A DNA stretch of 64,000 nt from Candidatus Zixiibacteriota bacterium (GTDB taxonomy: Bacteria > Zixibacteria > MSB-5A5 > WJJR01 > JAJRUJ01): positions 1-64,000 of the forward strand of contig JAGVQM010000024.1 in the NCBI GenBank assembly GCA_020051695.1, in the 5' to 3' direction. Below the pieces are notes generated by a model. That model ran no database searches. It saw nothing but the letters and a program-made list of their open reading frames with translations, and was not told the origin of the DNA. The translations under genes were made by a program, and so were the position numbers. The number at the start of each line of letters is the position of its first letter. Position 1 is the first letter of the stretch. Below are positions 1 to 64,000 of this stretch, piece by piece.

Positions 1-1
1 A

Positions 2-1450
2 CCGGCGGGCGCGCCGGTCGGCACGCGCATCAAAGTGAAAAACCTGTTTTATAACACGCCTGCCCGTAAAAAATTCCTCAAGTCCCCGACTACCGAAACC
101 AAGCACCTGATTGAAACGATGACCACCTTCGCTGTGGCGTTCGTTCATCTGGGTTTTCGTTTGATTATCGAAAACAAGGAAATCCTGCACACTCCGCCCG
201 CCGCGACCGCTTTGCAGCGGATGTCCGATATCTTCGGCGCGCAACTGGCCGACAAGCTGCTGCCGTTTTCCGGGGGGGAGGGTGACGTGCTGGCCAGTGG
301 CTTTGCGGGCAAACCGGAGATTGCCCGCGCCGGGCGCGACCACATGTTCTTTTATGTCAACGGCCGCCGCGTGCAATCGCGCAGTCTGCACCATGCAGTG
401 TCCGCAGGGTATGGCGAGCTGATTCCCAAGGGACGGTTCCCATTTGCCGTGGTGTTCGTCGAGATCAATCCCCAATTGGTGGACGTCAACGTTCATCCCA
501 CCAAGCGCGAGGTTCGTTTTCTGCGGGAAAACCGGGTCCACGACCTCGTTTATTATACCATCAACAAAACCCTGCACGCCTCCACCAAAACCTTTGCGGA
601 ATTCGACGGCACGATGAAAGTCCCCCACAGCGGTGTTCCCGAGTCGGCTGAGGGGACATTGCCGCTGCAGTGGAAAAAACAGGTTTGGGACCAGCCCACT
701 CGCGCGAAGGGCGCAATGGATTTCGTCGAGCAGGTTTTTGGCCCGCGTGATGATTCATCACCCGCCAAACCTGTCGCTCCGCCCGGCGAAATGTCCACGC
801 AAGCAGTCGAGCAAGGCGTCCCGCCTGATGATTCGGCGGCCGCTGCGCAGGAGGTGCTCCACGACAAAGGGGAAACTGCGGGAGTCGACGACCTCTGGCA
901 ATTTAATAACCTGTATATCCTCGCCCGGGTCGGTGATGACCTGATGGTGGTCGACCAGCATTCGGCGCATGAACGCATTTTATATGAAGAAATCCTCGCC
1001 GGGTTTGCCGGCGTCAAACCGCAATCGCAACGCCTGCTGTTCCCGGAATCGATTGAGCTGGAAGCGTACGAATACGAAACTTTCGAGAAAAACATCGGCA
1101 TCTTTGCCGAAATGGGTTTTGCGGCGCGTTCATTCGGCAACCGGGTTATTCTGCTGGAAGGCGTGCCCGTCGGCTTGAAACACCGTAATCCGGTGAGTTT
1201 GTTTCGCTGGGTCCTGGACGATCTGGTTTCTGCGATCAAGGCCGGTGATGATTTGCGAAAACGCGCCGCCGCGTCGTATGCCTGCCGCGCAGCGGTCATG
1301 GCCGGTGATCCGCTGACCAGACCAGAGATGCGCGCGATTTTTCAACGGCTTTTTGCATGCAAGAACCCCTTTGTCTGCCCGCATGGCCGCCCGACGCTCG
1401 TCCGCGTGCCATTGATCGAATTCGATAAAAAATTCTGCCGCAGGAAATGA
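2..1450 (+). CDS. mutL: DNA mismatch repair protein MutL, 3' part (5' end outside window)
   Basis: MutL is the ATP-driven matchmaker of mismatch repair. The reading frame is already open at base 2, so the ATPase N-terminus lies outside the window. The first visible residues hold the conserved LFYNTPARKKF block of the GHL ATPase fold, followed by the transducer domain (NVHPTKREVRF) and a Pro/Ala-rich linker. The C-terminal domain keeps endonuclease motifs: DQHSAHERILYE from base 953 (DQHA-x2-E-x4-E with Ala to Ser), ACRAAV, and CPHGRPT at 1376-1396. This is the nicking MutL type found in bacteria without MutH. It ends close to a convergent gene. Identification is firm; only the start is missing. 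Confidence 0.96.
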   Translation, partial: PAGAPVGTRIKVKNLFYNTPARKKFLKSPTTETKHLIETMTTFAVAFVHLGFRLIIENKEILHTPPAATALQRMSDIFGAQLADKLLPFSGGEGDVLASGFAGKPEIARAGRDHMFFYVNGRRVQSRSLHHAVSAGYGELIPKGRFPFAVVFVEINPQLVDVNVHPTKREVRFLRENRVHDLVYYTINKTLHASTKTFAEFDGTMKVPHSGVPESAEGTLPLQWKKQVWDQPTRAKGAMDFVEQVFGPRDDSSPAKPVAPPGEMSTQAVEQGVPPDDSAAAAQEVLHDKGETAGVDDLWQFNNLYILARVGDDLMVVDQHSAHERILYEEILAGFAGVKPQSQRLLFPESIELEAYEYETFEKNIGIFAEMGFAARSFGNRVILLEGVPVGLKHRNPVSLFRWVLDDLVSAIKAGDDLRKRAAASYACRAAVMAGDPLTRPEMRAIFQRLFACKNPFVCPHGRPTLVRVPLIEFDKKFCRRK

Positions 1451-1485
1451 CCTTCGCGCGGCATGGCTGTTGCACCGGTGGGGAG

Positions 1486-2688
1486 TTATTCGCCGCACGG
1501 ATCGCAGGGGCCGCTGCCGCGGGAACGGTAGACCATATTTACATAGAATGTAACGTCCAGGGGGCTGACATCGCCGCTGCAGTCCCAGTCGCCGTTTTCT
1601 CTGGGGCAGTTGAACAACTGGGGCCGGGCATCCTGATTTTTGTAGACATATTTGACCAGGTACGCGACATCCAATGGTGTAATATAGCCGTCCAGGGTCA
1701 GATCGCAGAACCCGGCGCACGCGCACCGCAATAATTCCGTCGCGCACGGCATAAAATCCACCACCGGCGCCGTGGCGTAGTCGGCATTGTGGTAGACAAG
1801 TTCTTCAATTGCCGCCGAATCGGTTGTTCCCCACCAGTTATGCTCCGCACCCAGCACGACGGTTGGATTGTTGCAGGAGGACGCGTAAAAAGCGTATGAT
1901 GGATGGTTGACGATGTTGCAACCGGTCACCGAACCCGTCGGTGTGGGCGCCCCTCACCCGGGGTGCGTGTAGATCCCCCGGGCAGAGTTATCGCGAATTG
2001 TGCAATCGATAAGCTCGAATTGAGGGACATTGGAGGTCGTGGAATAGAATTCAAGACCGATGAGACAATCATGGACCACCGAGTTGGACACGGTCAGGTC
2101 CACCCTGCCATAAGCATACATCCCTTTGCTGGTCCCGCGCAGAGTATACAGCGACTGGCCGATGACACAGCTGTCGATCAGCGGGGTGATCGGCACAATT
2201 GCCCCTGCGGCATTGATGTTCACGCCGCTGCTTAAAAAATTCGCGATCGTGCAGTTTCTCAATACCGGCGAGGTCACCGTAATGACCAGGCAGTTGTTGG
2301 CGTAGCGCACATCACTGCCCTGGAGCACACCGGTGCCCGTATTCTGAAAACTGATGCCGGTCCAGCCGCCGGCCGAGGGCGAACCGAGCGCCGTATCGGC
2401 GCTCGAGGTAAACAACACACGGTCGCTGCCGGTCCCGCCGGTGGTTAGTTCGCCTTCCACGATCAGGCCTGTCCCGGCGAGGAAATAAACAGCGGCGCCC
2501 GCTTCGACATGTACATGGCCCGTGGCCGAAATGAAAACGTCGCTGGTGACGATGATTTTTTCAGCACCGGTCCAGGTGGTATCGGAATCGATTGTGCCGC
2601 CGATCAGCACTGCGTGTGCTGTCGGTGCGGCCGCCGCCGCGACCATCCATATCATGAATGCTGCGGCTGCTTTTGTTCCGACGAACAT
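1486..2688 (-). pseudogene. Secreted beta-helix protein with C-terminal dockerin, interrupted by an in-frame TGA
   Basis: Translation from ATG 2688, with an AAGGAG ribosome site 7 bases upstream, gives a signal peptide ending near AHA and a parallel beta-helix style repeat region (for example VLRNCTIANF, FELIDCTIRDN). The frame meets TGA at 1954-1956 but continues, in the same frame, through more helix sequence (TGCNIVNH, the turn motif NWWGT) into two dockerin-like calcium repeats (DLTLDGYITPLDV and DWDCSGDVSPLDV). No frameshift is needed, so a single substitution explains the break. A downstream ATG at 1929 would give only the tail, without a signal peptide. Either a recent nonsense allele or an assembly/read error; the product would have been an exported, calcium-binding surface or extracellular protein. 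Ligand unknown. Confidence 0.75.
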
Positions 2689-3000
2689 GTTACACTCCTT
2701 ACTGGGTCGCAAATCCGACATGTCTACTAGGTTTTCAATGGCGGACGACATTACGACCGCCCCGGGTTTGTTTTTGCACCATTTCATGACCGCAAATCCG
2801 TACGGTCCTCCCCTCCGGAGGACTCGAGGTATATTTCATCACAGACTGTAAAATAATCAAAATTCATCAGTTACCAAGGATTATCAGCGGAATTCGGGGA
2901 AAGGCGGATTTTTTTCGGGGGGGGGAGCCGTGATTGTTCCCTTGCCTCCAGCAGGCGAATTGTCCACTATGGGGCAGGCCCGTGCGGGAAGGAGGGGAAA
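2689..3000. other. Intergenic region between divergent genes
   Basis: About 310 bases between the start of the beta-helix gene and the PPC-domain gene. It must hold both promoters, but no convincing -35/-10 pair was found; an AT-rich stretch around 2830-2870 is the best candidate. A GGAGGGG ribosome site stands just before 3001. No gene seen. Confidence 0.4.
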
Positions 3001-3435
3001 ATGACCTACGAAAAAGTCGACGGCGGGTATTTTGTCCGCCTGTTCAAAGGTGAGGAAATCCTGGCTACCTTATGCAAGTTTATCACTCAGAAGAAGATCG
3101 GCGGCGGATATGTCAGCGGACTGGGCGCCGTGGAACAGGTGACCCTGGGGTATTTCGACATTGGGCGGCAGAAATATTCCGAAAAGAAGCTCCCGGAAAT
3201 TTATGAATTGGTGAACCTGACCGGCAACATCGCCTATGTCAAGGGCGAACCCTTTGTCCATGCCCACGTAGTAGTATCAGACCAAAAAATGGTTCCGCAG
3301 GCCGGGCATTTGTTCACCGGGACCATTGCGGTCACCGGGGAGTTTTATATCGCTGCCGCGGGAAAAAAATTCAAGCGGACCCCTGATCCCGAGCTGGGGC
3401 TGAACCTGTTGGATTTCACCTGCCCCAAAAGATGA
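3001..3435 (+). CDS. PPC/DUF296-domain protein
   Basis: A 144-residue single-domain protein of the PPC (plant and prokaryote conserved, DUF296) fold. Visible family marks are the N-terminal FVRLFKGEEIL strand-helix, the GxGAVEQVTLGYFD strand, the FVHAHVVVSD segment with paired histidines thought to bind metal, and GHLFTGTIAVTGEF near the C-terminus. Family members form trimers; plant relatives bind AT-rich DNA, while the bacterial stand-alone role is not settled. The start has a strong GGAGGGG site. Its stop overlaps the next gene's start (ATGA), so it is co-translated with the SAM hydrolase. No DNA-binding AT-hook is present, so a DNA role should not be assumed. Confidence 0.88.
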   Translation: MTYEKVDGGYFVRLFKGEEILATLCKFITQKKIGGGYVSGLGAVEQVTLGYFDIGRQKYSEKKLPEIYELVNLTGNIAYVKGEPFVHAHVVVSDQKMVPQAGHLFTGTIAVTGEFYIAAAGKKFKRTPDPELGLNLLDFTCPKR

Positions 3436-4241
3436 CCCCGCCCGGAACGATCATTACGCTGACGACCGATTATGGTCTGGCCGACGGGTATGTCGGCGCA
3501 ATCAAAGGGGTCATCCTCTCGATTTGCGCGGAAGCCCGCATCGTCGATGTGGCGCACGATCTCCCGCCGCAGAATATCGCCCACGCTGCGCTGGTTCTGG
3601 AGGCCATGGCGCCGTTTTACCCGCCGGGGACTGTGCACCTGGCGGTTGTCGACCCCGGCGTGGGCACCTCCCGCCGGCGCATCGCCGCGTTGACCGAGAC
3701 TGCGTACTTCGTTGGTCCGGATAACGGTATTTTCGGGCTGGTGTTTCGCCATGATCCCCCGCAGCGAATATATGCGATAGAGAATACTTCTTATCTGTTG
3801 CCGGGGGCGGCTACCACGTTTGACGGACGGGATGTTTTTGCCCCGGCAGCGGCCTACCTGGCCGGCGGCCTCGATCCCGCGGAACTGGGACCGGAAATCA
3901 CCGATCCCGTCGCATTGGCCTGGCCGGAGAACCGCCGGACCCGGCAGGGAATAACCGGGGTCGTGATCTGTGCCGACCGCTTCGGCAATCTGCTTACCTC
4001 GGTCCGTCGCGAGGACTGGCCGCCGGAACGGCCGCCGTTTATTGTAGAGCTTGGCGACCAGCGCATCCCGGGTCCGGCAGAGGCATTTTATGATGACAAC
4101 ATCGGGGGCACCGCGGATTTTTGTAAGGCAATCTTCGGCAGCAGCGGATATCTTGAACTGGCGCGGCCGGGCGGGAGCGCCGCCGCGTTATTGTCCGCCG
4201 GACCGGGGCAGCTGGTGACCGTGCGCTGGCGGAACAGGTGA
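3432..4241 (+). CDS. SAM hydroxide adenosyltransferase (DUF62 family SAM hydrolase)
   Basis: Member of the DUF62 family, which splits S-adenosylmethionine into adenosine and methionine using water (relatives use fluoride or chloride). Diagnostic motifs are present in order: TLTTDYGLADGYVG at residues 10-21 with the conserved aspartates, VVDPGVGT near residue 75, and GPDNGIFGLVF near residue 97; the C-terminal domain contains the RFGNLLTS strand. Length (269 aa) is normal. It overlaps the PPC-domain gene by four bases and lies 16 bases before nrdR, suggesting one transcript. A short halogenase loop was not assessed, so hydrolase is the default call. Confidence 0.9.
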   Translation: MTPPGTIITLTTDYGLADGYVGAIKGVILSICAEARIVDVAHDLPPQNIAHAALVLEAMAPFYPPGTVHLAVVDPGVGTSRRRIAALTETAYFVGPDNGIFGLVFRHDPPQRIYAIENTSYLLPGAATTFDGRDVFAPAAAYLAGGLDPAELGPEITDPVALAWPENRRTRQGITGVVICADRFGNLLTSVRREDWPPERPPFIVELGDQRIPGPAEAFYDDNIGGTADFCKAIFGSSGYLELARPGGSAAALLSAGPGQLVTVRWRNR

Positions 4242-4257
4242 GTGGACGGAGAGAAGT

Positions 4258-4707
4258 ATGAAGTGTCCGTATTGCGGCCATGAGGAAGACAAGGTCATCG
4301 ATTCCCGCTCGGTACGCAACGATCAGGGAGTGCGGCGGCGGCGCAAATGCTTGAAATGCGACCGGCGTTTCACCACGTATGAGTACATCGAGAAAGTCGA
4401 GCTGAATATCATCAAAAGCGACCAGCGGAGCGAGCCGTATGACCGGTCCAAATTAATCGAGGGCATCCGCCTGGCCTGCAAGAAGCGGCCGGTCTCCAGC
4501 AAAAAGATCGAGGCCGTCGTTGATGAGATCGAGCAGCAACTGTATAACATGTCGCGGGGCGAGGTCAGCTCCCAGCAGGTCGGTGAGCTGGTCATGGAGC
4601 AGCTGCGGCAGGTCGATGAGGTGGCGTATGTGCGTTTTGCCTCAGTCTACCGCAAATTTCAGGACAAAACCGAATTTTTAGCCGAACTGAAGCGCATGCT
4701 GGAGTAA
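4258..4707 (+). CDS. nrdR: Transcriptional repressor NrdR
   Basis: NrdR is the nucleotide-sensing repressor of ribonucleotide reductase genes. The N-terminal zinc ribbon has Cys3, Cys6, Cys31 and Cys34 (KCPYC and KCLKC) with the arginine-rich RRRRK strand; an ATP-cone follows (VELNIIKSDQRSEPYDRSKL onward). At 149 residues it is standard length. A GGAGAG site precedes the ATG. The stop codon directly abuts the GTG start of tatC. No nrd genes or obvious NrdR boxes were recognised in this window, so its targets lie elsewhere. Confidence 0.97.
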   Translation: MKCPYCGHEEDKVIDSRSVRNDQGVRRRRKCLKCDRRFTTYEYIEKVELNIIKSDQRSEPYDRSKLIEGIRLACKKRPVSSKKIEAVVDEIEQQLYNMSRGEVSSQQVGELVMEQLRQVDEVAYVRFASVYRKFQDKTEFLAELKRMLE

Positions 4708-5466
4708 GTGGTGGCCAGGGACGAAGCCAACATGGGGTTTATCGAGCACCTCGAGGAACTGCGGCGTCGCCTTATCGTTTGCATGGCTTCGGTGCTGGTG
4801 GTCTCGATTGTCGGCTACTTTTTTGCCGAACAGATGATCGATTTTCTGATCAGGCCGGTGGGCGAAGTGTATTTTATGTCGCCGACCGAAGCGTTCGGCG
4901 TGCGCATCAAAATTTCGCTGTTTGCCGGACTGCTTGTCTCGGTGCCGGTCATCCTGTTCCAGGTGTGGCGCTTCGTCGTCCCGGGGTTGTACAAACATGA
5001 GATTCGGCTGGTCGTCCCGGTCGTGTTTTTCGGGACGCTGTTTTTTTTGATCGGCGCGGCGTTTTGTTTTATCGTTGTCTTGCCGGTGGGCGTGAAATTT
5101 TTAATCGGTTTTGGGACGGAACACCTTAAACCGCTGATCTCGGTGGGGAGCTATCTGTCATTTGCCGCGTGGATGGTGCTGGCCTTTGGCGTGGTCTTTG
5201 AACTGCCGGTGATCTCCTTTTTCCTGGGCAAAGCCGGGGTGATCAGCGCGCGTACCTTGCGCAAGGGGCGGCGCTATGCGATTGTCGGCATCCTGCTGGT
5301 GGCCGGGGCGATTACGCCGTCGCCGGATGTCTTCTCGCAATTGATGCTGGCCGGGCCGCTGTATTTTCTGTATGAAGTCTCGATCATCCTGGTGCATTAT
5401 ACCGGAAAACGAAAACCGGGGGATGAACGGCAAGCCGACAAAGCCGCCTCTTCACCCGCCGGTTGA
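4708..5466 (+). CDS. tatC: Sec-independent protein translocase TatC
   Basis: TatC is the multi-spanning receptor of the twin-arginine translocase, which exports folded proteins. The N-terminal FIEHLEELRRRL signature and several long hydrophobic segments are present, with the usual YFFAEQMIDFLIRPV first periplasmic region and the PGLYKHEIR cytoplasmic loop. Length (252 aa) fits. Start is GTG directly after the nrdR stop; a second GTG follows immediately, so the exact first residue is uncertain. No tatA/B gene is adjacent, so those must be elsewhere. Confidence 0.95.
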   Translation: MVARDEANMGFIEHLEELRRRLIVCMASVLVVSIVGYFFAEQMIDFLIRPVGEVYFMSPTEAFGVRIKISLFAGLLVSVPVILFQVWRFVVPGLYKHEIRLVVPVVFFGTLFFLIGAAFCFIVVLPVGVKFLIGFGTEHLKPLISVGSYLSFAAWMVLAFGVVFELPVISFFLGKAGVISARTLRKGRRYAIVGILLVAGAITPSPDVFSQLMLAGPLYFLYEVSIILVHYTGKRKPGDERQADKAASSPAG

Positions 5467-5484
5467 AAAATGCAGGGGAGCATG

Positions 5485-6120
5485 ATGAAAACTCGCCGTA
5501 TCGCACTTGTGGTTTTGGGCTGCATATTTGGGGTGGCTGCTTTTCCCGCAGCGAGTGAAGCAATAGTCGGCATGGGACTTGGCGCGCGGGTGGGGATTGT
5601 CCCCGATTTCGCGCACCCCACGCTGAGTGACCTGGGGATCGAACCGCAGGACCTCTCCATGTACGGCGCCCATGCAACCCTGTTGTCTGTCGCGCAACTG
5701 AGTATCGAGCTGGCCGCCGAAGTGGCCTACCGTGATTATCAACGGGAGATCGACCTGTCCGCGATCGGGCAGGCGCCGGCGTTGGTCGAGTTTGGCTTCC
5801 GCGACTACGCCGGGTACGCCACGGCCCGGTACAAACTTATCAACGGGCAGTTCGGTGTGCATCTGGGGGGCGGCTTGAATATCCACCGTTTCACGTATTC
5901 GCAGCAGTTGCCCTACGACATCCCCGGATTCGGCAACGTGCTGGAAATCCCCGATGATGAGTGGCATTCCGGATTCCATGTATTGGCGGGCGCCTCGTTT
6001 GGTCTGCCGATGATGCCCTTCCGCCTGTTCGCCGAGGGCCGGATCGCCAAGATCAATGTCTCGGGCGACGCCGCGCGGCAGACGACATTCTTAGTCGGTG
6101 CGACTTTCGGGGCGTTTTAG
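5485..6120 (+). CDS. Predicted outer-membrane beta-barrel protein
   Basis: About 211 residues with a clear signal peptide (MKTRRIALVVLGCIFG, likely cleaved after SEA) followed by alternating amphipathic strands and a final Phe (GATFGAF), the pattern of small OmpW/OprF-like eight-stranded barrels. No enzymatic motif. Three in-frame ATGs exist (5470, 5482, 5485); the AGGGGAG at 5474-5480 favours 5485. Closely follows tatC, but linkage to it may be only transcriptional. Function unknown; surface location is inferred from the strand pattern and aromatic C-terminus. Confidence 0.65.
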   Translation: MKTRRIALVVLGCIFGVAAFPAASEAIVGMGLGARVGIVPDFAHPTLSDLGIEPQDLSMYGAHATLLSVAQLSIELAAEVAYRDYQREIDLSAIGQAPALVEFGFRDYAGYATARYKLINGQFGVHLGGGLNIHRFTYSQQLPYDIPGFGNVLEIPDDEWHSGFHVLAGASFGLPMMPFRLFAEGRIAKINVSGDAARQTTFLVGATFGAF

Positions 6121-6121
6121 C

Positions 6122-6149
6122 TTGCCAAACAGCGTCTTGGTGTTATATT
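6122..6149 (+). promoter_or_regulatory. Probable sigma-70 type promoter for the 6350 dockerin gene
   Basis: TTGCCA (6122-6127), a 16-base spacer and TATATT (6144-6149), placed immediately after the preceding stop codon. The predicted leader to ATG 6350 is about 190 bases. The same -10 and spacer length occur before the papain-like protease gene at 22549. Confidence 0.5.
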
Positions 6150-6349
6150 TATTGTGAGATTTGATTGTTGCGGGTATGTGGTCCCGGAACGCGGCCGGTC
6201 AGAGTATTCCCTCACCGTACTCGGCGGCCAGTTTAGGTACGGTCTGCTTTGCGGGGCAAGAAGTGCCCAGCGCTGTTTTATCGATCAGGTGATTATTTGA
6301 TGATGAAGGGTGATCTGATCGGGGACGATCTATAGCGGGGAGGGTGATG

Positions 6350-8452
6350 ATGGCCAGGTCGAATAAAAAACAAATTTGGATGAGGAATGTGCTCTATCTT
6401 GCGTGCTGTGTGGTGTTCACCGGCTTATTTATTGCATATGCCGTCGGTGACGCGCAGGCCGACCCGATTCTGTCGCCACTGGTCACCGGCGACCCGGATT
6501 GCGAGTACCATGGCGATCTTTGTTCGGGTTGTGATCCATACGACAATGAAACTCTGACAATTCAGAATTACGGCAATGAAACGCTGATCTATGAAATCCA
6601 GGTCGCATACTTGTCCGGCAGCAACTGGCTGACTATTGATGGCGCACAATATATTCCGTCGACCCCCATCGAAATGGGGGGAGCGGCGGACACATACGAT
6701 ATCGTTATGAATGCGCTGACCACCTATTGGCCCGGTTTATGGCAAGCGGAGATCCAAATTTTCCATAATGTCCCGGCGGTGGACAATCCGTTCATCATTC
6801 CCATTGATTTTTTCACTGCTGATTCTTTCATCTGTGACGTCGGCGTTACGATCACCACCCCCTGTGTCGCCCTTGAGGTCGCAAATGTCGCTTCGTTCGG
6901 CCGCGAAAATCCTTATGGTGGTATGCGGCACTACAATGAACTCGATGCCGATTCGCTGTTCAACCCGGTCTTTGATGGTTCTTTTTTGCTGGCCAACAGG
7001 GCGGCCACAGCGCAGGGGCCGGATACAATTGTCTATCGCGATATTTTCCATAACCAAACACCTTCCAACCCCGGTTTTCGCGCACTGGAAGAATTGAAAT
7101 TATCCTATAATGCGGCAGCCGACGAATCGGTCGCAACCGCGAATCTGGTGACGGTGGATTCGACCATTGGCATCACCGTAAAATATTTGTTTCCCCAGGC
7201 CGGCGATAGTTGTGACTTCATCCGCATCATGTACCGCATCTATCCTTATCCGGTGTACTATTCGGGTACTCCCGATCCGTACTGTGATGGATATCTCACC
7301 GTCGATTTGCAGGCGGGCATGGCGGTTGATTTCGATATCGGCACTGCCGCAGAGTCCGGTATCACGAACGGGGATGTGGGGGGATTCATTCCCAATTTCA
7401 ACCTCGTTTACCAACAAGGTTCGGATGAAGATACGCTGATCGCTTATCCCGATGTCATCAATGTCACTAATCGCTTCGCCGCGGGCATTACCGCCCTGAC
7501 CTGCCAACCGCTTCCGCGGATGGCGATCCAGAGCACTCGCGTTTACGTGTATCCGATGGCTGGTTTTACCGATGACTACATTTATCACCAGCTCGATTCC
7601 ACTGGTGTAACAATCTGGTGGGACAATTCCGGCGAATCCGGCGGCGAGGATGACATCGTCGATGACCTGCATGCCATTGTGGGATTTCCTGAGGTTGCGC
7701 TGGGTGAGGGCGATACCCGGGAAGACGGGGGGTATGTCTATCACCTGGCGCTGGTCAGTTCGCAAGAAGCCCAGGAAGGTATTGATGTAACAGATTACCA
7801 CACTGCAGCCGGCTATGCCAACTATGTCACCGACCTGATTGATCAAACCCGCAAAGCCTGGAAGAAGGGTTTTGGCTGGGGTGACGATTTTGCATTCACC
7901 TACCCACTCAATCCGGGTTACCCGCTTGGTTTGACCGAGAATGACAAGTTGTATCTGGTCGCCACCGGCACGCATGAAGACGGCCTTGCCGGCGGTTGTT
8001 GCGGCTGCGAGTTTTCCCTCATCGATGACGGCGGCGCAGGGGAACTCTCGGTGATTGATGACGGCAATTGCCGGGCCCATTTGCAATTGTCCGGGGTACC
8101 GTTCGGTAATTATGCGATAACCGTCAGGGTTGCCGATTTGTGCGGCAGCCAGGCGGATGATCTGACATTTGATATCGAGGTAACATCATCCCCCCATTAC
8201 TGCGGTCTCCCCGGCGATGTTAACGGCGATGGCAAAACCGACCCCCTGGATGTAGTTTATCTGGTCAAGTATGTCTATAAGGGGCAGGATGCGTTGTGCG
8301 ATTATGCCGGCATCACATTTTGTCTGTATGCGAATGGCGATTTGGACGGCAACGGCGGTCCCGCCACTCCGCTTGATGTATCGTTACTGGTGAACGCCGT
8401 CTATAAGAGTTTGTGGGCCTTATGCTTGGATCGTTCCACCGGTTGTCCGTGA
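6350..8452 (+). CDS. Large secreted protein with C-terminal dockerin
   Basis: About 700 residues. A signal peptide (hydrophobic core LYLACCVVFTGLFIAYAV, cleavage near AQA) is followed by an Ig-like segment (NYGNETLIYEI, SNWLTI), then a long central region I do not recognise with regular beta character. The last 80 residues form two dockerin-like repeats, GDVNGDGKTDPLDVVYLVKYVYK and GDLDGNGGPATPLDVSLLV, each with a DxDGxG-type calcium loop. Three starts compete (GTG 6344, ATG 6347, ATG 6350); the GGGGAGGG at 6337-6344 supports 6350. No catalytic motif was found, so it may be structural or a binding protein. Stands alone behind its own promoter. Confidence 0.8.
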   Translation: MARSNKKQIWMRNVLYLACCVVFTGLFIAYAVGDAQADPILSPLVTGDPDCEYHGDLCSGCDPYDNETLTIQNYGNETLIYEIQVAYLSGSNWLTIDGAQYIPSTPIEMGGAADTYDIVMNALTTYWPGLWQAEIQIFHNVPAVDNPFIIPIDFFTADSFICDVGVTITTPCVALEVANVASFGRENPYGGMRHYNELDADSLFNPVFDGSFLLANRAATAQGPDTIVYRDIFHNQTPSNPGFRALEELKLSYNAAADESVATANLVTVDSTIGITVKYLFPQAGDSCDFIRIMYRIYPYPVYYSGTPDPYCDGYLTVDLQAGMAVDFDIGTAAESGITNGDVGGFIPNFNLVYQQGSDEDTLIAYPDVINVTNRFAAGITALTCQPLPRMAIQSTRVYVYPMAGFTDDYIYHQLDSTGVTIWWDNSGESGGEDDIVDDLHAIVGFPEVALGEGDTREDGGYVYHLALVSSQEAQEGIDVTDYHTAAGYANYVTDLIDQTRKAWKKGFGWGDDFAFTYPLNPGYPLGLTENDKLYLVATGTHEDGLAGGCCGCEFSLIDDGGAGELSVIDDGNCRAHLQLSGVPFGNYAITVRVADLCGSQADDLTFDIEVTSSPHYCGLPGDVNGDGKTDPLDVVYLVKYVYKGQDALCDYAGITFCLYANGDLDGNGGPATPLDVSLLVNAVYKSLWALCLDRSTGCP

Positions 8453-8528
8453 TGAATACACAAGGCGGGAGCGATTGCAGCCCGTAGCCCACTGGAACGG
8501 GGGGTTGACATATGATTTATGATTTTTT

Positions 8529-8630
8529 GGTGCCCCACACTTCCAGTGTGGGACAGGTCCCGCGAAGAACAATACATAATTCTGACTGACTGCCAAAATC
8601 AGGATTCCCACAGCAAAGCTGTGGGGCACC
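8529..8630. repeat. Palindromic intergenic element with inverted-repeat ends
   Basis: Bounded by perfect 10-base inverted repeats GGTGCCCCAC (8529-8538) and GTGGGGCACC (8621-8630). Inside are two hairpins, one near 8533-8553 (CCCACAC/GTGTGGG) and one with arms CCCACAGC (8607-8614) and GCTGTGGG (8618-8625). No reading frame. Resembles a REP/MITE-like unit and belongs with the other GC-rich palindromes of this window. Confidence 0.7.
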
Positions 8631-8816
8631 CGGCAACCCACCCCTCGGGCAGGGGAAAAAGCGGAGGCAGGATCAGAGCAGATAATTTAATGAATTGGAT
8701 CAGCCTATACCACTAATACTCACCCGTTGGGTGAGGTACCATGTCAAATATCGTACTGTCCCACAACGAATTATCGTGATCCCCCCTGCATTGTCTATTG
8801 GCGTGGTTTTTTATCC

Positions 8817-8844
8817 TTCTTTTTGCCGCCCCGGCGAGTATAAA
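8817..8844 (+). promoter_or_regulatory. Possible promoter of the Lon paralogue
   Basis: TTCTTT (8817-8822), a 16-base spacer and TATAAA (8839-8844), roughly 85 bases before the ATG at 8931. The -10 is good and the -35 poor. The same TTCTTT/TATAAT pairing overlaps the sigma-54 site before hsp20. Confidence 0.4.
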
Positions 8845-8930
8845 TAATAGGGAGAGGGGGCAAATCGGTCGATTAATGTATCATTGGTCGACTTTTTCCT
8901 GAAAAAACGGATTTTTGCCGGGGAAAAACC

Positions 8931-11471
8931 ATGATCTCACCACCAGAAAACCAAAATGGCGGGTTGGAATCGCATACTCGCGCTAATCAAGCCGAGCAAT
9001 TACCCTCCGAACTGCCCTGCCTGATCTTGAGTTCCGACGTGTTGTTTCCCCAGGGCACGGTCACGGCCCGGCTGCGCATGCCGTACAATCTGCTGTTGCT
9101 GGAGGCAATCTCCGACCCGCAAGCCCCAGTGGGCATCTTCAATATGTCGGGTGATCTCGATGGTTTTGTTCATGTCGATCGCCTCGGCAGTGTGGGCGTG
9201 GCGGCTGCGGTCATCAACCGGCGACATATCAGCGAAAAGGAAGTGCGGGTGACGCTGGAGGGTTATCGCCGGGTATACCTGCGGCGTATGAAAGAGGTCA
9301 GTCCGTTCGCCGTCGCCGAGATCGGCGTGGTTGATGATGCCGCATTCGACGCCGAGCGGGCCGGACGCCTGGTCGATGATTGTTTTTCCCTCGCGCGCCG
9401 GCTGGTCGAAAAATCATCATCCTATCCCGCGGAATACACCAATATTTTTCATCTGTCACGTGACCACCCCGCGCGTTTCGCCGATTTGGTGGCCTCCGTT
9501 TTGCATCTGTCGGTGCAGGACCGCCGAAGGATTCTCGAGGCGGTCGACGTTGTCGACCGGCTGACCCTGCTGAAAGCCATTCTTCGCGACGAGTTGATCG
9601 GCCAGACGATGGCCGAGGAATTCGCCGACCGCGCCAAGGTGAGCGTGGCGCGGCATCAACGGCAAATGTTCCTCCGCGCGCAGTTGCAGGAGATCCGCAA
9701 GGAACTGGCCGAATCAGACCCGGCGACCAACGAAATCGCGCGGCTGGAAACCCGGATTGTCGAGGCCAAACTGCCGGTGGACGTCGAATCCCGCGCCCGG
9801 CTGGAACTGGACCGGCTGCAGGTGATCTCGACTGCTTCGGCTGAATATGTGCAGATTCGGAACTATGTCGATTGGCTGATCTCCCTGCCCTGGGGCGTAA
9901 AAGCCGCGCCGGAGTCCGATCCCGCGACGGTCCTGAAAATTCTCGATTCGAGTTTTTACGGGCAGAAAAAAGCCAAGGAACGGCTGTTGGAATTCCTGAC
10001 TCTGCCGGTCCAGGCCCGCCGGGGCGGCTCGGTGCCCTGTCTGGTCGGGCCGCCGGGGAGCGGCAAGACATTGTTAGCCCGGATTATTGCCCGGGCGCTG
10101 GGCCGCCAGTTTTTCAGCATTGATCTGGGACTTTTGCGATCGGAAACGACACTTAAGGGCAACCGCCGCACCTTTCCCGGGGCCATGCCGGGGCGTTTTT
10201 TGCGCATGTTATCGGAAATCGGCCGCTCCGACCCGGTATGTGTGCTGGAAGGTGTGGACCGGCTCACTGATGCCGATCGCCCCGACTTGTCCGGGATCAT
10301 CCTGGAAGCCGTCGATCCCGTGGAAAACGCCAGCTTCCTCGATTTTTATCTGGGGTTTCCCTTTGATTTGTCACAGGTGATGTTTGTGGCGACGGCAACA
10401 TCCGATGACGCGGTGCCCGAAATCCTGGCCGACCGCATGGAATTTATCGAATTGCCGGGATACCTCGAGGATGAAAAAATCGAGATCACCTTTCATCATT
10501 TAGTCCCCGAGCTGCTGGCACGGCACGGCCTTGATGCCGACGAAGTCAGTTTTACTGTCGGCGCCGCAAAGAAGATCATCCGCGAATATACTCTCGAATC
10601 GGGGCTGGCCAACCTCAAGAAAAATCTGGATGCGATCTTTCGCCGCATCGTCGCGGAAAAAGTTACCCGGAAAAAATCGTTTTTCCGCGTCAATGTCGGC
10701 CTGGTCGAACGGCTGCTGGGGACGCCGTATTTCCTGCCGGAGATGGCCGAACTGCGGCCGGAAGTCGGCGTGGCGACGGGGCTGGCCTGGACGCATACCG
10801 GCGGCGACATTATGATGATCGAGGCCCTGAAAATGCGCGGTTCCGGGACGGTGATCACCACGGGGTATCTGGGTGACGTCATGAAAGAATCGATTCAGGC
10901 CGCGCATTCGTATGTGCGCTCGCGCGCCGACTGGCTGAACATCCATTTGACCGACTTCACCAAACATGACGTGCACATCCATTTCCCCTCCGGGGCCATC
11001 CCCAAGGACGGCCCCTCGGCGGGGATCACCGTGTGCCTGGTGCTGGCCTCGGTGATGTCCGACCGCCCGATCCGCAACGACATTGCCTTTACCGGCGAAG
11101 TGTCGTTGCGCGGGAAGGTGCTGCCTGTAGGTGGATTAAAGGAAAAAATCGCTGCAGCCCACCGGGTGGGTATTCACCAAATCGTCCTGCCCAAGCGCAA
11201 CATCAAGGACCTGAAAGAAATTCCACGAGGGATCTCCAAATCAATGAGTTATCTCCCCGTGGAGCATGTCGATGAAGTTTTCGAGATCGCCCTATTGGAT
11301 TTCAATCCCGCGCAACAGAGTTTAGAATCGCTCTTGCGTCTGGAGCTGGAAAAAGCACTGAACCGGGAAAAGAAAAAACCGGCAAAAAAAATGCGCAAAG
11401 CTACAGCCGCCGGTCCCCGGGCCAGAAAGAAATCCGGTCCTTCACGGACGATAAACACCGGGAAACGATAA
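8931..11471 (+). CDS. Lon-like protease paralogue with altered Walker B
   Basis: 846 residues with the full LonA plan: N-terminal substrate domain, coiled-coil region, AAA+ module and Ser-Lys protease domain. Walker A is intact (GPPGSGKT, about residues 373-380) and the catalytic dyad is kept (Ser696 in DGPSAG, Lys737 in GGLKEK). However, the Walker B strand reads VCVLEGVDRL (about 436-445), where the conventional Lon in this window has FMLDEIDKI: Asp becomes Glu and the catalytic Glu becomes Gly. The sensor-1 region also changes (VATATS against ITTANL). The C-terminus carries a Lys/Arg-rich tail. It stands alone behind its own promoter, far from hsp20-lon. ATP binding with weak or no hydrolysis is inferred; a specialised or regulatory Lon is likely. 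Confidence 0.9.
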   Translation: MISPPENQNGGLESHTRANQAEQLPSELPCLILSSDVLFPQGTVTARLRMPYNLLLLEAISDPQAPVGIFNMSGDLDGFVHVDRLGSVGVAAAVINRRHISEKEVRVTLEGYRRVYLRRMKEVSPFAVAEIGVVDDAAFDAERAGRLVDDCFSLARRLVEKSSSYPAEYTNIFHLSRDHPARFADLVASVLHLSVQDRRRILEAVDVVDRLTLLKAILRDELIGQTMAEEFADRAKVSVARHQRQMFLRAQLQEIRKELAESDPATNEIARLETRIVEAKLPVDVESRARLELDRLQVISTASAEYVQIRNYVDWLISLPWGVKAAPESDPATVLKILDSSFYGQKKAKERLLEFLTLPVQARRGGSVPCLVGPPGSGKTLLARIIARALGRQFFSIDLGLLRSETTLKGNRRTFPGAMPGRFLRMLSEIGRSDPVCVLEGVDRLTDADRPDLSGIILEAVDPVENASFLDFYLGFPFDLSQVMFVATATSDDAVPEILADRMEFIELPGYLEDEKIEITFHHLVPELLARHGLDADEVSFTVGAAKKIIREYTLESGLANLKKNLDAIFRRIVAEKVTRKKSFFRVNVGLVERLLGTPYFLPEMAELRPEVGVATGLAWTHTGGDIMMIEALKMRGSGTVITTGYLGDVMKESIQAAHSYVRSRADWLNIHLTDFTKHDVHIHFPSGAIPKDGPSAGITVCLVLASVMSDRPIRNDIAFTGEVSLRGKVLPVGGLKEKIAAAHRVGIHQIVLPKRNIKDLKEIPRGISKSMSYLPVEHVDEVFEIALLDFNPAQQSLESLLRLELEKALNREKKKPAKKMRKATAAGPRARKKSGPSRTINTGKR

Positions 11472-11484
11472 ACGTAACCGCTGC

Positions 11485-11946
11485 TCACCGCCGCAGCGGG
11501 AGTTTCCATTCTATTTCGCCCTCAAAAAATATGTCGGTATTGATGAAGCCCAGCTTCGTGTACAGTTTTTCCGCTTTGACATTCCCGGGGAACACCGTCA
11601 GCCCGATTTCCCGGCATTGGGGAAAATCGGCTTTAATTCGCGCAATAGCGGCATGCATTGCCGCCCGGCCATACCCACGGCCCTGCCGGGTTTTGTCGAT
11701 TAAAAGACCATTGATCCAATAGCAGTCGGTGCTGTCCGGATCATAACAAATCGAAAGAAATCCCACCGCCTCGTTTTCGGCGTATACTGCCAGCGGCAAA
11801 TAACGGCGTTGTGGGGCGCCGGGCTGCACATAGGCCTCGGCCAGCGACCAGACCACCGAGGGCGTCAGCTTCTCCTGCTCAGGCAGCACGCCCAGCACGA
11901 TGACCTCCAGCCAGTTTTCTTCTGTTATTTCGCGCAAGGTCACCAT
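11485..11946 (-). CDS. GNAT family N-acetyltransferase
   Basis: A 153-residue acetyl-CoA-dependent acyltransferase fold. The acetyl-CoA loop RQGRGYGRAAM lies about two thirds along, preceded by the INGLLID strand and followed by GLTVFPGNVKAEKLYTKLGF, the usual motif B. The start at 11946 is chosen because GGAGAAA lies just upstream; an earlier in-frame ATG at 11970 lacks a site. It converges with the Lon paralogue, 13 bases apart. Resembles spermidine/antibiotic-type GNATs, but the acceptor cannot be told from sequence. Confidence 0.85.
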   Translation of the reverse strand: MVTLREITEENWLEVIVLGVLPEQEKLTPSVVWSLAEAYVQPGAPQRRYLPLAVYAENEAVGFLSICYDPDSTDCYWINGLLIDKTRQGRGYGRAAMHAAIARIKADFPQCREIGLTVFPGNVKAEKLYTKLGFINTDIFFEGEIEWKLPLRR

Positions 11947-12289
11947 CGCCGATTTTCTCCGGTTCAACATACCCTGCCGGCGGGCAATTCACCATGGTTA
12001 TCTGCTCGACAATTCCAGGATCGGACAAAAAGCCGATTGTTGCGGATAAATTGCGGGTCAATGAGTTGACAATTTATCTTTCGGTTGTATCGTATATCAG
12101 GTGGATGGTGGAGTAAACCCGCCTGTTGGCCGGGTGGGTTTGGCGGTGTGGGATGGTTTTTTTTACCGCAGGGGTTTTTGCCCTTTCGGCGACCGTAGTA
12201 CCAGCCGCAACGTGACGACATAAATAACAGAGACAAGGTGTTTCCCGTCGCGCAGCGCAGGTGATACCGAGCAGGGGAGGATTGTTGTG
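11947..12289. other. Intergenic region between divergent genes
   Basis: Holds a promoter candidate at 12066-12093 for the M1 peptidase and an approximately 200-base leader. The leader includes G-rich complementary runs (around 12115-12150) that could form hairpins. No gene seen. Confidence 0.4.
12066..12093 (+). promoter_or_regulatory. Probable promoter of the M1 peptidase gene
   Basis: TTGACA (12066-12071), 16-base spacer, TATCGT (12088-12093); an alternative -10, GTATAT, overlaps just downstream. Predicted leader to ATG 12290 is near 190 bases. Confidence 0.45.
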
Positions 12290-14527
12290 ATGGTACTTCG
12301 ATGGTCGGCGATGGTTTTGGTGTGTATTCTGGTCCTGGCCTCGGTCGCAGCCGGTTCGGACGGCAACCGCACCACTCCATACAGTGAATTGGTCCCGATG
12401 ACTCCCAGTGAGATGCACCGCATCCTGGCTGAAAACAAGGCCGCGGCCGCCGGGCGTTTTCAGACGTTGTCGGCCATGTATCGGCAGCTGGCCGCCGGTC
12501 AGGAGGACATGGATGCGCGTTACTACAAAATTGAACTGCGCGTCGATGAAATCTCCGAGTTGATCTATGGCCGTCTGACCATGATCGGGCGCTCGCTGGT
12601 GGACGGTTATGCGCAAGTCGCCCTCGATTTTTTTGATAATATGGACGTCGATTCGGTATTTGACGAGGGGGTATACAGGACCGGCTGGACTCACGCCGAC
12701 ACTCTCGTAACTATAAATCTGTCTGCCGTTTACGATATCGGCGAGGAATTCGAGGTGACGATCGTGTACCATGGCCACCCGACCGAGGGCGGCTTTCAGG
12801 GGTTTTCCTTCGATACGCATAATGGCGTCCCGATTATCTCCACGCTTTCCGAACCGTTTATGGCGCGGACCTGGTGGCCCTGCAAGGACCGTCCGGACGA
12901 CAAGGCCGATTCGGTGGATATCATCGTCGAGGTCAACTCGGATTTTTTCTGTTCCTCCAATGGTACGCTCCGCGATTCAGTGGACAATGGCGGCACCACT
13001 ACGTACTGGTGGCATGAACAATACCCGATCACGACGTACCTGGTTTCGCTGGCCATTACCAATTACCAACATTTTTACCGCTGGTACCGTTATGGTCCGG
13101 GCGATTCCGATTCGATGCTGGTGGATTTTTACCCGTATCCCGAACGGTACTGGGATGCCCTGGTCCCGTGGTCGGAAACGCCGCAGATGATCGCGTTTTT
13201 TGCCGACACATTTGGTGAATATCCATTCATTGAGGAAAAGTACGGCATGACTCACTTCCCCTGGGGCGGGGCCATGGAGCATCAGACCAATACCTCCGCC
13301 ACCTCGGACGCGTTCGGTTTCGACCGCTATTTGATCGCGCACGAGCTGGCCCACCAGTGGTGGGGTGACCTGATTACCTGCGAGTCGTGGCACCACATCT
13401 GGTTGAACGAGGGTTTTGCCTCGTATAGCGAGGCCCTGTATGCCGAACACCTCGGCGGTTCGGCGGCGCTTCATAATTATATGGTTGGCATGCAGTATTG
13501 GAGCGGCGGTTCGATTTATGTCGCCAACCCGACATCGGTCGGCGCCATTTTTTCGCTGCGGGCGTACGATAAAGGCGCCTGGGTGCTGCATATGTTGCGG
13601 CGGCATGTCGGTCATCAGGTCTTTTTCGACATCCTCCGCGCCTATTACAGTCATCCTGATTACGCCCATGCCCACGCCAACACCGAGGATTTCCGCGACC
13701 TGTGCGAGACTGTTTCGGGCCAAAACCTGCATGCATTTTTCGAGGATTGGATTTACGGTACATATTATCCAAAATACTACTATTCCTGGCAGGCCGCCCC
13801 GGGTGCGCCCGGTGAGTTTAACATCTTCCTGCACCTCGACCAATACCAGACCTCCGCGCCGCTGGTGTTCGACATGCCGATTGATATCACGGTGCATCGC
13901 AGTTCCGGGGGCATCGATACGCTGCAGGTGTACAACACCGCCCGGGCGCAGGATTTTGTCCTGACTGTTGCCGATGTGACCGCGCCGACCGCGGTGGGTT
14001 TTGATCCGGCCAACTGGATTTTGGATAACCACAGTTTGACGGCATATACGTTCCATATCGCCAACGAGACGTTGAGTGCAGGTAATATGACCGCAGCTTA
14101 TGAAGATTCGGTGTTTGCTAGGGGCGGGACGACACCGTATGAATTCTCCTTGACCGCCGGGGTGTTGCCGGACGGACTGACCCTGAATTCGGCCACCGGC
14201 AAAATCACCGGCGTACCCACTGAATTCGGCGATTTTATTTTCACCGTGACCGCCGATGATGCCGGCACGTATGTGGACACGCAGGAGTTTACCCTGACGA
14301 TCAATGAAGGCCCGGGGTATTATCCCGGCGATTTGCAGAACGACGGCGATGTCGATCCAGTCGATGTCGTATATATCGTGAACTATGTCTACCGTTCGAG
14401 TCCGCCGGCCGTGCTCAACTCGGCGGATGTCGATGGCAGTTGTTCGGTCGAACCGGTGGACGTGCAAGTGCTGGTCAACTATGTCTATCGCAACCGGGGT
14501 GTGCTGGTACCGGGGTGCGTTGAATAA
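12290..14527 (+). CDS. Secreted M1 family aminopeptidase with Ig-like and dockerin domains
   Basis: Zinc metallopeptidase of the M1 (gluzincin) family that would trim peptides outside the cytoplasm. After a signal peptide (MVLRWSAMVLVCILVLASVAAG) come the N-terminal saddle domain, the substrate-anchoring GGAMEHQTN motif (about residue 325), and HELAHQWWGD (about 350) with the third zinc ligand in LNEGFASY. A C-terminal putative-Ig (He_PIG type) module follows, with the marks LPDGLTLNSATG and ITGVPTEFG. The end is a dockerin pair (GDLQNDGDVDPVDVVYIVNYVYR; ADVDGSCSVEPVDV). A strong AGGGGAGG lies at 12273-12280; GTG 12287 or ATG 12290 are both possible starts. Catalytic residues look complete. 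Confidence 0.93.
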   Translation: MVLRWSAMVLVCILVLASVAAGSDGNRTTPYSELVPMTPSEMHRILAENKAAAAGRFQTLSAMYRQLAAGQEDMDARYYKIELRVDEISELIYGRLTMIGRSLVDGYAQVALDFFDNMDVDSVFDEGVYRTGWTHADTLVTINLSAVYDIGEEFEVTIVYHGHPTEGGFQGFSFDTHNGVPIISTLSEPFMARTWWPCKDRPDDKADSVDIIVEVNSDFFCSSNGTLRDSVDNGGTTTYWWHEQYPITTYLVSLAITNYQHFYRWYRYGPGDSDSMLVDFYPYPERYWDALVPWSETPQMIAFFADTFGEYPFIEEKYGMTHFPWGGAMEHQTNTSATSDAFGFDRYLIAHELAHQWWGDLITCESWHHIWLNEGFASYSEALYAEHLGGSAALHNYMVGMQYWSGGSIYVANPTSVGAIFSLRAYDKGAWVLHMLRRHVGHQVFFDILRAYYSHPDYAHAHANTEDFRDLCETVSGQNLHAFFEDWIYGTYYPKYYYSWQAAPGAPGEFNIFLHLDQYQTSAPLVFDMPIDITVHRSSGGIDTLQVYNTARAQDFVLTVADVTAPTAVGFDPANWILDNHSLTAYTFHIANETLSAGNMTAAYEDSVFARGGTTPYEFSLTAGVLPDGLTLNSATGKITGVPTEFGDFIFTVTADDAGTYVDTQEFTLTINEGPGYYPGDLQNDGDVDPVDVVYIVNYVYRSSPPAVLNSADVDGSCSVEPVDVQVLVNYVYRNRGVLVPGCVE

Positions 14528-14781
14528 ACCGAAATATTCGTTTGCCTTTCCGTGGCCCGAAGGTCGGCGCATTACGGCCTAACCTGTTGTTTATTAATAG
14601 GATAGTAAAGGCGCCTTTGTCCTAAGATTTTGGCCGGCGATTGTCGGTTGAATCTACTGCAGTTTTTTCCGCTCAGGGTTCCCCAAAATGCCGGATTGTC
14701 TGGCGTTTTGCCGCATATCATATATATTATAGCTGACTGAATTGGCATGTACAGACTTGTTCTCCACGTTTGGAGGCAATG

Positions 14782-15429
14782 ATGAGCTACCGCATAACAT
14801 TTACTGCCTTGATCCTGTCACTCCTGGTGTCCGTGTCCGTGTGGGCCGAAAAACGTCTGGATAATTCCGACGCGAAAACCACTACCAGCAAAACCGACCA
14901 GACAGCGATTGCTGTCCCGGCGGCCAATGTCCCGCAATCCGAGGAATCGACGAACGCGGCAGGCGGGCCGCTTGAGCTTGCTCCGGAGATCGTTCCCGTT
15001 CCGGAAATCCCCGATGAGGCCGCCGCATATGCCGTACCCTGGAAATCGATCAACGGCGGCGGGGGTAATGCCTCGACTGCCTCGCATAAAGTGTCGGTTT
15101 CCATCGGCCAGACCACCATTGGTTTTGCCACAACTGCCACACATCAGGCGGGTATCGGTTACTGGTATGGGATCACCGCTGCCGGCTGCGACTGTGGCGC
15201 GCAGGGTGATATGAACTGCGACGGCATTGTGCAGCCGATCGATGTTACCCTTCTGGTCAACTGGGTTTACCGCGACCGCAACGACATCTGCAATGCGCCG
15301 AACTGTCCGTATCCTACCGGGGACCTCGATTGCAGCGGCCTTATTCAACCCATCGATGTGGTTTTGATTATTAATCTGGTATATCGCAGCCGAAATGATG
15401 TTTGCGACGGCTGCGCCTCGATGCCATAG
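14782..15429 (+). CDS. Small secreted protein with C-terminal dockerin
   Basis: About 215 residues: signal peptide (MSYRITFTALILSLLVSVSVWAE), a low-complexity Thr/Ala/Pro/Glu-rich stretch, a short central region (KVSVSIGQTTIGFATT, then GIGYWYGI) like that of surface proteins in FCB genomes, and two dockerin repeats (GDMNCDGIVQPIDVTLLVNWVYR and GDLDCSGLIQPIDVVLIINLVYR). GGAGG at 14772-14776 supports ATG 14782. With almost no catalytic-size domain, it may be an adaptor or spacer. Function unknown. Confidence 0.75.
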   Translation: MSYRITFTALILSLLVSVSVWAEKRLDNSDAKTTTSKTDQTAIAVPAANVPQSEESTNAAGGPLELAPEIVPVPEIPDEAAAYAVPWKSINGGGGNASTASHKVSVSIGQTTIGFATTATHQAGIGYWYGITAAGCDCGAQGDMNCDGIVQPIDVTLLVNWVYRDRNDICNAPNCPYPTGDLDCSGLIQPIDVVLIINLVYRSRNDVCDGCASMP

Positions 15430-15637
15430 ACCGACTATCATCCTGCATGATCCGGGGATAAAGAATTCCTTCATCTCCCGCTAATCTCGGCCGCGGCCGG
15501 CCCGCCGCCCGCGCACCGTACGCGGCGAAAAAAAAATTATTTTTCGGTTTATTATTCAATTGCGTTTGTTTTTGTTGTGGGCGAAATTACTCAGGCCATG
15601 GATGGCAAACGGGTGTGATCGCACCCAGGGGGAATGG

Positions 15638-16225
15638 ATGATTGTCGGTGTAATCTGCGCATGTGGCCTGTCCCGCCGGCCCGCGGTCAAGCGCCCGCTT
15701 TCTCTTGATCAGACCGTACATCTCATTGAACGTGTCACGCGCTCGTATAAAGCAGCGGCCCTTGACCAACTGCTGCTGGTCCTGGGATTTGAGGCCAAAA
15801 AAATCCTGCAGCAGATCCCCCTGCAGGGGCTGAAAATCATTATCAACGGTCAGTATCGGATGGGCACGTCCTCCGCTCTGGAGACCGGGATGCGTTTTTT
15901 GCCCTCGGCGTGCGAGGGAATGGTCATCGGTCTGGGTGATATGCCCCTTGTCGAGCCGGAAACGATTGATCACCTGGTTGGCACCTTTACCAAAACCCGC
16001 AAGGGGATCGTCTATCCGGTCTACAGCAAGCAAATTGGGCTGCCTATTGTCTTTGATGTCAAGTATCGCGATGAACTGGCCCGCTTGCGGGGGGATGACG
16101 GACCGGTGGAGGTCATTAAGAAATTCGCCAAAGATACCAAAGCCATCAAAGTCAAGACCGATACGGTCATCCGCGATATCGCTTCATATGAGGAATTCGA
16201 GGAATTTGTGGGCGCCTGTGAATGA
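15638..16225 (+). CDS. MobA/MocA-like nucleotidyltransferase-fold protein
   Basis: 195 residues similar to the NTP_transf_3 family that attaches CMP or GMP to molybdopterin. The metal-binding GLGDMPLV strand, the GTSSALETGM segment and the GLPIVFD-GDDGPVEVIKKF block are typical of MocA-type enzymes. The normal N-terminal nucleotide loop LAAGxSxRxGxxK is replaced by ICACGLSRRPAVKRPL: Arg and Lys remain, but the Gly/Ala pattern does not. The ATG at 15638 has GGGGGAA upstream; a longer frame from 15560 would add an unlikely extension. No molybdoenzyme genes are adjacent, so substrate and activity are uncertain. Confidence 0.7.
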   Translation: MIVGVICACGLSRRPAVKRPLSLDQTVHLIERVTRSYKAAALDQLLLVLGFEAKKILQQIPLQGLKIIINGQYRMGTSSALETGMRFLPSACEGMVIGLGDMPLVEPETIDHLVGTFTKTRKGIVYPVYSKQIGLPIVFDVKYRDELARLRGDDGPVEVIKKFAKDTKAIKVKTDTVIRDIASYEEFEEFVGACE

Positions 16226-16287
16226 GAGGGAGCGCGGTCTCGGATTTTCCTCGAAATGGTCCCGTGATCGCGGCCGGGGCACGCCGT

Positions 16288-16965
16288 TCAACCCAGAGGC
16301 CATACCAGAAATATGGTGATATCCCACACGATGTGCGAGATGATTGGACCTGCCAGCGACCCGCTGTGCTGATACAACCCGCCCCAAACCACGCCGCACA
16401 CAAACGCTGCCACGAGCAACACCGGGTTTCCCGCCCACAGGTGGACTAGGGCATAGGTAACGGCGCCAAGCCCCAGGCCGAAAGTCGGACTGGTCAGAGC
16501 GGCCAGTCGCTTTTGTATTAGCCCGCGCCAGAAAATTTCCTCAGCCGGTGCGATAATCACCGCCAGCAATACCCCGATTTGCCAGTCGGGCAACTGGGTC
16601 CGGGCAGCATACACCGCGCCGATGTTCTCGCCGCTGCCGGGGAATACCAGCCGCAAGAGCTCTCCGCCTGCCAGGAAAATGAGATACAACGCTGCCGCAT
16701 TGAGCAGACCAAACCCTGCCTGGCGCAAAGAGAAATCGTAATCTCGTCGCCGGTCATTACGGTTTAACCAAAGGGAGATGCCGGACAGGATGATCCCGGC
16801 GGCCGTCATTTTCCACCAGAAGTTGCCCCCGGACGTACCGAAGATCCAGCCCCAGAAGCAGACCGACAAAAAAACGGCTGCCAGCAGAGGCCAAACCATC
16901 CCTGATCCCGGTCCGCCGGTGGGCGGTGGCTGAGTGGCGGAGCGCGTCCCGGTCGTGTTTTTCAC
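16288..16965 (-). CDS. CPBP family intramembrane metalloprotease
   Basis: 225-residue multi-spanning protein of the CPBP (CAAX protease and bacteriocin-processing) family. The three catalytic motifs are visible: EEIFWRG (EExxxR), ALVHLW (the motif 2 histidine) and SHIVWD (motif 3 histidine). A proline-rich cytoplasmic N-terminus precedes the first membrane helix. It begins with GTG two bases after the menA stop, implying translational coupling. Substrates are unknown; relatives process prenylated or secreted peptides or act in immunity to bacteriocins. Confidence 0.88.
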   Translation of the reverse strand: MKNTTGTRSATQPPPTGGPGSGMVWPLLAAVFLSVCFWGWIFGTSGGNFWWKMTAAGIILSGISLWLNRNDRRRDYDFSLRQAGFGLLNAAALYLIFLAGGELLRLVFPGSGENIGAVYAARTQLPDWQIGVLLAVIIAPAEEIFWRGLIQKRLAALTSPTFGLGLGAVTYALVHLWAGNPVLLVAAFVCGVVWGGLYQHSGSLAGPIISHIVWDITIFLVWPLG

Positions 16966-16966
16966 G

Positions 16967-17872
16967 CTACATCAGGCGGGCCAGTAACATCCCAACACAC
17001 AACAACACACCGAAGCTCAAATGCAATTGTGCGGTGGCCACGTCCATCATCGCCAGCGAGGCGGGTTTTTCACCTTGGGCCTGGTGGATGGTTTTGATGT
17101 TTTTTACACCGAGTGGCAGGGTCAGCAAAACCAGCAGCGCCCACGGCGAGAGCATCTGCAGCGCGACCATCAGGGCCACGACAGCATATGCCGCGATAAT
17201 CATCACGTCATATAGAATGCCCGCCGACCCTCGGCCCATCAGGATCGCCATGGTTCTAATCCTGGCTGCACGGTCATCAGTGATATCGCGAATGTCATTG
17301 GCGTGCAGAATGGCCGCTACCAGAAAAGCGATAGGCAGGGAGAATAAGATAACTTCCCAGTTGAACGGCCGATTTTGTACCAGATACCCGCCCAATACCA
17401 TCAACACACCCATCATGATAAACACGCCGATTTCACCGAGGGCCTGGTACTTGTAACTGAAGGGGGAGGCGGTATAAAAAAAGCCGCCCAGGAAGCCGAT
17501 GATCCCCAACAGCAAAATCGGCCACCCCGCCTGGGACACAAGGTAAAAACCCAGCAGGCACCCCAGAATAAAGGCCACGATTCCACCTTGCAGGATCTGC
17601 CGCGGCGGCATCAGCTTGGCGACCAGGACCCCCGACGAACCTAATGTCCCCTCGCGGTCGACTCCACTTTTGAAATCGTAATAATCATTAATCAGGTTTG
17701 TGCCGGTGTGAAATAGCATCCCGGCAATGATCGCCAGTGCAAAATTAATCCAGTCGATGGGACCCTCCCGGAAAGCCCACAATCCGCCCAGGGCTACAGG
17801 GATCAATGATGCGGAATAGGCGAAGGGCCGGACGGCCCGCACCCACAAAGCGAACGTTCCTGGTTGTGCCAT
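16967..17872 (-). CDS. menA: 1,4-dihydroxy-2-naphthoate polyprenyltransferase (UbiA family)
   Basis: Membrane prenyltransferase that attaches the polyprenyl chain in menaquinone synthesis. The first Asp-rich motif NLINDYYDFKSGVDRE (about residue 60) and the second, NDIRDITDD (about 190), are both present, with eight or nine hydrophobic helices across 301 residues. The segment DREGTLGSSGVLV downstream of motif 1 is the MenA rather than UbiA pattern. It leads a two-gene transcript with the CPBP protease. Other men genes are not in the window. Confidence 0.9.
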   Translation of the reverse strand: MAQPGTFALWVRAVRPFAYSASLIPVALGGLWAFREGPIDWINFALAIIAGMLFHTGTNLINDYYDFKSGVDREGTLGSSGVLVAKLMPPRQILQGGIVAFILGCLLGFYLVSQAGWPILLLGIIGFLGGFFYTASPFSYKYQALGEIGVFIMMGVLMVLGGYLVQNRPFNWEVILFSLPIAFLVAAILHANDIRDITDDRAARIRTMAILMGRGSAGILYDVMIIAAYAVVALMVALQMLSPWALLVLLTLPLGVKNIKTIHQAQGEKPASLAMMDVATAQLHLSFGVLLCVGMLLARLM

Positions 17873-18196
17873 AATCGGTAAACCCTCCTTCTCCCGCCGC
17901 GAAAATACAGTGCAGACCCTCCCTTGTCAAACCGTGGTTCCGGCTCCGCGTCGTGAGTGCGGCGATGAAGTTGTGCCACATATAATTGCCCGGATTATCT
18001 GAGTGGAGGCGTATTGGCCGAAGGGCCGATTTTGACAGGTTTTTCGGCATCTTTACTCCGGCCCCGCTTGACATTGGCGTATGATTCACCAACATACAAG
18101 GGTCTTTGGCAGAGGGCGAATTGGGGAGGGCAATCGCTCAGAACAAAGAGTCTACTCAGACCGACATTCTAATTTCCGGATACCTCCGGAGGGACC
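17873..18196. other. Intergenic region between divergent menA and maeB
   Basis: Best promoter candidate for maeB is TTGACA at 18068-18073 with a weak CATACA about 19 bases on. Just before the ATG, TCCGGATACCTCCGGA (18175-18190) is an interrupted palindrome overlapping the GGAGGG ribosome site, which could affect translation. Nothing else recognised. Confidence 0.4.
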
Positions 18197-20491
18197 ATGA
18201 TAACCAAAGAAGAAGCACTACGCTACCACAGCCGCGGTCGCAAGGGGAAAATAGAAGTCAACCCCACGAAGCCGTGTGTCACGCAATTGGATTTATCGTT
18301 AGCTTACACGCCCGGCGTGGCTGAACCCTGCCGGGTCATCGAAAAAGACCCGGCGATGGTCTTCGAATACACCGCCCGGGGCAACCTCGTCGCCGTGGTC
18401 ACCAACGGCACCGCGGTGCTGGGGTTGGGTAATATCGGCCCCCTGGCCGGCAAGCCGGTGATGGAGGGCAAGGGTGTTCTGTTCAAACGGTTTGCCGACG
18501 TCGATGTGTTCGACATTGAACTGGACACGATGGATCCCGACGAAATCATTAATATCGTCAAGAAGATGGAGCCGACGTTCGGCGGCGTCAACCTCGAGGA
18601 CATCAAGGCGCCGGAATGTTTCTATATCGAACGCAAGCTCAAGGAAATCTGCGATATCCCCGTTTTTCATGACGACCAGCACGGCACCGCGATCATCTCC
18701 GGCGCGGCGCTGATCAACGCCTGTGAAATTACCGGCAAGGACATCGCCAAAATCAAGATCGTGTTCAACGGCGCCGGCGCGGCGGGGATTGCCTGCGCCA
18801 AGCACTACATGGCGCTTGGCGCCAAATTGGAAAACATCATCATGTGTGATTCCAAAGGCGTGATCTACCGGGGCCGTGAACAGGGGATGAACGAATATAA
18901 GGCGGAATTCGCCATCGAGACTAAAGACCGGACGCTGGCCGATGCCATGCGGGGCGCTGATGTCTTCTTAGGCGTTTCCGCCGCCGATGTAGTGACCGAG
19001 GATATGGTGCGTTCGATGCAGGATTCCCCGGTGCTTTTCGCCATGGCCAATCCCGATCCGGAAATTACCTATCCCCGGGCCAAGGCGGCACGGGCGAATG
19101 TGATCATGGCGACCGGCCGCTCGGACTATCCCAACCAGGTCAACAACGTGCTGGGTTTCCCGTTTATCTTTCGCGGCGCATTGGATGTGCGTGCCAGATC
19201 AATCAACGATGAAATGAAAGTGGCCGCGACGATGGCGCTGGCCGGACTGGCCAAGGAGCCGGTGCCCGAATCGGTCATCGCCGCGTATGGCGGCGTGCCG
19301 CTGAGTTTCGGCAGGGATTACATTATCCCCAAGCCGTTTGATTACCGCGTACTGTTGTGGGAAGCGCGGGCGGTGGCCGAAGCGGCGATGAAATCCGGTG
19401 TGGCGCGTTTGCAAATCGACCCCGAAGAATACACCGCGCAGCTGGAAGCCCGCCTCGGGCGTGCGCGGTCGGTGATGCGCGGGATCATCAGTTCCGCGCG
19501 CAATCATCCCAAGCGCATTGTGTTCCCCGAAGGGGAAAACCAGAAAATCCTCCGCGCGGCGTCCAGTATTCTGCGCGAAAAGATCGGCAAACCCGTCCTG
19601 CTGGGTGATACACAGATCATCAGAGAACGCGCCCGCGAACTGGATGTCGACCTGGAGGGCATCGAGTTGGTCGATCCCCGCAAGTCGGACAAGACCGAAA
19701 AGTATGCCGAGGAACTGCACAAGCTGCGCCGTTACCGGGGGATGACGATGCTCGATGCCCGGCGCAGTCTGGAATATTCTCAGTATTACGGGCTGATGAT
19801 GGTGCGGCAGGGTGATGCCGACGCGTTCGTTTCGGGCGCGACCTGGCATTATCCCGATGTGCTGCGGCCGGCGCTGCAGATTTTCCCCCGGAAGGACAAC
19901 GGCGACCGGATTGCCGGGATGAACCTTGTGCTGTTGAAAGACCGCGTGCTGTTCTTTGCCGACACCACGGTCAACATCAACCCGTCGGCCGAAGAACTGG
20001 CGCACATCACTGTCGCCTGCGCCAGACAAGTCAGCAAGTTCGGGATCACCCCGCGGGTAGCGATGCTCTCCTACAGCAATTTCGGCTCGGTGCAGGGGCC
20101 GTTGAATGAAAAAATCCGCCAGGCCATTGCCCTGGTGCGTAGGCTGCAGCCGAACCTGGAAATCGACGGCGAGATGCAAGCCGACACGGCGGTGACCGCC
20201 GACATCCTGAAAAACACCTACCCCTTCTCGAAATTGAAAGGGGAGGCCAACATCCTGATCTTCCCCGACCTGCAGTCCGGGAATATCGCGTACAAACTCA
20301 TCCAGCGGCTGGGCGGCGCGGAGATTATCGGCCCGCTGTTGATCGGGATGGCCAAGCCGATCCAGGTCTTGCAGGTCGGTTCGTATACTGTGCGTGATAT
20401 CGTCCATCTGGCGGCCTATGCGGCGATGGAAGCGCAGGGTGAATTCAAGGAAGAGATGTTCACCAAATCGATCAGCGACCAGGAGTTGTAA
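18197..20491 (+). CDS. maeB: NADP-dependent malic enzyme fused to phosphotransacetylase-like domain
   Basis: 764 residues in the MaeB layout. Residues 1 to about 430 are malic enzyme: [10 protein letters not shown] near the N-terminus, [18 protein letters not shown] with catalytic and metal residues, and the NADP-binding [13 protein letters not shown]. The C-terminal third is a PTA-like domain ([54 protein letters not shown]) that in known MaeB proteins is regulatory, binding acetyl-CoA, rather than catalytic. It decarboxylates malate to pyruvate with NADPH production. Well-placed GGAGGG before the ATG, and a strong terminator downstream; monocistronic. Confidence 0.95.
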
Positions 20492-20530
20492 TTTTCTTCG
20501 AACATTTTTTTCGAACAATCGCCGAACTAT

Positions 20531-20561
20531 CCCTCGCGGTCACTGATCGCGGGGGTTTTTT
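20531..20561 (+). terminator. Rho-independent terminator after maeB
   Basis: Arms CCCTCGCG (20531-20538) and CGCGGGGG (20548-20555) followed by six T residues. About 40 bases after the maeB stop. Confidence 0.85.
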
Positions 20562-20628
20562 ATTGGCGGGGTGGGAATATGATTGACTTTCAAACGATTG
20601 CATATACTCTTGGATATTCAGGTTGCCT

Positions 20629-20680
20629 CACGGCTTGCCGTGGGGTGGGACATGGTGCCGAACCCATTCGGGTGGGCACC
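20629..20680. repeat. Double palindrome, GC-rich interspersed repeat
   Basis: Two hairpins: CACGGC (20629-20634)/GCCGTG (20637-20642), and GGTGCC..ACCC (20654-20665)/GGGT..GGCACC (20670-20680). The outer GGTGCC/GGCACC is shared with the element at 8529-8630. No coding content. Confidence 0.6.
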
Positions 20681-20712
20681 CGTGCGTTGCAGATCCAAAT
20701 GGAGGGAGAGCG

Positions 20713-21249
20713 ATGATTGACTTCGTTCGCTTAAGCCGGGTCCGCCAATTCCATAATTTCTATTCCGTTCTACAGATATTTTGTCCAATCGTTATTAGCT
20801 TCGTTGTCATGCCTGTTCTCAATTCCACGATGGCTGAGGAGGTTACTCTTGAAAAGAGGCTGGCAAATGCAACCATTCTTAGGACCTTTGATACCAAAGG
20901 GGCATACATCCGCCATTTTGATGTAGCCAATAATGTTGTTGCCTTCACGCTACTGAAGAACGATTCCGTATTTGTCACTGTCTGTGACATAGACGGGAAG
21001 GAACTTTCTCATTTTGGACAGGCAGTGGATTCTAATGGACGCATCGAAGGTGCAGAATTGAGTCCCGACGGCAAAATCCTCATCATTCATAAATACCATG
21101 GACGGGTGGCCCACCATTTCATGGTGGGCTTGCAGCCGTTGCATTTCAAATGCGATAGTTATCCCGCACCGCGCAGATTATTCTTTTTAACTAATCCTCC
21201 ACTTTGGAGACCCAGCGCGGCGCCGAATCGATTGTCTGCCGGAGGATGA
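20713..21249 (+). pseudogene. Truncated secreted beta-propeller-like gene
   Basis: Begins well: GGAGGGAG then ATG 20713, and a signal-anchor like stretch (IFCPIVISFVVMPVL). The next 90 residues read like the first blade of a 6-bladed propeller (FDTKGAYIRHF, CDIDGKELSHFG, GAELSPDGKILIIHKY). At about 21105 the frame runs into a GC-rich palindrome and the rest (LQPLHFKCDSYPAPRRLFF onward) looks non-coding and overlaps the antisense DinB gene. Codon use of the good part is more AT-rich than its neighbours. I read it as the 5' remnant of a longer gene whose 3' part was lost. Confidence 0.55.
21109..21153. repeat. Palindromic repeat at the end of the truncated gene
   Basis: Perfect arms GCCCACCAT (21109-21117) and ATGGTGGGC (21121-21129), loop TTC, then a smaller hairpin GCATTT/AAATGC (21141-21153). 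The two-hairpin layout matches other repeats here. Confidence 0.65.
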
Positions 21250-21682
21250 GATTAAGCTGTGCGGCGTGGTGTTGCACGTGGCGCATACTGTATAACAATA
21301 ATTCGGCGACTGTGACCCCCGGGCGCAGCGATCCGCTGTCCCGGCCGACATCTTCGGCGGTCAATGCATTGATCTTCGCCCGGCATTTCTTGCGGCCATG
21401 TTCGAGATAGGCCAGCAGCTCATCTTTCGTGTACACGCGCTCGGGCAGCACGCCGGACGGGTCCAGTTCGCCTAACGTGAACGGCGCGGGGGGCGCGAAC
21501 CCGATATCTGTTTCCGACAGATAAAAATCGAGGAAAAAGATTGTGTGATAGGCAATATACCAATATGCCTGCCAATGCACACGATCGCCCCAGACACCGG
21601 CGGGACACTCGCGTATCGCATTTTCCAGCATCTTGATTGCGGCGCCGTACTGGCGGCGGATTATTTGTTTCCACACGTCCAT
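21191..21682 (-). CDS. DinB/YfiT-like putative metal-dependent protein
   Basis: 163-residue four-helix-bundle protein of the DinB superfamily. Histidines at the expected places are visible: AYHTIFFLDFYLS in helix 2 and MRHVQHHAAQLNLIL in the last core helix, which normally form a divalent-metal site. Family members include thiol transferases and DNA-damage-induced proteins of unknown action; this one cannot be placed further. ATG 21682 is preferred since GGGAGA lies just upstream. Its 3' end overlaps the antisense tail of the truncated gene. Confidence 0.78.
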   Translation of the reverse strand: MDVWKQIIRRQYGAAIKMLENAIRECPAGVWGDRVHWQAYWYIAYHTIFFLDFYLSETDIGFAPPAPFTLGELDPSGVLPERVYTKDELLAYLEHGRKKCRAKINALTAEDVGRDSGSLRPGVTVAELLLYSMRHVQHHAAQLNLILRQTIDSAPRWVSKVED

Positions 21683-21770
21683 GTTCAATCTCCCGTCCAC
21701 AATGCGTTACTGCCCGTGGTGCATGTTGTTTAGTAAGATTATCAATTTGCGCTGGTGAAGATTTGAACAA

Positions 21771-22298
21771 CTAGGCATCTTTCATTTGCGCTTGATATTC
21801 TTCCGCCAGCATCGACATCACCCGCAAGGAGGTGAAGATTTCGCCTTGTTTCACCGCGCCACGGTGGGTGCCCTCAAGTACGAAACCCTCCGAATTGTAC
21901 AAGGCAAAGGCCCGGTGATTATAATCCATTACCTCCAGCCACAAGCGGTGTTTGCCCAACAGAGTGAAGGTGTACTTTTTGATCAATTTCACTGTTTCCC
22001 GGCCATAGCGCCGGCCTTTTTCCGCGATGACGATCCGTTTGAATTCAATGCTCGAATCGGGGTTTTCCAGCCCGATGAGAATGACATAGCCGACAAGACG
22101 CCGCCCGGCAGTGGTCTCCACGATCACATGCGCAATATTGGGATCGGCGATTGCCGCGCGATGCAGTTCGATCGGCCAGTGCCGGATAAAACGGGAATTG
22201 TCCGTGCCGCGCTCCAGATTCAACACTGCTTCGAGGTCTTTCTCCTCGGTGCTGCGGAACGACAGTACGTCGGAGTGGATCATGGTCTTTCCGCACAT
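21771..22298 (-). CDS. GNAT family acetyltransferase, RimJ/RimL-like
   Basis: 175 residues. The pattern SFRSTEEKDLEAVLNLE at the start, the GYVILIGLENPDSSIEFKRIVI strand pair, GRRYGRETVKLI as acetyl-CoA loop, and LWLEVMDYNHRAFALYNSEGF with the conserved Asn/Tyr are typical of the Acetyltransf_3 (RimJ/RimL) group. AAAGGAA precedes ATG 22298; the upstream in-frame ATG at 22334 lacks a site. The acceptor amine is unknown. It lies about 90 bases upstream of the DinB gene on the same strand. Confidence 0.85.
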   Translation of the reverse strand: MCGKTMIHSDVLSFRSTEEKDLEAVLNLERGTDNSRFIRHWPIELHRAAIADPNIAHVIVETTAGRRLVGYVILIGLENPDSSIEFKRIVIAEKGRRYGRETVKLIKKYTFTLLGKHRLWLEVMDYNHRAFALYNSEGFVLEGTHRGAVKQGEIFTSLRVMSMLAEEYQAQMKDA

Positions 22299-22454
22299 AA
22301 TAATTCCTTTCCATGATACGGTACAATCCGGCACCCCGGATGTCTACAACGATCCCGGCGGCGGCGGGAGATTATTCGTTGCCTGGCCGGGCCGGAAGAA
22401 ACAAGCTGCGGATCAACACCCCAATCTTTGCTGAGAGATTGCGACAAAATGCAA

Positions 22455-22482
22455 TTGACAAATCGCCAGGATGACCTATATT
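22455..22482 (+). promoter_or_regulatory. Sigma-70 type promoter of the papain-like protease gene
   Basis: TTGACA (22455-22460), 16-base spacer and TATATT (22477-22482). About 65 bases before ATG 22549. The best match to consensus among the exoprotein genes. Confidence 0.65.
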
Positions 22483-22548
22483 TCCTGATAGTCGTTACTG
22501 AGAGTGGTACTAAGGTGTTGACCACAAAACCTTTACCTGCCAGGGGGT

Positions 22549-24987
22549 ATGATGAAAACCAACCGGTTTTTTCGAGTATCCTGTATTGCCGTCATTACCA
22601 TTTGTCTGGTCCCGGGAATATGCCTCGCCGATCCGCCGCTCACGTTTGACCTGCGCGATGTTGGCGGAACCGATTATGTGACAGCGGTTAAAAGCCAGTC
22701 CGGGGGTACCTGCTGGACCCATGGGACGATGGCGGCGATGGAGGGCAATCTCCTGATGACCGGCAATTGGACCACGGCCGGGGAAGCAGGCGAACCCAAT
22801 CTCGCCGAATACCATCTTGACTGGTGGAACGGGTTCAATCAACACAATAATGACGATCTTGATCCGCCTTCAGGATCGGGGTTGACCGTGCACGAGGGCG
22901 GTGATTACCGGGTGGCGTCGGCGTATCTTTCCCGTGGGGAGGGCGCGGTGCGTGATATCGACGGCCAATCGTATGCCACGGCGCCGGAACGCTATCTCCC
23001 GGGTTACCACTATTATTACGCGCGGAATATCGAGTGGTATACCGCCAAGCCGGACCTGGTCAATATTGATATCATAAAAAACAAGATCATGTCCGATGGT
23101 GTCGTGGGCACCTGTTTATGTTATGACGCATCGTTTATGAGTGGTGATTATGTCCATTACCAGCCGCCGACGGACCTTTTAGACCCCAACCACGCCGTGG
23201 CCCTGATCGGGTGGGATGATACGCTGACGACGCAGGCCCCCCTGCCGGGCGCGTGGCTGGTGAAAAACAGCTGGGGTACCGACTGGGGGTATGACGGGTA
23301 TTTCTGGATTTCCTATTATGACAAGCACTGCGCCCAGCATCCGGAAATGGGGGCGATTTCCTTCCAAAACGTCGAACCGCTGGCCTACCATCATATTTTC
23401 TACCATGATTATCACGGCTGGCGCGACACCAAAAACGACATCACTGAAGCATTCAATGCTTTCGTGGCGCCCTCCGACCAGACACTGCTGGCGGTGAGCT
23501 TTTTCACCGCCGCGAATTCCGTCACTTATACCGTGAGAATCTACGACACGTTTACCGGCGGCGTGTTGTCCGACGAACTGGCAGCGAAAACCGGGACCAT
23601 TGAATACATCGGACTGCACACCATCGATCTCGATTCTCCGGTTTTATTGACGGCCGGCCAGGATTTTTATATCTATGTCGAATTTTCCGCCGGAGGCCAT
23701 CCCTATGACTGCACTTCCGATGTGCCCGTATTACTCGGCGCGAAATATCTGACCATTGTCGAATCGCGGGCCAATCCGGGGGAGAGTTATTACCACGACG
23801 GTGTGGGGTGGGTGGATTTGACGACGTTCAACAGTACGGCGAATTTTTGTATCAAGGGGTTGGCTGCCGGGAACCCCCCGCTGAATATCCTGCTGCCTGA
23901 GGGTGTCCCGAGCATTGTGCCGCCCGGTGAGGCCACGACCATCCTAGTGCAGTTTGATGAGTGGTCCGATACGTATGTCCCGGGGTCCGGTCTGCTGCAT
24001 TATCGTTTTGACGGCGGTGGCTATCTGACCGTGCCGATCACGTCCGCGGGCGGCGGCTTGTTCAACGCCGTATTACCCGCGGCGCAGTGCACCGACGCCC
24101 CAGAGTACTATTTCAGCGCCGCCGGCGAGTTGTCCGGGACCAATTACTATCCGCTCGATGCTCCGGCGTCCACCTGTGTTTCGCGGGTCGGGACTTTGAG
24201 TTCAGTGTGGGCCGATAATTTTGAAGCGGCGCTTGGTTGGACCGTCACCTCCGGTGCAACTACAGGGAACTGGGAACGCGCCGACCCGCAGGAAGTCTAC
24301 TATGATGCCATCGGCGAGTATACCCAGCCCGGTGACGATCACACACCGGCCGGGACCCTCTGCTATGTGACCGGACCGTTGGCCGGGAGTGGTCCGGGTT
24401 CGTACGATGTGGATGGCGGACCGACCAGACTGACTTCCCCGGCACTCGATCTCGTCGGCAAAGATGCGCTGATCAGTTATTGGCGCTGGTTCCATATCAG
24501 CACGACCTGGGATGACAGTCTCCATGTTGAAATTTCCAATAACGGCGGTACCGACTGGGTCCGGGTAGAGTCGGTTGCCGACCGGGAAACATGGACACAT
24601 GTCGAATGGTGGGTGAGCAATTATGTTACTCCGACCGCCGACGTGAGGGTACGTTTCACCATCGGCGATGAAGATCCCGGGTCGTTGATTGAAGCGTTGA
24701 TCGATGATTTTTCGGTCGATGAACTGGTGTGTGAAGCGGGCTGTTATTGCGGCGTTAAGGGTGATGTGAACAATGACGGCAACTCGACGCCGCTGGACGT
24801 GACGTTCCTCGTGAATTATGTCTATAAGAGTCTGGACGGCCGCATTTATCCCGACGGTTGGGAGTGTCTCTACGACCTCGGCGATTTCGATTGTTCCGGT
24901 GGCGCACCAACCCCGCTGGACGTGACTTATCTGGTGAATTACGTGTACAAATCGCTGGATGCGATATGCGACGGCTGCAATCACTGA
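22549..24987 (+). CDS. Secreted papain-like (C1A) peptidase with dockerin
   Basis: 812 residues: signal peptide (FFRVSCIAVITICLVPGICLA), then a C1A peptidase with catalytic Cys55 in GGTCWTHG, His near 215 in NHAVALIGWDD and Asn near 240 in VKNSWGTDWGYDGYFWISY. There is little room for a propeptide before the catalytic domain. A lectin-like/DUF4082-type beta domain follows (FFTAANSVTYTVRIYDTF), then Ig-like and carbohydrate-binding-like segments (WTVTSGATTGNWERADP; DALISYWRWFH) and a dockerin pair (GDVNNDGNSTPLDVTFLVNYVYK; GDFDCSGGAPTPLDVTYLVNYVYK). Likely degrades or modifies extracellular protein. Own promoter and shared downstream terminator; second in-frame ATG at 22552. Confidence 0.92.
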   Translation: MMKTNRFFRVSCIAVITICLVPGICLADPPLTFDLRDVGGTDYVTAVKSQSGGTCWTHGTMAAMEGNLLMTGNWTTAGEAGEPNLAEYHLDWWNGFNQHNNDDLDPPSGSGLTVHEGGDYRVASAYLSRGEGAVRDIDGQSYATAPERYLPGYHYYYARNIEWYTAKPDLVNIDIIKNKIMSDGVVGTCLCYDASFMSGDYVHYQPPTDLLDPNHAVALIGWDDTLTTQAPLPGAWLVKNSWGTDWGYDGYFWISYYDKHCAQHPEMGAISFQNVEPLAYHHIFYHDYHGWRDTKNDITEAFNAFVAPSDQTLLAVSFFTAANSVTYTVRIYDTFTGGVLSDELAAKTGTIEYIGLHTIDLDSPVLLTAGQDFYIYVEFSAGGHPYDCTSDVPVLLGAKYLTIVESRANPGESYYHDGVGWVDLTTFNSTANFCIKGLAAGNPPLNILLPEGVPSIVPPGEATTILVQFDEWSDTYVPGSGLLHYRFDGGGYLTVPITSAGGGLFNAVLPAAQCTDAPEYYFSAAGELSGTNYYPLDAPASTCVSRVGTLSSVWADNFEAALGWTVTSGATTGNWERADPQEVYYDAIGEYTQPGDDHTPAGTLCYVTGPLAGSGPGSYDVDGGPTRLTSPALDLVGKDALISYWRWFHISTTWDDSLHVEISNNGGTDWVRVESVADRETWTHVEWWVSNYVTPTADVRVRFTIGDEDPGSLIEALIDDFSVDELVCEAGCYCGVKGDVNNDGNSTPLDVTFLVNYVYKSLDGRIYPDGWECLYDLGDFDCSGGAPTPLDVTYLVNYVYKSLDAICDGCNH

Positions 24988-25020
24988 TGCAGGCCGCCGA
25001 CACGGACTGACATTGAAAAA

Positions 25021-25048
25021 GGCCGGGAGTCAATGCTCCCGGCCTTTG
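25021..25048. terminator. Bidirectional terminator between convergent genes
   Basis: Arms GGCCGGGAG (25021-25029) and CTCCCGGCC (25036-25044), flanked by AAAAA on the left and TTT on the right, so it can serve both the protease gene and pyrG. Confidence 0.85.
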
Positions 25049-25074
25049 TTCTGCCGAGTTCGATCGTCAATACT

Positions 25075-26748
25075 CTACGACAATTTTCTCTCATTTTCCG
25101 GTTTGGTTACATTGCGTACCAGCCGTTTTTCCCGGTAGTCCACCGCGGCGCGGACAAACTCCCGGAACAACGGGTGCGCCTTGGTCGGGCGTGATTTCAA
25201 TTCCGGATGGAACTGCACGCCCACAAACCAAGGGTGCGCGGGCACCTCAATAATTTCCACCAGCCGTTCATCGGGCGATTGCCCGGCCACTTTCAGCCCC
25301 GCGGCTTCCAGTTGTTCGCGGAACTCGTTGTTGAACTCATAACGGTGGCGGTGGCGTTCGGAAACCTGCGTCTTGCCGTACGCGTGATATGACTTGCTCG
25401 ACGGGGTCAGCACACAGGGATATGCGCCCAGCCGCATGGTCCCGCCCATGTCGGTCACCGATTTCTGGTCGGCCATCAGACTGATCACGGGGTACGGCAG
25501 TTCGCGGTGAAATTCATGGGAGTGCGCGTCGGTTAGGTTGCACACGTTGCGGGCGAATTCAATGACCGCACACTGCATCCCGAGACAAATCCCCAAAAAT
25601 GGTATTTTATGTTCACGCACGAACCTGATCGCCTCGATTTTGCCTTCCACACCGCGTTCGCCGAATCCGCCGGGGATTAACAGGCCGTCAACACTATCCA
25701 GAAATTTCCCGGCGCCGTCGCGGCGGATATCCTCGGAAGAAATCCAGACCGTCTCCACCCGGCAGTCGTTTTCCACTCCGGCATGAACGAACGATTCGAT
25801 GATCGATTTGTAGGCATCGTGCAGATTGACATATTTTCCGACAATGGCGATGGTCACGTTTTTTGCCGGGTGCATGATTTTGGCCACCATTTTTTCCCAT
25901 GCGGCCAGTTCCGGCGGGGGGCAGGAAAGCCCCAGCTTGCTGCAAATTAAATCATCCAGACCCTGGCGGTTGAAGTGTAGGGGGACTTCATAAATCGATT
26001 CCACATCAATCGCCGAAATCACTGCGGCCGGGGGCACATTGCAAAATAAGCCGATCTTTTCTTTGACCGAGGCATCCAATGGTTCGGGGGAACGGCACAG
26101 CAGCACATCCGGCTGGATCCCGATTTCCCGCAATTGCTTGACTGAATGCTGGGTCGGTTTGGTTTTCAATTCGCCGGCCGAGGCAATATAGGGCACGAGG
26201 GTCAAGTGAATGAACAACGTGTTGCCGTCCCCGACTTCCAGGCGCATTTGCCGGATAGCTTCGAGGAAGGGCTGGCCTTCGATATCGCCGACCGTGCCGC
26301 CGATCTCGGTGATGATCACATCGACCTCGCCGTTTTTCGATTCGGCCATACGCAGACGGCTTTTGATTTCATTGGTGACGTGGGGGATGACCTGCACGGT
26401 CGCGCCGAGGTAATCACCCCGCCGCTCGCGCTGGATAATGGTTTCGTACACCCGGCCGGAGGTGACATTGTGCCGCTGGGCCAGGTTTTCCGACAAGAAC
26501 CGCTCGTAATGCCCCAGATCAAGGTCGGTCTCCGCGCCGTCATCCAGCACAAACACCTCACCGTGCTGGAAGGGATTCATCGTCCCCGGATCGACATTAA
26601 GGTAGGGGTCAAATTTTTGAATGGTCACCGACAGGCCGCGGCTTTTCAGCAATAAGCCGATCGACGCCGAGGCAATGCCCTTGCCCAGGGCTGAGACCAC
26701 CCCGCCGGTTACAAATATATATTTGCTCTGGTGTTTCGCTTCGCTCAC
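25075..26748 (-). CDS. pyrG: CTP synthase
   Basis: Converts UTP to CTP with glutamine nitrogen and ATP. The N-terminal synthetase domain starts with [17 protein letters not shown] and contains [26 protein letters not shown]; the class I glutamine amidotransferase half has GICLGMQ with the nucleophile and FHPE near the end. 557 residues is standard. It starts with GTG overlapping the kdsB stop (GTGA), with GAGGGGGG upstream. This kdsB-pyrG coupling makes sense, because KdsB consumes CTP. Confidence 0.97.
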
Positions 26749-27536
26749 GGTTCCCCCCTCAGGCGCAGACGCTTGTTTTTTACCGACAATATAAGTTGGC
26801 GCAGATCGGCGGGCGTGTCAACGCCGATGGTCGCGCAGGTCGTCTGGAGTACGCGAATTTTGACGCCCCGTTCCAATAGCCGCAATTGTTCGAGGTTTTC
26901 GGCGGTCTCCAGCGGGGTTTTCCCGGCGGCCGCAAAAGCAAGCAGCGCCGCGCGGCGGAACGCATACATCCCGATATGGCCGAGATATGCAATCTTTTTC
27001 CGCCGGTCCCGGTCAAACGGGATCGCCGACCGCGAAAAATACAGGGCATCCCCTGCCCGGTCACATACGACCTTGACCAAATGCGGGTCGGCGATTTCGC
27101 GGGCACTTACCGGCCGGGCCAGGGTTGCGACTTCGATGCCTCTATTTTGCCGCAAGGCAGTTATCAAGCGGCTCAGCAGTTCCGGCCGGTCAAAAAACTC
27201 ATCCCCCTGCACGTTGACAATAATTCCGGCGTTGAGTTTCCGCACGACCGCCGCCACCCGGTCTGAACCGGAGCGCAGCCGGGGAGAGGTCAACTCCGCC
27301 CGCGCCCCGGCACGTTCGGCAGCAGCGTACACCCGCTGGTCGTCCGTGGCGACGATTATTTCGTCGACCGTTGGGGAACTGCGGCACACCGCGACTATCC
27401 GCTCGATCAGCGGCCGCCCGAAAACATCGGCCAAAACTTTCCCCGGAAACCGGGTGGAGGCCCAGCGCGCAGGGATGACGACCACCGCCTGATCCGTGCC
27501 GTGCCCGTCGCGTCCCATCAGTGCTTGCTTACTCAA
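26745..27536 (-). CDS. kdsB: 3-deoxy-manno-octulosonate cytidylyltransferase
   Basis: Activates Kdo as CMP-Kdo for lipid A core synthesis, implying an LPS-bearing outer membrane. Family marks: [18 protein letters not shown] at the start, the [11 protein letters not shown] segment, [11 protein letters not shown] with the catalytic region, and [15 protein letters not shown]. Length 263 by the TTG start at 27536; an ATG at 27518 is also possible and would shorten a nonconserved leader. Overlaps pyrG by four bases. Confidence 0.93.
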
Positions 27537-28026
27537 TATCCTGCCCCGCCGTCAACCGGCCTGTCATGCGTTACTTTATCTCAAAGTGTAAAAGTTGTGG
27601 GTAATTAACGAATTACCCGTGGAACTCGAAATATGCCGATGACACCCAGCGCCAATGATGGGTAGCTGCGGTCTTCCCGGAGGCCATGCCGCGATTCCCG
27701 GCAACAGCGGGTAATCTTATCTGAAATTAGTTCGAGCCGGACAAGACGGGCCGTATATCTGAAATCCCCGGGATCAACCGCCATTAACTGCGCCTTTCGC
27801 TAGTCATCGTTCCCGGGATCGCAGTATATAAACACATGCCGGGGCTGTCAATCACCAAAACCGCGCGGGACCATTAAATTATTTGGAGGGCAGGGGCCGT
27901 TTGTCGGCCGGCCCGTTACTGAAGTATCCTATTGTATGATAATGTCTTGCAAATTTTCCGCGAAAAGAACTTAGCAGAATCCGCCTTGCAGCGTATGTTT
28001 CAGTTCGTGGAATAAAGGAGACACTG
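27537..28026. other. Intergenic region between divergent kdsB and M24 peptidase
   Basis: About 490 bases without a convincing gene. It holds a perfect inverted repeat at 27599-27618 and an AT-rich stretch near 27930 (TATGATAAT) that may be the -10 of the downstream gene. No RNA gene recognised. Confidence 0.45.
27599..27618. promoter_or_regulatory. Perfect 8-base inverted repeat, candidate operator
   Basis: GGGTAATT (27599-27606), spacer AACG, AATTACCC (27611-27618). It is AT-rich in the middle, unlike the GC-rich repeats, and sits about 63 bases upstream of the kdsB start, where a repressor dimer could act. No T-run follows, so a terminator is unlikely. Confidence 0.4.
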
Positions 28027-29205
28027 GTGGAACAGAGAATTACCGAAGTGCAGCAATTTCTGGCCGCCGAGAAGCTGGATGGCTGGTTGTTATTCGATTT
28101 TCACGGTCTCAATCCGATAGCAGGTGAATTCCTGCAGTTGAAGGGAATGCAAACCCGTCGCTGGTTTTACTGGATCCCGGCGCAAGGGAAACCGCATAAG
28201 ATCACCCATGCTATCGAGCAGGGGACATTTGTTGATACTCCCGGCGTTAATCATATCTACAGTTCCTGGCAGGAGATGGAAAGCCATCTGGGAACGATCT
28301 TGGCCGGTGCCAAAACGATCGCCATGGAGTATTCACCGGAGGGGGCGATCCCCTATGTTTCGCGGGTGGATGGCGGGACATTGGAAATTGTGCGCAAATG
28401 CGGGGTCACAATCGCCTCCTCGGCTGATCTCGTGCAGTATTTTCAGGCCCGCTGGAGCGACGAGCAACTGGCCGGCCATCGACGGGCGGCCCAGGCACTG
28501 GCCGAAATCAAAGACCTGGCCTTCCGCAAAATCGCCGCTTATGTGGCCCAAGGCAAACCGCTGAGTGAATACGACATTCAACAGCTCATCCTGCAGCAAT
28601 ACGCCGACCGTAAGCTGCTCACCGAGCATGTGCCGATCTGCGCGGTCAACGCCAACGCCTCCAACCCGCATTATGAACCGACCGAAGCACACTCGGCGCC
28701 GATTACCTCGGGCGACCTGGTCTTAATTGATATCTGGGCCAGGTTGGACCTCCCTGGTGCCGTGTTCGCGGATATTACCTGGATGGCATATTGTGGATCG
28801 ACCGTGCCAGCTAAGATGGCCGAAGTGTTTGCCGTCCTCAAAAACGCGCGGGACAGCGCGGTCGAATTAGTCAATAAGCGGCTGATCGAGGGGCGGCCGG
28901 TGTACGGTTATGAAGTGGATGATATCGCGCGCGGGATTATTACCGAGGCGGGGTACGGCAAATATTTCACGCATCGCACCGGGCATTCGATCGGCGCCTC
29001 CTGCCACGGCAACGGCGTGAATATCGACAACCTCGAAACCCGTGACCGCCGCCGCATCATTCCCGGCGTGGCGTTTTCCATCGAACCGGGCATCTACCTC
29101 CCCGAATTCGGCGTGCGTACGGAAATCGATGTCTTCGCGCACGAAAACAAAGCCGAAGTCACTACCCAGCCGGTGCAGCAGGAGATTGTGGCGCTAAAGG
29201 GGTAA
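28027..29205 (+). CDS. M24 family metallopeptidase (Xaa-Pro aminopeptidase-like)
   Basis: 392 residues with a creatinase-type N-terminal domain and a pita-bread C-terminal domain. The five metal ligands are visible: Asp in LVLIDIWA, Asp in VFADITW, His in TGHSIGA, Glu in FSIEPGIYL and Glu in RTEIDVF. No signal peptide, so cytoplasmic; probably finishes breakdown of proline-containing peptides taken up from outside. GTG start with AAAGGAG upstream. Single gene followed by repeats. Substrate specificity within M24B is not determinable here. Confidence 0.92.
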   Translation: MEQRITEVQQFLAAEKLDGWLLFDFHGLNPIAGEFLQLKGMQTRRWFYWIPAQGKPHKITHAIEQGTFVDTPGVNHIYSSWQEMESHLGTILAGAKTIAMEYSPEGAIPYVSRVDGGTLEIVRKCGVTIASSADLVQYFQARWSDEQLAGHRRAAQALAEIKDLAFRKIAAYVAQGKPLSEYDIQQLILQQYADRKLLTEHVPICAVNANASNPHYEPTEAHSAPITSGDLVLIDIWARLDLPGAVFADITWMAYCGSTVPAKMAEVFAVLKNARDSAVELVNKRLIEGRPVYGYEVDDIARGIITEAGYGKYFTHRTGHSIGASCHGNGVNIDNLETRDRRRIIPGVAFSIEPGIYLPEFGVRTEIDVFAHENKAEVTTQPVQQEIVALKG

Positions 29206-29228
29206 AGGGACAACGATTCAGCCTTTTG

Positions 29229-29289
29229 GTAGGGTGGACATTGCCCACCAATACAGGCATGCATAAACGGTGGGCGGTGCCCACCCTAC
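29229..29289. repeat. GC-rich interspersed palindrome
   Basis: Outer arms GTAGGGTGG (29229-29237) and CCACCCTAC (29281-29289), with an inner GTGGGC/GCCCAC hairpin. Its right part, GGTGGGCGGTGCCCACCC, recurs exactly at 33141. Confidence 0.75.
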
Positions 29290-29350
29290 GCGACTAACGA
29301 TTATGACCGAGTTCGGGTAGCGAAGGATTCCTGACGGCGCAAACGTCGTG

Positions 29351-29391
29351 GCATGGGCATACTGCCCATGCGCCCCGGCCAAAGCCGGGGC
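29351..29391. repeat. GC-rich interspersed double palindrome
   Basis: GCATGGGCA/TGCCCATGC (29351-29371) followed directly by GCCCCGGC/GCCGGGGC (29372-29391). The first hairpin recurs at 30398-30418 with a different three-base loop. Confidence 0.75.
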
Positions 29392-29486
29392 ACGGTTCCG
29401 CTCAATGGCTGGCGTGGTCCGGAGCTCTGCTCCGAGTTTCTATGTCCGTCCCTCGAACCTCCATATTTTTTGATATTATTCTTTTC

Positions 29487-30260
29487 TTAATCACAAGCGC
29501 CGCTATAGCAATATAACCGGCCGTCGAATTTGTAGCAGCCGCGTTCACCCGTCGTTTGGTATTGCACTGTCTGTTGTTTGCCGTTGGCGTAAGTGATGGT
29601 AATTGTCCCGGATTCGATAGTACCCTGGATCGACCACTTGCCGCTGGCGCGGCTCTGGCCGGCCTGACCCCATTGCCCGGAACCATAGTAGCCGGATTCA
29701 TAGCTTTCGAAATAACTACCGTCGGGACAGAAAGCGATCTGACTTTCCGAGCCCCCGCCCCCGCTCAATGTCGAGCCTCCGGTATAGCTGTAATATTTGC
29801 CGGAAAATTGTCTAGCCAGATCGGCATCACCGCCCGGCTGGCCGGGAGGAGTTACTGTACCTTTATTTTCGGTCGGCTTTGCTGCCTGGGCCGCCGCCCC
29901 CGCGGCATAATTCATGGTTCCATCTTTGGCGCTCAGGTCGATGTCGAGACGAACGTCCTTATCGATGAGATAGACCTCCATAGCCTTCTCGCCAACCTTA
30001 AGCAGATAATGTCCCGGCGGGAGTTTTTTAAAGGCGAATTTCCCGAAGAAATTGCTGTTGGTATTGGCCAGCGCCTTGTTGCTGTCGGCATCGAACAGCG
30101 TGACTGTTTTGTTCGGCGCCGCCGCCATCGATGATTCTCCCAGAAACCCATGAATTTTAAAGGTTTTTTCCGCCTTTTTGGAAGGCGAGTCGGCCGGGCT
30201 GGAAACGGCCAGGGCGAATACAGCAATAACAATCATCAAAACGATTACACGTTTGCCCAT
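29487..30260 (-). CDS. Secreted protein with carboxypeptidase-regulatory-like domain
   Basis: 257 residues. Signal peptide (MGKRVIVLMIVIAVFALAVSS), then a small transthyretin-like fold (KTVTLFDADSNKALANTNSNFFGKFAFKKLPPGHYLLKV), an Ala/Gly/Pro linker, and a C-terminal lipocalin/META-like beta domain (GGSESQIAFCPDGSYFESY, GKWSIQGTIESGTITITYANG) of a type found after such linkers in FCB proteins. Four cysteines (AFCPDG, GCYKF, YCYSGAC) could form disulfides. AAGGAGGG upstream of ATG 30260. Function unknown; periplasmic or surface location inferred. Confidence 0.75.
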   Translation of the reverse strand: MGKRVIVLMIVIAVFALAVSSPADSPSKKAEKTFKIHGFLGESSMAAAPNKTVTLFDADSNKALANTNSNFFGKFAFKKLPPGHYLLKVGEKAMEVYLIDKDVRLDIDLSAKDGTMNYAAGAAAQAAKPTENKGTVTPPGQPGGDADLARQFSGKYYSYTGGSTLSGGGGSESQIAFCPDGSYFESYESGYYGSGQWGQAGQSRASGKWSIQGTIESGTITITYANGKQQTVQYQTTGERGCYKFDGRLYCYSGACD

Positions 30261-30369
30261 TGTTGTCCCTCCTTTGCGACGACGGTATCACGGTGGGGTT
30301 TATGCATATTTAAATATGCAATTTTCCCGGCTTTCATATCAAATGGTATTTTGGAGTTATTGGGCAGGT

Positions 30370-30418
30370 GGCCCATCATTTTATGGTGGCCAGGCATGCA
30401 TGGGCAAGATGCCCATGC
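30370..30418. repeat. GC-rich interspersed double palindrome
   Basis: A first imperfect hairpin (GGCCCATCAT/ATGGTGGCC, 30370-30391) followed by GCATGGGCA (30398-30406)/TGCCCATGC (30410-30418). Lies between the secreted protein gene and the end of clpB. Confidence 0.65.
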
Positions 30419-30470
30419 CACGGGAAAGTTGCCGCTCCGCCGTCCGCTGCGGCGGAGCGGGGCGCCGCAA

Positions 30471-33074
30471 TTATTCAACCTTGCGGAAAATAATCCCATC
30501 CGGCGTGACATCGATGCTCACGTGATCACCACGGACAAATGTTCCCTTGAGCATTTCTTTGGCCAGGGGATGGGTGACTTGTTTCTGGATCACGCGGCGC
30601 AACGGCCGCGCGCCATACGTTGGATCAAAACCCATTTCAGCGAGTTTGTCCTTGGCCGCGTCGGTCAGTTCGGCGGTAATGCCCTGTTCAGTGAGCCGCA
30701 GGGCCAGTTCGGCGAATTGCAGATCGACAATAGCGCGGATATGTTCTTTGGCCAGCGCGCGGAAGACGATGATTTCATCGACGCGGTTCAAGAATTCTGG
30801 CCGAAACGAGCGGCGCAGGACTTCCAGGACCTCGGATTTCATCTCCGCATATTGCGTATCCAGACTTTCACCGACCAGTTCGCGGGAACGTTCGGCGATC
30901 AATTCGGCCGCCAGGTTGGAGGTCATAATCAAAATCGCATTGCGGAACGACACCGTACGGCCCTGGTTGTCGGTCAACCGGCCGTCGTCCAGCACCTGCA
31001 ACAGCACGTTGAACACCTCCGGGTGCGCTTTCTCGATTTCATCGAGCAGGACGACCGAATATGGCCGCCGCCGCACGGCTTCGGTCAACTGGCCGCCCTC
31101 GTCATAGCCGACATATCCCGGCGGCGCGCCGATCAGCCGCGAGACGGCGAATTTTTCCATGTACTCCGACATGTCGATCCGCACCATCGCCTCTTCGGAA
31201 CCATAGAGCGTTGCGGCCAGTGTGCGGGCCAGTTCGGTTTTGCCGACACCGGTCGGGCCGAGGAAAATGAACGACCCGCGCGGGCGCCGGGGGTCAGCCA
31301 GCCCCGCCCGTCCGGCGCGAACGACCTCGGCGACTGCTTCGACTGCAGCAGTCTGTCCCACCACCCGTTTGGTCAGTTCATCCTCCAGATGCACCAGCCG
31401 CTCGGTTTCACTTTCCGAAAGTCGCGAGACCGGAATACCGGTCCATTTGGCGACCACCGCGGCAATATCATCGGCCTCGACTTCTTCGCGCAGCATGCGC
31501 TGGTCTTTTTGAATTTCGCCCAATAATGCATTCTCAACTTTGATGGCGCGTTCAGCGTCGGCCATATCCTGATAACGCAGGCGGGCGGCGGTTTCATAAT
31601 CGGCGTTGCGTTCGGCCCGTTCCGCCTCGGTTTTCAGGTCTTCGAGCCGTTTTTTGGCGGCACGGATTTTCTGGACGGTGGCTTTTTCTTTTTCCCAATG
31701 TTGCCGGAGAGTCTCCCGCCGGCTGTATAATTCAACCAATTCTTCCTCGATCGGTTTCAGCCGTTCAGAGGCATCTTTTTCGGCGCGGACGCCCTCGCGT
31801 TCGACCTCCAGCCGCGCGATCCGTTTTTCGACGATATCCAATACAGTGGGCAAAGAGTCAATCTGGATCCGCAGATCGGCGGCGGCTTCATCGATTAAGT
31901 CAATGGCCTTGTCCGGCAGAAACCGGTCGGCGATATACCGTTCGGACAACCGCGCGGCGGCAACCAGCGCCGCGTCCTGGATGCGCACGCCGTGGTGGAC
32001 TTCATAGCGTTCTTTCAGGCCGCGCAAAATCGAAACCGTGTCCTCGACCGAGGGTTCTTCAATCAGGATCGGCGCAAAACGGCGTTCGAGCGCCGCATCT
32101 TTTTCAATATGCTTCCGGTATTCATCCAGTGTCGTCGCGCCAATACAGCGCAACTGCCCCCGGGCCAGCGCCGGTTTGAGCATATTCGAGGCGTCCATTG
32201 CCCCGCCGACTGCTCCGGCGCCGACGATCGTGTGCAGTTCATCGATGAACAGGACGATCTTGCCCTCGGCCTGTTCGACTTCGCGGATGATGGCTTTCAA
32301 CCGTTCTTCGAATTCACCCCGGAATTTCGATCCCGCGATCAGTGACCCTAAATCGAGCGCCAAAACCTGCCGGTCCTTTAGTGATTCGGGGACATCGCCA
32401 TGGGCGATTTTCAGGGCCAAACCCTCGGCGATAGCGGTTTTGCCGACCCCCGGTTCGCCGATCAAGACCGGGTTGTTTTTCGTCCGCCGCGAGAGGACTT
32501 TGATCACCCGCCTAATTTCATCATCGCGCCCGATGACCGGATCGAGTTTCCCGGCATGGGCCAGCGCGGTCAAATCGCGGGAATATTTCTCCAGCACCTG
32601 ATATTTTGATTCGGGATCGGGGTCCGTGACCCGCTGGCCGCCGCGAATATCCTGCAGCGCCTTGAGAATGCTGTTTTTGTCCACACCGGTTTTGGCCAGT
32701 GCCGTCTTAATCGCCCGATCGGAAGATTCGACCAGCGCCAGCAGCAGATGTTCGACCGAGACATATTCGTCCTTGAATTCTGCGGCCTTTTTCTCCGCCG
32801 CACTCAGCACATTGCGCAAGTCGTTGGAAACATAACGCTGGGCCTGCCCCGAGACTTTGGCCAGGGTGCCGAGCTCATCGCGCAGCTTTTGTTTGAGTGC
32901 CGGGACAGGGGCGCCGATCTTTTCCAGCACCGTGCGCGACAGCCCGTCCTCCTGCTCCAGCAAGGCTAGCAGTAAATGCGCGTTTTCTACTTGCGCGTGG
33001 CTGCCGGCCTCCGCCAGTTCAAAGGCGTATTGCAGGGCGTCCTGTGAACGCTGGGTGAGTTTATCTGTTCTCAT
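30471..33074 (-). CDS. clpB: Chaperone ClpB, disaggregase
   Basis: 867-residue Hsp100 ATPase that pulls proteins out of aggregates together with DnaK. Order visible: Clp N-domain ([17 protein letters not shown]), NBD1 with GEPGVGKT and the FIDELHT Walker B, the long coiled-coil M-domain (about residues 400-530, rich in Glu/Arg/Lys), NBD2 with [22 protein letters not shown] and the GAPPGYVGY pore loop, and the C-terminal domain. It is the last gene of the minus-strand chaperone cluster, 83 bases after dnaJ, with a palindromic repeat in between. Confidence 0.97.
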
Positions 33075-33140
33075 GGTTTTCCGGGGATGGCTCCCCGTTC
33101 ACCTCCTGAATTTTTAAATGCAAGGGAGACCTCGCGAATT

Positions 33141-33162
33141 GGTGGGCGGTGCCCACCCTACT
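33141..33162. repeat. GC-rich palindrome overlapping the dnaJ stop codon
   Basis: GGTGGGC (33141-33147), loop GGT, GCCCACC (33151-33157), then CTAC. The 21 bases from 33141 are identical to the right part of the element at 29229-29289. The CTA at 33158-33160 is the dnaJ stop (TAG) on the other strand. Confidence 0.75.
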
Positions 33163-34270
33163 TTTCGGTGCTCCATCCTCGTGTCCGTGCGAGTTTTTCG
33201 ATCAGTTTCCTTTCCTCGGCGGTCAGGTCTTTCGGGAATTCGACGTCGATCGTGACATATTGGTCTCCCTGCAAACCATCATGCAGTACGCCGAGATTTT
33301 TCATGCGCAAGACCGTGCCGCCTTTGGTTCCCGGTGGGATTTTCAAGGCCGCTGTACCCTTTAATGTCCGCACGGTAATTTTTCCGCCAAGCAGCGCCTG
33401 TCCCAGATTGATCTGGGCGACCGTGTAGATATCTTTGCCGCGCCGCTCAAAATGCGGGTCATCACCGACATTGACGGTTAAAAACAAATCCCCGGCAGGC
33501 GCGCCCCCCGAACCCGGTGCACCCTGGCCGGTCAGCCGCACCTGCTGCCCGTGCTCAATACCTGCGGGGACCTGTACTGCCAGTTTGCGTTTGCCCCGAG
33601 TGTTGCCGGTGCCGCCGCAGGCCGAGCATGTTTTGCCGATGATCCGACCGCGTCCCAGGCAGCGCGGGCAGGTGCGGTTGATCGCAAAGGCGCCATGGGC
33701 GGACGAAATCTGGCCGGTGCCATGGCAATCGGGACAACTTGTCGTTTCTGATGACGGTTCGGCTCCCGTGCCGTCACATGCCGTGCAGCGTTGTAATCCG
33801 CTGATGGAAATTGTCTTTTTAACGCCGGCGACAGCCTCGTTAAAGGTGACCGAAAGTGAGCCGTGGATATCCTTGCCTTTGCGGGGGATCGCGCCGCTGC
33901 CGGCCTCAGCCCCAAACCCATCACCAAAAATAGTCGAGAAGATGTCGGCAAATCCGCCAAAGCCGCCGGGGCCGTTTTCAAACCGGAAGCCGCCGCCTCG
34001 TCCGCCGCCGAAGTGCCGGGGATCAAAACCGCCGCCACCGAGTCCGGATGCAGCATATTGCCGCATTTGATCATATTGTTCCCGCTTTTTCGGATCGGTC
34101 AAAATATCCGCCGCTTCGGAAATTTCCTTAAACTTCGCCTCGGCGGCTTTGTCGCCCGGGTTTTTATCCGGGTGGTATTTTTTGGCCAGCTTGCGGTATT
34201 GTTTTTTGATCTCCTCGGGACCGGCGTTTTCCGCCACACCGAGGATCTTGTACAGGTCTTTATGTTCCAT
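33158..34270 (-). CDS. dnaJ: Chaperone protein DnaJ
   Basis: Type I Hsp40 of 370 residues that delivers substrates to DnaK and stimulates its ATPase. The J-domain has [11 protein letters not shown] with HPD; a Gly/Phe-rich stretch follows; then four zinc-finger repeats [24 protein letters not shown] and CSACGGTG; then the two substrate-binding barrels ([17 protein letters not shown]). A terminator lies between it and the upstream FmdB gene, so dnaJ may have its own promoter or rely on readthrough. Its stop codon lies in the flank of a palindromic repeat. Confidence 0.97.
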
Positions 34271-34317
34271 CTGTCCACCCCGTGGCCGGGGAACATCCCC
34301 CTTCGATTGTCCCGCAT

Positions 34318-34347
34318 AAAAAACGGCGGGCGCAAAGCCGCCCGCCG
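34318..34347 (-). terminator. Rho-independent terminator between FmdB gene and dnaJ
   Basis: On the minus strand, arms CGGCGGGC and GCCCGCCG (plus positions 34340-34347 and 34324-34331) followed by six T residues (34323-34318). It would stop transcripts coming from dnaK/FmdB before dnaJ. Confidence 0.85.
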
Positions 34348-34379
34348 GGTAACAGTTCAGATGACATCAGGTCTTCGCG

Positions 34380-34688
34380 TCAGGTCGTGCCGGTACCCGA
34401 GAGTTTCGCGGCCTTGGTTTCCGATTTTTTATCCGCCGTCTTTTTTGTGTCGATTTGCGGCAGCGGCGCTTCTTTCTCCTTTTTGGCTTCCCGCTGATAG
34501 GAGTCCGACCGATAATCGGTGATATAGAATCCCGACCCCTTAAACAATAACCCTGCCCCGGCGGAGATTAACCGTTCTACTTCGTTTTTGCCGCAGGTGG
34601 GACATGTTTTCACCGGGTCTTCCTTGATCGACTGAAACGCTTCGAAACGAAAACCACAGGCGTTGCATCTATATTCGTACGTCGGCAT
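34380..34688 (-). CDS. FmdB-family zinc ribbon protein
   Basis: 102 residues. The N-terminal half is the FmdB/putative regulatory zinc ribbon: [12 protein letters not shown] (Cys8, Cys11) and KTCPTCG (Cys29, Cys32), followed by [21 protein letters not shown], the usual second block. The tail is Lys/Glu/Thr-rich and probably disordered. GGGGAGAAA precedes ATG 34688, which excludes a 12-residue upstream extension. It sits between dnaK and dnaJ, where grpE is often found; the ribbon suggests regulation or protein binding, but function is unproven for the family. Confidence 0.88.
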
Positions 34689-34821
34689 CCGCTTTCTCCC
34701 CGGCCCGGCTGTCCGCATTTTCACGATCCTGCAATATACGCCTCCCGGTCCATAATGCGCAGCCGATTTCGCCGGCGTAATGGCAAATTTCCCTGCCGAC
34801 CGCAGGTTTTGCCTACCGGCC

Positions 34822-36744
34822 TCAGTCGTTAACCACCTCGTAATCAGCGTCTACCGGGGTCCCCGCGCCCTTGCCGGATGAGCCGTTGCCGCCATTGCCG
34901 GACGCCGCTCCCGGAGGGGCCTGAGTCCCGGCTCCCTGTTGCTGCCCCGCCTGCTGGTACATCTTTTGTGACGCGGTATGCCAGCTTTGCAGCAGGGCCT
35001 CGGTCGCCGAAGTGATCTCGTCGATGTTGTCGGTTTTCAATGCTTCTTTTGCCCGGCCGACCGCGGCTGCAATCCGGACTTTGTCGTCCCGGTCGAGTTT
35101 GCTGTCGTGTTCCTTGAGGTTCTTCTCGGCTTCAAAAACGACCTGGTCGGCCTTGTTGCGCGCATCCGCCGCTTTTTTGCGCTGCTGGTCCTCGCTTTCA
35201 TGGGCCTTGGCGTCGTTGACCATTTTGTCGATTTCCTGTTCGGTCATGCCGCCGGAGGCCTCGATGCGAATTTGCTGCTCGTGGCCGGTGGCTTTGTCTT
35301 TTGCCGAGACATTCAGAATGCCGTTGGCGTCGATATCGAAAGCCACTTCGATTTGCGGTAAACCGCGCGGCGCCGGCGGCAAGCCGTCCAGATGAAACCG
35401 GCCGATCGTCTTGTTGTCGATGGCCATCGGCCGCTCGCCCTGCAACACATGGACCTCGACCGATGTCTGATTGTCCGTGGCGGTTGAGAAAATTTCCGAT
35501 TTCTTGGTCGGGATTGTGGTGTTGCGTTCGATCAGGCGGGTCATTACTCCGCCGAGCGTTTCGATACCCAGTGACAGGGGGGTGACGTCCAGCAACAGGA
35601 CATCTTTGATGTCCCCGGCCAGCACACCGCCCTGGATCGCCGCGCCGATCGCTACGACCTCATCAGGGTTGACGCCCTTGTGCGGCTTCTTGCCGAACAA
35701 CCGTTCGACAGTCTCCTGCACTTTGGGCATCCGGGTCATGCCGCCGACCAGAATGACCTCGTTGATTTCGCCGGCGGCAAGTTTCGCATCGGCGAGAGCT
35801 TTTTTGCACGGCTCAACCGTGCGCTGCACCAGGTCATCAACCAGCTGCTCGAATTTGGCGCGCGATAAATTCAGATTCAAATGTTTGGGACCCGATTGAT
35901 CGGCCGTAACGAACGGCAGGTTAATCTGGGTATCCACGGTGCTCGAAAGCTCGATTTTTGCTTTTTCGGCGGCCTCGCGCAACCGCTGCAGTGCCATCGG
36001 GTCTTTGGCCAGGTCGATGCCATCAGATTTTTTGAACTCGTCAACCATCCAGTCAATAATCCGCTTGTCGAAATCATCACCGCCAAGATGGGTATCGCCG
36101 TTGGTCGAACGGACCTCGAAAACCCCGTCACCCAGCTCCAACACCGAGATGTCGAACGTCCCGCCGCCCAGGTCATACACGGCAATTTTCTGATCGTGTT
36201 TCTTGTCCAGCCCGTAGGCCAGCGCGGCCGCGGTTGGTTCGTTGATGATCCGCAATACTTCCAGTCCGGCAATCCGCCCGGCATCCTTGGTTGCCTGACG
36301 TTGGCTGTCGTTGAAATAGGCGGGTACGGTAATGACGGCCTGCCTCACTTTTGCTCCCAGATAATCCTCGGCGGTTTGTTTCATCTTGGTCAGGATTTGC
36401 GCCGAGATTTCCGGCGGGGGATAGGTTTTGCCGCCCATAACGACCCGCGCATCACCGTTGGGGCCGGCGACGACTTCATAGGGAAAATTGGCCTTTTCCG
36501 CCGTGACTTCGTTGTAACTGCGCCCAATAAGACGCTTCACCGAAAACACCGTATCCCGGGGATTGGTCACGGCCTGGCGCTTGGCAATCTCCCCAACCAG
36601 ACGTTCACCGTTTTTATTCTGGGCCACCACCGACGGTGTGGTGCGCCCGCCCTCGGAATTGGGGATGACTACCGGATCGCCGCCTTCAATGACTGCGACA
36701 CAACTGTTGGTGGTCCCTAAATCGATGCCGATTACCTTACTCAT
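34822..36744 (-). CDS. dnaK: Chaperone protein DnaK (Hsp70)
   Basis: 640-residue Hsp70. The nucleotide-binding domain begins with [20 protein letters not shown] and contains [17 protein letters not shown] and [15 protein letters not shown]; the interdomain linker [16 protein letters not shown] and the substrate-binding domain follow. The C-terminus is Gln/Gly/Ala-rich with an acidic end ([10 protein letters not shown]), the usual client/co-chaperone tail. Second gene of the cluster behind hsp20, with about 210 bases between, holding a strong GC-rich hairpin near 36900-36926. No CIRCE element was recognised. Confidence 0.98.
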
Positions 36745-36899
36745 ATCTGCACACTCCTTTTTTTACTATTTTGGTCCGGCTTGCTCCATGATTCGTTCAT
36801 ACTGATTCAAATTATTCAGAAAATCCCGATGCGGCTTTGCCGCTGGTCAGTATCGTGTGTCAATTCGATCATTTGTTGCGCGTATCCCGCAACAATCCG

Positions 36900-36926
36900 C
36901 CCCTCCGGCCGTGCGGGCCGGAGGGG
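36900..36926. other. Strong GC-rich hairpin between hsp20 and dnaK
   Basis: Arms CCCCTCCGGCC (36900-36910) and GGCCGGAGGGG (36916-36926) with a five-base loop. There is no U-tract on the minus strand, so it is not a classical terminator. It may protect or pause the hsp20 transcript, or be another repeat-family hairpin. Confidence 0.5.
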
Positions 36927-36955
36927 CCGTATTGTCCGTGCTTGCCAACCACCGT

Positions 36956-37402
36956 TTAGTTCACGTTGATCGCGATTTCCTTTGGTTTGGCTTCCTCGAC
37001 CTTGGGCAGCGAGATCTCCAAAACGCCGTTAACATAGTTGGCTTTGATCTTGCCGGAGTTGACCATCGAGGGCAGCGAGAACGAGCGGTAGAACGAACCG
37101 CAGGTGCGCTCCACCCGGTAATAGTTGGTCTTCTCTTCTTTGGTCTCAGATTTACGTTCACCCTTGAGCGTCAGGACGTTTTCGTGGACGATGACCTTGA
37201 CGTCTTCTCTGGTCATCCCCGGGACATCGGCCTTGATCGTGATTTCATTCTCGGTTTCCGTAATGTCCACCGCCGGCATCCAATCACACTGTGTGGCTCG
37301 GTTGTCGTAGTCGCGATCCCCGAAGAAGCCGTCAAACACGCGGTTCATCGACCGCTGCAACCGAAACAGGTCGGTATTCGGATTGAATTTTACGAGTGTC
37401 AT
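36956..37402 (-). CDS. Small heat-shock protein, Hsp20/alpha-crystallin family
   Basis: 148 residues. The alpha-crystallin domain spans about residues 40-140 (WMPAVDITETENEITIKADVPGM, VKVIVHENVLTLKGERK, FYRSFSLPSMVNSGKIKANYVNGVLEISLPK). It holds unfolding proteins for DnaK/ClpB. The C-terminus ends with AINVN, with a weak I/V-x-V anchor. GCAGGAGGA lies upstream of ATG 37402. It leads the chaperone cluster and has a near-perfect sigma-54 type site about 75 bases upstream. Confidence 0.94.
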   Translation of the reverse strand: MTLVKFNPNTDLFRLQRSMNRVFDGFFGDRDYDNRATQCDWMPAVDITETENEITIKADVPGMTREDVKVIVHENVLTLKGERKSETKEEKTNYYRVERTCGSFYRSFSLPSMVNSGKIKANYVNGVLEISLPKVEEAKPKEIAINVN

Positions 37403-37476
37403 GGCTTTTCCTCCTGCTTTGTTTTTTTCCTATTTTCGTTTTTCTCTTTTTCCTCATTCATTGTACCGAATTATAA

Positions 37477-37493
37477 AGCATGATCCGTGCCAA
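37477..37493 (-). promoter_or_regulatory. Near-consensus sigma-54 (-24/-12) promoter before hsp20, overlapped by a sigma-70 -10
   Basis: On the minus strand the 17 bases TTGGCACGGATCATGCT match the RpoN consensus (YTGGCACGRNNNTTGCW) at all but one fixed position, with GG and GC ten bases apart. The predicted start is about 60 bases before ATG 37402. Immediately downstream stands a perfect TATAAT with TTCTTT 17 bases upstream of it, so a housekeeping promoter overlaps and dual control is possible. No upstream enhancer site was identified. Confidence 0.6.
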
Positions 37494-37668
37494 AAGAACG
37501 TAAAGCATTAATAATAAACACGTTATGTTCTTCACGGGGAATGCCTGTAAACCGAAATGAGAAAAACGGCAGAATTTACTGTCAATAAGGCATATATTGT
37601 GGCAGCGAATGTGCCTGAACGGCAGGTGCTGTCAGCAGATTCGTAAAATATAATCAGTCATGGACTTT

Positions 37669-37791
37669 GGTTCGGAGGAAATCTGCCGGAGAAGTCGAAC
37701 CGCAAAGCTAGTCGGTTTCGGGTTTGGCTGTTGGTGATTCCTTGCGACTCATGTGGATGAGTGCTGCCGCAAGGGGATAGCCACGATCACC
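37669..37791 (+). ncRNA. Candidate structured RNA or riboswitch-like segment (strand not certain)
   Basis: Hairpin A: GGTTCG (37669-37674)/CGAACC (37696-37701), followed by GCAAAGCTA. Hairpin B is a stack of three nested perfect helices: GGTGAT (37733-37738)/ATCACC (37786-37791), CCTTGCG (37740-37746)/CGCAAGG (37768-37774), ACTCAT (37747-37752)/ATGAGT (37757-37762) with a GTGG loop. It lies about 300 bases upstream of the cheW remnant. No known family was matched with confidence. Confidence 0.35.
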
Positions 37792-38091
37792 TTCGCGTAA
37801 TGTATTGAAAGATATTATCTTACTATATATTTCACATCTGGGAATTAAGTGTTCTGGGCATCCTGTGCGTTGAATTGAAACGCCCATTGCATCTTTTCAA
37901 GTCTTGGCCGGTAGAGACCGGAGTAAATTAGCCGACATTCCAAGTAGAGAATAAAAATCATCCAATGGATGAGAACCTAAGGGAAATAGCCAAGTTCATG
38001 GGAAATATGTCATCGGTAAAAGCCGCAGTATGTCAGGAATAGGTTGTTGAGCAGTGCGCAAATGGAATACAAAACGAGGAAAGGAGAGTCA

Positions 38092-38585
38092 ATGCATCGT
38101 CCAGCTACTGATACGCCGTCGGTGGTGCTCGCCACGTGTCGAGTTTGCCGAGGGAAGGCGCAAAAGCGGCCGGTCGAGGGGGAAGGTATCTGACGTTTTT
38201 CCCGGCCGGCGAAGAATCGGGCCGGGAAATCCTGAATGTGCAGGAAATTACCGGGATGATGTGTATCACCCCGGTCCCGCGGGCTCCTGAATACATCCGG
38301 GTATCATCAACCTGCGGGGCAAAGTAATCCCTGTTTGAGTTGCGCACCAAGTTCGAGATGGAGACGGTGGATTACGCAGATGAAACCTGTAGTATCGTCG
38401 TGCAGACACATGGGTTGCAGATGGGTGACATCGTCGACTAGGTATCCGAAGTCCTGGATATCGCGGTTAATGAGATTGAAGACGCGCCGGTGTTTTCGGA
38501 TGAGATGCGGACCGATTATCTTCTCGGGATTGGTAAAGCCGGAGACCGCGTCGATTGCTCCTTGATTCTGACGCAATTCTCAGCG
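38092..38585 (+). pseudogene. cheW: Decayed chemotaxis coupling protein cheW
   Basis: CheW links receptors to CheA. Pieced across frames the region reads YLTFFPAGEE, REILNVQEITGMMCITPVPR, APEYIR, then (new frame at 38303) IINLRGKVIPV, then (from 38337) LRTKFEMETVDYADETCSIVV, GLQMGDIVD, stop TAG 38439-38441, VSEVLDIAVNEIEDAPVF and TDYLLGIGK. These are CheW landmarks in correct order. Lesions: a frame change near 38185, one base lost at about 38300, two lost at about 38336, and the nonsense codon. A good ribosome site (AAAGGAG) and ATG at 38092 survive, and a strong terminator follows at 38631. No other chemotaxis gene is in the window. Confidence 0.85.
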
Positions 38586-38630
38586 CCCGGGTGGGTGCTC
38601 CGTAATGACAGGTGTGATCGGTTGACGTTA

Positions 38631-38663
38631 GCGCCCGCAACGAAGCGTTGCGGGCGCCTTTTT
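38631..38663 (+). terminator. Strong rho-independent terminator after the cheW remnant
   Basis: Twelve-base arms GCGCCCGCAACG (38631-38642) and CGTTGCGGGCGC (38646-38657), then CTTTTT. It faces the 3' end of the convergent peptidase gene. Confidence 0.88.
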
Positions 38664-38719
38664 ATCAGTGGACCCCGATTTTATGTGCTTCCGGATGTGA
38701 TCACACAAGCTGCCCACGC

Positions 38720-40015
38720 CTAGTTGGCTGCCGTCGTGCATTGATCGAGAATCGGGCCGAGGGCGTCTTTATGGGCCGTGTAGGTCAGTATTTTCAATCT
38801 GATGAAATCGTCCCGGATGAACATATACCCCTCAAACTTGCCGAACCGGGCCCGGCTGGAAGAATCTTTGGTCAGATACCAGTCGCGGCCGCCGACTCTT
38901 TGGAACCCGACCACGTGGACGCCATGGTCATCGGTGGTTGTCTTATTATAAATGCGGAATTCCCGGGAATCCTGATTGATGAATCTCTGCGGGATATCGT
39001 AATCAGCGACGACCGCCGCATCGACAAAGCCGTTCACGCCCGGTTCGCTGACATCGCCGCCGATAGTCAGCGAATATCCGTCCCGGACGGCGTTTTTCAA
39101 TGTGGCATACCAGACATCCAGCGGGAGATTGACATAGCTGCTGTCGTGCCACCAGTTGTCCCAGGCCTTGAATTCCGTCCGGGTATAAAGCGGCGCGGAC
39201 AAGGTGGACATGACCGAGACATAATCGTCGGGGACCAGCCCCAGGTATTCAGCGGCGAATTGTTTCGGGGTATAGGTTTTTCCCTCCCAGTCGAACGTCT
39301 CCGGCGGGGCGCCCAGGTGCTTATCGAGGATGGTTTTTACCATGGCGATGACGTGACCGTCATCCCAGATATCCTGTTTTTCGACCAGCTTGAGGTAATC
39401 ATGTAATTCCTTGGTCAGCGGTCCGTGATCGTGCCGCATGTAACTGGGGTCAGGCAGTCCCGCATAGGCCGCAAGGGGCACCGCACCGTATTTTTTGAGT
39501 ACACGGAATACGGCATTGGTTTCGGAACCCTCGCCGATCCGGGAATCGCCGCGTTCGGCGACAAAACGCTCCACGCGTTCGATCCACTCCCAATATACCG
39601 TAAACATCTCGGCCAGTTTCACCCGCTTGCCGCCAAGCCGCGCGGCCTCGGTTTCCAGCAAAGACGTCCCGGCGTAAGCCCAGCAGGTGCCGGTCAAATG
39701 CTGGGCCACCGGCGGGAAATGGAAGACAGTATCAAAAACCCCCGGCGAGGCCGGGATTTCGATCCCGTTGAAATCCAGCAGGAGTTTCTTTTCCTGTGCC
39801 TCCGCCTCCTTTTTGGCCTTTTCCTGGCGGTCACGGATTTCGTCCGTCACCGAATCGCGCGCGGCCTGCACGCTGTCGGCATAGGCCTCCATTTCCTTGA
39901 ACACCGGGTACTCGTATTTGTCCCTATAATTGATTTTATCGTTTTGCGCAGAAACCGTAGGGCCGAAGCCCGCGCACAACAGCAGTGCAGCTAACACGAT
40001 ACAGACGCGTTGCAT
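38720..40015 (-). CDS. Exported C1B-like (bleomycin hydrolase/aminopeptidase C type) peptidase
   Basis: 431 residues. Signal peptide MQRVCIVLAALLLCAGFGPTVSA, then a charged helical region (about residues 30-80) and a bleomycin-hydrolase-like core. Catalytic Cys lies in TGTCWAY (about 111) and His in DDHGVHVVGF. The usual Asn of the triad (ENSWG) is replaced by Asp in YLTKDSSSRA, a variant also seen in Bacteroidetes relatives as far as I recall. GGGAGG six bases before ATG 40015 sets the start; upstream ATGs at 40021 and 40090 are less likely. Peptidase activity is probable but not certain given the Asp. Confidence 0.85.
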   Translation of the reverse strand: MQRVCIVLAALLLCAGFGPTVSAQNDKINYRDKYEYPVFKEMEAYADSVQAARDSVTDEIRDRQEKAKKEAEAQEKKLLLDFNGIEIPASPGVFDTVFHFPPVAQHLTGTCWAYAGTSLLETEAARLGGKRVKLAEMFTVYWEWIERVERFVAERGDSRIGEGSETNAVFRVLKKYGAVPLAAYAGLPDPSYMRHDHGPLTKELHDYLKLVEKQDIWDDGHVIAMVKTILDKHLGAPPETFDWEGKTYTPKQFAAEYLGLVPDDYVSVMSTLSAPLYTRTEFKAWDNWWHDSSYVNLPLDVWYATLKNAVRDGYSLTIGGDVSEPGVNGFVDAAVVADYDIPQRFINQDSREFRIYNKTTTDDHGVHVVGFQRVGGRDWYLTKDSSSRARFGKFEGYMFIRDDFIRLKILTYTAHKDALGPILDQCTTAAN

Positions 40016-40453
40016 GACCATCCTCCCGACTTCGAGCGCGGGGCCGGTATTGTTTCCGACGCCGATGCCCGACGAAAGCAGTTTCACCAACCACTTAACT
40101 CAAATTCTCCGGCGGCAATTAGAGATCGCAGGGGCGAACGGTCAACGTAAAAAAGGGAGCGAAGTTGCAAGTGGCCGCCACACACGATGCGCCTCATTAT
40201 AATGTCATCCGCCGGCTGTGGACGCGTGGAAAACCGGGGAAAACTCTCGGAAATTCGAGGATTTTGTGTATATTGCAGGCAGCGATGGTGTTACAAGTAC
40301 CCGCGGTGCGGTCTCCGGGGAGGCGGCAATAAGGATGACCGTGGTTGAGTCACTTGTTGAAAGTTAAACAGCGCCGGCCATAATACCCGGTCGGAAACCG
40401 TCCGGTTATGATAAACCGCAATAACATGTAGATATGGTGCGAGGGAGACCGTG
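40016..40453. other. Intergenic region between divergent peptidase genes
   Basis: About 440 bases. A TATATT at 40269-40274 could be the -10 of the M6 gene but lacks a good -35. Interleaved CGGT/ACCG and CCGGTT/AACCG words around 40388-40420 may form a hairpin in the leader. No gene seen. Confidence 0.35.
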
Positions 40454-42310
40454 ATGAACATCCGCCGAAGCGCAACACTTTGTTCCGTAATCGCTATCTT
40501 TTGGAGTGTCCAATTGTGTTTTGCCGACAACGGTTCCGGGCCGCTGCCCCTGCCGGGAGCGAATTTCAAGCAGATTACCGGCACGCATGGCCATACGCTC
40601 ACCGTTGATCCCGAACGCTTTCGCATCTTTGATGTCCCGGAGAACAAATTCGAACTGATTACCGGGTTCCCGAGCGTCGTGCAGACGCCAGAGCCGCCCC
40701 TGGGTCGGATTCCCGCCGCGCCATTGGCCGAAGTTGGCCGGGTCCTGACTGTGCTCGTTGAATGGGAAGACCATCCGTCGTTGTTTTATTTACACACCAA
40801 CCCCATGTATACGGAGTTGTTTTATTCGGCCGGTACCCACCCCACGGGGAGCGTCAATGACTACTATCAGGAAGTTTCCTATGGGGAGTTTTCCATCACC
40901 GGCCAGGTCATCGGCTGGCGGGTGATGAACTCGATGTATGACGGCTGGTACGATATTGAGGAAATTGTTGACGATATCGATCCGCTGGTGAATTTCGCCG
41001 ACTATGACGGCGACGGCGACGGATATGTCGATGCGTTGTGGATTATCCATGCCGGGCCGGGGCAGGAGGAAACGCACAATCCCATCGATATCTGGTCGCA
41101 TGCCGTTCGCGGGGCTTATGTGCCGACCGATGACGGTGTCGCTGTCGAGCGCTGGTCGGTCCAGCCGGAGGAGATGGCCAACCACGATATCGTTACCATC
41201 CGGGTGTTTTGCCATGAATACGGCCATATCCTGGGTCTGCCCGATCTGTATGACTACGATGATAAACTCTATGTTCCCAGCTATTACACGCCGGACGATT
41301 ATAATGATCACCCGTTGGTCGACTGGTGTGTGATGGGATACGCGGGATATGCAATTATGTCCTACGGCACGGCGGCGTGCCCGTCGCATTTTTGCGCCTG
41401 GTCCCGGCGATTTTTGGGCTGGACCGCCCCGGAGGCGCTGGTCAGTCCCGACACTACGGTCGAGCTGTATAACGTGGAATTGCACAATGCCGATAATCTG
41501 TTCCAGGTCCCACTGAATGTTGAGGGTACGGAGTATTTTCTGTTGGAATACCGCAATCCACACACCACGGCGAAATTCGATCATCTGGATTCTGATTTTT
41601 CGGCTTACTTCAATTGGTTTACACCAGGCCAGGATACCCTGGATTCCGGCCTATTGATATTGCAGGTCGACGAAGACGTCGCCCCCAACGACGGCACGCC
41701 GGGCGAACTGCATTACGCCGTCCGGGTCGCTGACGCCGGTTATAATCCCGGCAATCCGTGGGACGGTGTTTCCGAATATTTCGACTGGTGGTACCCCTAT
41801 GAATTCCGGATCAGCGCCCTGTTTTCGCCGGAAGACCCCGGCCAGACAGTGTTGAGTCCGACGACCACGCCTTCAAGCGACGGCTATGCCGGCCCCTCCG
41901 GGATCACGATTACCGTGCTGGCGCAAAACCCGGACTACCTGACGGTGAGACTGCAAATGCCCGATACCGACGCCGACGGGGTCGTGAATCTGTACGACAA
42001 CTGTGTTGACACCCCCAATCCCGGGCAGGAAGACAGTGATCTGGACGGGACCGGCGATGCCTGTGAGTGTGATTGCGGCGCCCTCTGGGGCGACTTGGAC
42101 GATAATGCGCATCTCGACCCGGTCGACGTCGCATACATTGTCAAGTATGTGTACAAAAGCCAGGACGCCCGGGTTCAACCGCCCAACTGCCCCCATGAGG
42201 TGGGAGATGTCAACTGCGACAACTCGGTGACCCCGCTGGACGTCTCATTTTATGTTAACTATGTCTACAAAAGTATGCAGCCGTTTCCCTGTTCCGGCGG
42301 CTGCCAATAG
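40454..42310 (+). CDS. Secreted M6 family metallopeptidase with TSP3 and dockerin repeats
   Basis: 618 residues. Signal peptide (MNIRRSATLCSVIAIFWSVQLCFA), then a catalytic domain of the immune-inhibitor-A (M6) type: SVNDYYQEVSYGEF before the active site, FADYDGDGDGYVDALWIIHAG, and the zinc motif HEYGHILGLPD starting at His254, followed by WCVMGYAGY with the Met-turn. After a beta domain come a thrombospondin type 3 loop (DTDADGVVNLYDNC, DSDLDGTGDACECD) and a dockerin pair (GDLDDNAHLDPVDVAYIVKYVYK; GDVNCDNSVTPLDV). Either GTG 40451 or ATG 40454 follows GAGGGAG. Active-site residues are complete. Confidence 0.93.
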   Translation: MNIRRSATLCSVIAIFWSVQLCFADNGSGPLPLPGANFKQITGTHGHTLTVDPERFRIFDVPENKFELITGFPSVVQTPEPPLGRIPAAPLAEVGRVLTVLVEWEDHPSLFYLHTNPMYTELFYSAGTHPTGSVNDYYQEVSYGEFSITGQVIGWRVMNSMYDGWYDIEEIVDDIDPLVNFADYDGDGDGYVDALWIIHAGPGQEETHNPIDIWSHAVRGAYVPTDDGVAVERWSVQPEEMANHDIVTIRVFCHEYGHILGLPDLYDYDDKLYVPSYYTPDDYNDHPLVDWCVMGYAGYAIMSYGTAACPSHFCAWSRRFLGWTAPEALVSPDTTVELYNVELHNADNLFQVPLNVEGTEYFLLEYRNPHTTAKFDHLDSDFSAYFNWFTPGQDTLDSGLLILQVDEDVAPNDGTPGELHYAVRVADAGYNPGNPWDGVSEYFDWWYPYEFRISALFSPEDPGQTVLSPTTTPSSDGYAGPSGITITVLAQNPDYLTVRLQMPDTDADGVVNLYDNCVDTPNPGQEDSDLDGTGDACECDCGALWGDLDDNAHLDPVDVAYIVKYVYKSQDARVQPPNCPHEVGDVNCDNSVTPLDVSFYVNYVYKSMQPFPCSGGCQ

Positions 42311-42521
42311 AATCAGGTAACGGCCCGAAACCGTTGCGGCCGGCACGGGGTCGGTTAACCCAGTTGCCGGCACCCGGCCCCTTGACTTTTACACCAAATT
42401 TGTGCGTTAATAATCTATGGTTGTCGCAGGACTCATGACTCCATTACCTCGGCAACGGCCGCGGTGGTCTTGCGGACGATTTAGCCACGCATTCACTCAA
42501 TGTCCGACAGGAGGATGACCC

Positions 42522-44618
42522 ATGCAGAGGACGAGTTTTTTGGGCGGCCTGTTACTGGCCGGATTTCTGGTTTGTGGCATGGCCGGCAGCGCGGCACTGG
42601 CCTCCGGGCCGCCGGTTACACGGACCGATGCCGTGGCCGATACGCTGCACGGCCGGGTGATTTCTGATCCTTACCGATGGTTGGAAGACCAGAACAGTCC
42701 TGAAACACGGGAGTGGATCGACCAGCAAAACGCCTATACCCGCTCGATCGTCGATACTATGCCCGGCCGGGAATACCTCGTTCGGCGGCTGGGCGAACTG
42801 CTGAAAACCGACGTGGTCAAGATGCCGACCGAGCGCAACGGCCGGTATTTTCTGATGAAACGCTCTGCCGATCAGGACCAGGCCATCCTGTATATGCGGG
42901 ACGGCATCGGCGGCGAGGACCAGGTCCTCGTTGATCCACACGAGATGAGCGCCGATCATTCGGTGAGCGTGGGTTTGTCGGGGGTTTCCGCCGACGGCCG
43001 GGTGATTGCATATCTCGTCCGGCGAGGGGGAGCGGACGAAGAAGCCATTTTTATCATGAATGTGGATACGCGGGAACACTATGCCGACAGTTTGCCCGCG
43101 GCGGTGTACTTCGGAATGGCGCTGACCGACGATTTGAGCGGTTATTATTATGCTCAACGCCGGCCGGAAGGTCCCCGGGTATTTTATCATGCCATGGGTA
43201 CCGACCCCGGGACCGACCGGATGGTTTTCGGCGAGGGGTACGATGACGAAAAGATCATCGCCTGTGATATTTCGGAAAACGGCCGCTGGCTGCTGATTCA
43301 CGTGTATCACGGCTCATCAGGCCGGCAAATCGAAATCTATTTCCAGGATTTGCATAGCAATGGCCCGATTATGCCGCTGGTGAACGATATCGAAGCGCGT
43401 TTCTCCGGCCAGATTGCGGGAGACCGGATATTTCTCCTCACCGATTGGGACGCCCCCAATTCGCGCATTCTGAGCGCCGATCTGACCAGGCCGGCCCGCG
43501 AAAACTGGACTGAAGTCATCCCGGCCGGGCCGGATGCCCTCGAATCCTGTCTGGCCGCGGGGGGCAAATTGTCCGTTGTGTTCATCCGGAATGTCCAATC
43601 GGTGGTGAAAATATTCGAACCTGACGGCACCTTTGTCCGGGAAATCGAACTGCCGACCATCGGGACTGTCGATCAAATTTCCGGCCGGTGGGCGAGCCCT
43701 GAGCTGTTTATCTCTTTTGAGTCGTTTCATTATCCCCCGACCATTTTCCGTTGCGATCTTGCCCAAAATACGCGGGAGGTGTGGGCCAGACGGCAGGTGC
43801 CGGTAAATACCGATGAGTTCGAGGTCGAGCAGGTCTGGTACACCTCGTATGATTCAACACGTGTCCCGATGTTCCTGGTCCATAAAAAGGGGATCGTGCT
43901 GGACGGCTCGAACCCGGTAATCATGTACGGCTACGGCGGATTTAACATCAGCATGACCCCGTATTTCAGCAACTGGGTCGTGACTTTTGTCGAGCTGGGC
44001 GGGATATATGTCGCAACAAACCTGCGGGGTGGCGGTGAATTCGGCCTGGGCTGGCATGAAGCCGGGATGTTCGAGAAAAAACAGAACACTTTCGACGATC
44101 TCTACGCGGGCGCCGAGTACCTGATCAGCCAGGGTTATACCAGCTCGGGAAAGCTGGCCGTCTTTGGGGGAAGCAACGGCGGGCTGCTGGTCGGCGCGGC
44201 CCTGACTCAGCGGCCGGAGTTGTTCCGGGCCGTCCTGTGTACGTACCCGCTGTTGGACATGCTGCGGTATCATAAATTCCTGATGGGGCCGTATTGGGTT
44301 TCCGAGTACGGTTCCGCGGGAGATTCCGCCCAGTTCGCCTACATCAGCAAATATTCGCCATACCAGAACGTCAGACCGGGGACCAACTATCCGGCAGTTA
44401 TGTTCGTCACCGGCGATGCGGATACCCGCGTTGACCCGATGCACGCGCGAAAGATGACCGCGCTCCTGCAGGCCTCAACCGGATCTGCGGACCCGATCGT
44501 GCTCCATTATGACACGAAGGCTGGTCATTCCGGCGGTACTCCGGTCGGCAAACAGATTGAGGACTATGCAGACCACATGCTGTTTATGTTCCGGCAGGTG
44601 GGGGTTACACCGCGGTGA
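42522..44618 (+). CDS. Prolyl oligopeptidase (S9A family), exported
   Basis: 698 residues with a signal peptide (FLGGLLLAGFLVCGMAGSAALA). The seven-bladed propeller domain is preceded by DPYRWLEDQNSPETREWIDQQN, the S9A N-terminal signature. The hydrolase domain has the nucleophile in GGSNGG (about Ser552), Asp in GDADTRVDP and His in AGHSGG. It cuts short proline-containing peptides and would follow the larger proteases in the periplasm. No dockerin. GACAGGAGGATG gives a good start site; TTGACT at 42382 is a possible -35. A terminator follows directly. Confidence 0.95.
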   Translation: MQRTSFLGGLLLAGFLVCGMAGSAALASGPPVTRTDAVADTLHGRVISDPYRWLEDQNSPETREWIDQQNAYTRSIVDTMPGREYLVRRLGELLKTDVVKMPTERNGRYFLMKRSADQDQAILYMRDGIGGEDQVLVDPHEMSADHSVSVGLSGVSADGRVIAYLVRRGGADEEAIFIMNVDTREHYADSLPAAVYFGMALTDDLSGYYYAQRRPEGPRVFYHAMGTDPGTDRMVFGEGYDDEKIIACDISENGRWLLIHVYHGSSGRQIEIYFQDLHSNGPIMPLVNDIEARFSGQIAGDRIFLLTDWDAPNSRILSADLTRPARENWTEVIPAGPDALESCLAAGGKLSVVFIRNVQSVVKIFEPDGTFVREIELPTIGTVDQISGRWASPELFISFESFHYPPTIFRCDLAQNTREVWARRQVPVNTDEFEVEQVWYTSYDSTRVPMFLVHKKGIVLDGSNPVIMYGYGGFNISMTPYFSNWVVTFVELGGIYVATNLRGGGEFGLGWHEAGMFEKKQNTFDDLYAGAEYLISQGYTSSGKLAVFGGSNGGLLVGAALTQRPELFRAVLCTYPLLDMLRYHKFLMGPYWVSEYGSAGDSAQFAYISKYSPYQNVRPGTNYPAVMFVTGDADTRVDPMHARKMTALLQASTGSADPIVLHYDTKAGHSGGTPVGKQIEDYADHMLFMFRQVGVTPR

Positions 44619-44648
44619 GTCTGTTTTTGCCGGTCTGATGATAACCTG

Positions 44649-44682
44649 ACGGGTGCGGGAGGAAGTTCCGCACCCGTTTTTT
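44649..44682 (+). terminator. Terminator after prolyl oligopeptidase gene
   Basis: Arms ACGGGTGCGG (44649-44658) and CCGCACCCGT (44668-44677), nine-base loop, then six T residues. Confidence 0.88.
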
Positions 44683-44823
44683 CTGCAGGGTATATCCACT
44701 TTCGACGAGAGGGAATGCCGGGAAAGTCAAAGCGACAGCGCTTAAGACCTGCTGCCGACAACCTTCATTCATGCATGGCTGCGGACGGTGCGGGCGCGAA
44801 AAAATGTGCAGAACATGCATTTT

Positions 44824-44833
44824 ATCCTTGACA
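44824..44833 (+). promoter_or_regulatory. Shared upstream motif of the first H1-like gene
   Basis: TTTATC then CTTGACA (44821-44833), about 70 bases before ATG 44901. The second H1-like gene has the same ATTTTATC-TTGACAT word (45459-45473), also about 70 bases before its ATG. A TTGACA -35 is the simplest reading, but -10 boxes are poor (GATGTC here). Confidence 0.45.
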
Positions 44834-44900
44834 TTCTTTCCGCTTATTGCGATGTCGAATCAGATAACGAACGGATACCCTTAACGCAGGGAGGCAGGTC

Positions 44901-45104
44901 ATGGTTGTCAGGAAGGCCGTCAGAAAAGGGGCGAAGAAGGTAGCCAGGAAAAAGGTCGCCAAGAAGAAAGTCGCCAGGAAACCGGCGCGCAAGGCTGCGG
45001 CCAGGAAACCGGCCAAGAAACATTGCGCGGCCAAGACAATGGCCGGGAAAAAGTGCAAGCGGTACACCACCGGCAATTCGAAATTCTGCGCGGCCCATAA
45101 TTGA
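44901..45104 (+). CDS. Histone H1-like basic protein with C-terminal zinc-knuckle motif (copy 1)
   Basis: 67 residues. Residues 1-41 are almost only Lys, Arg, Ala and Val in VARK/AKK repeats, like the lysine-rich tails of bacterial H1-like proteins. The C-terminus carries Cys42, Cys52, Cys63 and His66, spacing C-x9-C-x10-C-x2-H, in the context CAAKTMAGKKCKRYTTGN. It resembles small zinc-binding motifs (C..aT..G..Ck...g..yC..H) in some FCB and chlamydial proteins. DNA or RNA compaction is inferred from the charge. GGGAGGCAGGTC before the ATG, own terminator after. A paralogue follows at 45540. Confidence 0.82.
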   Translation: MVVRKAVRKGAKKVARKKVAKKKVARKPARKAAARKPAKKHCAAKTMAGKKCKRYTTGNSKFCAAHN

Positions 45105-45130
45105 TGATGTCCTGGAACTGATCGACGATA

Positions 45131-45159
45131 GGCGCGGCCGATGCCGCGCCTTCTTTTTG
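45131..45159 (+). terminator. Terminator after H1-like copy 1
   Basis: Arms GGCGCGGC (45131-45138) and GCCGCGCC (45143-45150), loop CGAT, then TTCTTTTTG. Confidence 0.85.
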
Positions 45160-45462
45160 TCATTCCCCGTATCCTGCACCGGCCACGTGCCTCACCTGTT
45201 GCCGGCTCATCAATGATGGGATAATCCGCCGCGCGCGGAACACCCGCCCGAGCGAAGATGGTTCGACATGACCAGGCGTCATGGCCGCGTTGATGTATCC
45301 TTGTGGCCGGGGTCTGTCGTGGTGCCGATGAAGCCGAAAAAAAACTTTAGCGAATAATTGCGTTTGACGTCATTTTCTTCTTGACGGATACATCGGACTG
45401 ACCGATACAGTGAATATGTTTAATGAGTTGGTTGAAAAAGAAATGTGTTGTTTGCACAATTT

Positions 45463-45472
45463 TATCTTGACA
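45463..45472 (+). promoter_or_regulatory. Shared upstream motif of the second H1-like gene
   Basis: TATC-TTGACA at 45463-45472, within ATTTTATCTTGACAT. It mirrors the motif before copy 1 at the same distance from the ATG. The sequence between motif and ribosome site is otherwise different, so the motif itself looks conserved. Confidence 0.45.
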
Positions 45473-45539
45473 TGAGATCAAACAAAGGCAATGTGAAGGA
45501 CAAAGAGAACAGGGAACAACCATTATAAAGGAGGCAGTC

Positions 45540-45794
45540 ATGGTTGCAAGGAAGAAAGCAGCAGGGAAAAAAGTGAAAAAGGCCACACGGAAGGTGGCCC
45601 GGAAGAAAGTGGCCAAGAAAGTAGCCAAGAAACGCGTGGCCAAGAAAAAGACCATGAAGAAAGCTAAACCGGCCAGGAAAAAAGCTGCGGCCAAGAAAGC
45701 GCCCAAGCAGCGTTGCGCGGCCAAGACCGCGGCCGGGAAACCGTGCAAGCGCTTTGTGACCGGCAAAGCAAAATTCTGTGCCGCGCATAAGTAA
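45540..45794 (+). CDS. Histone H1-like basic protein with C-terminal zinc-knuckle motif (copy 2)
   Basis: 84 residues, a longer paralogue of the protein at 44901. Residues 1-57 are Lys/Arg/Ala/Val repeats (VARKKVAKK, AKKRVAKKK) and the end is Cys59, Cys69, Cys80, His83 with the same C-x9-C-x10-C-x2-H spacing (CAAKTAAGKPCKRF, FCAAHK). Length differs only in the number of basic repeats. Translation signal GGAGGCAGTCATGGTTG is nearly the same as for copy 1. Its own terminator follows, before convergent lon. Nucleoid binding is inferred only. Confidence 0.83.
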   Translation: MVARKKAAGKKVKKATRKVARKKVAKKVAKKRVAKKKTMKKAKPARKKAAAKKAPKQRCAAKTAAGKPCKRFVTGKAKFCAAHK

Positions 45795-45814
45795 CGGTTT
45801 GACGGATGAAAACG

Positions 45815-45848
45815 AAGGGTGCGACAATACTGTCGCACCCTTTTTTTT
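45815..45848 (+). terminator. Terminator after H1-like copy 2
   Basis: Arms GGGTGCGACA (45817-45826) and TGTCGCACCC (45831-45840), loop ATAC, then eight T residues. Confidence 0.92.
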
Positions 45849-45904
45849 GGGCCGGTTCATGGCCCCGTTGTCGGCCGTTCCTGGTCCGGCGCGGCACGTG
45901 ATCG

Positions 45905-48319
45905 TCACGTGCGTTTGGCCGGCCCGCGTACTGTCCGGTCTTTGGGACTTTTCCCGCCCGGCGATTTTTTGGTGATGCCCGGCAGGGCAATATCCAGCAC
46001 TTCTTTGATGCGCCGTACCGGGATAAACTCGACATTTTTGCGGACTTCTTCCGGGATTTCCACCAGGTCTTTTTCGTTGTCTTTCGGTATAATCACCCGC
46101 TTGATGCCGGAACGGTAAGCGGCCAGCGATTTTTCTTTCAGGCCGCCGATGGCCAATACCTGACCATGCAGGGTGATCTCACCGGTCATGCCCAGGCGCG
46201 GGGCAACAGGTCTGTTCGTCAGCAGTGAAGCGATTGCCGTGGCGATGGTGATCCCGGCGGACGGGCCGTCTTTGGGTGTTGCTCCGGCGGGGACATGGAC
46301 ATGGAAATCGGTTTTGGCGAACATTTCCTGATCAAGGCCCAGTCGCCGGTAATCCGAGCGAATGTTGGTCAGCGCGGCCTTAACCGACTCTTTCATGACA
46401 TCACCCAATGACCCGGTCAGCGTCAGATTCCCCTTGCCCGGCATGGAGGAGACTTCGACAAACAATAAGCTGCCGCCGGCCGAGGTCCACGCCAGTCCGG
46501 GAACGACACCGATTTGTGCCGTCCGATCGATGAGTTCGGGCAGGAATTTGACCGGACCGAGGTATGTATGGAGTTTGTCGGCTTTGATAACCACGGCGCT
46601 CTTTTTCCCTGTGGCTACGACCCTGGCGACTTTGCGGCAGATTGTCGCGACTTCGCGGTCGAGATTGCGCAGCCCCGATTCTCGCGTATAATCGCGAATA
46701 ATCCGCTTAAGGACCGCATCGGAGAAAAGGATGTGGCGTTTTTTCAGCCCATGATTTTCCAGCTCCCGGGGGACAAGATATCGTTTGGCGATCTGGACTT
46801 TCTCCAGGTCGGTGTATCCCGGCATCTCGATGACTTCCATCCGGTCTCGAAGCACGGCCGGAATCGGGTGCAGCAGATTGGCCGTGGTGATGAACATGAC
46901 ATTTGACAGATCAAATGGCACGTCCAGATAATGGTCGGAAAAGGAATTGTTTTGTTCCGGGTCGAGGACCTCCAAGAGGGCTGAAGCGGGGTCGCCGCGG
47001 AAATCCTGGCCGATTTTATCGATCTCATCGAGCATGAAAACCGGGTTATTGGATTCTGCCCGCCGCAGTCCCTGAATAATGCGTCCCGGCAGCGCGCCGA
47101 TGTAGGTCCGCCGGTGCCCGCGGATTTCCGCCTCATCCCGCATCCCGCCCAGCGAAATGCGCTGGAACTTCCGGCCCATCGCCCGGGCGATGGAACGGCC
47201 CAGCGAGGTCTTGCCCACGCCCGGCGGGCCGACGAAGCATAGAATCGGGCCTTTCAGATCGGCTTTGAGTTTGCGGACGGCCAGGAATTCCAGGATCCGT
47301 TCCTTGACCTTTTCCAGATCATAGTGGTCCTCATCGAGGATCGCCAGGGCTTTATTAATGTCCAGAATGTCCCTGGATTTCCGGTCCCAGGGCAGGCAGA
47401 CCAGCCAGTCCAAATAGGTGCGCGAGACGGTATATTCCGCGGCCGAGGGGTTCATTTTCGACAGCCGGTCGAGTTCTTTTTCCGCGGCTTTCAGCGCCAG
47501 TTCCGGCATATGGGCTTCCGCGATTTTCTTTTTGAACTCGTCAAGTTCTTCGGTCCGGTCGTCGCTGTCGCCCAGTTCCCGGCGGATGGCCTTGAGCTGT
47601 TCGCGCAGGATAAACTCTTTTTGCATCCGCCCCATTTCCGTGGCGGCCTCGGATTGGATCTTGTGCGAGAGTTCGAGGACCTCGATTTCCTTTTTCACCT
47701 GCGTGAGCACTTTTTCCAGGCGTGTTTTGATATCAAATGTCGCCAAGATGTCCTGGCGTTTTTCGGTCGAGAGGTTCAAATTGGAGGCGATGAGGTCCGC
47801 CAATTTGCCGGCCTCTTCGGTGTTGATCGCCGAAATTTGCAGGTCCTCGGATAAGTTGGGGGAGAGGGCGACGGCCTGTTTGATCAGTTCATGCGCATGC
47901 CGGACCAGCGCCTCGATTTCCACGGTCGTTTTCACCTGTTCCTCGATCAGCTCCGTCCGGGCCGTAATGAACGGTTCGGAACGTACGATCTCGGTAATTT
48001 TAACCCGTGAAAGCCCCTGGACCAGAAACCGCACCGACCCGTCCGGGAAACGCAGCATCTTCAGGATGGTCCCGACGGTACCCACGCGATAGATTCCCTC
48101 CGGACCGGGGTTTTCCTCGTCCGGCGTCTTCTGGGCGAACAGGCCGATGGCCCGGCCTTTCATAAGCGTCTGATCGATTAACCGGGCATATTTCTCGTCG
48201 TTGATCATCAGCGGCATGACCATTGAGGGAAATACCACGACCGCTTTGGTCGGCAGAATGGCCAGTTCATCGCCTTGTTCTCTTATTTTTTGTAACAATT
48301 CATGTTCCGATTCAGGCAT
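45905..48319 (-). CDS. lon: ATP-dependent protease Lon
   Basis: 804-residue LonA. The N-terminal domain starts [20 protein letters not shown]; the AAA+ module has GPPGVGKT (about 363-370), an intact Walker [11 protein letters not shown] (about 425-434) and sensor-1 ITTANL; the protease domain has Ser687 in DGPSAG and Lys728 in GGLKEK. The start at 48319 has GGAGGTG seven bases upstream; the open frame reaches further into hsp20 but that part is antisense-like noise. It lies 19 bases after the second hsp20, so the two are one operon. This is the conventional Lon of the window. Confidence 0.96.
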
Positions 48320-48338
48320 GACACCTCCACGGACATCT

Positions 48339-48791
48339 TTACTTATCGGTGATTTCGATCTCACGCGCGATATCCGGCGGCGACGCGTGTTTGTGGATCG
48401 CAATTTCCAGAAAGCCATCCTTGTAGGTGGCGCTGACATGGTCCGGATCGGCAGTATCCGGCAGAAGGATGTTCCGCTCGAATCGGCCGTAGGTCAGCTC
48501 CATATTGCGATAGACACAATCGTCGGCTTCCAGTTCCTTCTGCCGTGAACCGCGGATCAGCAGTACGTTGTCCTTCACCCTGATCGAGATTTTGTCTTTG
48601 GCCACTCCGGCGATTTCGGTGCGGACGATAATTTTGTCCGAATACTCCAGCACGTCCGTCGGCGGGCGCCAGATCCGGTTGACCGACAACAGCGGCGAAG
48701 CCCACAAATTGCGAAACTGATTGAACAACTGGTCCATTTCCTCCTGGACCGGGCTGGTACCCTTCCAGGGATTCTTTTTGGGATCATCCAT
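48339..48791 (-). CDS. Small heat-shock protein, Hsp20 family (second copy)
   Basis: 150 residues, clearly different from the copy at 36956. The alpha-crystallin core runs from about residue 42 to 140 (RPPTDVLEYSDKIIVRTEIAGV, ISIRVKDNVLLIRGSRQKE, ERNILLPDTADPDHVSATYKDGFLEIAI). N-terminus is amphipathic and Trp-rich (NPWKG, FRNLWASPLL). GAGGAG precedes ATG 48791. Located immediately upstream of lon: a holdase coupled to degradation, matching the other copy coupled to refolding. Confidence 0.92.
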   Translation of the reverse strand: MDDPKKNPWKGTSPVQEEMDQLFNQFRNLWASPLLSVNRIWRPPTDVLEYSDKIIVRTEIAGVAKDKISIRVKDNVLLIRGSRQKELEADDCVYRNMELTYGRFERNILLPDTADPDHVSATYKDGFLEIAIHKHASPPDIAREIEITDK

Positions 48792-48995
48792 TGATGTGCT
48801 CCTCGGCTACATCATACATGTGCGTTGCCGGCATCTTTATACCCCATATCGGTCATTTGCTCCACGACAAATACGCGCAAAATGAAGATTCGCGCAAGAG
48901 GGGAAGCGCGGTCTGCTGTAACCGGCCGCACGCGGAGACTGCCGGTCTTGGTATCCCGCCGGTGAGTGTTGGTCCGCAGTTGTCCCGGTAGCATT

Positions 48996-51032
48996 TCATT
49001 TTTCAGCCGCCGACGCAGTATCGGCCTGCTGGATTCGGGCGATAAGCCCGGCGATTGCCTGTTGTTCTTCCGTGGTCAGGTCGGTCTCCCGGGAGAGACG
49101 ACTTAGTTCCGTCAACGCCTGTTGTCTTTGCCCGGTGAGAAAATAAGCCAAAGCGAGGTTCAGGCGGCTGTCCTTGTTGTTCGGATGCAGGACGAGTGCA
49201 CGGTTCAGCGTTGTGACGGCTGCCCCAAATTCCCCGGTTTGAATCAGGATTGCCCCCAGCACGTTGTGATATGCGGCACTGTCCGGGGCCAACGCGATTG
49301 CCGCCTCAATGCAATGGCGGGCTTCTTCCAGACGATTATGTAGATACAGGAATGCCGCCAGGTCGTGCTGGATTCGCACATTATCGGCGCCGAGCCGGGC
49401 CGCGAGATGGAGATACCGGGATACGGAATCGGGCAGGCCCAAATCATTGAACGAATCCGCCAGGAAATACGCACCCGCCGCCGAGGAGGTATCCGCAAAA
49501 TAACACTCGCGGGCAGTGGACAAGGCGTTGTCACGGTCACCCAGGCGATTGTACACCGTCGAAAGCTGCATCCAGTAACGGGGATTGTTTTCCAATTCCA
49601 GTGCGCTGCGCCAGGACTGGATGATTTTGTCCGATTGGCCGCGAGTATGATAGAAGTACGCCAGGGCTTCATAGCCATACCCGCCGCGTTGCCGGTCCAG
49701 GTGCAGCAGGTGTTCGAAGCGTTGGATGGACCGGTCTGTATGGGCATTGATTCCGACAAACATAGCCAGCACGCCGGCCGCAGCGACTGACGGGAGCAGG
49801 AGTGCGCCGCGGGGTAATGCTCGCCATCGATCGGCGATGGTGATCGCGGCATAAATGCCCAGCGGAACCACGCCCAAACTCAACAGGTCCCAATCACGGG
49901 CCATGCCCAGCTTGGGATCGATCAACAATGGGATCGCCAGCGGGATTGTTACAGCCAGCGGCCAGAAAAATCCGCCGGCGATTGCCGGACGCACCGGGGA
50001 ACGATCCAATAAGAGCGGTGCGGCGACCAGCAGGAATGGCGCGACCAGACACAGCAGGTTTATTACATCCAAAAGATGCGCGCCGCTGAACAATCCGTAA
50101 TTCAGGGGCGGTCCGCCGACCAGCGGCACGAGCACTGCCCGGTGCGCTGTCCCCCGCGCAAAATCATCCCCATTGAAAATGACCGTGGCCCAGATCACAA
50201 TCGCCAGACCGAGAAAAGCAATAATCGCCGCATGGGCCCACCGATTTCGGTGTTTTATGAAACCCAGCGTGACCAGAGCAGGATAGAGGACAACTGTCGC
50301 GAAGTGTGCGGCGACGGCCAGAACGAAGCAAGCGATCACCGGGGAAAACCCGGCCTTTCCCCGGCGGAAGGCCTCGGCGGCAAGCAAAACGCCGATCGCC
50401 GCGGCGCAAGGTATGGCGTAGGATTCGATATAGCCGAAAAACAGCGCGGTCGTACCACTAAGCAGAATAATAACCCGGGCAGTTGTCCGATCCGCCGGGT
50501 TGTTCCAGATTCGCCGCGGAAAAAACCAAAGGATCGCCAAAAACCCGCAGCCCGCCATAATTGAAATCGCTGCGACGACGTCTGTTCCCCGGATGTCCAA
50601 GACCGGTTTCAAAACTGAGAATCCCCAGGTTGCCAGATACCCCGGCAGGAGTCCCTGGAGATGGTATTTGCCGAGTTCGGGTTCACCGCCACGGAGCATG
50701 CCGTCCCCCAACAGCCCCGCCGCCGAGCGAAAGACGACGAATGCCGCAAGCAGGGCTAATGCCGGAAACGGCGTCTGCGCCGCCCGGCCTGCCCAATGGG
50801 CGATTGCCGCTGCCGGCTGCCATCGGGCTGCGAATGAACCGAGGAAGAAAATCGCCGCCGTCGCGAAAAACAACACCTGTCCCCATGATGGCAGAAAAGC
50901 CGGCAGATGCAAACCCCACATCCGCGAGTCGGGGTAGAGTGTCCCGATTATTGTCGCGGTCAGCCATACCATGAAAAGCAGGCGCACGCCGACGATCATC
51001 CGGCCCGAAGCAATGGCGGTCCGATCAGGCAT
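48996..51032 (-). CDS. Polytopic membrane protein with C-terminal TPR repeats
   Basis: 678 residues. About the first 430 residues form ten or more hydrophobic helices separated by short loops, in the style of GT-C/PMT-like glycosyltransferases, but I could not identify the catalytic acidic loop. The last 240 residues are tetratricopeptide repeats (YGYEALAYFYHTRGQSDKII, AAYHNVLGAILIQTGEFGAAV, RLNLALAYFLTGQRQQAL). ATG 51032 lacks a ribosome site and has TATAAT four bases upstream; an ATG at 50999 (MIVGVRLLF) may be the real start. Function unknown; surface glycan or protein assembly is a guess from architecture. Confidence 0.75.
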   Translation of the reverse strand: MPDRTAIASGRMIVGVRLLFMVWLTATIIGTLYPDSRMWGLHLPAFLPSWGQVLFFATAAIFFLGSFAARWQPAAAIAHWAGRAAQTPFPALALLAAFVVFRSAAGLLGDGMLRGGEPELGKYHLQGLLPGYLATWGFSVLKPVLDIRGTDVVAAISIMAGCGFLAILWFFPRRIWNNPADRTTARVIILLSGTTALFFGYIESYAIPCAAAIGVLLAAEAFRRGKAGFSPVIACFVLAVAAHFATVVLYPALVTLGFIKHRNRWAHAAIIAFLGLAIVIWATVIFNGDDFARGTAHRAVLVPLVGGPPLNYGLFSGAHLLDVINLLCLVAPFLLVAAPLLLDRSPVRPAIAGGFFWPLAVTIPLAIPLLIDPKLGMARDWDLLSLGVVPLGIYAAITIADRWRALPRGALLLPSVAAAGVLAMFVGINAHTDRSIQRFEHLLHLDRQRGGYGYEALAYFYHTRGQSDKIIQSWRSALELENNPRYWMQLSTVYNRLGDRDNALSTARECYFADTSSAAGAYFLADSFNDLGLPDSVSRYLHLAARLGADNVRIQHDLAAFLYLHNRLEEARHCIEAAIALAPDSAAYHNVLGAILIQTGEFGAAVTTLNRALVLHPNNKDSRLNLALAYFLTGQRQQALTELSRLSRETDLTTEEQQAIAGLIARIQQADTASAAEK

Positions 51033-51090
51033 GGATTATAAATAGAGGAGATGCGGGCCAAGTGCCATGAAAAATTGCGCCGGAGTGGGG

Positions 51091-52140
51091 TCAACAATGC
51101 GCTGCAGCAGCAAGCTGTCCACAGGCGGCGGCGATATCCTCACCGAAGGACTTGCGGATGGTGACCGCGGGCGCGCGCGGGTAGAGATAGTCGCGAAAGG
51201 CCAGGATGCGTTCTTCTGTGGGTCGGCGCAGCCGCGTGCCGGGATGAGGATGAAAGCGGATCAGGTTGATCTTGCAGGGGATGCCGTGGATAAAGGTGAC
51301 CAGTTTTTGGGCGTGTTCGATGGAATCATTCACCTCGGCAATCAGGGTGATTTCGAAGGTGACCCGGCGGCCGGTCTTTTCGGTATAGACCAACGCCGCC
51401 TTTTTGATTTCGCCGAGAGGATGCTTGGCCTCGACCGGGATGAATTTCCGCCGGGTTTGTTCATCCGCGCTGAACAGCGAGATGGCCAGTCCGGCCTTCA
51501 AACCCGATTGCGCCAGTTTACAGATTTGTTCCGGTAACCCGACGGTCGATACCGTCATTTTTCTTTGCGAAATTGACGGTCCCAATTCCGAGCAAAGCAT
51601 CCGGATCACCGTCACGACGTTGTCATAGTTTAGTAGCGGTTCGCCCATGCCCATGAAAACCAGGTTGGTGACCTCGGCCCCCGTCCCCAGAAAGTCGTCG
51701 GCAGCCAACACCTGGCCCATCATTTCACCGGCAGTCAAATTGCGCGTGAAACCCATCGTGCCCGTGGCGCAGAACGCGCACCCCAGGGCGCAGCCGATTT
51801 GGGAAGAAAGACATAACGTGCGGCGGTCGGCATCGAACATCAGGACACTCTCCACGATGCCGTCGTCCAACATAAATGACATTTTTTTTGTACCGTCGGC
51901 TGAGTGGAGAATCTGTGCGGGCGATGTGCGCAAAATCACATATTTCCCGGCCAGTCGACCGCGCAACGGCGAGGGGATGTTGGTCATCTCCGTGAAATCG
52001 GTCACCCGCTGATGATAAATCCAGCGCGCCAATTGCCGCCCGCGGAAGGGCGCCTGCCCATCCCCGGTCAACAGTTCGGTCAATTCATCGGCGGTGTGCC
52101 CGAACAAGTTACGTTTTGGCGTTGTCTCCACCCGGTTCAT
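51091..52140 (-). CDS. rlmN: Dual-specificity rRNA/tRNA adenine-C2 methyltransferase RlmN
   Basis: Radical SAM enzyme that methylates A2503 of 23S rRNA and A37 of tRNAs. The [4Fe-4S] triad is CALGCAFC (Cys117, Cys121, Cys124), with MGMGEPLLNYDNV, VSTVGLPEQI and the C-terminal RKSFGEDIAAACGQL containing the second catalytic Cys. N-terminal accessory domain has PFRGRQLARWIYHQRV. 349 residues is normal. It lies just upstream of the TPR membrane protein on the same strand. Confidence 0.96.
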   Translation of the reverse strand: MNRVETTPKRNLFGHTADELTELLTGDGQAPFRGRQLARWIYHQRVTDFTEMTNIPSPLRGRLAGKYVILRTSPAQILHSADGTKKMSFMLDDGIVESVLMFDADRRTLCLSSQIGCALGCAFCATGTMGFTRNLTAGEMMGQVLAADDFLGTGAEVTNLVFMGMGEPLLNYDNVVTVIRMLCSELGPSISQRKMTVSTVGLPEQICKLAQSGLKAGLAISLFSADEQTRRKFIPVEAKHPLGEIKKAALVYTEKTGRRVTFEITLIAEVNDSIEHAQKLVTFIHGIPCKINLIRFHPHPGTRLRRPTEERILAFRDYLYPRAPAVTIRKSFGEDIAAACGQLAAAAHC

Positions 52141-52251
52141 ATCCTCAGTGCTGTCGGGGTTTTTACCCCGCTTCCCCTCGCCATTGTACGTGCCGGGACC
52201 GAGCGATTAAAGTCCGAATTCCGCAATGATCTCATTGGCTTCCCCGCACAT

Positions 52252-52280
52252 AAAAACCGCCCCGGCAGTACCGGGGCGGC
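52252..52280 (-). terminator. Terminator after pepA
   Basis: On the minus strand CCGCCCCGG and CCGGGGCGG arms (plus 52271-52279 and 52257-52265) with a five-base loop, followed by TTTTT (52256-52252). Confidence 0.85.
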
Positions 52281-52411
52281 TTACGGGTCAGGGTCTGTCG
52301 ATTACCAGCCCTTCCTGGGAGGATGTCTACTTCCTCTTACGCCGGGCCGGTTTAAAAAGTTTCAGCGGTTACCGATTAATCGCCATTTTTAACAAATCGT
52401 CCCCGGCATAT

Positions 52412-53908
52412 TTATTTCCAGTCGGTCAGGAACTGGATGAGCAGGCGGACTCCGTACCCGGTGCATCCTTTGGGGATGTACGGTTTGCCGGCGGTTTCCC
52501 AATCCATTGCGGCGATATCCAGATGCGCCCAACGGTTGTCCCCGACGAACTTGCGGAGAAACCAGCCGCCGATAATCGTGCCGGCCAGGCGGCCGCCCGA
52601 GTTTTTCATATCGGCGACGTCGGATTTGATTTGTTCGGCATATTCCTCGTACATGGGCAGTTCCCAGATCCGCTCGGCAGAAATTTCCGCCGCCTTTTGG
52701 AGTCGGGCAGCCAGCGCCGGATCATTGCTCATCAGTGCGGCCGCCTGATTGCCCAGAGCGATTTCCGCCGCACCGGTCAACGTGGCGACATCCACGATTG
52801 CTTGTGGCGTGAACCGTTCGGCATAGGTCAGCGCATCCGCCAGGATCAGCCGGCCTTCGGCATCGGTCGAAATGACCTCGACGGTTTGGCCGGACATGGT
52901 CGTGACAATATCGCCGGGGCGGTAGGCAGTATGAGAGGGCATATTTTCCGCAGCGGGAACGATTGTCACCAGGTTAATCGGCAATTTCAGCCGTGCGGCG
53001 CCGAATGTTGCGGCCAGGACGGTGGCTGCGCCCATCATGTCGCCGATCATCTCGGTCATCCGAGCGGTCGGCTTGATGCAAATTCCGCCGGTGTCAAATG
53101 TTACGCCTTTGCCGATTAGGCAGACGTCGGTTGTTTTTTTCCGTCTGTTGCCATGGTACGTAAGAATAATGACCCGGGGTGTGTGGGCCGAACCCTTGCC
53201 GACATCCCAAACACCACCCATCTTGAGTTTTTTGATCTGTTCCGGTTTGAGTACTTCGGTTTTTATCTCCAATTTTTTGGCGGTTTTGACCGCCTCCTCG
53301 GCCAGCGTTTCGGGGAACAGGGCATTGCCCGGAGTCATCACCAGCCGCCGGGAGGTGTTGACGGCCTCGGCAATGGTCTGGCCGGCCACGATCCCGGCTT
53401 CCACGCGCCGGGCCTTGGCGCGGTCGCCGGCGGCGATGGTCATTTCGAGTACTTTGAAGTGGATGGCCTCGTCTTTGGTCAAATAATCGGCAAACTGGAA
53501 ACCACCTAATTCCGCGCCTTCTGCCGCAACCTGACCAAAAGTCCGGGCATCAACTTTGGCTGTGCCGGTCACGGGGACTATGAAAGAAGGGACGTTGAGT
53601 GCGGCAAGTGTTTGAACCGCAGTACCCAAAGCCCGGCGGACCGTATCGGCGTCGAATTTTCTCTGTTCGCCGAGCCCGATGAGGATCACTCGTCGGTATG
53701 GTTCATCTTGGGGAATGTATAATGTAAGAACTTGCCCTGATTTGCCCTTGAAATCTTCGGTTTCCAGGGCCTGTTGGATTAATGACCGTGTGGCAGGCGG
53801 CAGGCCGCGGAATTCCGCCGGCAGGCGCCGGGCTTCCTTGAAGACCAGCGCCACCAGGGCCGGGCCGGCATGCTGCGCCACGGGTTTGGCGCTTGCGAAT
53901 ATTTTCAT
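52412..53908 (-). CDS. pepA: Leucyl aminopeptidase (M17)
   Basis: 498-residue hexameric di-zinc aminopeptidase. The catalytic domain shows the lysine-containing GKGVTFDTGGICIKP, the NMPSHTAYRPGDIV segment and STDAEGRLILADAL (the usual NTDAEGR with Asn to Ser). MKIFASAKP starts the nonconserved N-domain; ATG 53908 has AAGGGAGA upstream. It has no signal peptide, so it completes intracellular peptide breakdown. Separate from rlmN by the terminator at 52252. Confidence 0.95.
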   Translation of the reverse strand: MKIFASAKPVAQHAGPALVALVFKEARRLPAEFRGLPPATRSLIQQALETEDFKGKSGQVLTLYIPQDEPYRRVILIGLGEQRKFDADTVRRALGTAVQTLAALNVPSFIVPVTGTAKVDARTFGQVAAEGAELGGFQFADYLTKDEAIHFKVLEMTIAAGDRAKARRVEAGIVAGQTIAEAVNTSRRLVMTPGNALFPETLAEEAVKTAKKLEIKTEVLKPEQIKKLKMGGVWDVGKGSAHTPRVIILTYHGNRRKKTTDVCLIGKGVTFDTGGICIKPTARMTEMIGDMMGAATVLAATFGAARLKLPINLVTIVPAAENMPSHTAYRPGDIVTTMSGQTVEVISTDAEGRLILADALTYAERFTPQAIVDVATLTGAAEIALGNQAAALMSNDPALAARLQKAAEISAERIWELPMYEEYAEQIKSDVADMKNSGGRLAGTIIGGWFLRKFVGDNRWAHLDIAAMDWETAGKPYIPKGCTGYGVRLLIQFLTDWK

Positions 53909-54091
53909 TCCATCTCCCTTCACGGGCAGGTAACGTTAATTGTCGATTCGTGTTTTGAGCCGAACGTCTGAGAACGACCGCTCTGCCGAAAAAATGGGGT
54001 ATTTGCCGGGGATGGGCAATGACAATATCTGCAGGAACGGCATTCTTTTGAAGGACTCCGGGCGAGTAACGGCCGGAGTTTGGTCGGGTGG

Positions 54092-54316
54092 TCAGCCCAC
54101 CGGGTCGGCCGAGGGGGTGGTGGACTCGATTTCGGCCTCACCGACCGCGTTGCTTTTGACAGATTGGCAACGGCGAGTATGGTGCAAAATAATTGAACCG
54201 CCCCAGGCGATCAGGCCGGAGATAACGAGTTTGGAGAAGAATCCGCTGTAATACAAATCCCAATGGTCGAGCAGCATTAACCCGCCGACTAATACGAAAA
54301 ACAAGCCCCAGAACAT
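54092..54316 (-). CDS. Small two-helix membrane protein, LiaF/DUF5668-like
   Basis: 74 residues: two membrane helices (FWGLFFVLVGGLMLLDHW; KLVISGLIAWGGSIILHH) joined by a short loop, then a polar tail. The GLFFVLVGGLMLLDHW segment resembles the LiaF-type transmembrane domain found in bacterial envelope-stress proteins. AGGGGAGGG lies just before ATG 54316, excluding the upstream frame extension. Function unknown. Confidence 0.7.
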   Translation of the reverse strand: MFWGLFFVLVGGLMLLDHWDLYYSGFFSKLVISGLIAWGGSIILHHTRRCQSVKSNAVGEAEIESTTPSADPVG

Positions 54317-54517
54317 GGTCCCTCCCCTTGTTTTCTCTTTTTCATACGCGGATCGGCGCTGATTGTTGCGCGAGAAAATCCCAAATCCGAGGTCCCGGCG
54401 GTCGGCAATCGTTTCGCGAGGCGGGACCTCACCCGTTGCCCTGTCCGGTGATATTATATATGTTGGCTGCCGGACCGACGTACGTGTCAATGGGGGGGAC
54501 TGGTCGGCCGGTGCGCG

Positions 54518-55468
54518 ATGATCAATATTCTGACAATCGACGTGGAGGATTATCCGGCCCTCTATTGCCGGGACATGCTGGGCCGGGAAGTGCCCGTCTC
54601 CGACCGGGTGGTGGTTGCCACCAGATGCCTGCTCGATGTGCTGGAGGGTGCGGTCCCCTCGGCCACCTTTTTTTGTCTAGGGAGTGTGGCGGAAGCCCAT
54701 CCGGAGCTGATTCGGGAAATCAGGCGGCGGGGTCATGAGATCGCTTCGCATGGAATGCGGCACATTCCATTCCGGCAATTGACCCGGGCCGAGATCAGGG
54801 ACGACATCAGCCGCGCCAAAGCCGTCCTGGAGGATCTGCTGGGGGAGCCCATCCAGGGCCTTCGGGCGCCGCAGTTCAGTGTCGGTCTAGACCGGCCGGA
54901 AATACTCGAGTGTATCCGGGAGGCCGGCTACGTTTATGATTCGAGTATTTTTCCGTTTGCGGGGTGGCGTTATGGGTCGGCCGAAAGTCCGCGCCGGCCT
55001 TACCTCATTAATACGCCTTCCGGGCCACTTGTGGAGTACCCGCTGTCCACACTGAGCGTTTTCGGTCGGAGATTGCCGGTCGGCGGCGGGGGGTATCTTC
55101 GTCATTTTCCCTATTGCTGGAACCGGTGGGCGATTCGCAAACTTAATCGGGAGGGGACTGTTGCCGTGGTGTATGTGCACCCCCATGAATGCGATACTGT
55201 CCCTTGTGCGTATTCGGGGCGCGGATTGGCGCCCGCCCGGCGCTTGCGTGCCGCGTTTTATAATGCGCATCAATATCATGGGCGGGCGGGGATGGTTGAT
55301 AAAATTAGGGCTTTGATCGGCGATTTTGAATTTTCATCAATCGCCGCACATGCCGAGGCACAGCAACAGGTCCTCGACTACGTGACAGAAGCCGTGAGCG
55401 AATCCGGGACACAGCAATGTGCGGCGGTAGGGCCCGGGACCGGCAAGGGGCATACTCATCATGGCTAA
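54518..55468 (+). CDS. Polysaccharide deacetylase family protein (DUF3473 type)
   Basis: 316 residues of the NodB-homology fold as found in exopolysaccharide operons with PEP-CTERM/XrtA systems. Residues: NILTIDVEDY (metal-binding Asp), ATFFCLGSVAE, HEIASHGMRH with the His pair, and LRAPQFS. The C-terminal half ends in a DUF3473-like part (VEYPLSTLSVFGRRLPVGGGGYLRHFPY; VYVHPHECD). It probably deacetylates N-acetyl sugars of an exported glycan. First gene of a five-gene run; its stop overlaps the next start by eight bases. Confidence 0.9.
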   Translation: MINILTIDVEDYPALYCRDMLGREVPVSDRVVVATRCLLDVLEGAVPSATFFCLGSVAEAHPELIREIRRRGHEIASHGMRHIPFRQLTRAEIRDDISRAKAVLEDLLGEPIQGLRAPQFSVGLDRPEILECIREAGYVYDSSIFPFAGWRYGSAESPRRPYLINTPSGPLVEYPLSTLSVFGRRLPVGGGGYLRHFPYCWNRWAIRKLNREGTVAVVYVHPHECDTVPCAYSGRGLAPARRLRAAFYNAHQYHGRAGMVDKIRALIGDFEFSSIAAHAEAQQQVLDYVTEAVSESGTQQCAAVGPGTGKGHTHHG

Positions 55469-56105
55469 GGCAAGCATCTCCGCGTATTTCGGCGAGCATG
55501 CCGTTGATTGGGGGAAACACTATCAGGGCACGAGCGTGCCCCGCCGAATGTTCAACGGCATTTTCCGCCGGGCGTTGAAGCAGAGATGGGACTTGACCAT
55601 GAAGCACGCCCTTCCCGCGGCGGGAAAAACGTACGTGGATATCGGCTGCGGCACCGGTGAGTACAGTATTGCGCTGGGCGAGGCCGGAGCGGCTCTGGTA
55701 ACCGGCATCGATTTTGCGGGACCGATGATCGATTTATCCCGCCGGCTTGCCGAAGCGCGGGGACTTTCCGACAGATGTGAATTCATTGCCGGAGATTTCA
55801 TGAAACTGGACCTGGGTCGAACATACGATATGGCGATTGCCGTTGGGGTGTTTGATTATGTCGCTGATTATGAGGCGTTTTGGCAAAAGATGATTGCGCT
55901 AAGCACCGGCGTAATCGTTGCGTCCTTTCCCGGTCACAGCCCGGTCCGGGAACCGGTGCGAAAACTGCGCTATCGTCGCAAGGGTTTTCCCGTGTATTTT
56001 TATTCGCGGGATCAACTCGAATCATTGGCCAACTCATCCGGACTCGCGAAGTTTGCAATCGAAATCCTGGATGGCGGCTACTTCCTTGTTGGTTTCACCG
56101 GTTAA
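55461..56105 (+). CDS. Class I SAM-dependent methyltransferase
   Basis: 214 residues. SAM-binding motif I is VDIGCGTGEYSIALGEAG (about residues 60-77), the acidic end of strand 2 is GIDFAGPMIDLS, and GDFMKLDLG marks motif II; the motif IV/V region is DMAIAVGVFDYV. The N-terminal stretch (YFGEHAVDWGKHY) is the typical cap. It overlaps the deacetylase gene by eight bases, so a sugar or lipid-linked glycan is a likely target, although the acceptor is unknown. Confidence 0.87.
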   Translation: MAKASISAYFGEHAVDWGKHYQGTSVPRRMFNGIFRRALKQRWDLTMKHALPAAGKTYVDIGCGTGEYSIALGEAGAALVTGIDFAGPMIDLSRRLAEARGLSDRCEFIAGDFMKLDLGRTYDMAIAVGVFDYVADYEAFWQKMIALSTGVIVASFPGHSPVREPVRKLRYRRKGFPVYFYSRDQLESLANSSGLAKFAIEILDGGYFLVGFTG

Positions 56106-56170
56106 ATGCGGGTTATCTCGACAAAGGCGGTTGACATGCTGGTATGCCATTTCATGCTGGTGCGCTGACG

Positions 56171-57451
56171 ATGCGGATCTGGCTGGTAAATCATTATGCA
56201 GGCGGCCCGGCCCACGGCATGGGCTACCGGCATTTTTATCTGGCGCGCCATTTGAAAAATCACGGCATCTATCCCACCATCGTCTCGGCCGGTTTCACCC
56301 ACCTGTACCATAAACCTGTGGAGATGGATGACAGATTTTTGCTGACCGAGGAGGAAGGAATCCAGCGCGTCTATCTCAGGACACGTCGTTACCGGGGCAA
56401 CGGCTACACCCGATTTTTCAATACCTGGGATTTTTCGCGCGGGTTGAAACGGTTTGCCCGCCAGCAGGTTATTCCTCGCCCGGAGCTCATCCTGGGATCG
56501 TCCCCCCACCTGGCAGCGGCATATACTGCTTTGCGAATCGCGAGAGATTGGGGGATACCCTTCTATTTCGAAGTGCGCGATTTATTGCCGTTGTCACTGC
56601 TTGAGACCATGCAGCTCAGCCGATTTCATCCGCTCATGGTCCGGTGGCAGTATCTCGAAAACCAATTGATTCGGCAGGCCGACCGTGTCGTGTCGGTATT
56701 ACCCCTGACAAAAGAATATTTCACCCCGCGGGGACTGCGGGATGACAAATTGTTTTTTATGCCCAACGGCATTGAACCCGGCGAACAGGGGGCCCGGGGT
56801 GTGACTCACCCGTTAATGCAGACTCTGCATCAGCACCGGCAAAAAGGTGAATTTACAATCTTGTATGCGGGCAGTATGGGGCCGGTGAACTGTCTGGAGA
56901 CCATTGTGCAGGCGGCAGCTATCCTTAGAAATACAGGTGCATTGAATATTCATTTCTACCTCATTGGTGCGGGGCCGGAGAAGCAGCGGTTGCAGCGGAT
57001 GGTACACGACTGGTCTTTGGCAAATGTCCATCTTGTCGAGCAGATGCCGCGGGCCAGTTTGCTGGGCGTGTTGGAACTTGCCGATGCATGTTACATCGGC
57101 TTGAAAAAGGCGCCTGCGTTCCGTTTCGGTGTCTGTCCCAATAAACTGCTTGAGTACATGCTGGCCGGGAAACCGGTTCTGTATGCCATCAATTCCGGGA
57201 ATCATCCGGTGGCCGAGACGGATTGCGGGATTGAGGTGGAGCCCGAAGCACCCGACCAGCTTGCCGACGCGATATTAAAGTTGGCGGGGAAAAAAGAAGA
57301 TGAGCGGCAGGGGATGGGCCGTCGCGGCCGCGACTATGTTATGAAAAATCATCGATATGAGGTTTTGGCGGCCGACTTTGCCGAACTGATCAGACGCGAC
57401 TTGCGCGATACAATAAAACCTATCCCGAAAGTCCCGTCATCGACGGGATGA
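56171..57451 (+). CDS. GT4 family glycosyltransferase (WbuB-like)
   Basis: 426 residues, GT-B fold. The N-terminal block RIWLVNHYAGGPAHGMGYRHFYLARHL matches WbuB-type transferases. The C-terminal domain has ILYAGSMGPVNCLETIVQAAAIL, LIGAGPEKQRLQ and the nucleotide-sugar segment ADACYIGLKKAP with FGVCPNKLLEYMLAGKPV. ATG 56171 is preferred over 56144 since the family begins there. It is about 40% alike by eye to the next gene in layout, suggesting an old duplication. Donor sugar unknown. Confidence 0.9.
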   Translation: MRIWLVNHYAGGPAHGMGYRHFYLARHLKNHGIYPTIVSAGFTHLYHKPVEMDDRFLLTEEEGIQRVYLRTRRYRGNGYTRFFNTWDFSRGLKRFARQQVIPRPELILGSSPHLAAAYTALRIARDWGIPFYFEVRDLLPLSLLETMQLSRFHPLMVRWQYLENQLIRQADRVVSVLPLTKEYFTPRGLRDDKLFFMPNGIEPGEQGARGVTHPLMQTLHQHRQKGEFTILYAGSMGPVNCLETIVQAAAILRNTGALNIHFYLIGAGPEKQRLQRMVHDWSLANVHLVEQMPRASLLGVLELADACYIGLKKAPAFRFGVCPNKLLEYMLAGKPVLYAINSGNHPVAETDCGIEVEPEAPDQLADAILKLAGKKEDERQGMGRRGRDYVMKNHRYEVLAADFAELIRRDLRDTIKPIPKVPSSTG

Positions 57452-57472
57452 GCAGAGGCCGGGTAGAATCAG

Positions 57473-58741
57473 ATGATTGTGTGGTATCTGAATCATTACG
57501 CATCCGTCCCGGACGCCGGCGCACCCAGCCGTCCGCATCACCTTGCTGGGATTTTCCGAAAATACGGCCACACGATGGTTGTTTTCTGCGCTTCGTTCCA
57601 TCACCATATGCTCCGATTGTCTTCGCCAATAAACGAGAATGAACTGAGCATATATGGCGATGTGCCATATTACCACATTGCTGCCCGGTACTATGCCGGT
57701 AATGGCTGGCGGCGGTTTCTAAATATGAGAGATTTTGCCCGGGGTTTAGCCCGATTGCGGGATTATTTCAAGTCTGCCGGTCTGCCGAGGCCCGACGTCA
57801 TTATCGCGTCCTCGCCACATGTGTTTATCTGGCCGCCGGCCCGGAAGTTGTCGAGGTATTTCCAGTGTCCGATCATCGGTGAAGTCCGTGATTTGTGGCC
57901 GCAGGAACTTGTTGACGTCGGCCGGTATTCTGCGTGGCATCCGGGAATTCTCTGGATGTCGGCCATCGAGAAACGGGCGTATCGGGATTCTGCGGCGGTC
58001 GTATCGCTCTTGCCTGCGGTGCGTGATTTTATGGAACAACGGGGCCTGGCCTCCGATCGATTTGTGCATATCCCCAACGGGGTATCTGCCGATGAATGGG
58101 CCGAAGAGCCGGAACCGCTGCCGGATGAGTATCAACGGCTGGTTGATCAAATAAAAATGCATGGGAAATTGCTGGTGGTCTATACCGGGGCACACGGGAT
58201 CCCGAACGCACTGGACCAGGTTTTGGATTTGCAAAAACTGGTTACAGGCGAACGGTCCTACCATTTTGTCTTTATCGGGGACGGCATCAACAAGCCGGGA
58301 TTGCAGAACCGGGCGCACCGGGAGAGGATCAATTTTGTAACATTCCTGCCGCGAATGAAGAAATCAATTGTCCGGTCGGCGTTACTTCAGGCAGATATCT
58401 GTTTTATTGGCTGGCAGAACAAGGAAATTTACCAATACGGTATCAGCCCGAATAAAATCGGCGATTATTTCATGGCCGGCAAACCGGTCGTGCATGCAGT
58501 CAACGCCGGCAACGACCCGGTCCGGGACGCCGGGGCCGGGATCTCCCTCGAACCATATAATCCCGAACAACTCGATGAGACGCTGCGCCGTTTCGCCGCC
58601 ATGGACCCTCAGGAACGCCGGGAGATGGGCGAACGCGGCCGCCGGTATGCGCTGGACCATCTGGAATGGGGGCTGCTGGGGAAAAAATATGTGGAATTGT
58701 GCGAGCGAATCGCGGCGCAACGGGGGAGTGTCGACCGGTGA
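57473..58741 (+). CDS. GT4 family glycosyltransferase (WbuB-like), second copy
   Basis: 422 residues with the same architecture as the preceding gene: MIVWYLNHYASVPDAGAPSRPHHLAGIF at the start, EVRDLWPQELVDVG in the first domain, VVYTGAHGIPNALDQVLDL, FIGDGINKPGLQ and YGISPNKIGDYFMAGKPVVH in the second. The EVRDLWPQ motif is typical of the Fuc4NAc/L-rhamnose-type WbuB group. Starts 21 bases after the preceding stop and shares a GTGA overlap with the next gene. Acceptor and donor unknown. Confidence 0.9.
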   Translation: MIVWYLNHYASVPDAGAPSRPHHLAGIFRKYGHTMVVFCASFHHHMLRLSSPINENELSIYGDVPYYHIAARYYAGNGWRRFLNMRDFARGLARLRDYFKSAGLPRPDVIIASSPHVFIWPPARKLSRYFQCPIIGEVRDLWPQELVDVGRYSAWHPGILWMSAIEKRAYRDSAAVVSLLPAVRDFMEQRGLASDRFVHIPNGVSADEWAEEPEPLPDEYQRLVDQIKMHGKLLVVYTGAHGIPNALDQVLDLQKLVTGERSYHFVFIGDGINKPGLQNRAHRERINFVTFLPRMKKSIVRSALLQADICFIGWQNKEIYQYGISPNKIGDYFMAGKPVVHAVNAGNDPVRDAGAGISLEPYNPEQLDETLRRFAAMDPQERREMGERGRRYALDHLEWGLLGKKYVELCERIAAQRGSVDR

Positions 58742-59751
58742 ACCCGCAAACCGTCACGGCCCCGAAGATCCTGATTGTCCATGCCGGGAGGGAATTAATC
58801 TTCGCCCGGCGGGATTGCGATATCCTCTCCCGCAGATACCCGACAGAGACATTCGGTCTCACCTCGGTGACTCAGGTGCCGCGCCTGCGGCGCCGGATGA
58901 ATGACGCGGATATCGTGATTTTCTGGTTTGTCGGCCGGGCGGCGATCTGGGCAATGATGGTGCCGCCCTCCCGGCCGAAAATCGTGGCAATCGTCGGCGG
59001 GTACGAAGCAGCGAATGAACCGGACATCGATTACGGCAGCGCGCGGTCGCCGTGGCGCAGGGCGATCGTTCACCGCATTCTTAATAGAAGTTCCAGAATC
59101 ATCGCCGTTTCCGCATATACACACCAGGCGGTCCTGAATAATTACAATATTGATCCTCGAGTTTTAATCCTGATCCATAACGCAATCGATACGGGATTTT
59201 TTACCCCGCCTGCCTCGGCCGAGCGAGAACAATCTGTCCTGACCGTGGCGTGTCCGGGGGGCTGGCAGATTCGGGTCAAGCGGCTGGATCTGCTGCAGGC
59301 GGCAGCCGAAAAACTGCCGGAAGTGCAATTTCACGTTGTCGGCCGGGTCACCGATGATGTCGGCAGACAATTTGTCGAGCACGCCCCGAAGAATGTGCAG
59401 TTCGCCGGCGAGTTGTCTCAAGGTGAATTGCGGGAGCACTATCGCCGGGCCGCCGCGTACTTTCAACCCTCGCGGCTGGAAAGTTTCGGCGCGGCGGTGG
59501 TTGAAGCCATGTCGTGCGGCTGCGTCCCGGTGGTTTCACCATATGGCGCACTGCCCGAAGTGGTGGGAGACGCCGGGTTCATTTTGGACCGTCTCGATCC
59601 GGACCATGCCGCCGATATGCTGCGGCGAGCGCTGGCCGCTCCCGCCGAAGCCCGGCAACGTGCCCGGGCCTGGGTGGTGGAGAGATTCGATACCTCGATA
59701 CGCGCTCATAAATTGTATTGTCTCATTGATGAACTGATGGCCAGTCCTTGA
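58738..59751 (+). CDS. GT4 family glycosyltransferase, third gene
   Basis: 337 residues; GTG start overlapping the preceding stop (GTGA), which is the start that fits translational coupling. N-terminal domain: ILIVHAGRELIFARRDCDIL; C-terminal domain: LTVACPGGWQIRVKRLDLLQAAAEKL, FHVVGRV, then AYFQPSRLESFGAAVVEAMSCGCVPVV with the E-x7-E signature and YGALPEVVGDAGFIL. A canonical GT4. Last gene of the cluster. Sugar unknown. Confidence 0.92.
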   Translation: MNPQTVTAPKILIVHAGRELIFARRDCDILSRRYPTETFGLTSVTQVPRLRRRMNDADIVIFWFVGRAAIWAMMVPPSRPKIVAIVGGYEAANEPDIDYGSARSPWRRAIVHRILNRSSRIIAVSAYTHQAVLNNYNIDPRVLILIHNAIDTGFFTPPASAEREQSVLTVACPGGWQIRVKRLDLLQAAAEKLPEVQFHVVGRVTDDVGRQFVEHAPKNVQFAGELSQGELREHYRRAAAYFQPSRLESFGAAVVEAMSCGCVPVVSPYGALPEVVGDAGFILDRLDPDHAADMLRRALAAPAEARQRARAWVVERFDTSIRAHKLYCLIDELMASP

Positions 59752-59862
59752 CTGTCGTCCTGATGTAATGATATTCCGGATATGTTTAAATTCATCACCA
59801 TTGGTAACATCTTGAATGGCAATATATTATATGAATTCTATGGTACTTTCCCTTGCGTTTCA

Positions 59863-59890
59863 GACAGAATATGCTATGTTATAGGTTGGT
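59863..59890 (+). promoter_or_regulatory. Probable promoter of the LamG-dockerin gene
   Basis: TTGCGT (59863-59868), 16-base spacer, TATGTT (59885-59890), 53 bases before ATG 59943. Confidence 0.5.
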
Positions 59891-59942
59891 ACATGTCAGG
59901 TTACCTGTCGGGTCTCTGACCTTTTTGAACGGAGATATTTTT

Positions 59943-60902
59943 ATGCGCAGTTTGCGGATGGTGGTGCTAAGCAGCGCGGTCCTGATCGCGGTTGTCTCGG
60001 GGGCGGTGGCCGCGCCGGCCGGGCTGCAGCGCGGCGATTTGAACGGCGATGGGATTTTATCTCCGCTTGATGTCGTGATGATGTTCCAATATCTGTATAA
60101 GGGCGGCGCCGCGCCCGATCCGTTGTGGACCGGCGATGCCAATTGCGACTCGCGGCATAACCTGGCCGATCTCACCGCGCTGGTCAATCATGTCTTCCGC
60201 AGCGGGGATGCCCCGTGCGACGGCGGATTTGCGTTGAAATTCGACGGCACCAACGACCTGGCGGAAATTGCGTTCAATCCCGTGTTCAATGCGGACGAAT
60301 ATACAATTGAGGCGTGGATCAATATTGCAGATCCCCAGGTTGATTATATTTCCAGCATTGTCGATCGTTGGACCTTTGATCCGGCGGGCCAGGTCTGGGC
60401 CCTGTGGTTGATGCGGGGTGAGCCGTATACCTTGCGCGGAGGGTCCGGCGGGGCCAATAACCAGGGTGCGTTGACCACCGGTTCCCTGGGCGTGGGGCAA
60501 TGGGTCCATGTGGCGTACACCCGCGACGGCAGCGGAATGGAGCGTTTGTTTGTGGACGGCAGCGAAATCGGGCACATGCAGTTTCCGTCGACTCATACTG
60601 CCGCGTCGACACCTCTCCGTATCGGCCATTCGAACGGTGGGACATTGCGCGCGTTTTACGGCATGATTGACGAAGTCCGGCTGTGGAACATCGCCCGCAC
60701 TGAACTGGAAATCGCCGCAACTCGCAATGCGCCGCTGACCGGGTTGGAACCGGGGCTGATCGGTTATTGGAATTTCGATGAGGGGTGGGGCGATACGTTT
60801 AATGATTTGTCACCCACCGGCGCGACCGGCCGGCTGGGCAAGCTTGCCGGCCCGGATTACAATGATCCAAAGTGGGTTATTTCCACCGCCCCGGTGAATT
60901 AG
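59943..60902 (+). CDS. Secreted protein with N-terminal dockerin and C-terminal LamG domain
   Basis: 319 residues. Signal peptide (RMVVLSSAVLIAVVSGAVA), then a dockerin-like pair directly after cleavage (RGDLNGDGILSPLDVVMMFQYLYK; GDANCDSRHNLADLTALVNHVF), then a LamG/concanavalin-like domain of about 200 residues (LKFDGTNDLAEIAF, YTIEAWINIADP, WVHVAYTRDGSGMERLFVDG, YGMIDEVRLWNIARTELEI, GLIGYWNFDEG). LamG modules often bind carbohydrate or protein. The domain order is reversed compared with other dockerin proteins here. CGGAGA before ATG 59943 fixes the start. Confidence 0.88.
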   Translation: MRSLRMVVLSSAVLIAVVSGAVAAPAGLQRGDLNGDGILSPLDVVMMFQYLYKGGAAPDPLWTGDANCDSRHNLADLTALVNHVFRSGDAPCDGGFALKFDGTNDLAEIAFNPVFNADEYTIEAWINIADPQVDYISSIVDRWTFDPAGQVWALWLMRGEPYTLRGGSGGANNQGALTTGSLGVGQWVHVAYTRDGSGMERLFVDGSEIGHMQFPSTHTAASTPLRIGHSNGGTLRAFYGMIDEVRLWNIARTELEIAATRNAPLTGLEPGLIGYWNFDEGWGDTFNDLSPTGATGRLGKLAGPDYNDPKWVISTAPVN

Positions 60903-60925
60903 GCGGCGCGCATAGCGATAACCCG

Positions 60926-63900
60926 TTACTTCATTAAGACCATCTTTTTGGTTTGAGCGAAGTCCGTGGTAGTCATGCGATAAAAGTATATGCCGGACGG
61001 CACCCGAGCGCTCCGGTCGTTCGTCCCATCCCAACTTGCCTCATGGCAACCCGATTCACAGTTTTCATTGATCAGGATTTTCACCCGGCGGCCGAGGATG
61101 TCGTAAATCTCCAGCCGCACCTGGCCGGCCTCGGGAAGAGCATACGGGATGGTCGTGGTGGAATTGAAAGGATTCGGGTGACTGTTACCCAGAGAATAGC
61201 GACTAATCACTTTATCACCTGCCGCCAATGATCCCTGACTGCCGATGCCGGTGACATTCGGATTCAGGTTCAGATAATCAATAAGATTGCCCGATTCATC
61301 GATTAGTCTGAGGCTGCCCACCGCATATACCGCCAGCGCCGCATCGCCCTCGTTTGGATTGTCGTTCAATGAAACCCGGATAGTGATTTCGCGGGTGGGA
61401 TTGCCGTCGATACGGCTGACGGCGGCGGGGTATAATTCGTCCTCGCCAAAGATGAAATCATGGTTATCGTCGATACAGACTTTGGCTTCGTCGCCGAAAG
61501 TCACAGCTACCGGTTTGCAGAAAGTCAGATTGAGTAGCAGATGATCGGGAATGAATTCAATTCCGTCACCGGGTAGAGGCACACTGTTTTTGGCTATCCC
61601 GGTGATGCCGATGAGTTGCATGCCGCGTTCAACCCGGGCATCACAGACAACCGCCCAGTTGCTGCATCCCACGTCACATGCGCCGATGAGTTCGTGGCAG
61701 TAGTTATTCTCCGAGGCGCAAGGGGAGAGGGTGTCGAGGGTGTAATCGCCATTGTCCGGATCGCAGAACAGTGGATTACGCGAAAAATTGCCGGCGCCAT
61801 ACTGCTGTCCGGCCAGACAGCCGACCCAGTCACCGACTTCATTATCGTAGACGTCACAGCATGACAGTGTGGCGCTCCCGCCTTCATCACATGTAATTGG
61901 CTCGCTTTGTTTATTGAAGACAATAACGCAGTTCTCCAAGATCGAGTTGGCATTGTACCCGCAACGAATAGCCGAACCGCTATTGGCGGTATTATCGGCG
62001 AAAGTACAATTTACAAATCGAATGTCTGCCTGCCGGAGATAAACAGCGCCGCCACCCCCTGCGGCATTGCCTATAAAAATGCAATTCCGAATGACGGGAG
62101 ACGCGCCATCGATGAAGATACCTCCTCCGTAGTGATCGGAAGGGGGCGCATACTCGCCAGCAATTGTAAATCCGTCAATGGCGCAGCAATGATCCTCATT
62201 ATTCTCAAGAAGAAATGCTCGTTCATGATAATACGGGCCGGTTTGGTAATCAAGAATTGTGAGTTGGGGGCCGTCTTTCGATTTTATCAATATCTGCTTG
62301 CCGTGTGGATTAATATTATAGTTGCCCTCGCCTCCGTAAATCCCCGGGGCAACCAGCACTGAGTCACCATGGGTACAAGAATCAATTGCGGCTTGAATAT
62401 TCGGCGCGTCACCAGTGCCATCGTGTTGCACATACCATGACCGGAGTACTTCGCAAACATCGCCAATCCCGTCACCATCGATATCTTCCTGATAGGGGTT
62501 GGAGTCGGAAGGGCAGTTATCGCAGGCGTTGCCCACACCGTCTCCGTCGATGTCCGACTGGTCGATATTAGTCAAGTTGAGACAATTGTCCACATCGTCA
62601 CAGATATTGTCGATATCGTAATCACGACAGTCAGTCGGAATGTCTTTTATGGCGAGAGCCAGCGTTTCCGCTGCTGCCATATTGGCGACAAGATTGCCGA
62701 AATCAAGACGGTCATAAAAAAGTTGTGGATTATCCCGGTCAAAGCAGTCTTTGAAATCATTTGGACTTGTGTGCACCAAATCACCGATGACGAAACCTGC
62801 AATGACTCTGATAGAACTACCGGATGGTATATCATAGGGTCCGAACGAATACAGGAATTTGGTATCTGTTCCGTCGGCAATATTGCGCGCGACATTAATA
62901 TACGTTCCCGGTAGCAGCCAGCCACTGGGGGACATATCAACCGCTGCCCATAGTTGATCATAATCCTGCTCATTGTGACTTAACGTATAATATTTGTTGG
63001 CATCGCCTGCAGGGGTTCCCAGCCCACCGGTTCCGAAATCTCTAAAAGGATCGGCTGGAGTCCCCTTCAAACGCGCCCCCCAATCATAACCGGGATTGTT
63101 CTCGGAAAACCACCAGTTGAAATTCGTGCGGTCAATCGCCGGTGCAGAGTAGAGCAATTTTACTCCCAGGGCGGCGCGGGGGCTGTGATCGTTCCATGCG
63201 CCGTCGCGAGGATCGCCGTCATTGTCCAACACATACGCAATGTTTTCGTTCGGAAGAAAACCGGTCAGATCATCGCGAAATCCTTCTTCAGCGATATCGC
63301 CCAAATACCAAATGTCACTATCCAAGTAGAATCCGATCCAGGCGTCGTTGATATTTGATGATCCGATATTTTCAATAACATAATCGAGGATTATGAAATT
63401 TCCGCGGGTCATATCAGACCAGGCATAACTGGCCTGGGTGATTTTTATATTTAATGGGCGATGAACGCTATCAATCGGATCAACCTCGTCTGGATATCGA
63501 TTTATTAATCCGTTATAGGTGAGCGTGTCAGTATATACTGCCAGACGATCTTGATCTGAAATCGCGAACGGGTCGTCGGGCACGCGCTGCAATATTTGCC
63601 CCCGAGGGTAGGCGTCCGGGAACATTTCGTTTATACGAAACCACCCATCCGCTCCGACTGAAACAAGTGTGTCGCCATCGACGATGCCGCCAACCCAAAG
63701 CGCCGCGCCATAGACGTAATCGATTTGCGAACCTTTGGGGTACTCGAAGGATGGAAGCTGGGTACCCCACTCGAACCAATGGCCCATTTTGCCGCAATTG
63801 GTAAGGATACAAGATACTTTCCCCGTGTCGTGGATTATGATCTCCTGATATGGCGCCGGTTTGGCCTCCTCACAATTCTGAGCGTATGTTTGGGCAATGC

Positions 63901-63961
63901 ATCCGCACAAAATACTGACAACCAATACCAAAAACACCGGATAATCACAAAACCTGGCCAA
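60926..63961 (-). CDS. Large secreted protein with TSP3 loops, beta-helix and FlgD/type-A-like C-terminus
   Basis: About 1011 residues from TTG 63961, preceded by GGAGGAGGTGACC; a TTG at 63979 is also open. After the signal peptide (YPVFLVLVVSILCGCIAQTYA) comes a long N-terminal domain of FCB surface-protein style, then thrombospondin-3 calcium loops (NIDQSDIDGDGVGNACDNC; QEDIDGDGIGDVCE), a pectate-lyase-like beta-helix (NPHGKQILIKSKDG; APSDHYGGGIFIDGASPVIRN) and the C-terminal 80 residues HPNPFNSTTTIPYALPE, VRLEIYDILGRRVKIL, SGIYFYRM, a type A sorting/FlgD-like domain. No dockerin, so it uses a different end domain from its neighbours. Function unknown; surface display inferred. Confidence 0.85.
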   Translation of the reverse strand: MARFCDYPVFLVLVVSILCGCIAQTYAQNCEEAKPAPYQEIIIHDTGKVSCILTNCGKMGHWFEWGTQLPSFEYPKGSQIDYVYGAALWVGGIVDGDTLVSVGADGWFRINEMFPDAYPRGQILQRVPDDPFAISDQDRLAVYTDTLTYNGLINRYPDEVDPIDSVHRPLNIKITQASYAWSDMTRGNFIILDYVIENIGSSNINDAWIGFYLDSDIWYLGDIAEEGFRDDLTGFLPNENIAYVLDNDGDPRDGAWNDHSPRAALGVKLLYSAPAIDRTNFNWWFSENNPGYDWGARLKGTPADPFRDFGTGGLGTPAGDANKYYTLSHNEQDYDQLWAAVDMSPSGWLLPGTYINVARNIADGTDTKFLYSFGPYDIPSGSSIRVIAGFVIGDLVHTSPNDFKDCFDRDNPQLFYDRLDFGNLVANMAAAETLALAIKDIPTDCRDYDIDNICDDVDNCLNLTNIDQSDIDGDGVGNACDNCPSDSNPYQEDIDGDGIGDVCEVLRSWYVQHDGTGDAPNIQAAIDSCTHGDSVLVAPGIYGGEGNYNINPHGKQILIKSKDGPQLTILDYQTGPYYHERAFLLENNEDHCCAIDGFTIAGEYAPPSDHYGGGIFIDGASPVIRNCIFIGNAAGGGGAVYLRQADIRFVNCTFADNTANSGSAIRCGYNANSILENCVIVFNKQSEPITCDEGGSATLSCCDVYDNEVGDWVGCLAGQQYGAGNFSRNPLFCDPDNGDYTLDTLSPCASENNYCHELIGACDVGCSNWAVVCDARVERGMQLIGITGIAKNSVPLPGDGIEFIPDHLLLNLTFCKPVAVTFGDEAKVCIDDNHDFIFGEDELYPAAVSRIDGNPTREITIRVSLNDNPNEGDAALAVYAVGSLRLIDESGNLIDYLNLNPNVTGIGSQGSLAAGDKVISRYSLGNSHPNPFNSTTTIPYALPEAGQVRLEIYDILGRRVKILINENCESGCHEASWDGTNDRSARVPSGIYFYRMTTTDFAQTKKMVLMK

Positions 63962-64000
63962 GGTCACCTCCTCCGGCAATGCGTGTAACCTTCATCTCGC

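Follow-up and report, generated by a model that had tools for sequence, protein, structure and literature searches.

Two genes lying in tandem on the plus strand of the window, the 64,000-nucleotide stretch of Candidatus Zixiibacteriota DNA analysed here, encode small proteins in which a basic arm precedes a short cysteine/histidine motif (Table 1). A preliminary description, made from the letters alone, had singled out both open reading frames, and they were recovered at the same coordinates and on the same strand; of the two arm lengths it gave, 41 and 57 residues, the first stands and the second is corrected here to 58. It had also reported that the C-terminal motif is spaced identically in both proteins, and each indeed carries an exact C-x9-C-x10-C-x2-H motif, hereafter called the finger or the head, the chain stopping a single residue past the finger histidine. 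The two proteins are 69% identical, and a GGAGG ribosome-binding site lies 5-6 nt ahead of the ATG of each gene. On its 5' side the pair has a prolyl oligopeptidase gene (42522-44618) as its neighbour, and on its 3' side a convergent gene for a LonA-type protease (45905-48439). A search of the 3.5 Mb source genome returned these two copies only (E≤0.001). The same genome contains two HU genes.

Table 1. Positions, in the window, of the two genes, the parts of their products and the flanking signals.
Feature	Positions	Strand	Remarks
TTGACA, -35-like element of gene 1	44828..44833	+	begins 73 nt upstream of ATG
Gene 1, lysine-arm C3H-finger protein, 67 aa	44901..45104	+	translated ORF, profile search, pairwise alignment
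Gene 1 arm, 41 residues, Lys/Ala/Val/Arg-rich	44901..45023	+	
Gene 1 head, C42 to H66, C-x9-C-x10-C-x2-H	45024..45098	+	
Intrinsic-terminator-like hairpin 3' of gene 1	45130..45151	+	
TTGACA, -35-like element of gene 2	45467..45472	+	begins 73 nt upstream of ATG
Gene 2, lysine-arm C3H-finger protein, 84 aa	45540..45794	+	translated ORF, profile search, pairwise alignment
Gene 2 arm, 58 residues, Lys/Ala-rich	45540..45713	+	
Gene 2 head, C59 to H83, C-x9-C-x10-C-x2-H	45714..45788	+	alignment; AlphaFold2 model of tail
Intrinsic-terminator-like hairpin 3' of gene 2	45814..45843	+	scores on both strands; common to the convergent lon gene

The spacing of the head occurs three times in the six frames of the window, in the two genes and in one unrelated match. 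In an alignment of 67 relatives the three cysteines, the histidine and one threonine are invariant, an invariance that is partly built in, the rows having been selected by the spacing pattern and the relatives gathered by searches using these residues; some identical tails are represented once in the alignments. The strict pattern used for the census, which allows no extra cysteine and demands at least six K/R/H, left 17 loci out. Twelve of these keep the exact spacing and have an additional cysteine, while in the other five (L021, L023, L190, L192 and L195) no finger spacing was found, L021 being an arm-only match. The preliminary description had called the head a zinc knuckle joined to an H1-like arm. 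An arm carrying a metal-type head is a fair account of these proteins; a zinc knuckle is not. CCHC zinc knuckles are spaced C-x2-C-x4-H-x4-C, and that assignment was rejected on the spacing, which is the C3H spacing of WRC fingers; the predicted fold resembles the CCCH finger of Mcm10, with weak statistics.

Profile searches with the Cys/His head, in the line suggested in the preliminary description, returned relatives of the finger in bacteria and archaea, with variable arms. Matches were found in 74 of the 132 genomes of the phylum (profile A2, built from 22 tails; E≤1e-3). The remaining 58, which include the sole other genome of the same family that was examined (G001), gave no match, a patchy distribution that counts against an architectural protein. 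With profile A4 (67 members; E≤1e-5) the motif was found in 39 of 200 genomes from the class of a Thermodesulfovibrionia (Nitrospirota) genome, and in 3 of 37 from the order of a Methanomassiliicoccales archaeon. A named collection yielded 182 pattern matches, from which 57 loci were returned; 22 belong to Zixibacteria or Zixiibacteriota, and the rest include Nitrospirae, Calditrichota, Methanomassiliicoccales, Omnitrophota, Deltaproteobacteria and Flavobacteria. Most matching genomes have one copy, and a tandem pair is unusual. Phages and plasmids gave no match in tblastn, a search in which queries this short have little power. A lysine-rich candidate nucleoid-associated protein (NAP) of Methanomassiliicoccus luminyensis (WP_019177984.1), present throughout its order according to the available part of PMC7613761, was considered and appears to be a different protein; it is set apart by its distribution, the finger occurring in 3 of 37 genomes of that order.

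The head is constant, and the arm is not. Among 71 proteins, a list from which four Flavobacterial proteins were omitted, the arm ranges from 3 to 101 residues. A period-5 repeat (z>2) was detected in 26 of the 42 arms of at least 30 residues, KVAKK being the commonest pentamer; for the arms of genes 1 and 2 the period-5 z was 2.9 and 2.4, respectively. The 64 distinct Zixibacterial proteins have a median of 24.5 residues ahead of the finger, and at least 20 in 36 cases; in five of the 64, which are longer, the finger lies close to the N-terminus. In three longer Zixibacterial proteins (L193, L194 and L196) the finger comes first, and after it stands a hydrophobic stretch that, judged by eye, resembles a membrane helix. 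The corresponding median for the Nitrospirota class (n=16) is 8 residues, with at least 20 in a single protein, and the shortest members of all, L097 and L106, have 30 residues in total, scarcely more than the finger. Some members have a second basic stretch C-terminal of the finger. The expectation of variation only in repeat number was thus too narrow, since arms run from nearly nothing to about a hundred residues, repeat types differ and some members have basic C-terminal tails as well. Arms unrelated among relatives had been named as an outcome that would speak against the original idea, and this is half the case: pentamer repeats are common to long arms, yet most Nitrospirota members are nearly armless. 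The repeat arm appears to have been added to a minimal finger protein, and the short form may be ancestral. One Zixibacterial protein (L021:1501-1665 and flanks) has a similar Lys/Ala arm without the C3H head; the remainder looks by eye like a SANT/Myb-like domain. Such arms apparently occur with several different heads.

Of the members for which scores were tabulated, none passed the cut-off of a curated Pfam or NCBIfam family. The tails of some members gave sub-threshold matches to WRC, zf-primase, DUF5763 and TRM13-CCCH in Pfam, and to HGG_STG and the GvpO N-terminus in NCBIfam. The WRC finger (PF08879) of plant GRF transcription factors, also called HRT, has the identical CX9CX10CX2H spacing and is reported to bind DNA (PMC7380329, in the part available), but there it belongs to transcription factors with a QLQ domain, whereas the Pfam scan of the window proteins showed neither QLQ nor a WRC match. 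The best tabulated member reached 21.3 bits on WRC against a cut-off of 28.6, and none of 38 genomes searched (0/38) had a match above it, so membership was rejected; the whole-genome WRC search is itself uninformative, as 11 of 14 control genomes gave similarly weak matches and the source genome none. HGGxSTG (NF041373), DUF5763 (PF19067) and the N-terminal region of GvpO (NF045806) cover the same C...C...C..H stretch in prokaryotic proteins, but all stayed under their cut-offs. Gene 2 scored 14 bits on HGGxSTG (cut-off 29 bits), gene 1 was unlisted, and both lack the tail that follows the histidine in that family; DUF5763 (cut-off 26.3) did not match the window proteins and gave 9.1-19.2 bits for the tabulated relatives. 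The best E-value of all profiles on the finger, 8.7e-7, belongs to GvpO, on which ten members scanned singly scored 13.9-23.7 bits. These scores are under the cut-off of 52 bits; a gas-vesicle function was rejected, and the likeness is taken as a shared finger. Neither HGGxSTG nor DUF5763 was found mentioned in the open-access PMC papers searched.

The second eukaryotic finger of interest is the CCCH finger ZnF1 of Mcm10 (zf-primase, PF09329; cut-off 28.8), on which the gene 2 finger scored 14.6 bits and the gene 1 finger was unmatched; a bare finger gave sub-threshold Pfam matches to both zf-primase and WRC. The gene 2 tail (mean pLDDT 80) and the 30-residue L097 protein (pLDDT 90) were modelled with AlphaFold2, and the models were compared with 350,542 PDB chains by Foldseek. 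Both models returned the same four chains, all Mcm10, with TMq 0.62-0.68, E 0.61-8.5 and VIA Z 3.0-3.1, values that are not significant alone; nothing else was listed in the PDB fold search, and PDB sequence searches with two profiles gave no match. That two models and a sequence profile, none of them significant alone, all point to Mcm10 is suggestive. In Mcm10 itself, a replication factor, the finger is adjacent to an OB fold, and ZnF1 binds ss- and dsDNA jointly with that fold (PMC5333062, in the sections available). Compared with predicted viral proteins, the L097 model had 143 matches within E≤10, of which none reached E≤0.001; TMq rises to 0.91 among the 50 listed, and those with names include HNH endonucleases and a phage 'WRC protein'. 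The tail also shows a weak likeness to portions of the profiles of phage terminase small subunits and HNH proteins, and the same C3H tail ends a Flavobacterial nuclease of the SNase family (L111:3455-4114). The profile matches, the fold matches to Mcm10 and to viral proteins and the SNase tail together place the head among nucleic-acid-handling proteins. Elsewhere in Flavobacteria, a small, apparently exported protein (L105:3234-4084) combines an Ada-like region with the same C3H tail and adjoins an SNase-family nuclease, and loci L107 and L109 are of the same SNase nuclease/C3H-tail kind.

The flanks of the gene are conserved as well. Among 60 Zixibacterial members (those with full flanks and proteins of at most 140 aa), many of which come from related genomes and are not independent, 54 have TTGAC[AT] within 120 nt upstream; shuffles gave 4.7, and 19 of 169 control ORFs have it. 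In 50 of the 60 a terminator-like hairpin lies no more than 90 nt downstream, against 0.2 in shuffles and 16 of the 169; the controls are other ORFs, mechanically called, from such loci and from the window. Both counts exceed those of the controls, and in Zixibacteria the gene is thus a conserved stand-alone transcription unit. In the Nitrospirota class the upstream element was found in 1 of 16 members and the terminator in 8 of 16. A count of Shine-Dalgarno sequences was set aside as circular, starts having been chosen by Shine-Dalgarno. A T-tract followed by TTGACAT, recognised by eye, recurs upstream of most Zixibacterial members (window positions 44820-44865 and 45460-45500), in many cases with no clear TATAAT where one would be expected; it might serve as a special promoter or as a site of autoregulation. 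At ten loci (L079:1115-3568, L080, L081, L082, L084, L086, L089 and L093-L095) a gene for a LonB-like protease lies directly upstream of the finger gene, with a peptidase-MA/beta-propeller gene on the other side in several of them. A shared Lon neighbour as synteny with the window was rejected, the window gene being of the LonA type and that of L079, the one relative scanned, LonB-like.

These data lead to the reading towards which I lean, if by a modest degree: that the proteins are small, nucleic-acid-binding, H1-like architectural proteins with a C3H head, in which the finger docks and the arm neutralises and bridges. From sequence and models I infer zinc, fold, nucleic-acid binding and compaction alike. 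The C-terminal motif would fold about a single zinc ion as a compact WRC/Mcm10-type finger, and this finger would dock on DNA (or RNA). The N-terminal Lys/Ala/Val pentamer arm would be a disordered polycation, neutralising and compacting the nucleic acid, a role also proposed for the repeats of Hc2 and AlgP; its length would set reach and charge, and could shift as repeats are gained or lost, the head being retained. Each gene would have its own promoter and terminator, as is usual for nucleoid-associated proteins. I favour this architectural role because the head is constant and the arm variable; because long arms share pentamer periodicity with the DNA-binding Hc2; because both models match Mcm10 only among PDB chains, with sub-threshold zf-primase and WRC matches beside them; because the tail ends an SNase nuclease and resembles terminase small-subunit and HNH profiles; and because the gene stands alone, as the upstream element and terminator indicate. 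Single-gene operons are a criterion for archaeal NAPs (Hocher et al., PMC7613761, in the part available), together with small size and basic charge. The window proteins have 67 and 84 residues, net charges (K+R-D-E) of +26 and +37, and their own terminators and promoter-like elements.

The chlamydial histone H1-like protein Hc2 (PF07382; analogues in Bordetella, Burkholderia and others) is reported to bind DNA and has a lysine-rich pentamer arm that varies in length by repeat number; an arm of lysine-rich pentamers is present here too. Hc2 differs in having 165-237 residues and, in the available sections of PMC2848022, no C3H finger is named; PF07382 (cut-off 40 bits) scored 16.6 and 8.9 bits on the window proteins. 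Besides the patchy distribution, the Mcm10 match that is not significant on its own and the scores below every curated cut-off, two further facts count against the architectural role. Two HU genes are already present in the genome, so that the lysine-arm finger proteins would be accessory; and, since most Nitrospirota members lack an arm, compaction cannot be the function common to the family.

The main rival, which I regard as unlikely though by no means negligible, is that these are RNA or ribosome proteins, for instance ribosome-associated or RNA-chaperone factors, whose finger recognises rRNA, tRNA or mRNA and whose arm anchors them. Small size and basic tails are also typical of ribosome-associated proteins, and one 31-residue member scored 18.0 bits on the CCCH finger of the tRNA methyltransferase TRM13, under a cut-off of 20.9. 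On the other hand, the sole PDB fold match is a DNA-binding Mcm10 domain, and translation genes are not prominent among neighbour clusters common to at least three loci (by eye, few scanned). Less probable is an organiser of granules or polyanions, in which the arm would bind polyphosphate (and DNA) and the head would tether. This idea draws on AlgP of Pseudomonas, in which disordered H1-like Lys/Ala repeats are likewise joined to another domain; as described in the available text of PMC9239181, AlgP is found at polyphosphate granules and sets their spacing, and its repeats bind DNA. Yet AlgP is a 352-residue protein with KPAA repeats in a C-terminal arm and a helical head rather than a finger, no adjoining polyphosphate gene was identified, and arm-poor relatives do not fit. 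Least probable is a relic of a phage or mobile element, a leftover finger module of little function with an arm acquired by slippage: it would account for the weak matches to phage profiles and the fold matches to giant-virus and phage proteins, but the ligands and spacing preserved in distant relatives, the promoter-like element and terminator preserved in most Zixibacterial members and the ten loci with the same LonB-like cluster indicate selected chromosomal genes.

Variable-length pentamer arms are already known from Hc2 (PMC2848022, in the part available), and plants have C3H fingers with the same spacing. What would be new is the union of the two, the stand-alone finger of 30 residues and the spread over bacteria and archaea; no curated cut-off was reached. 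The preliminary description knew of no account of an arm-finger union, and no description of an H1-like or lysine arm with a C3H finger was found in the open-access literature searched, the part of the search on Zixibacteria histones and nucleoids being limited to the matches listed. A wider proposal, which I put forward tentatively, is that bacteria and archaea possess a free-standing counterpart, some 30 residues long, of the eukaryotic WRC/Mcm10-type DNA-binding finger, and that in Zixibacteria it gained H1-like polycation arms reaching about 100 residues. The outcome would be a class of architectural chromatin proteins that has gone unrecognised, in which the constant finger sets the target and the evolvable arm sets compaction. 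If true, the small chromatin proteins of bacteria and archaea would gain a class, overlooked in curated family libraries on account of a domain of fewer than 30 residues and an arm of low complexity. With one conserved head and arms from 3 to 101 residues long, the family would offer a natural series in which to gauge arm length against DNA compaction, and the protein would be a minimal model for the type of C3H finger found in plants and in the replication factor Mcm10.
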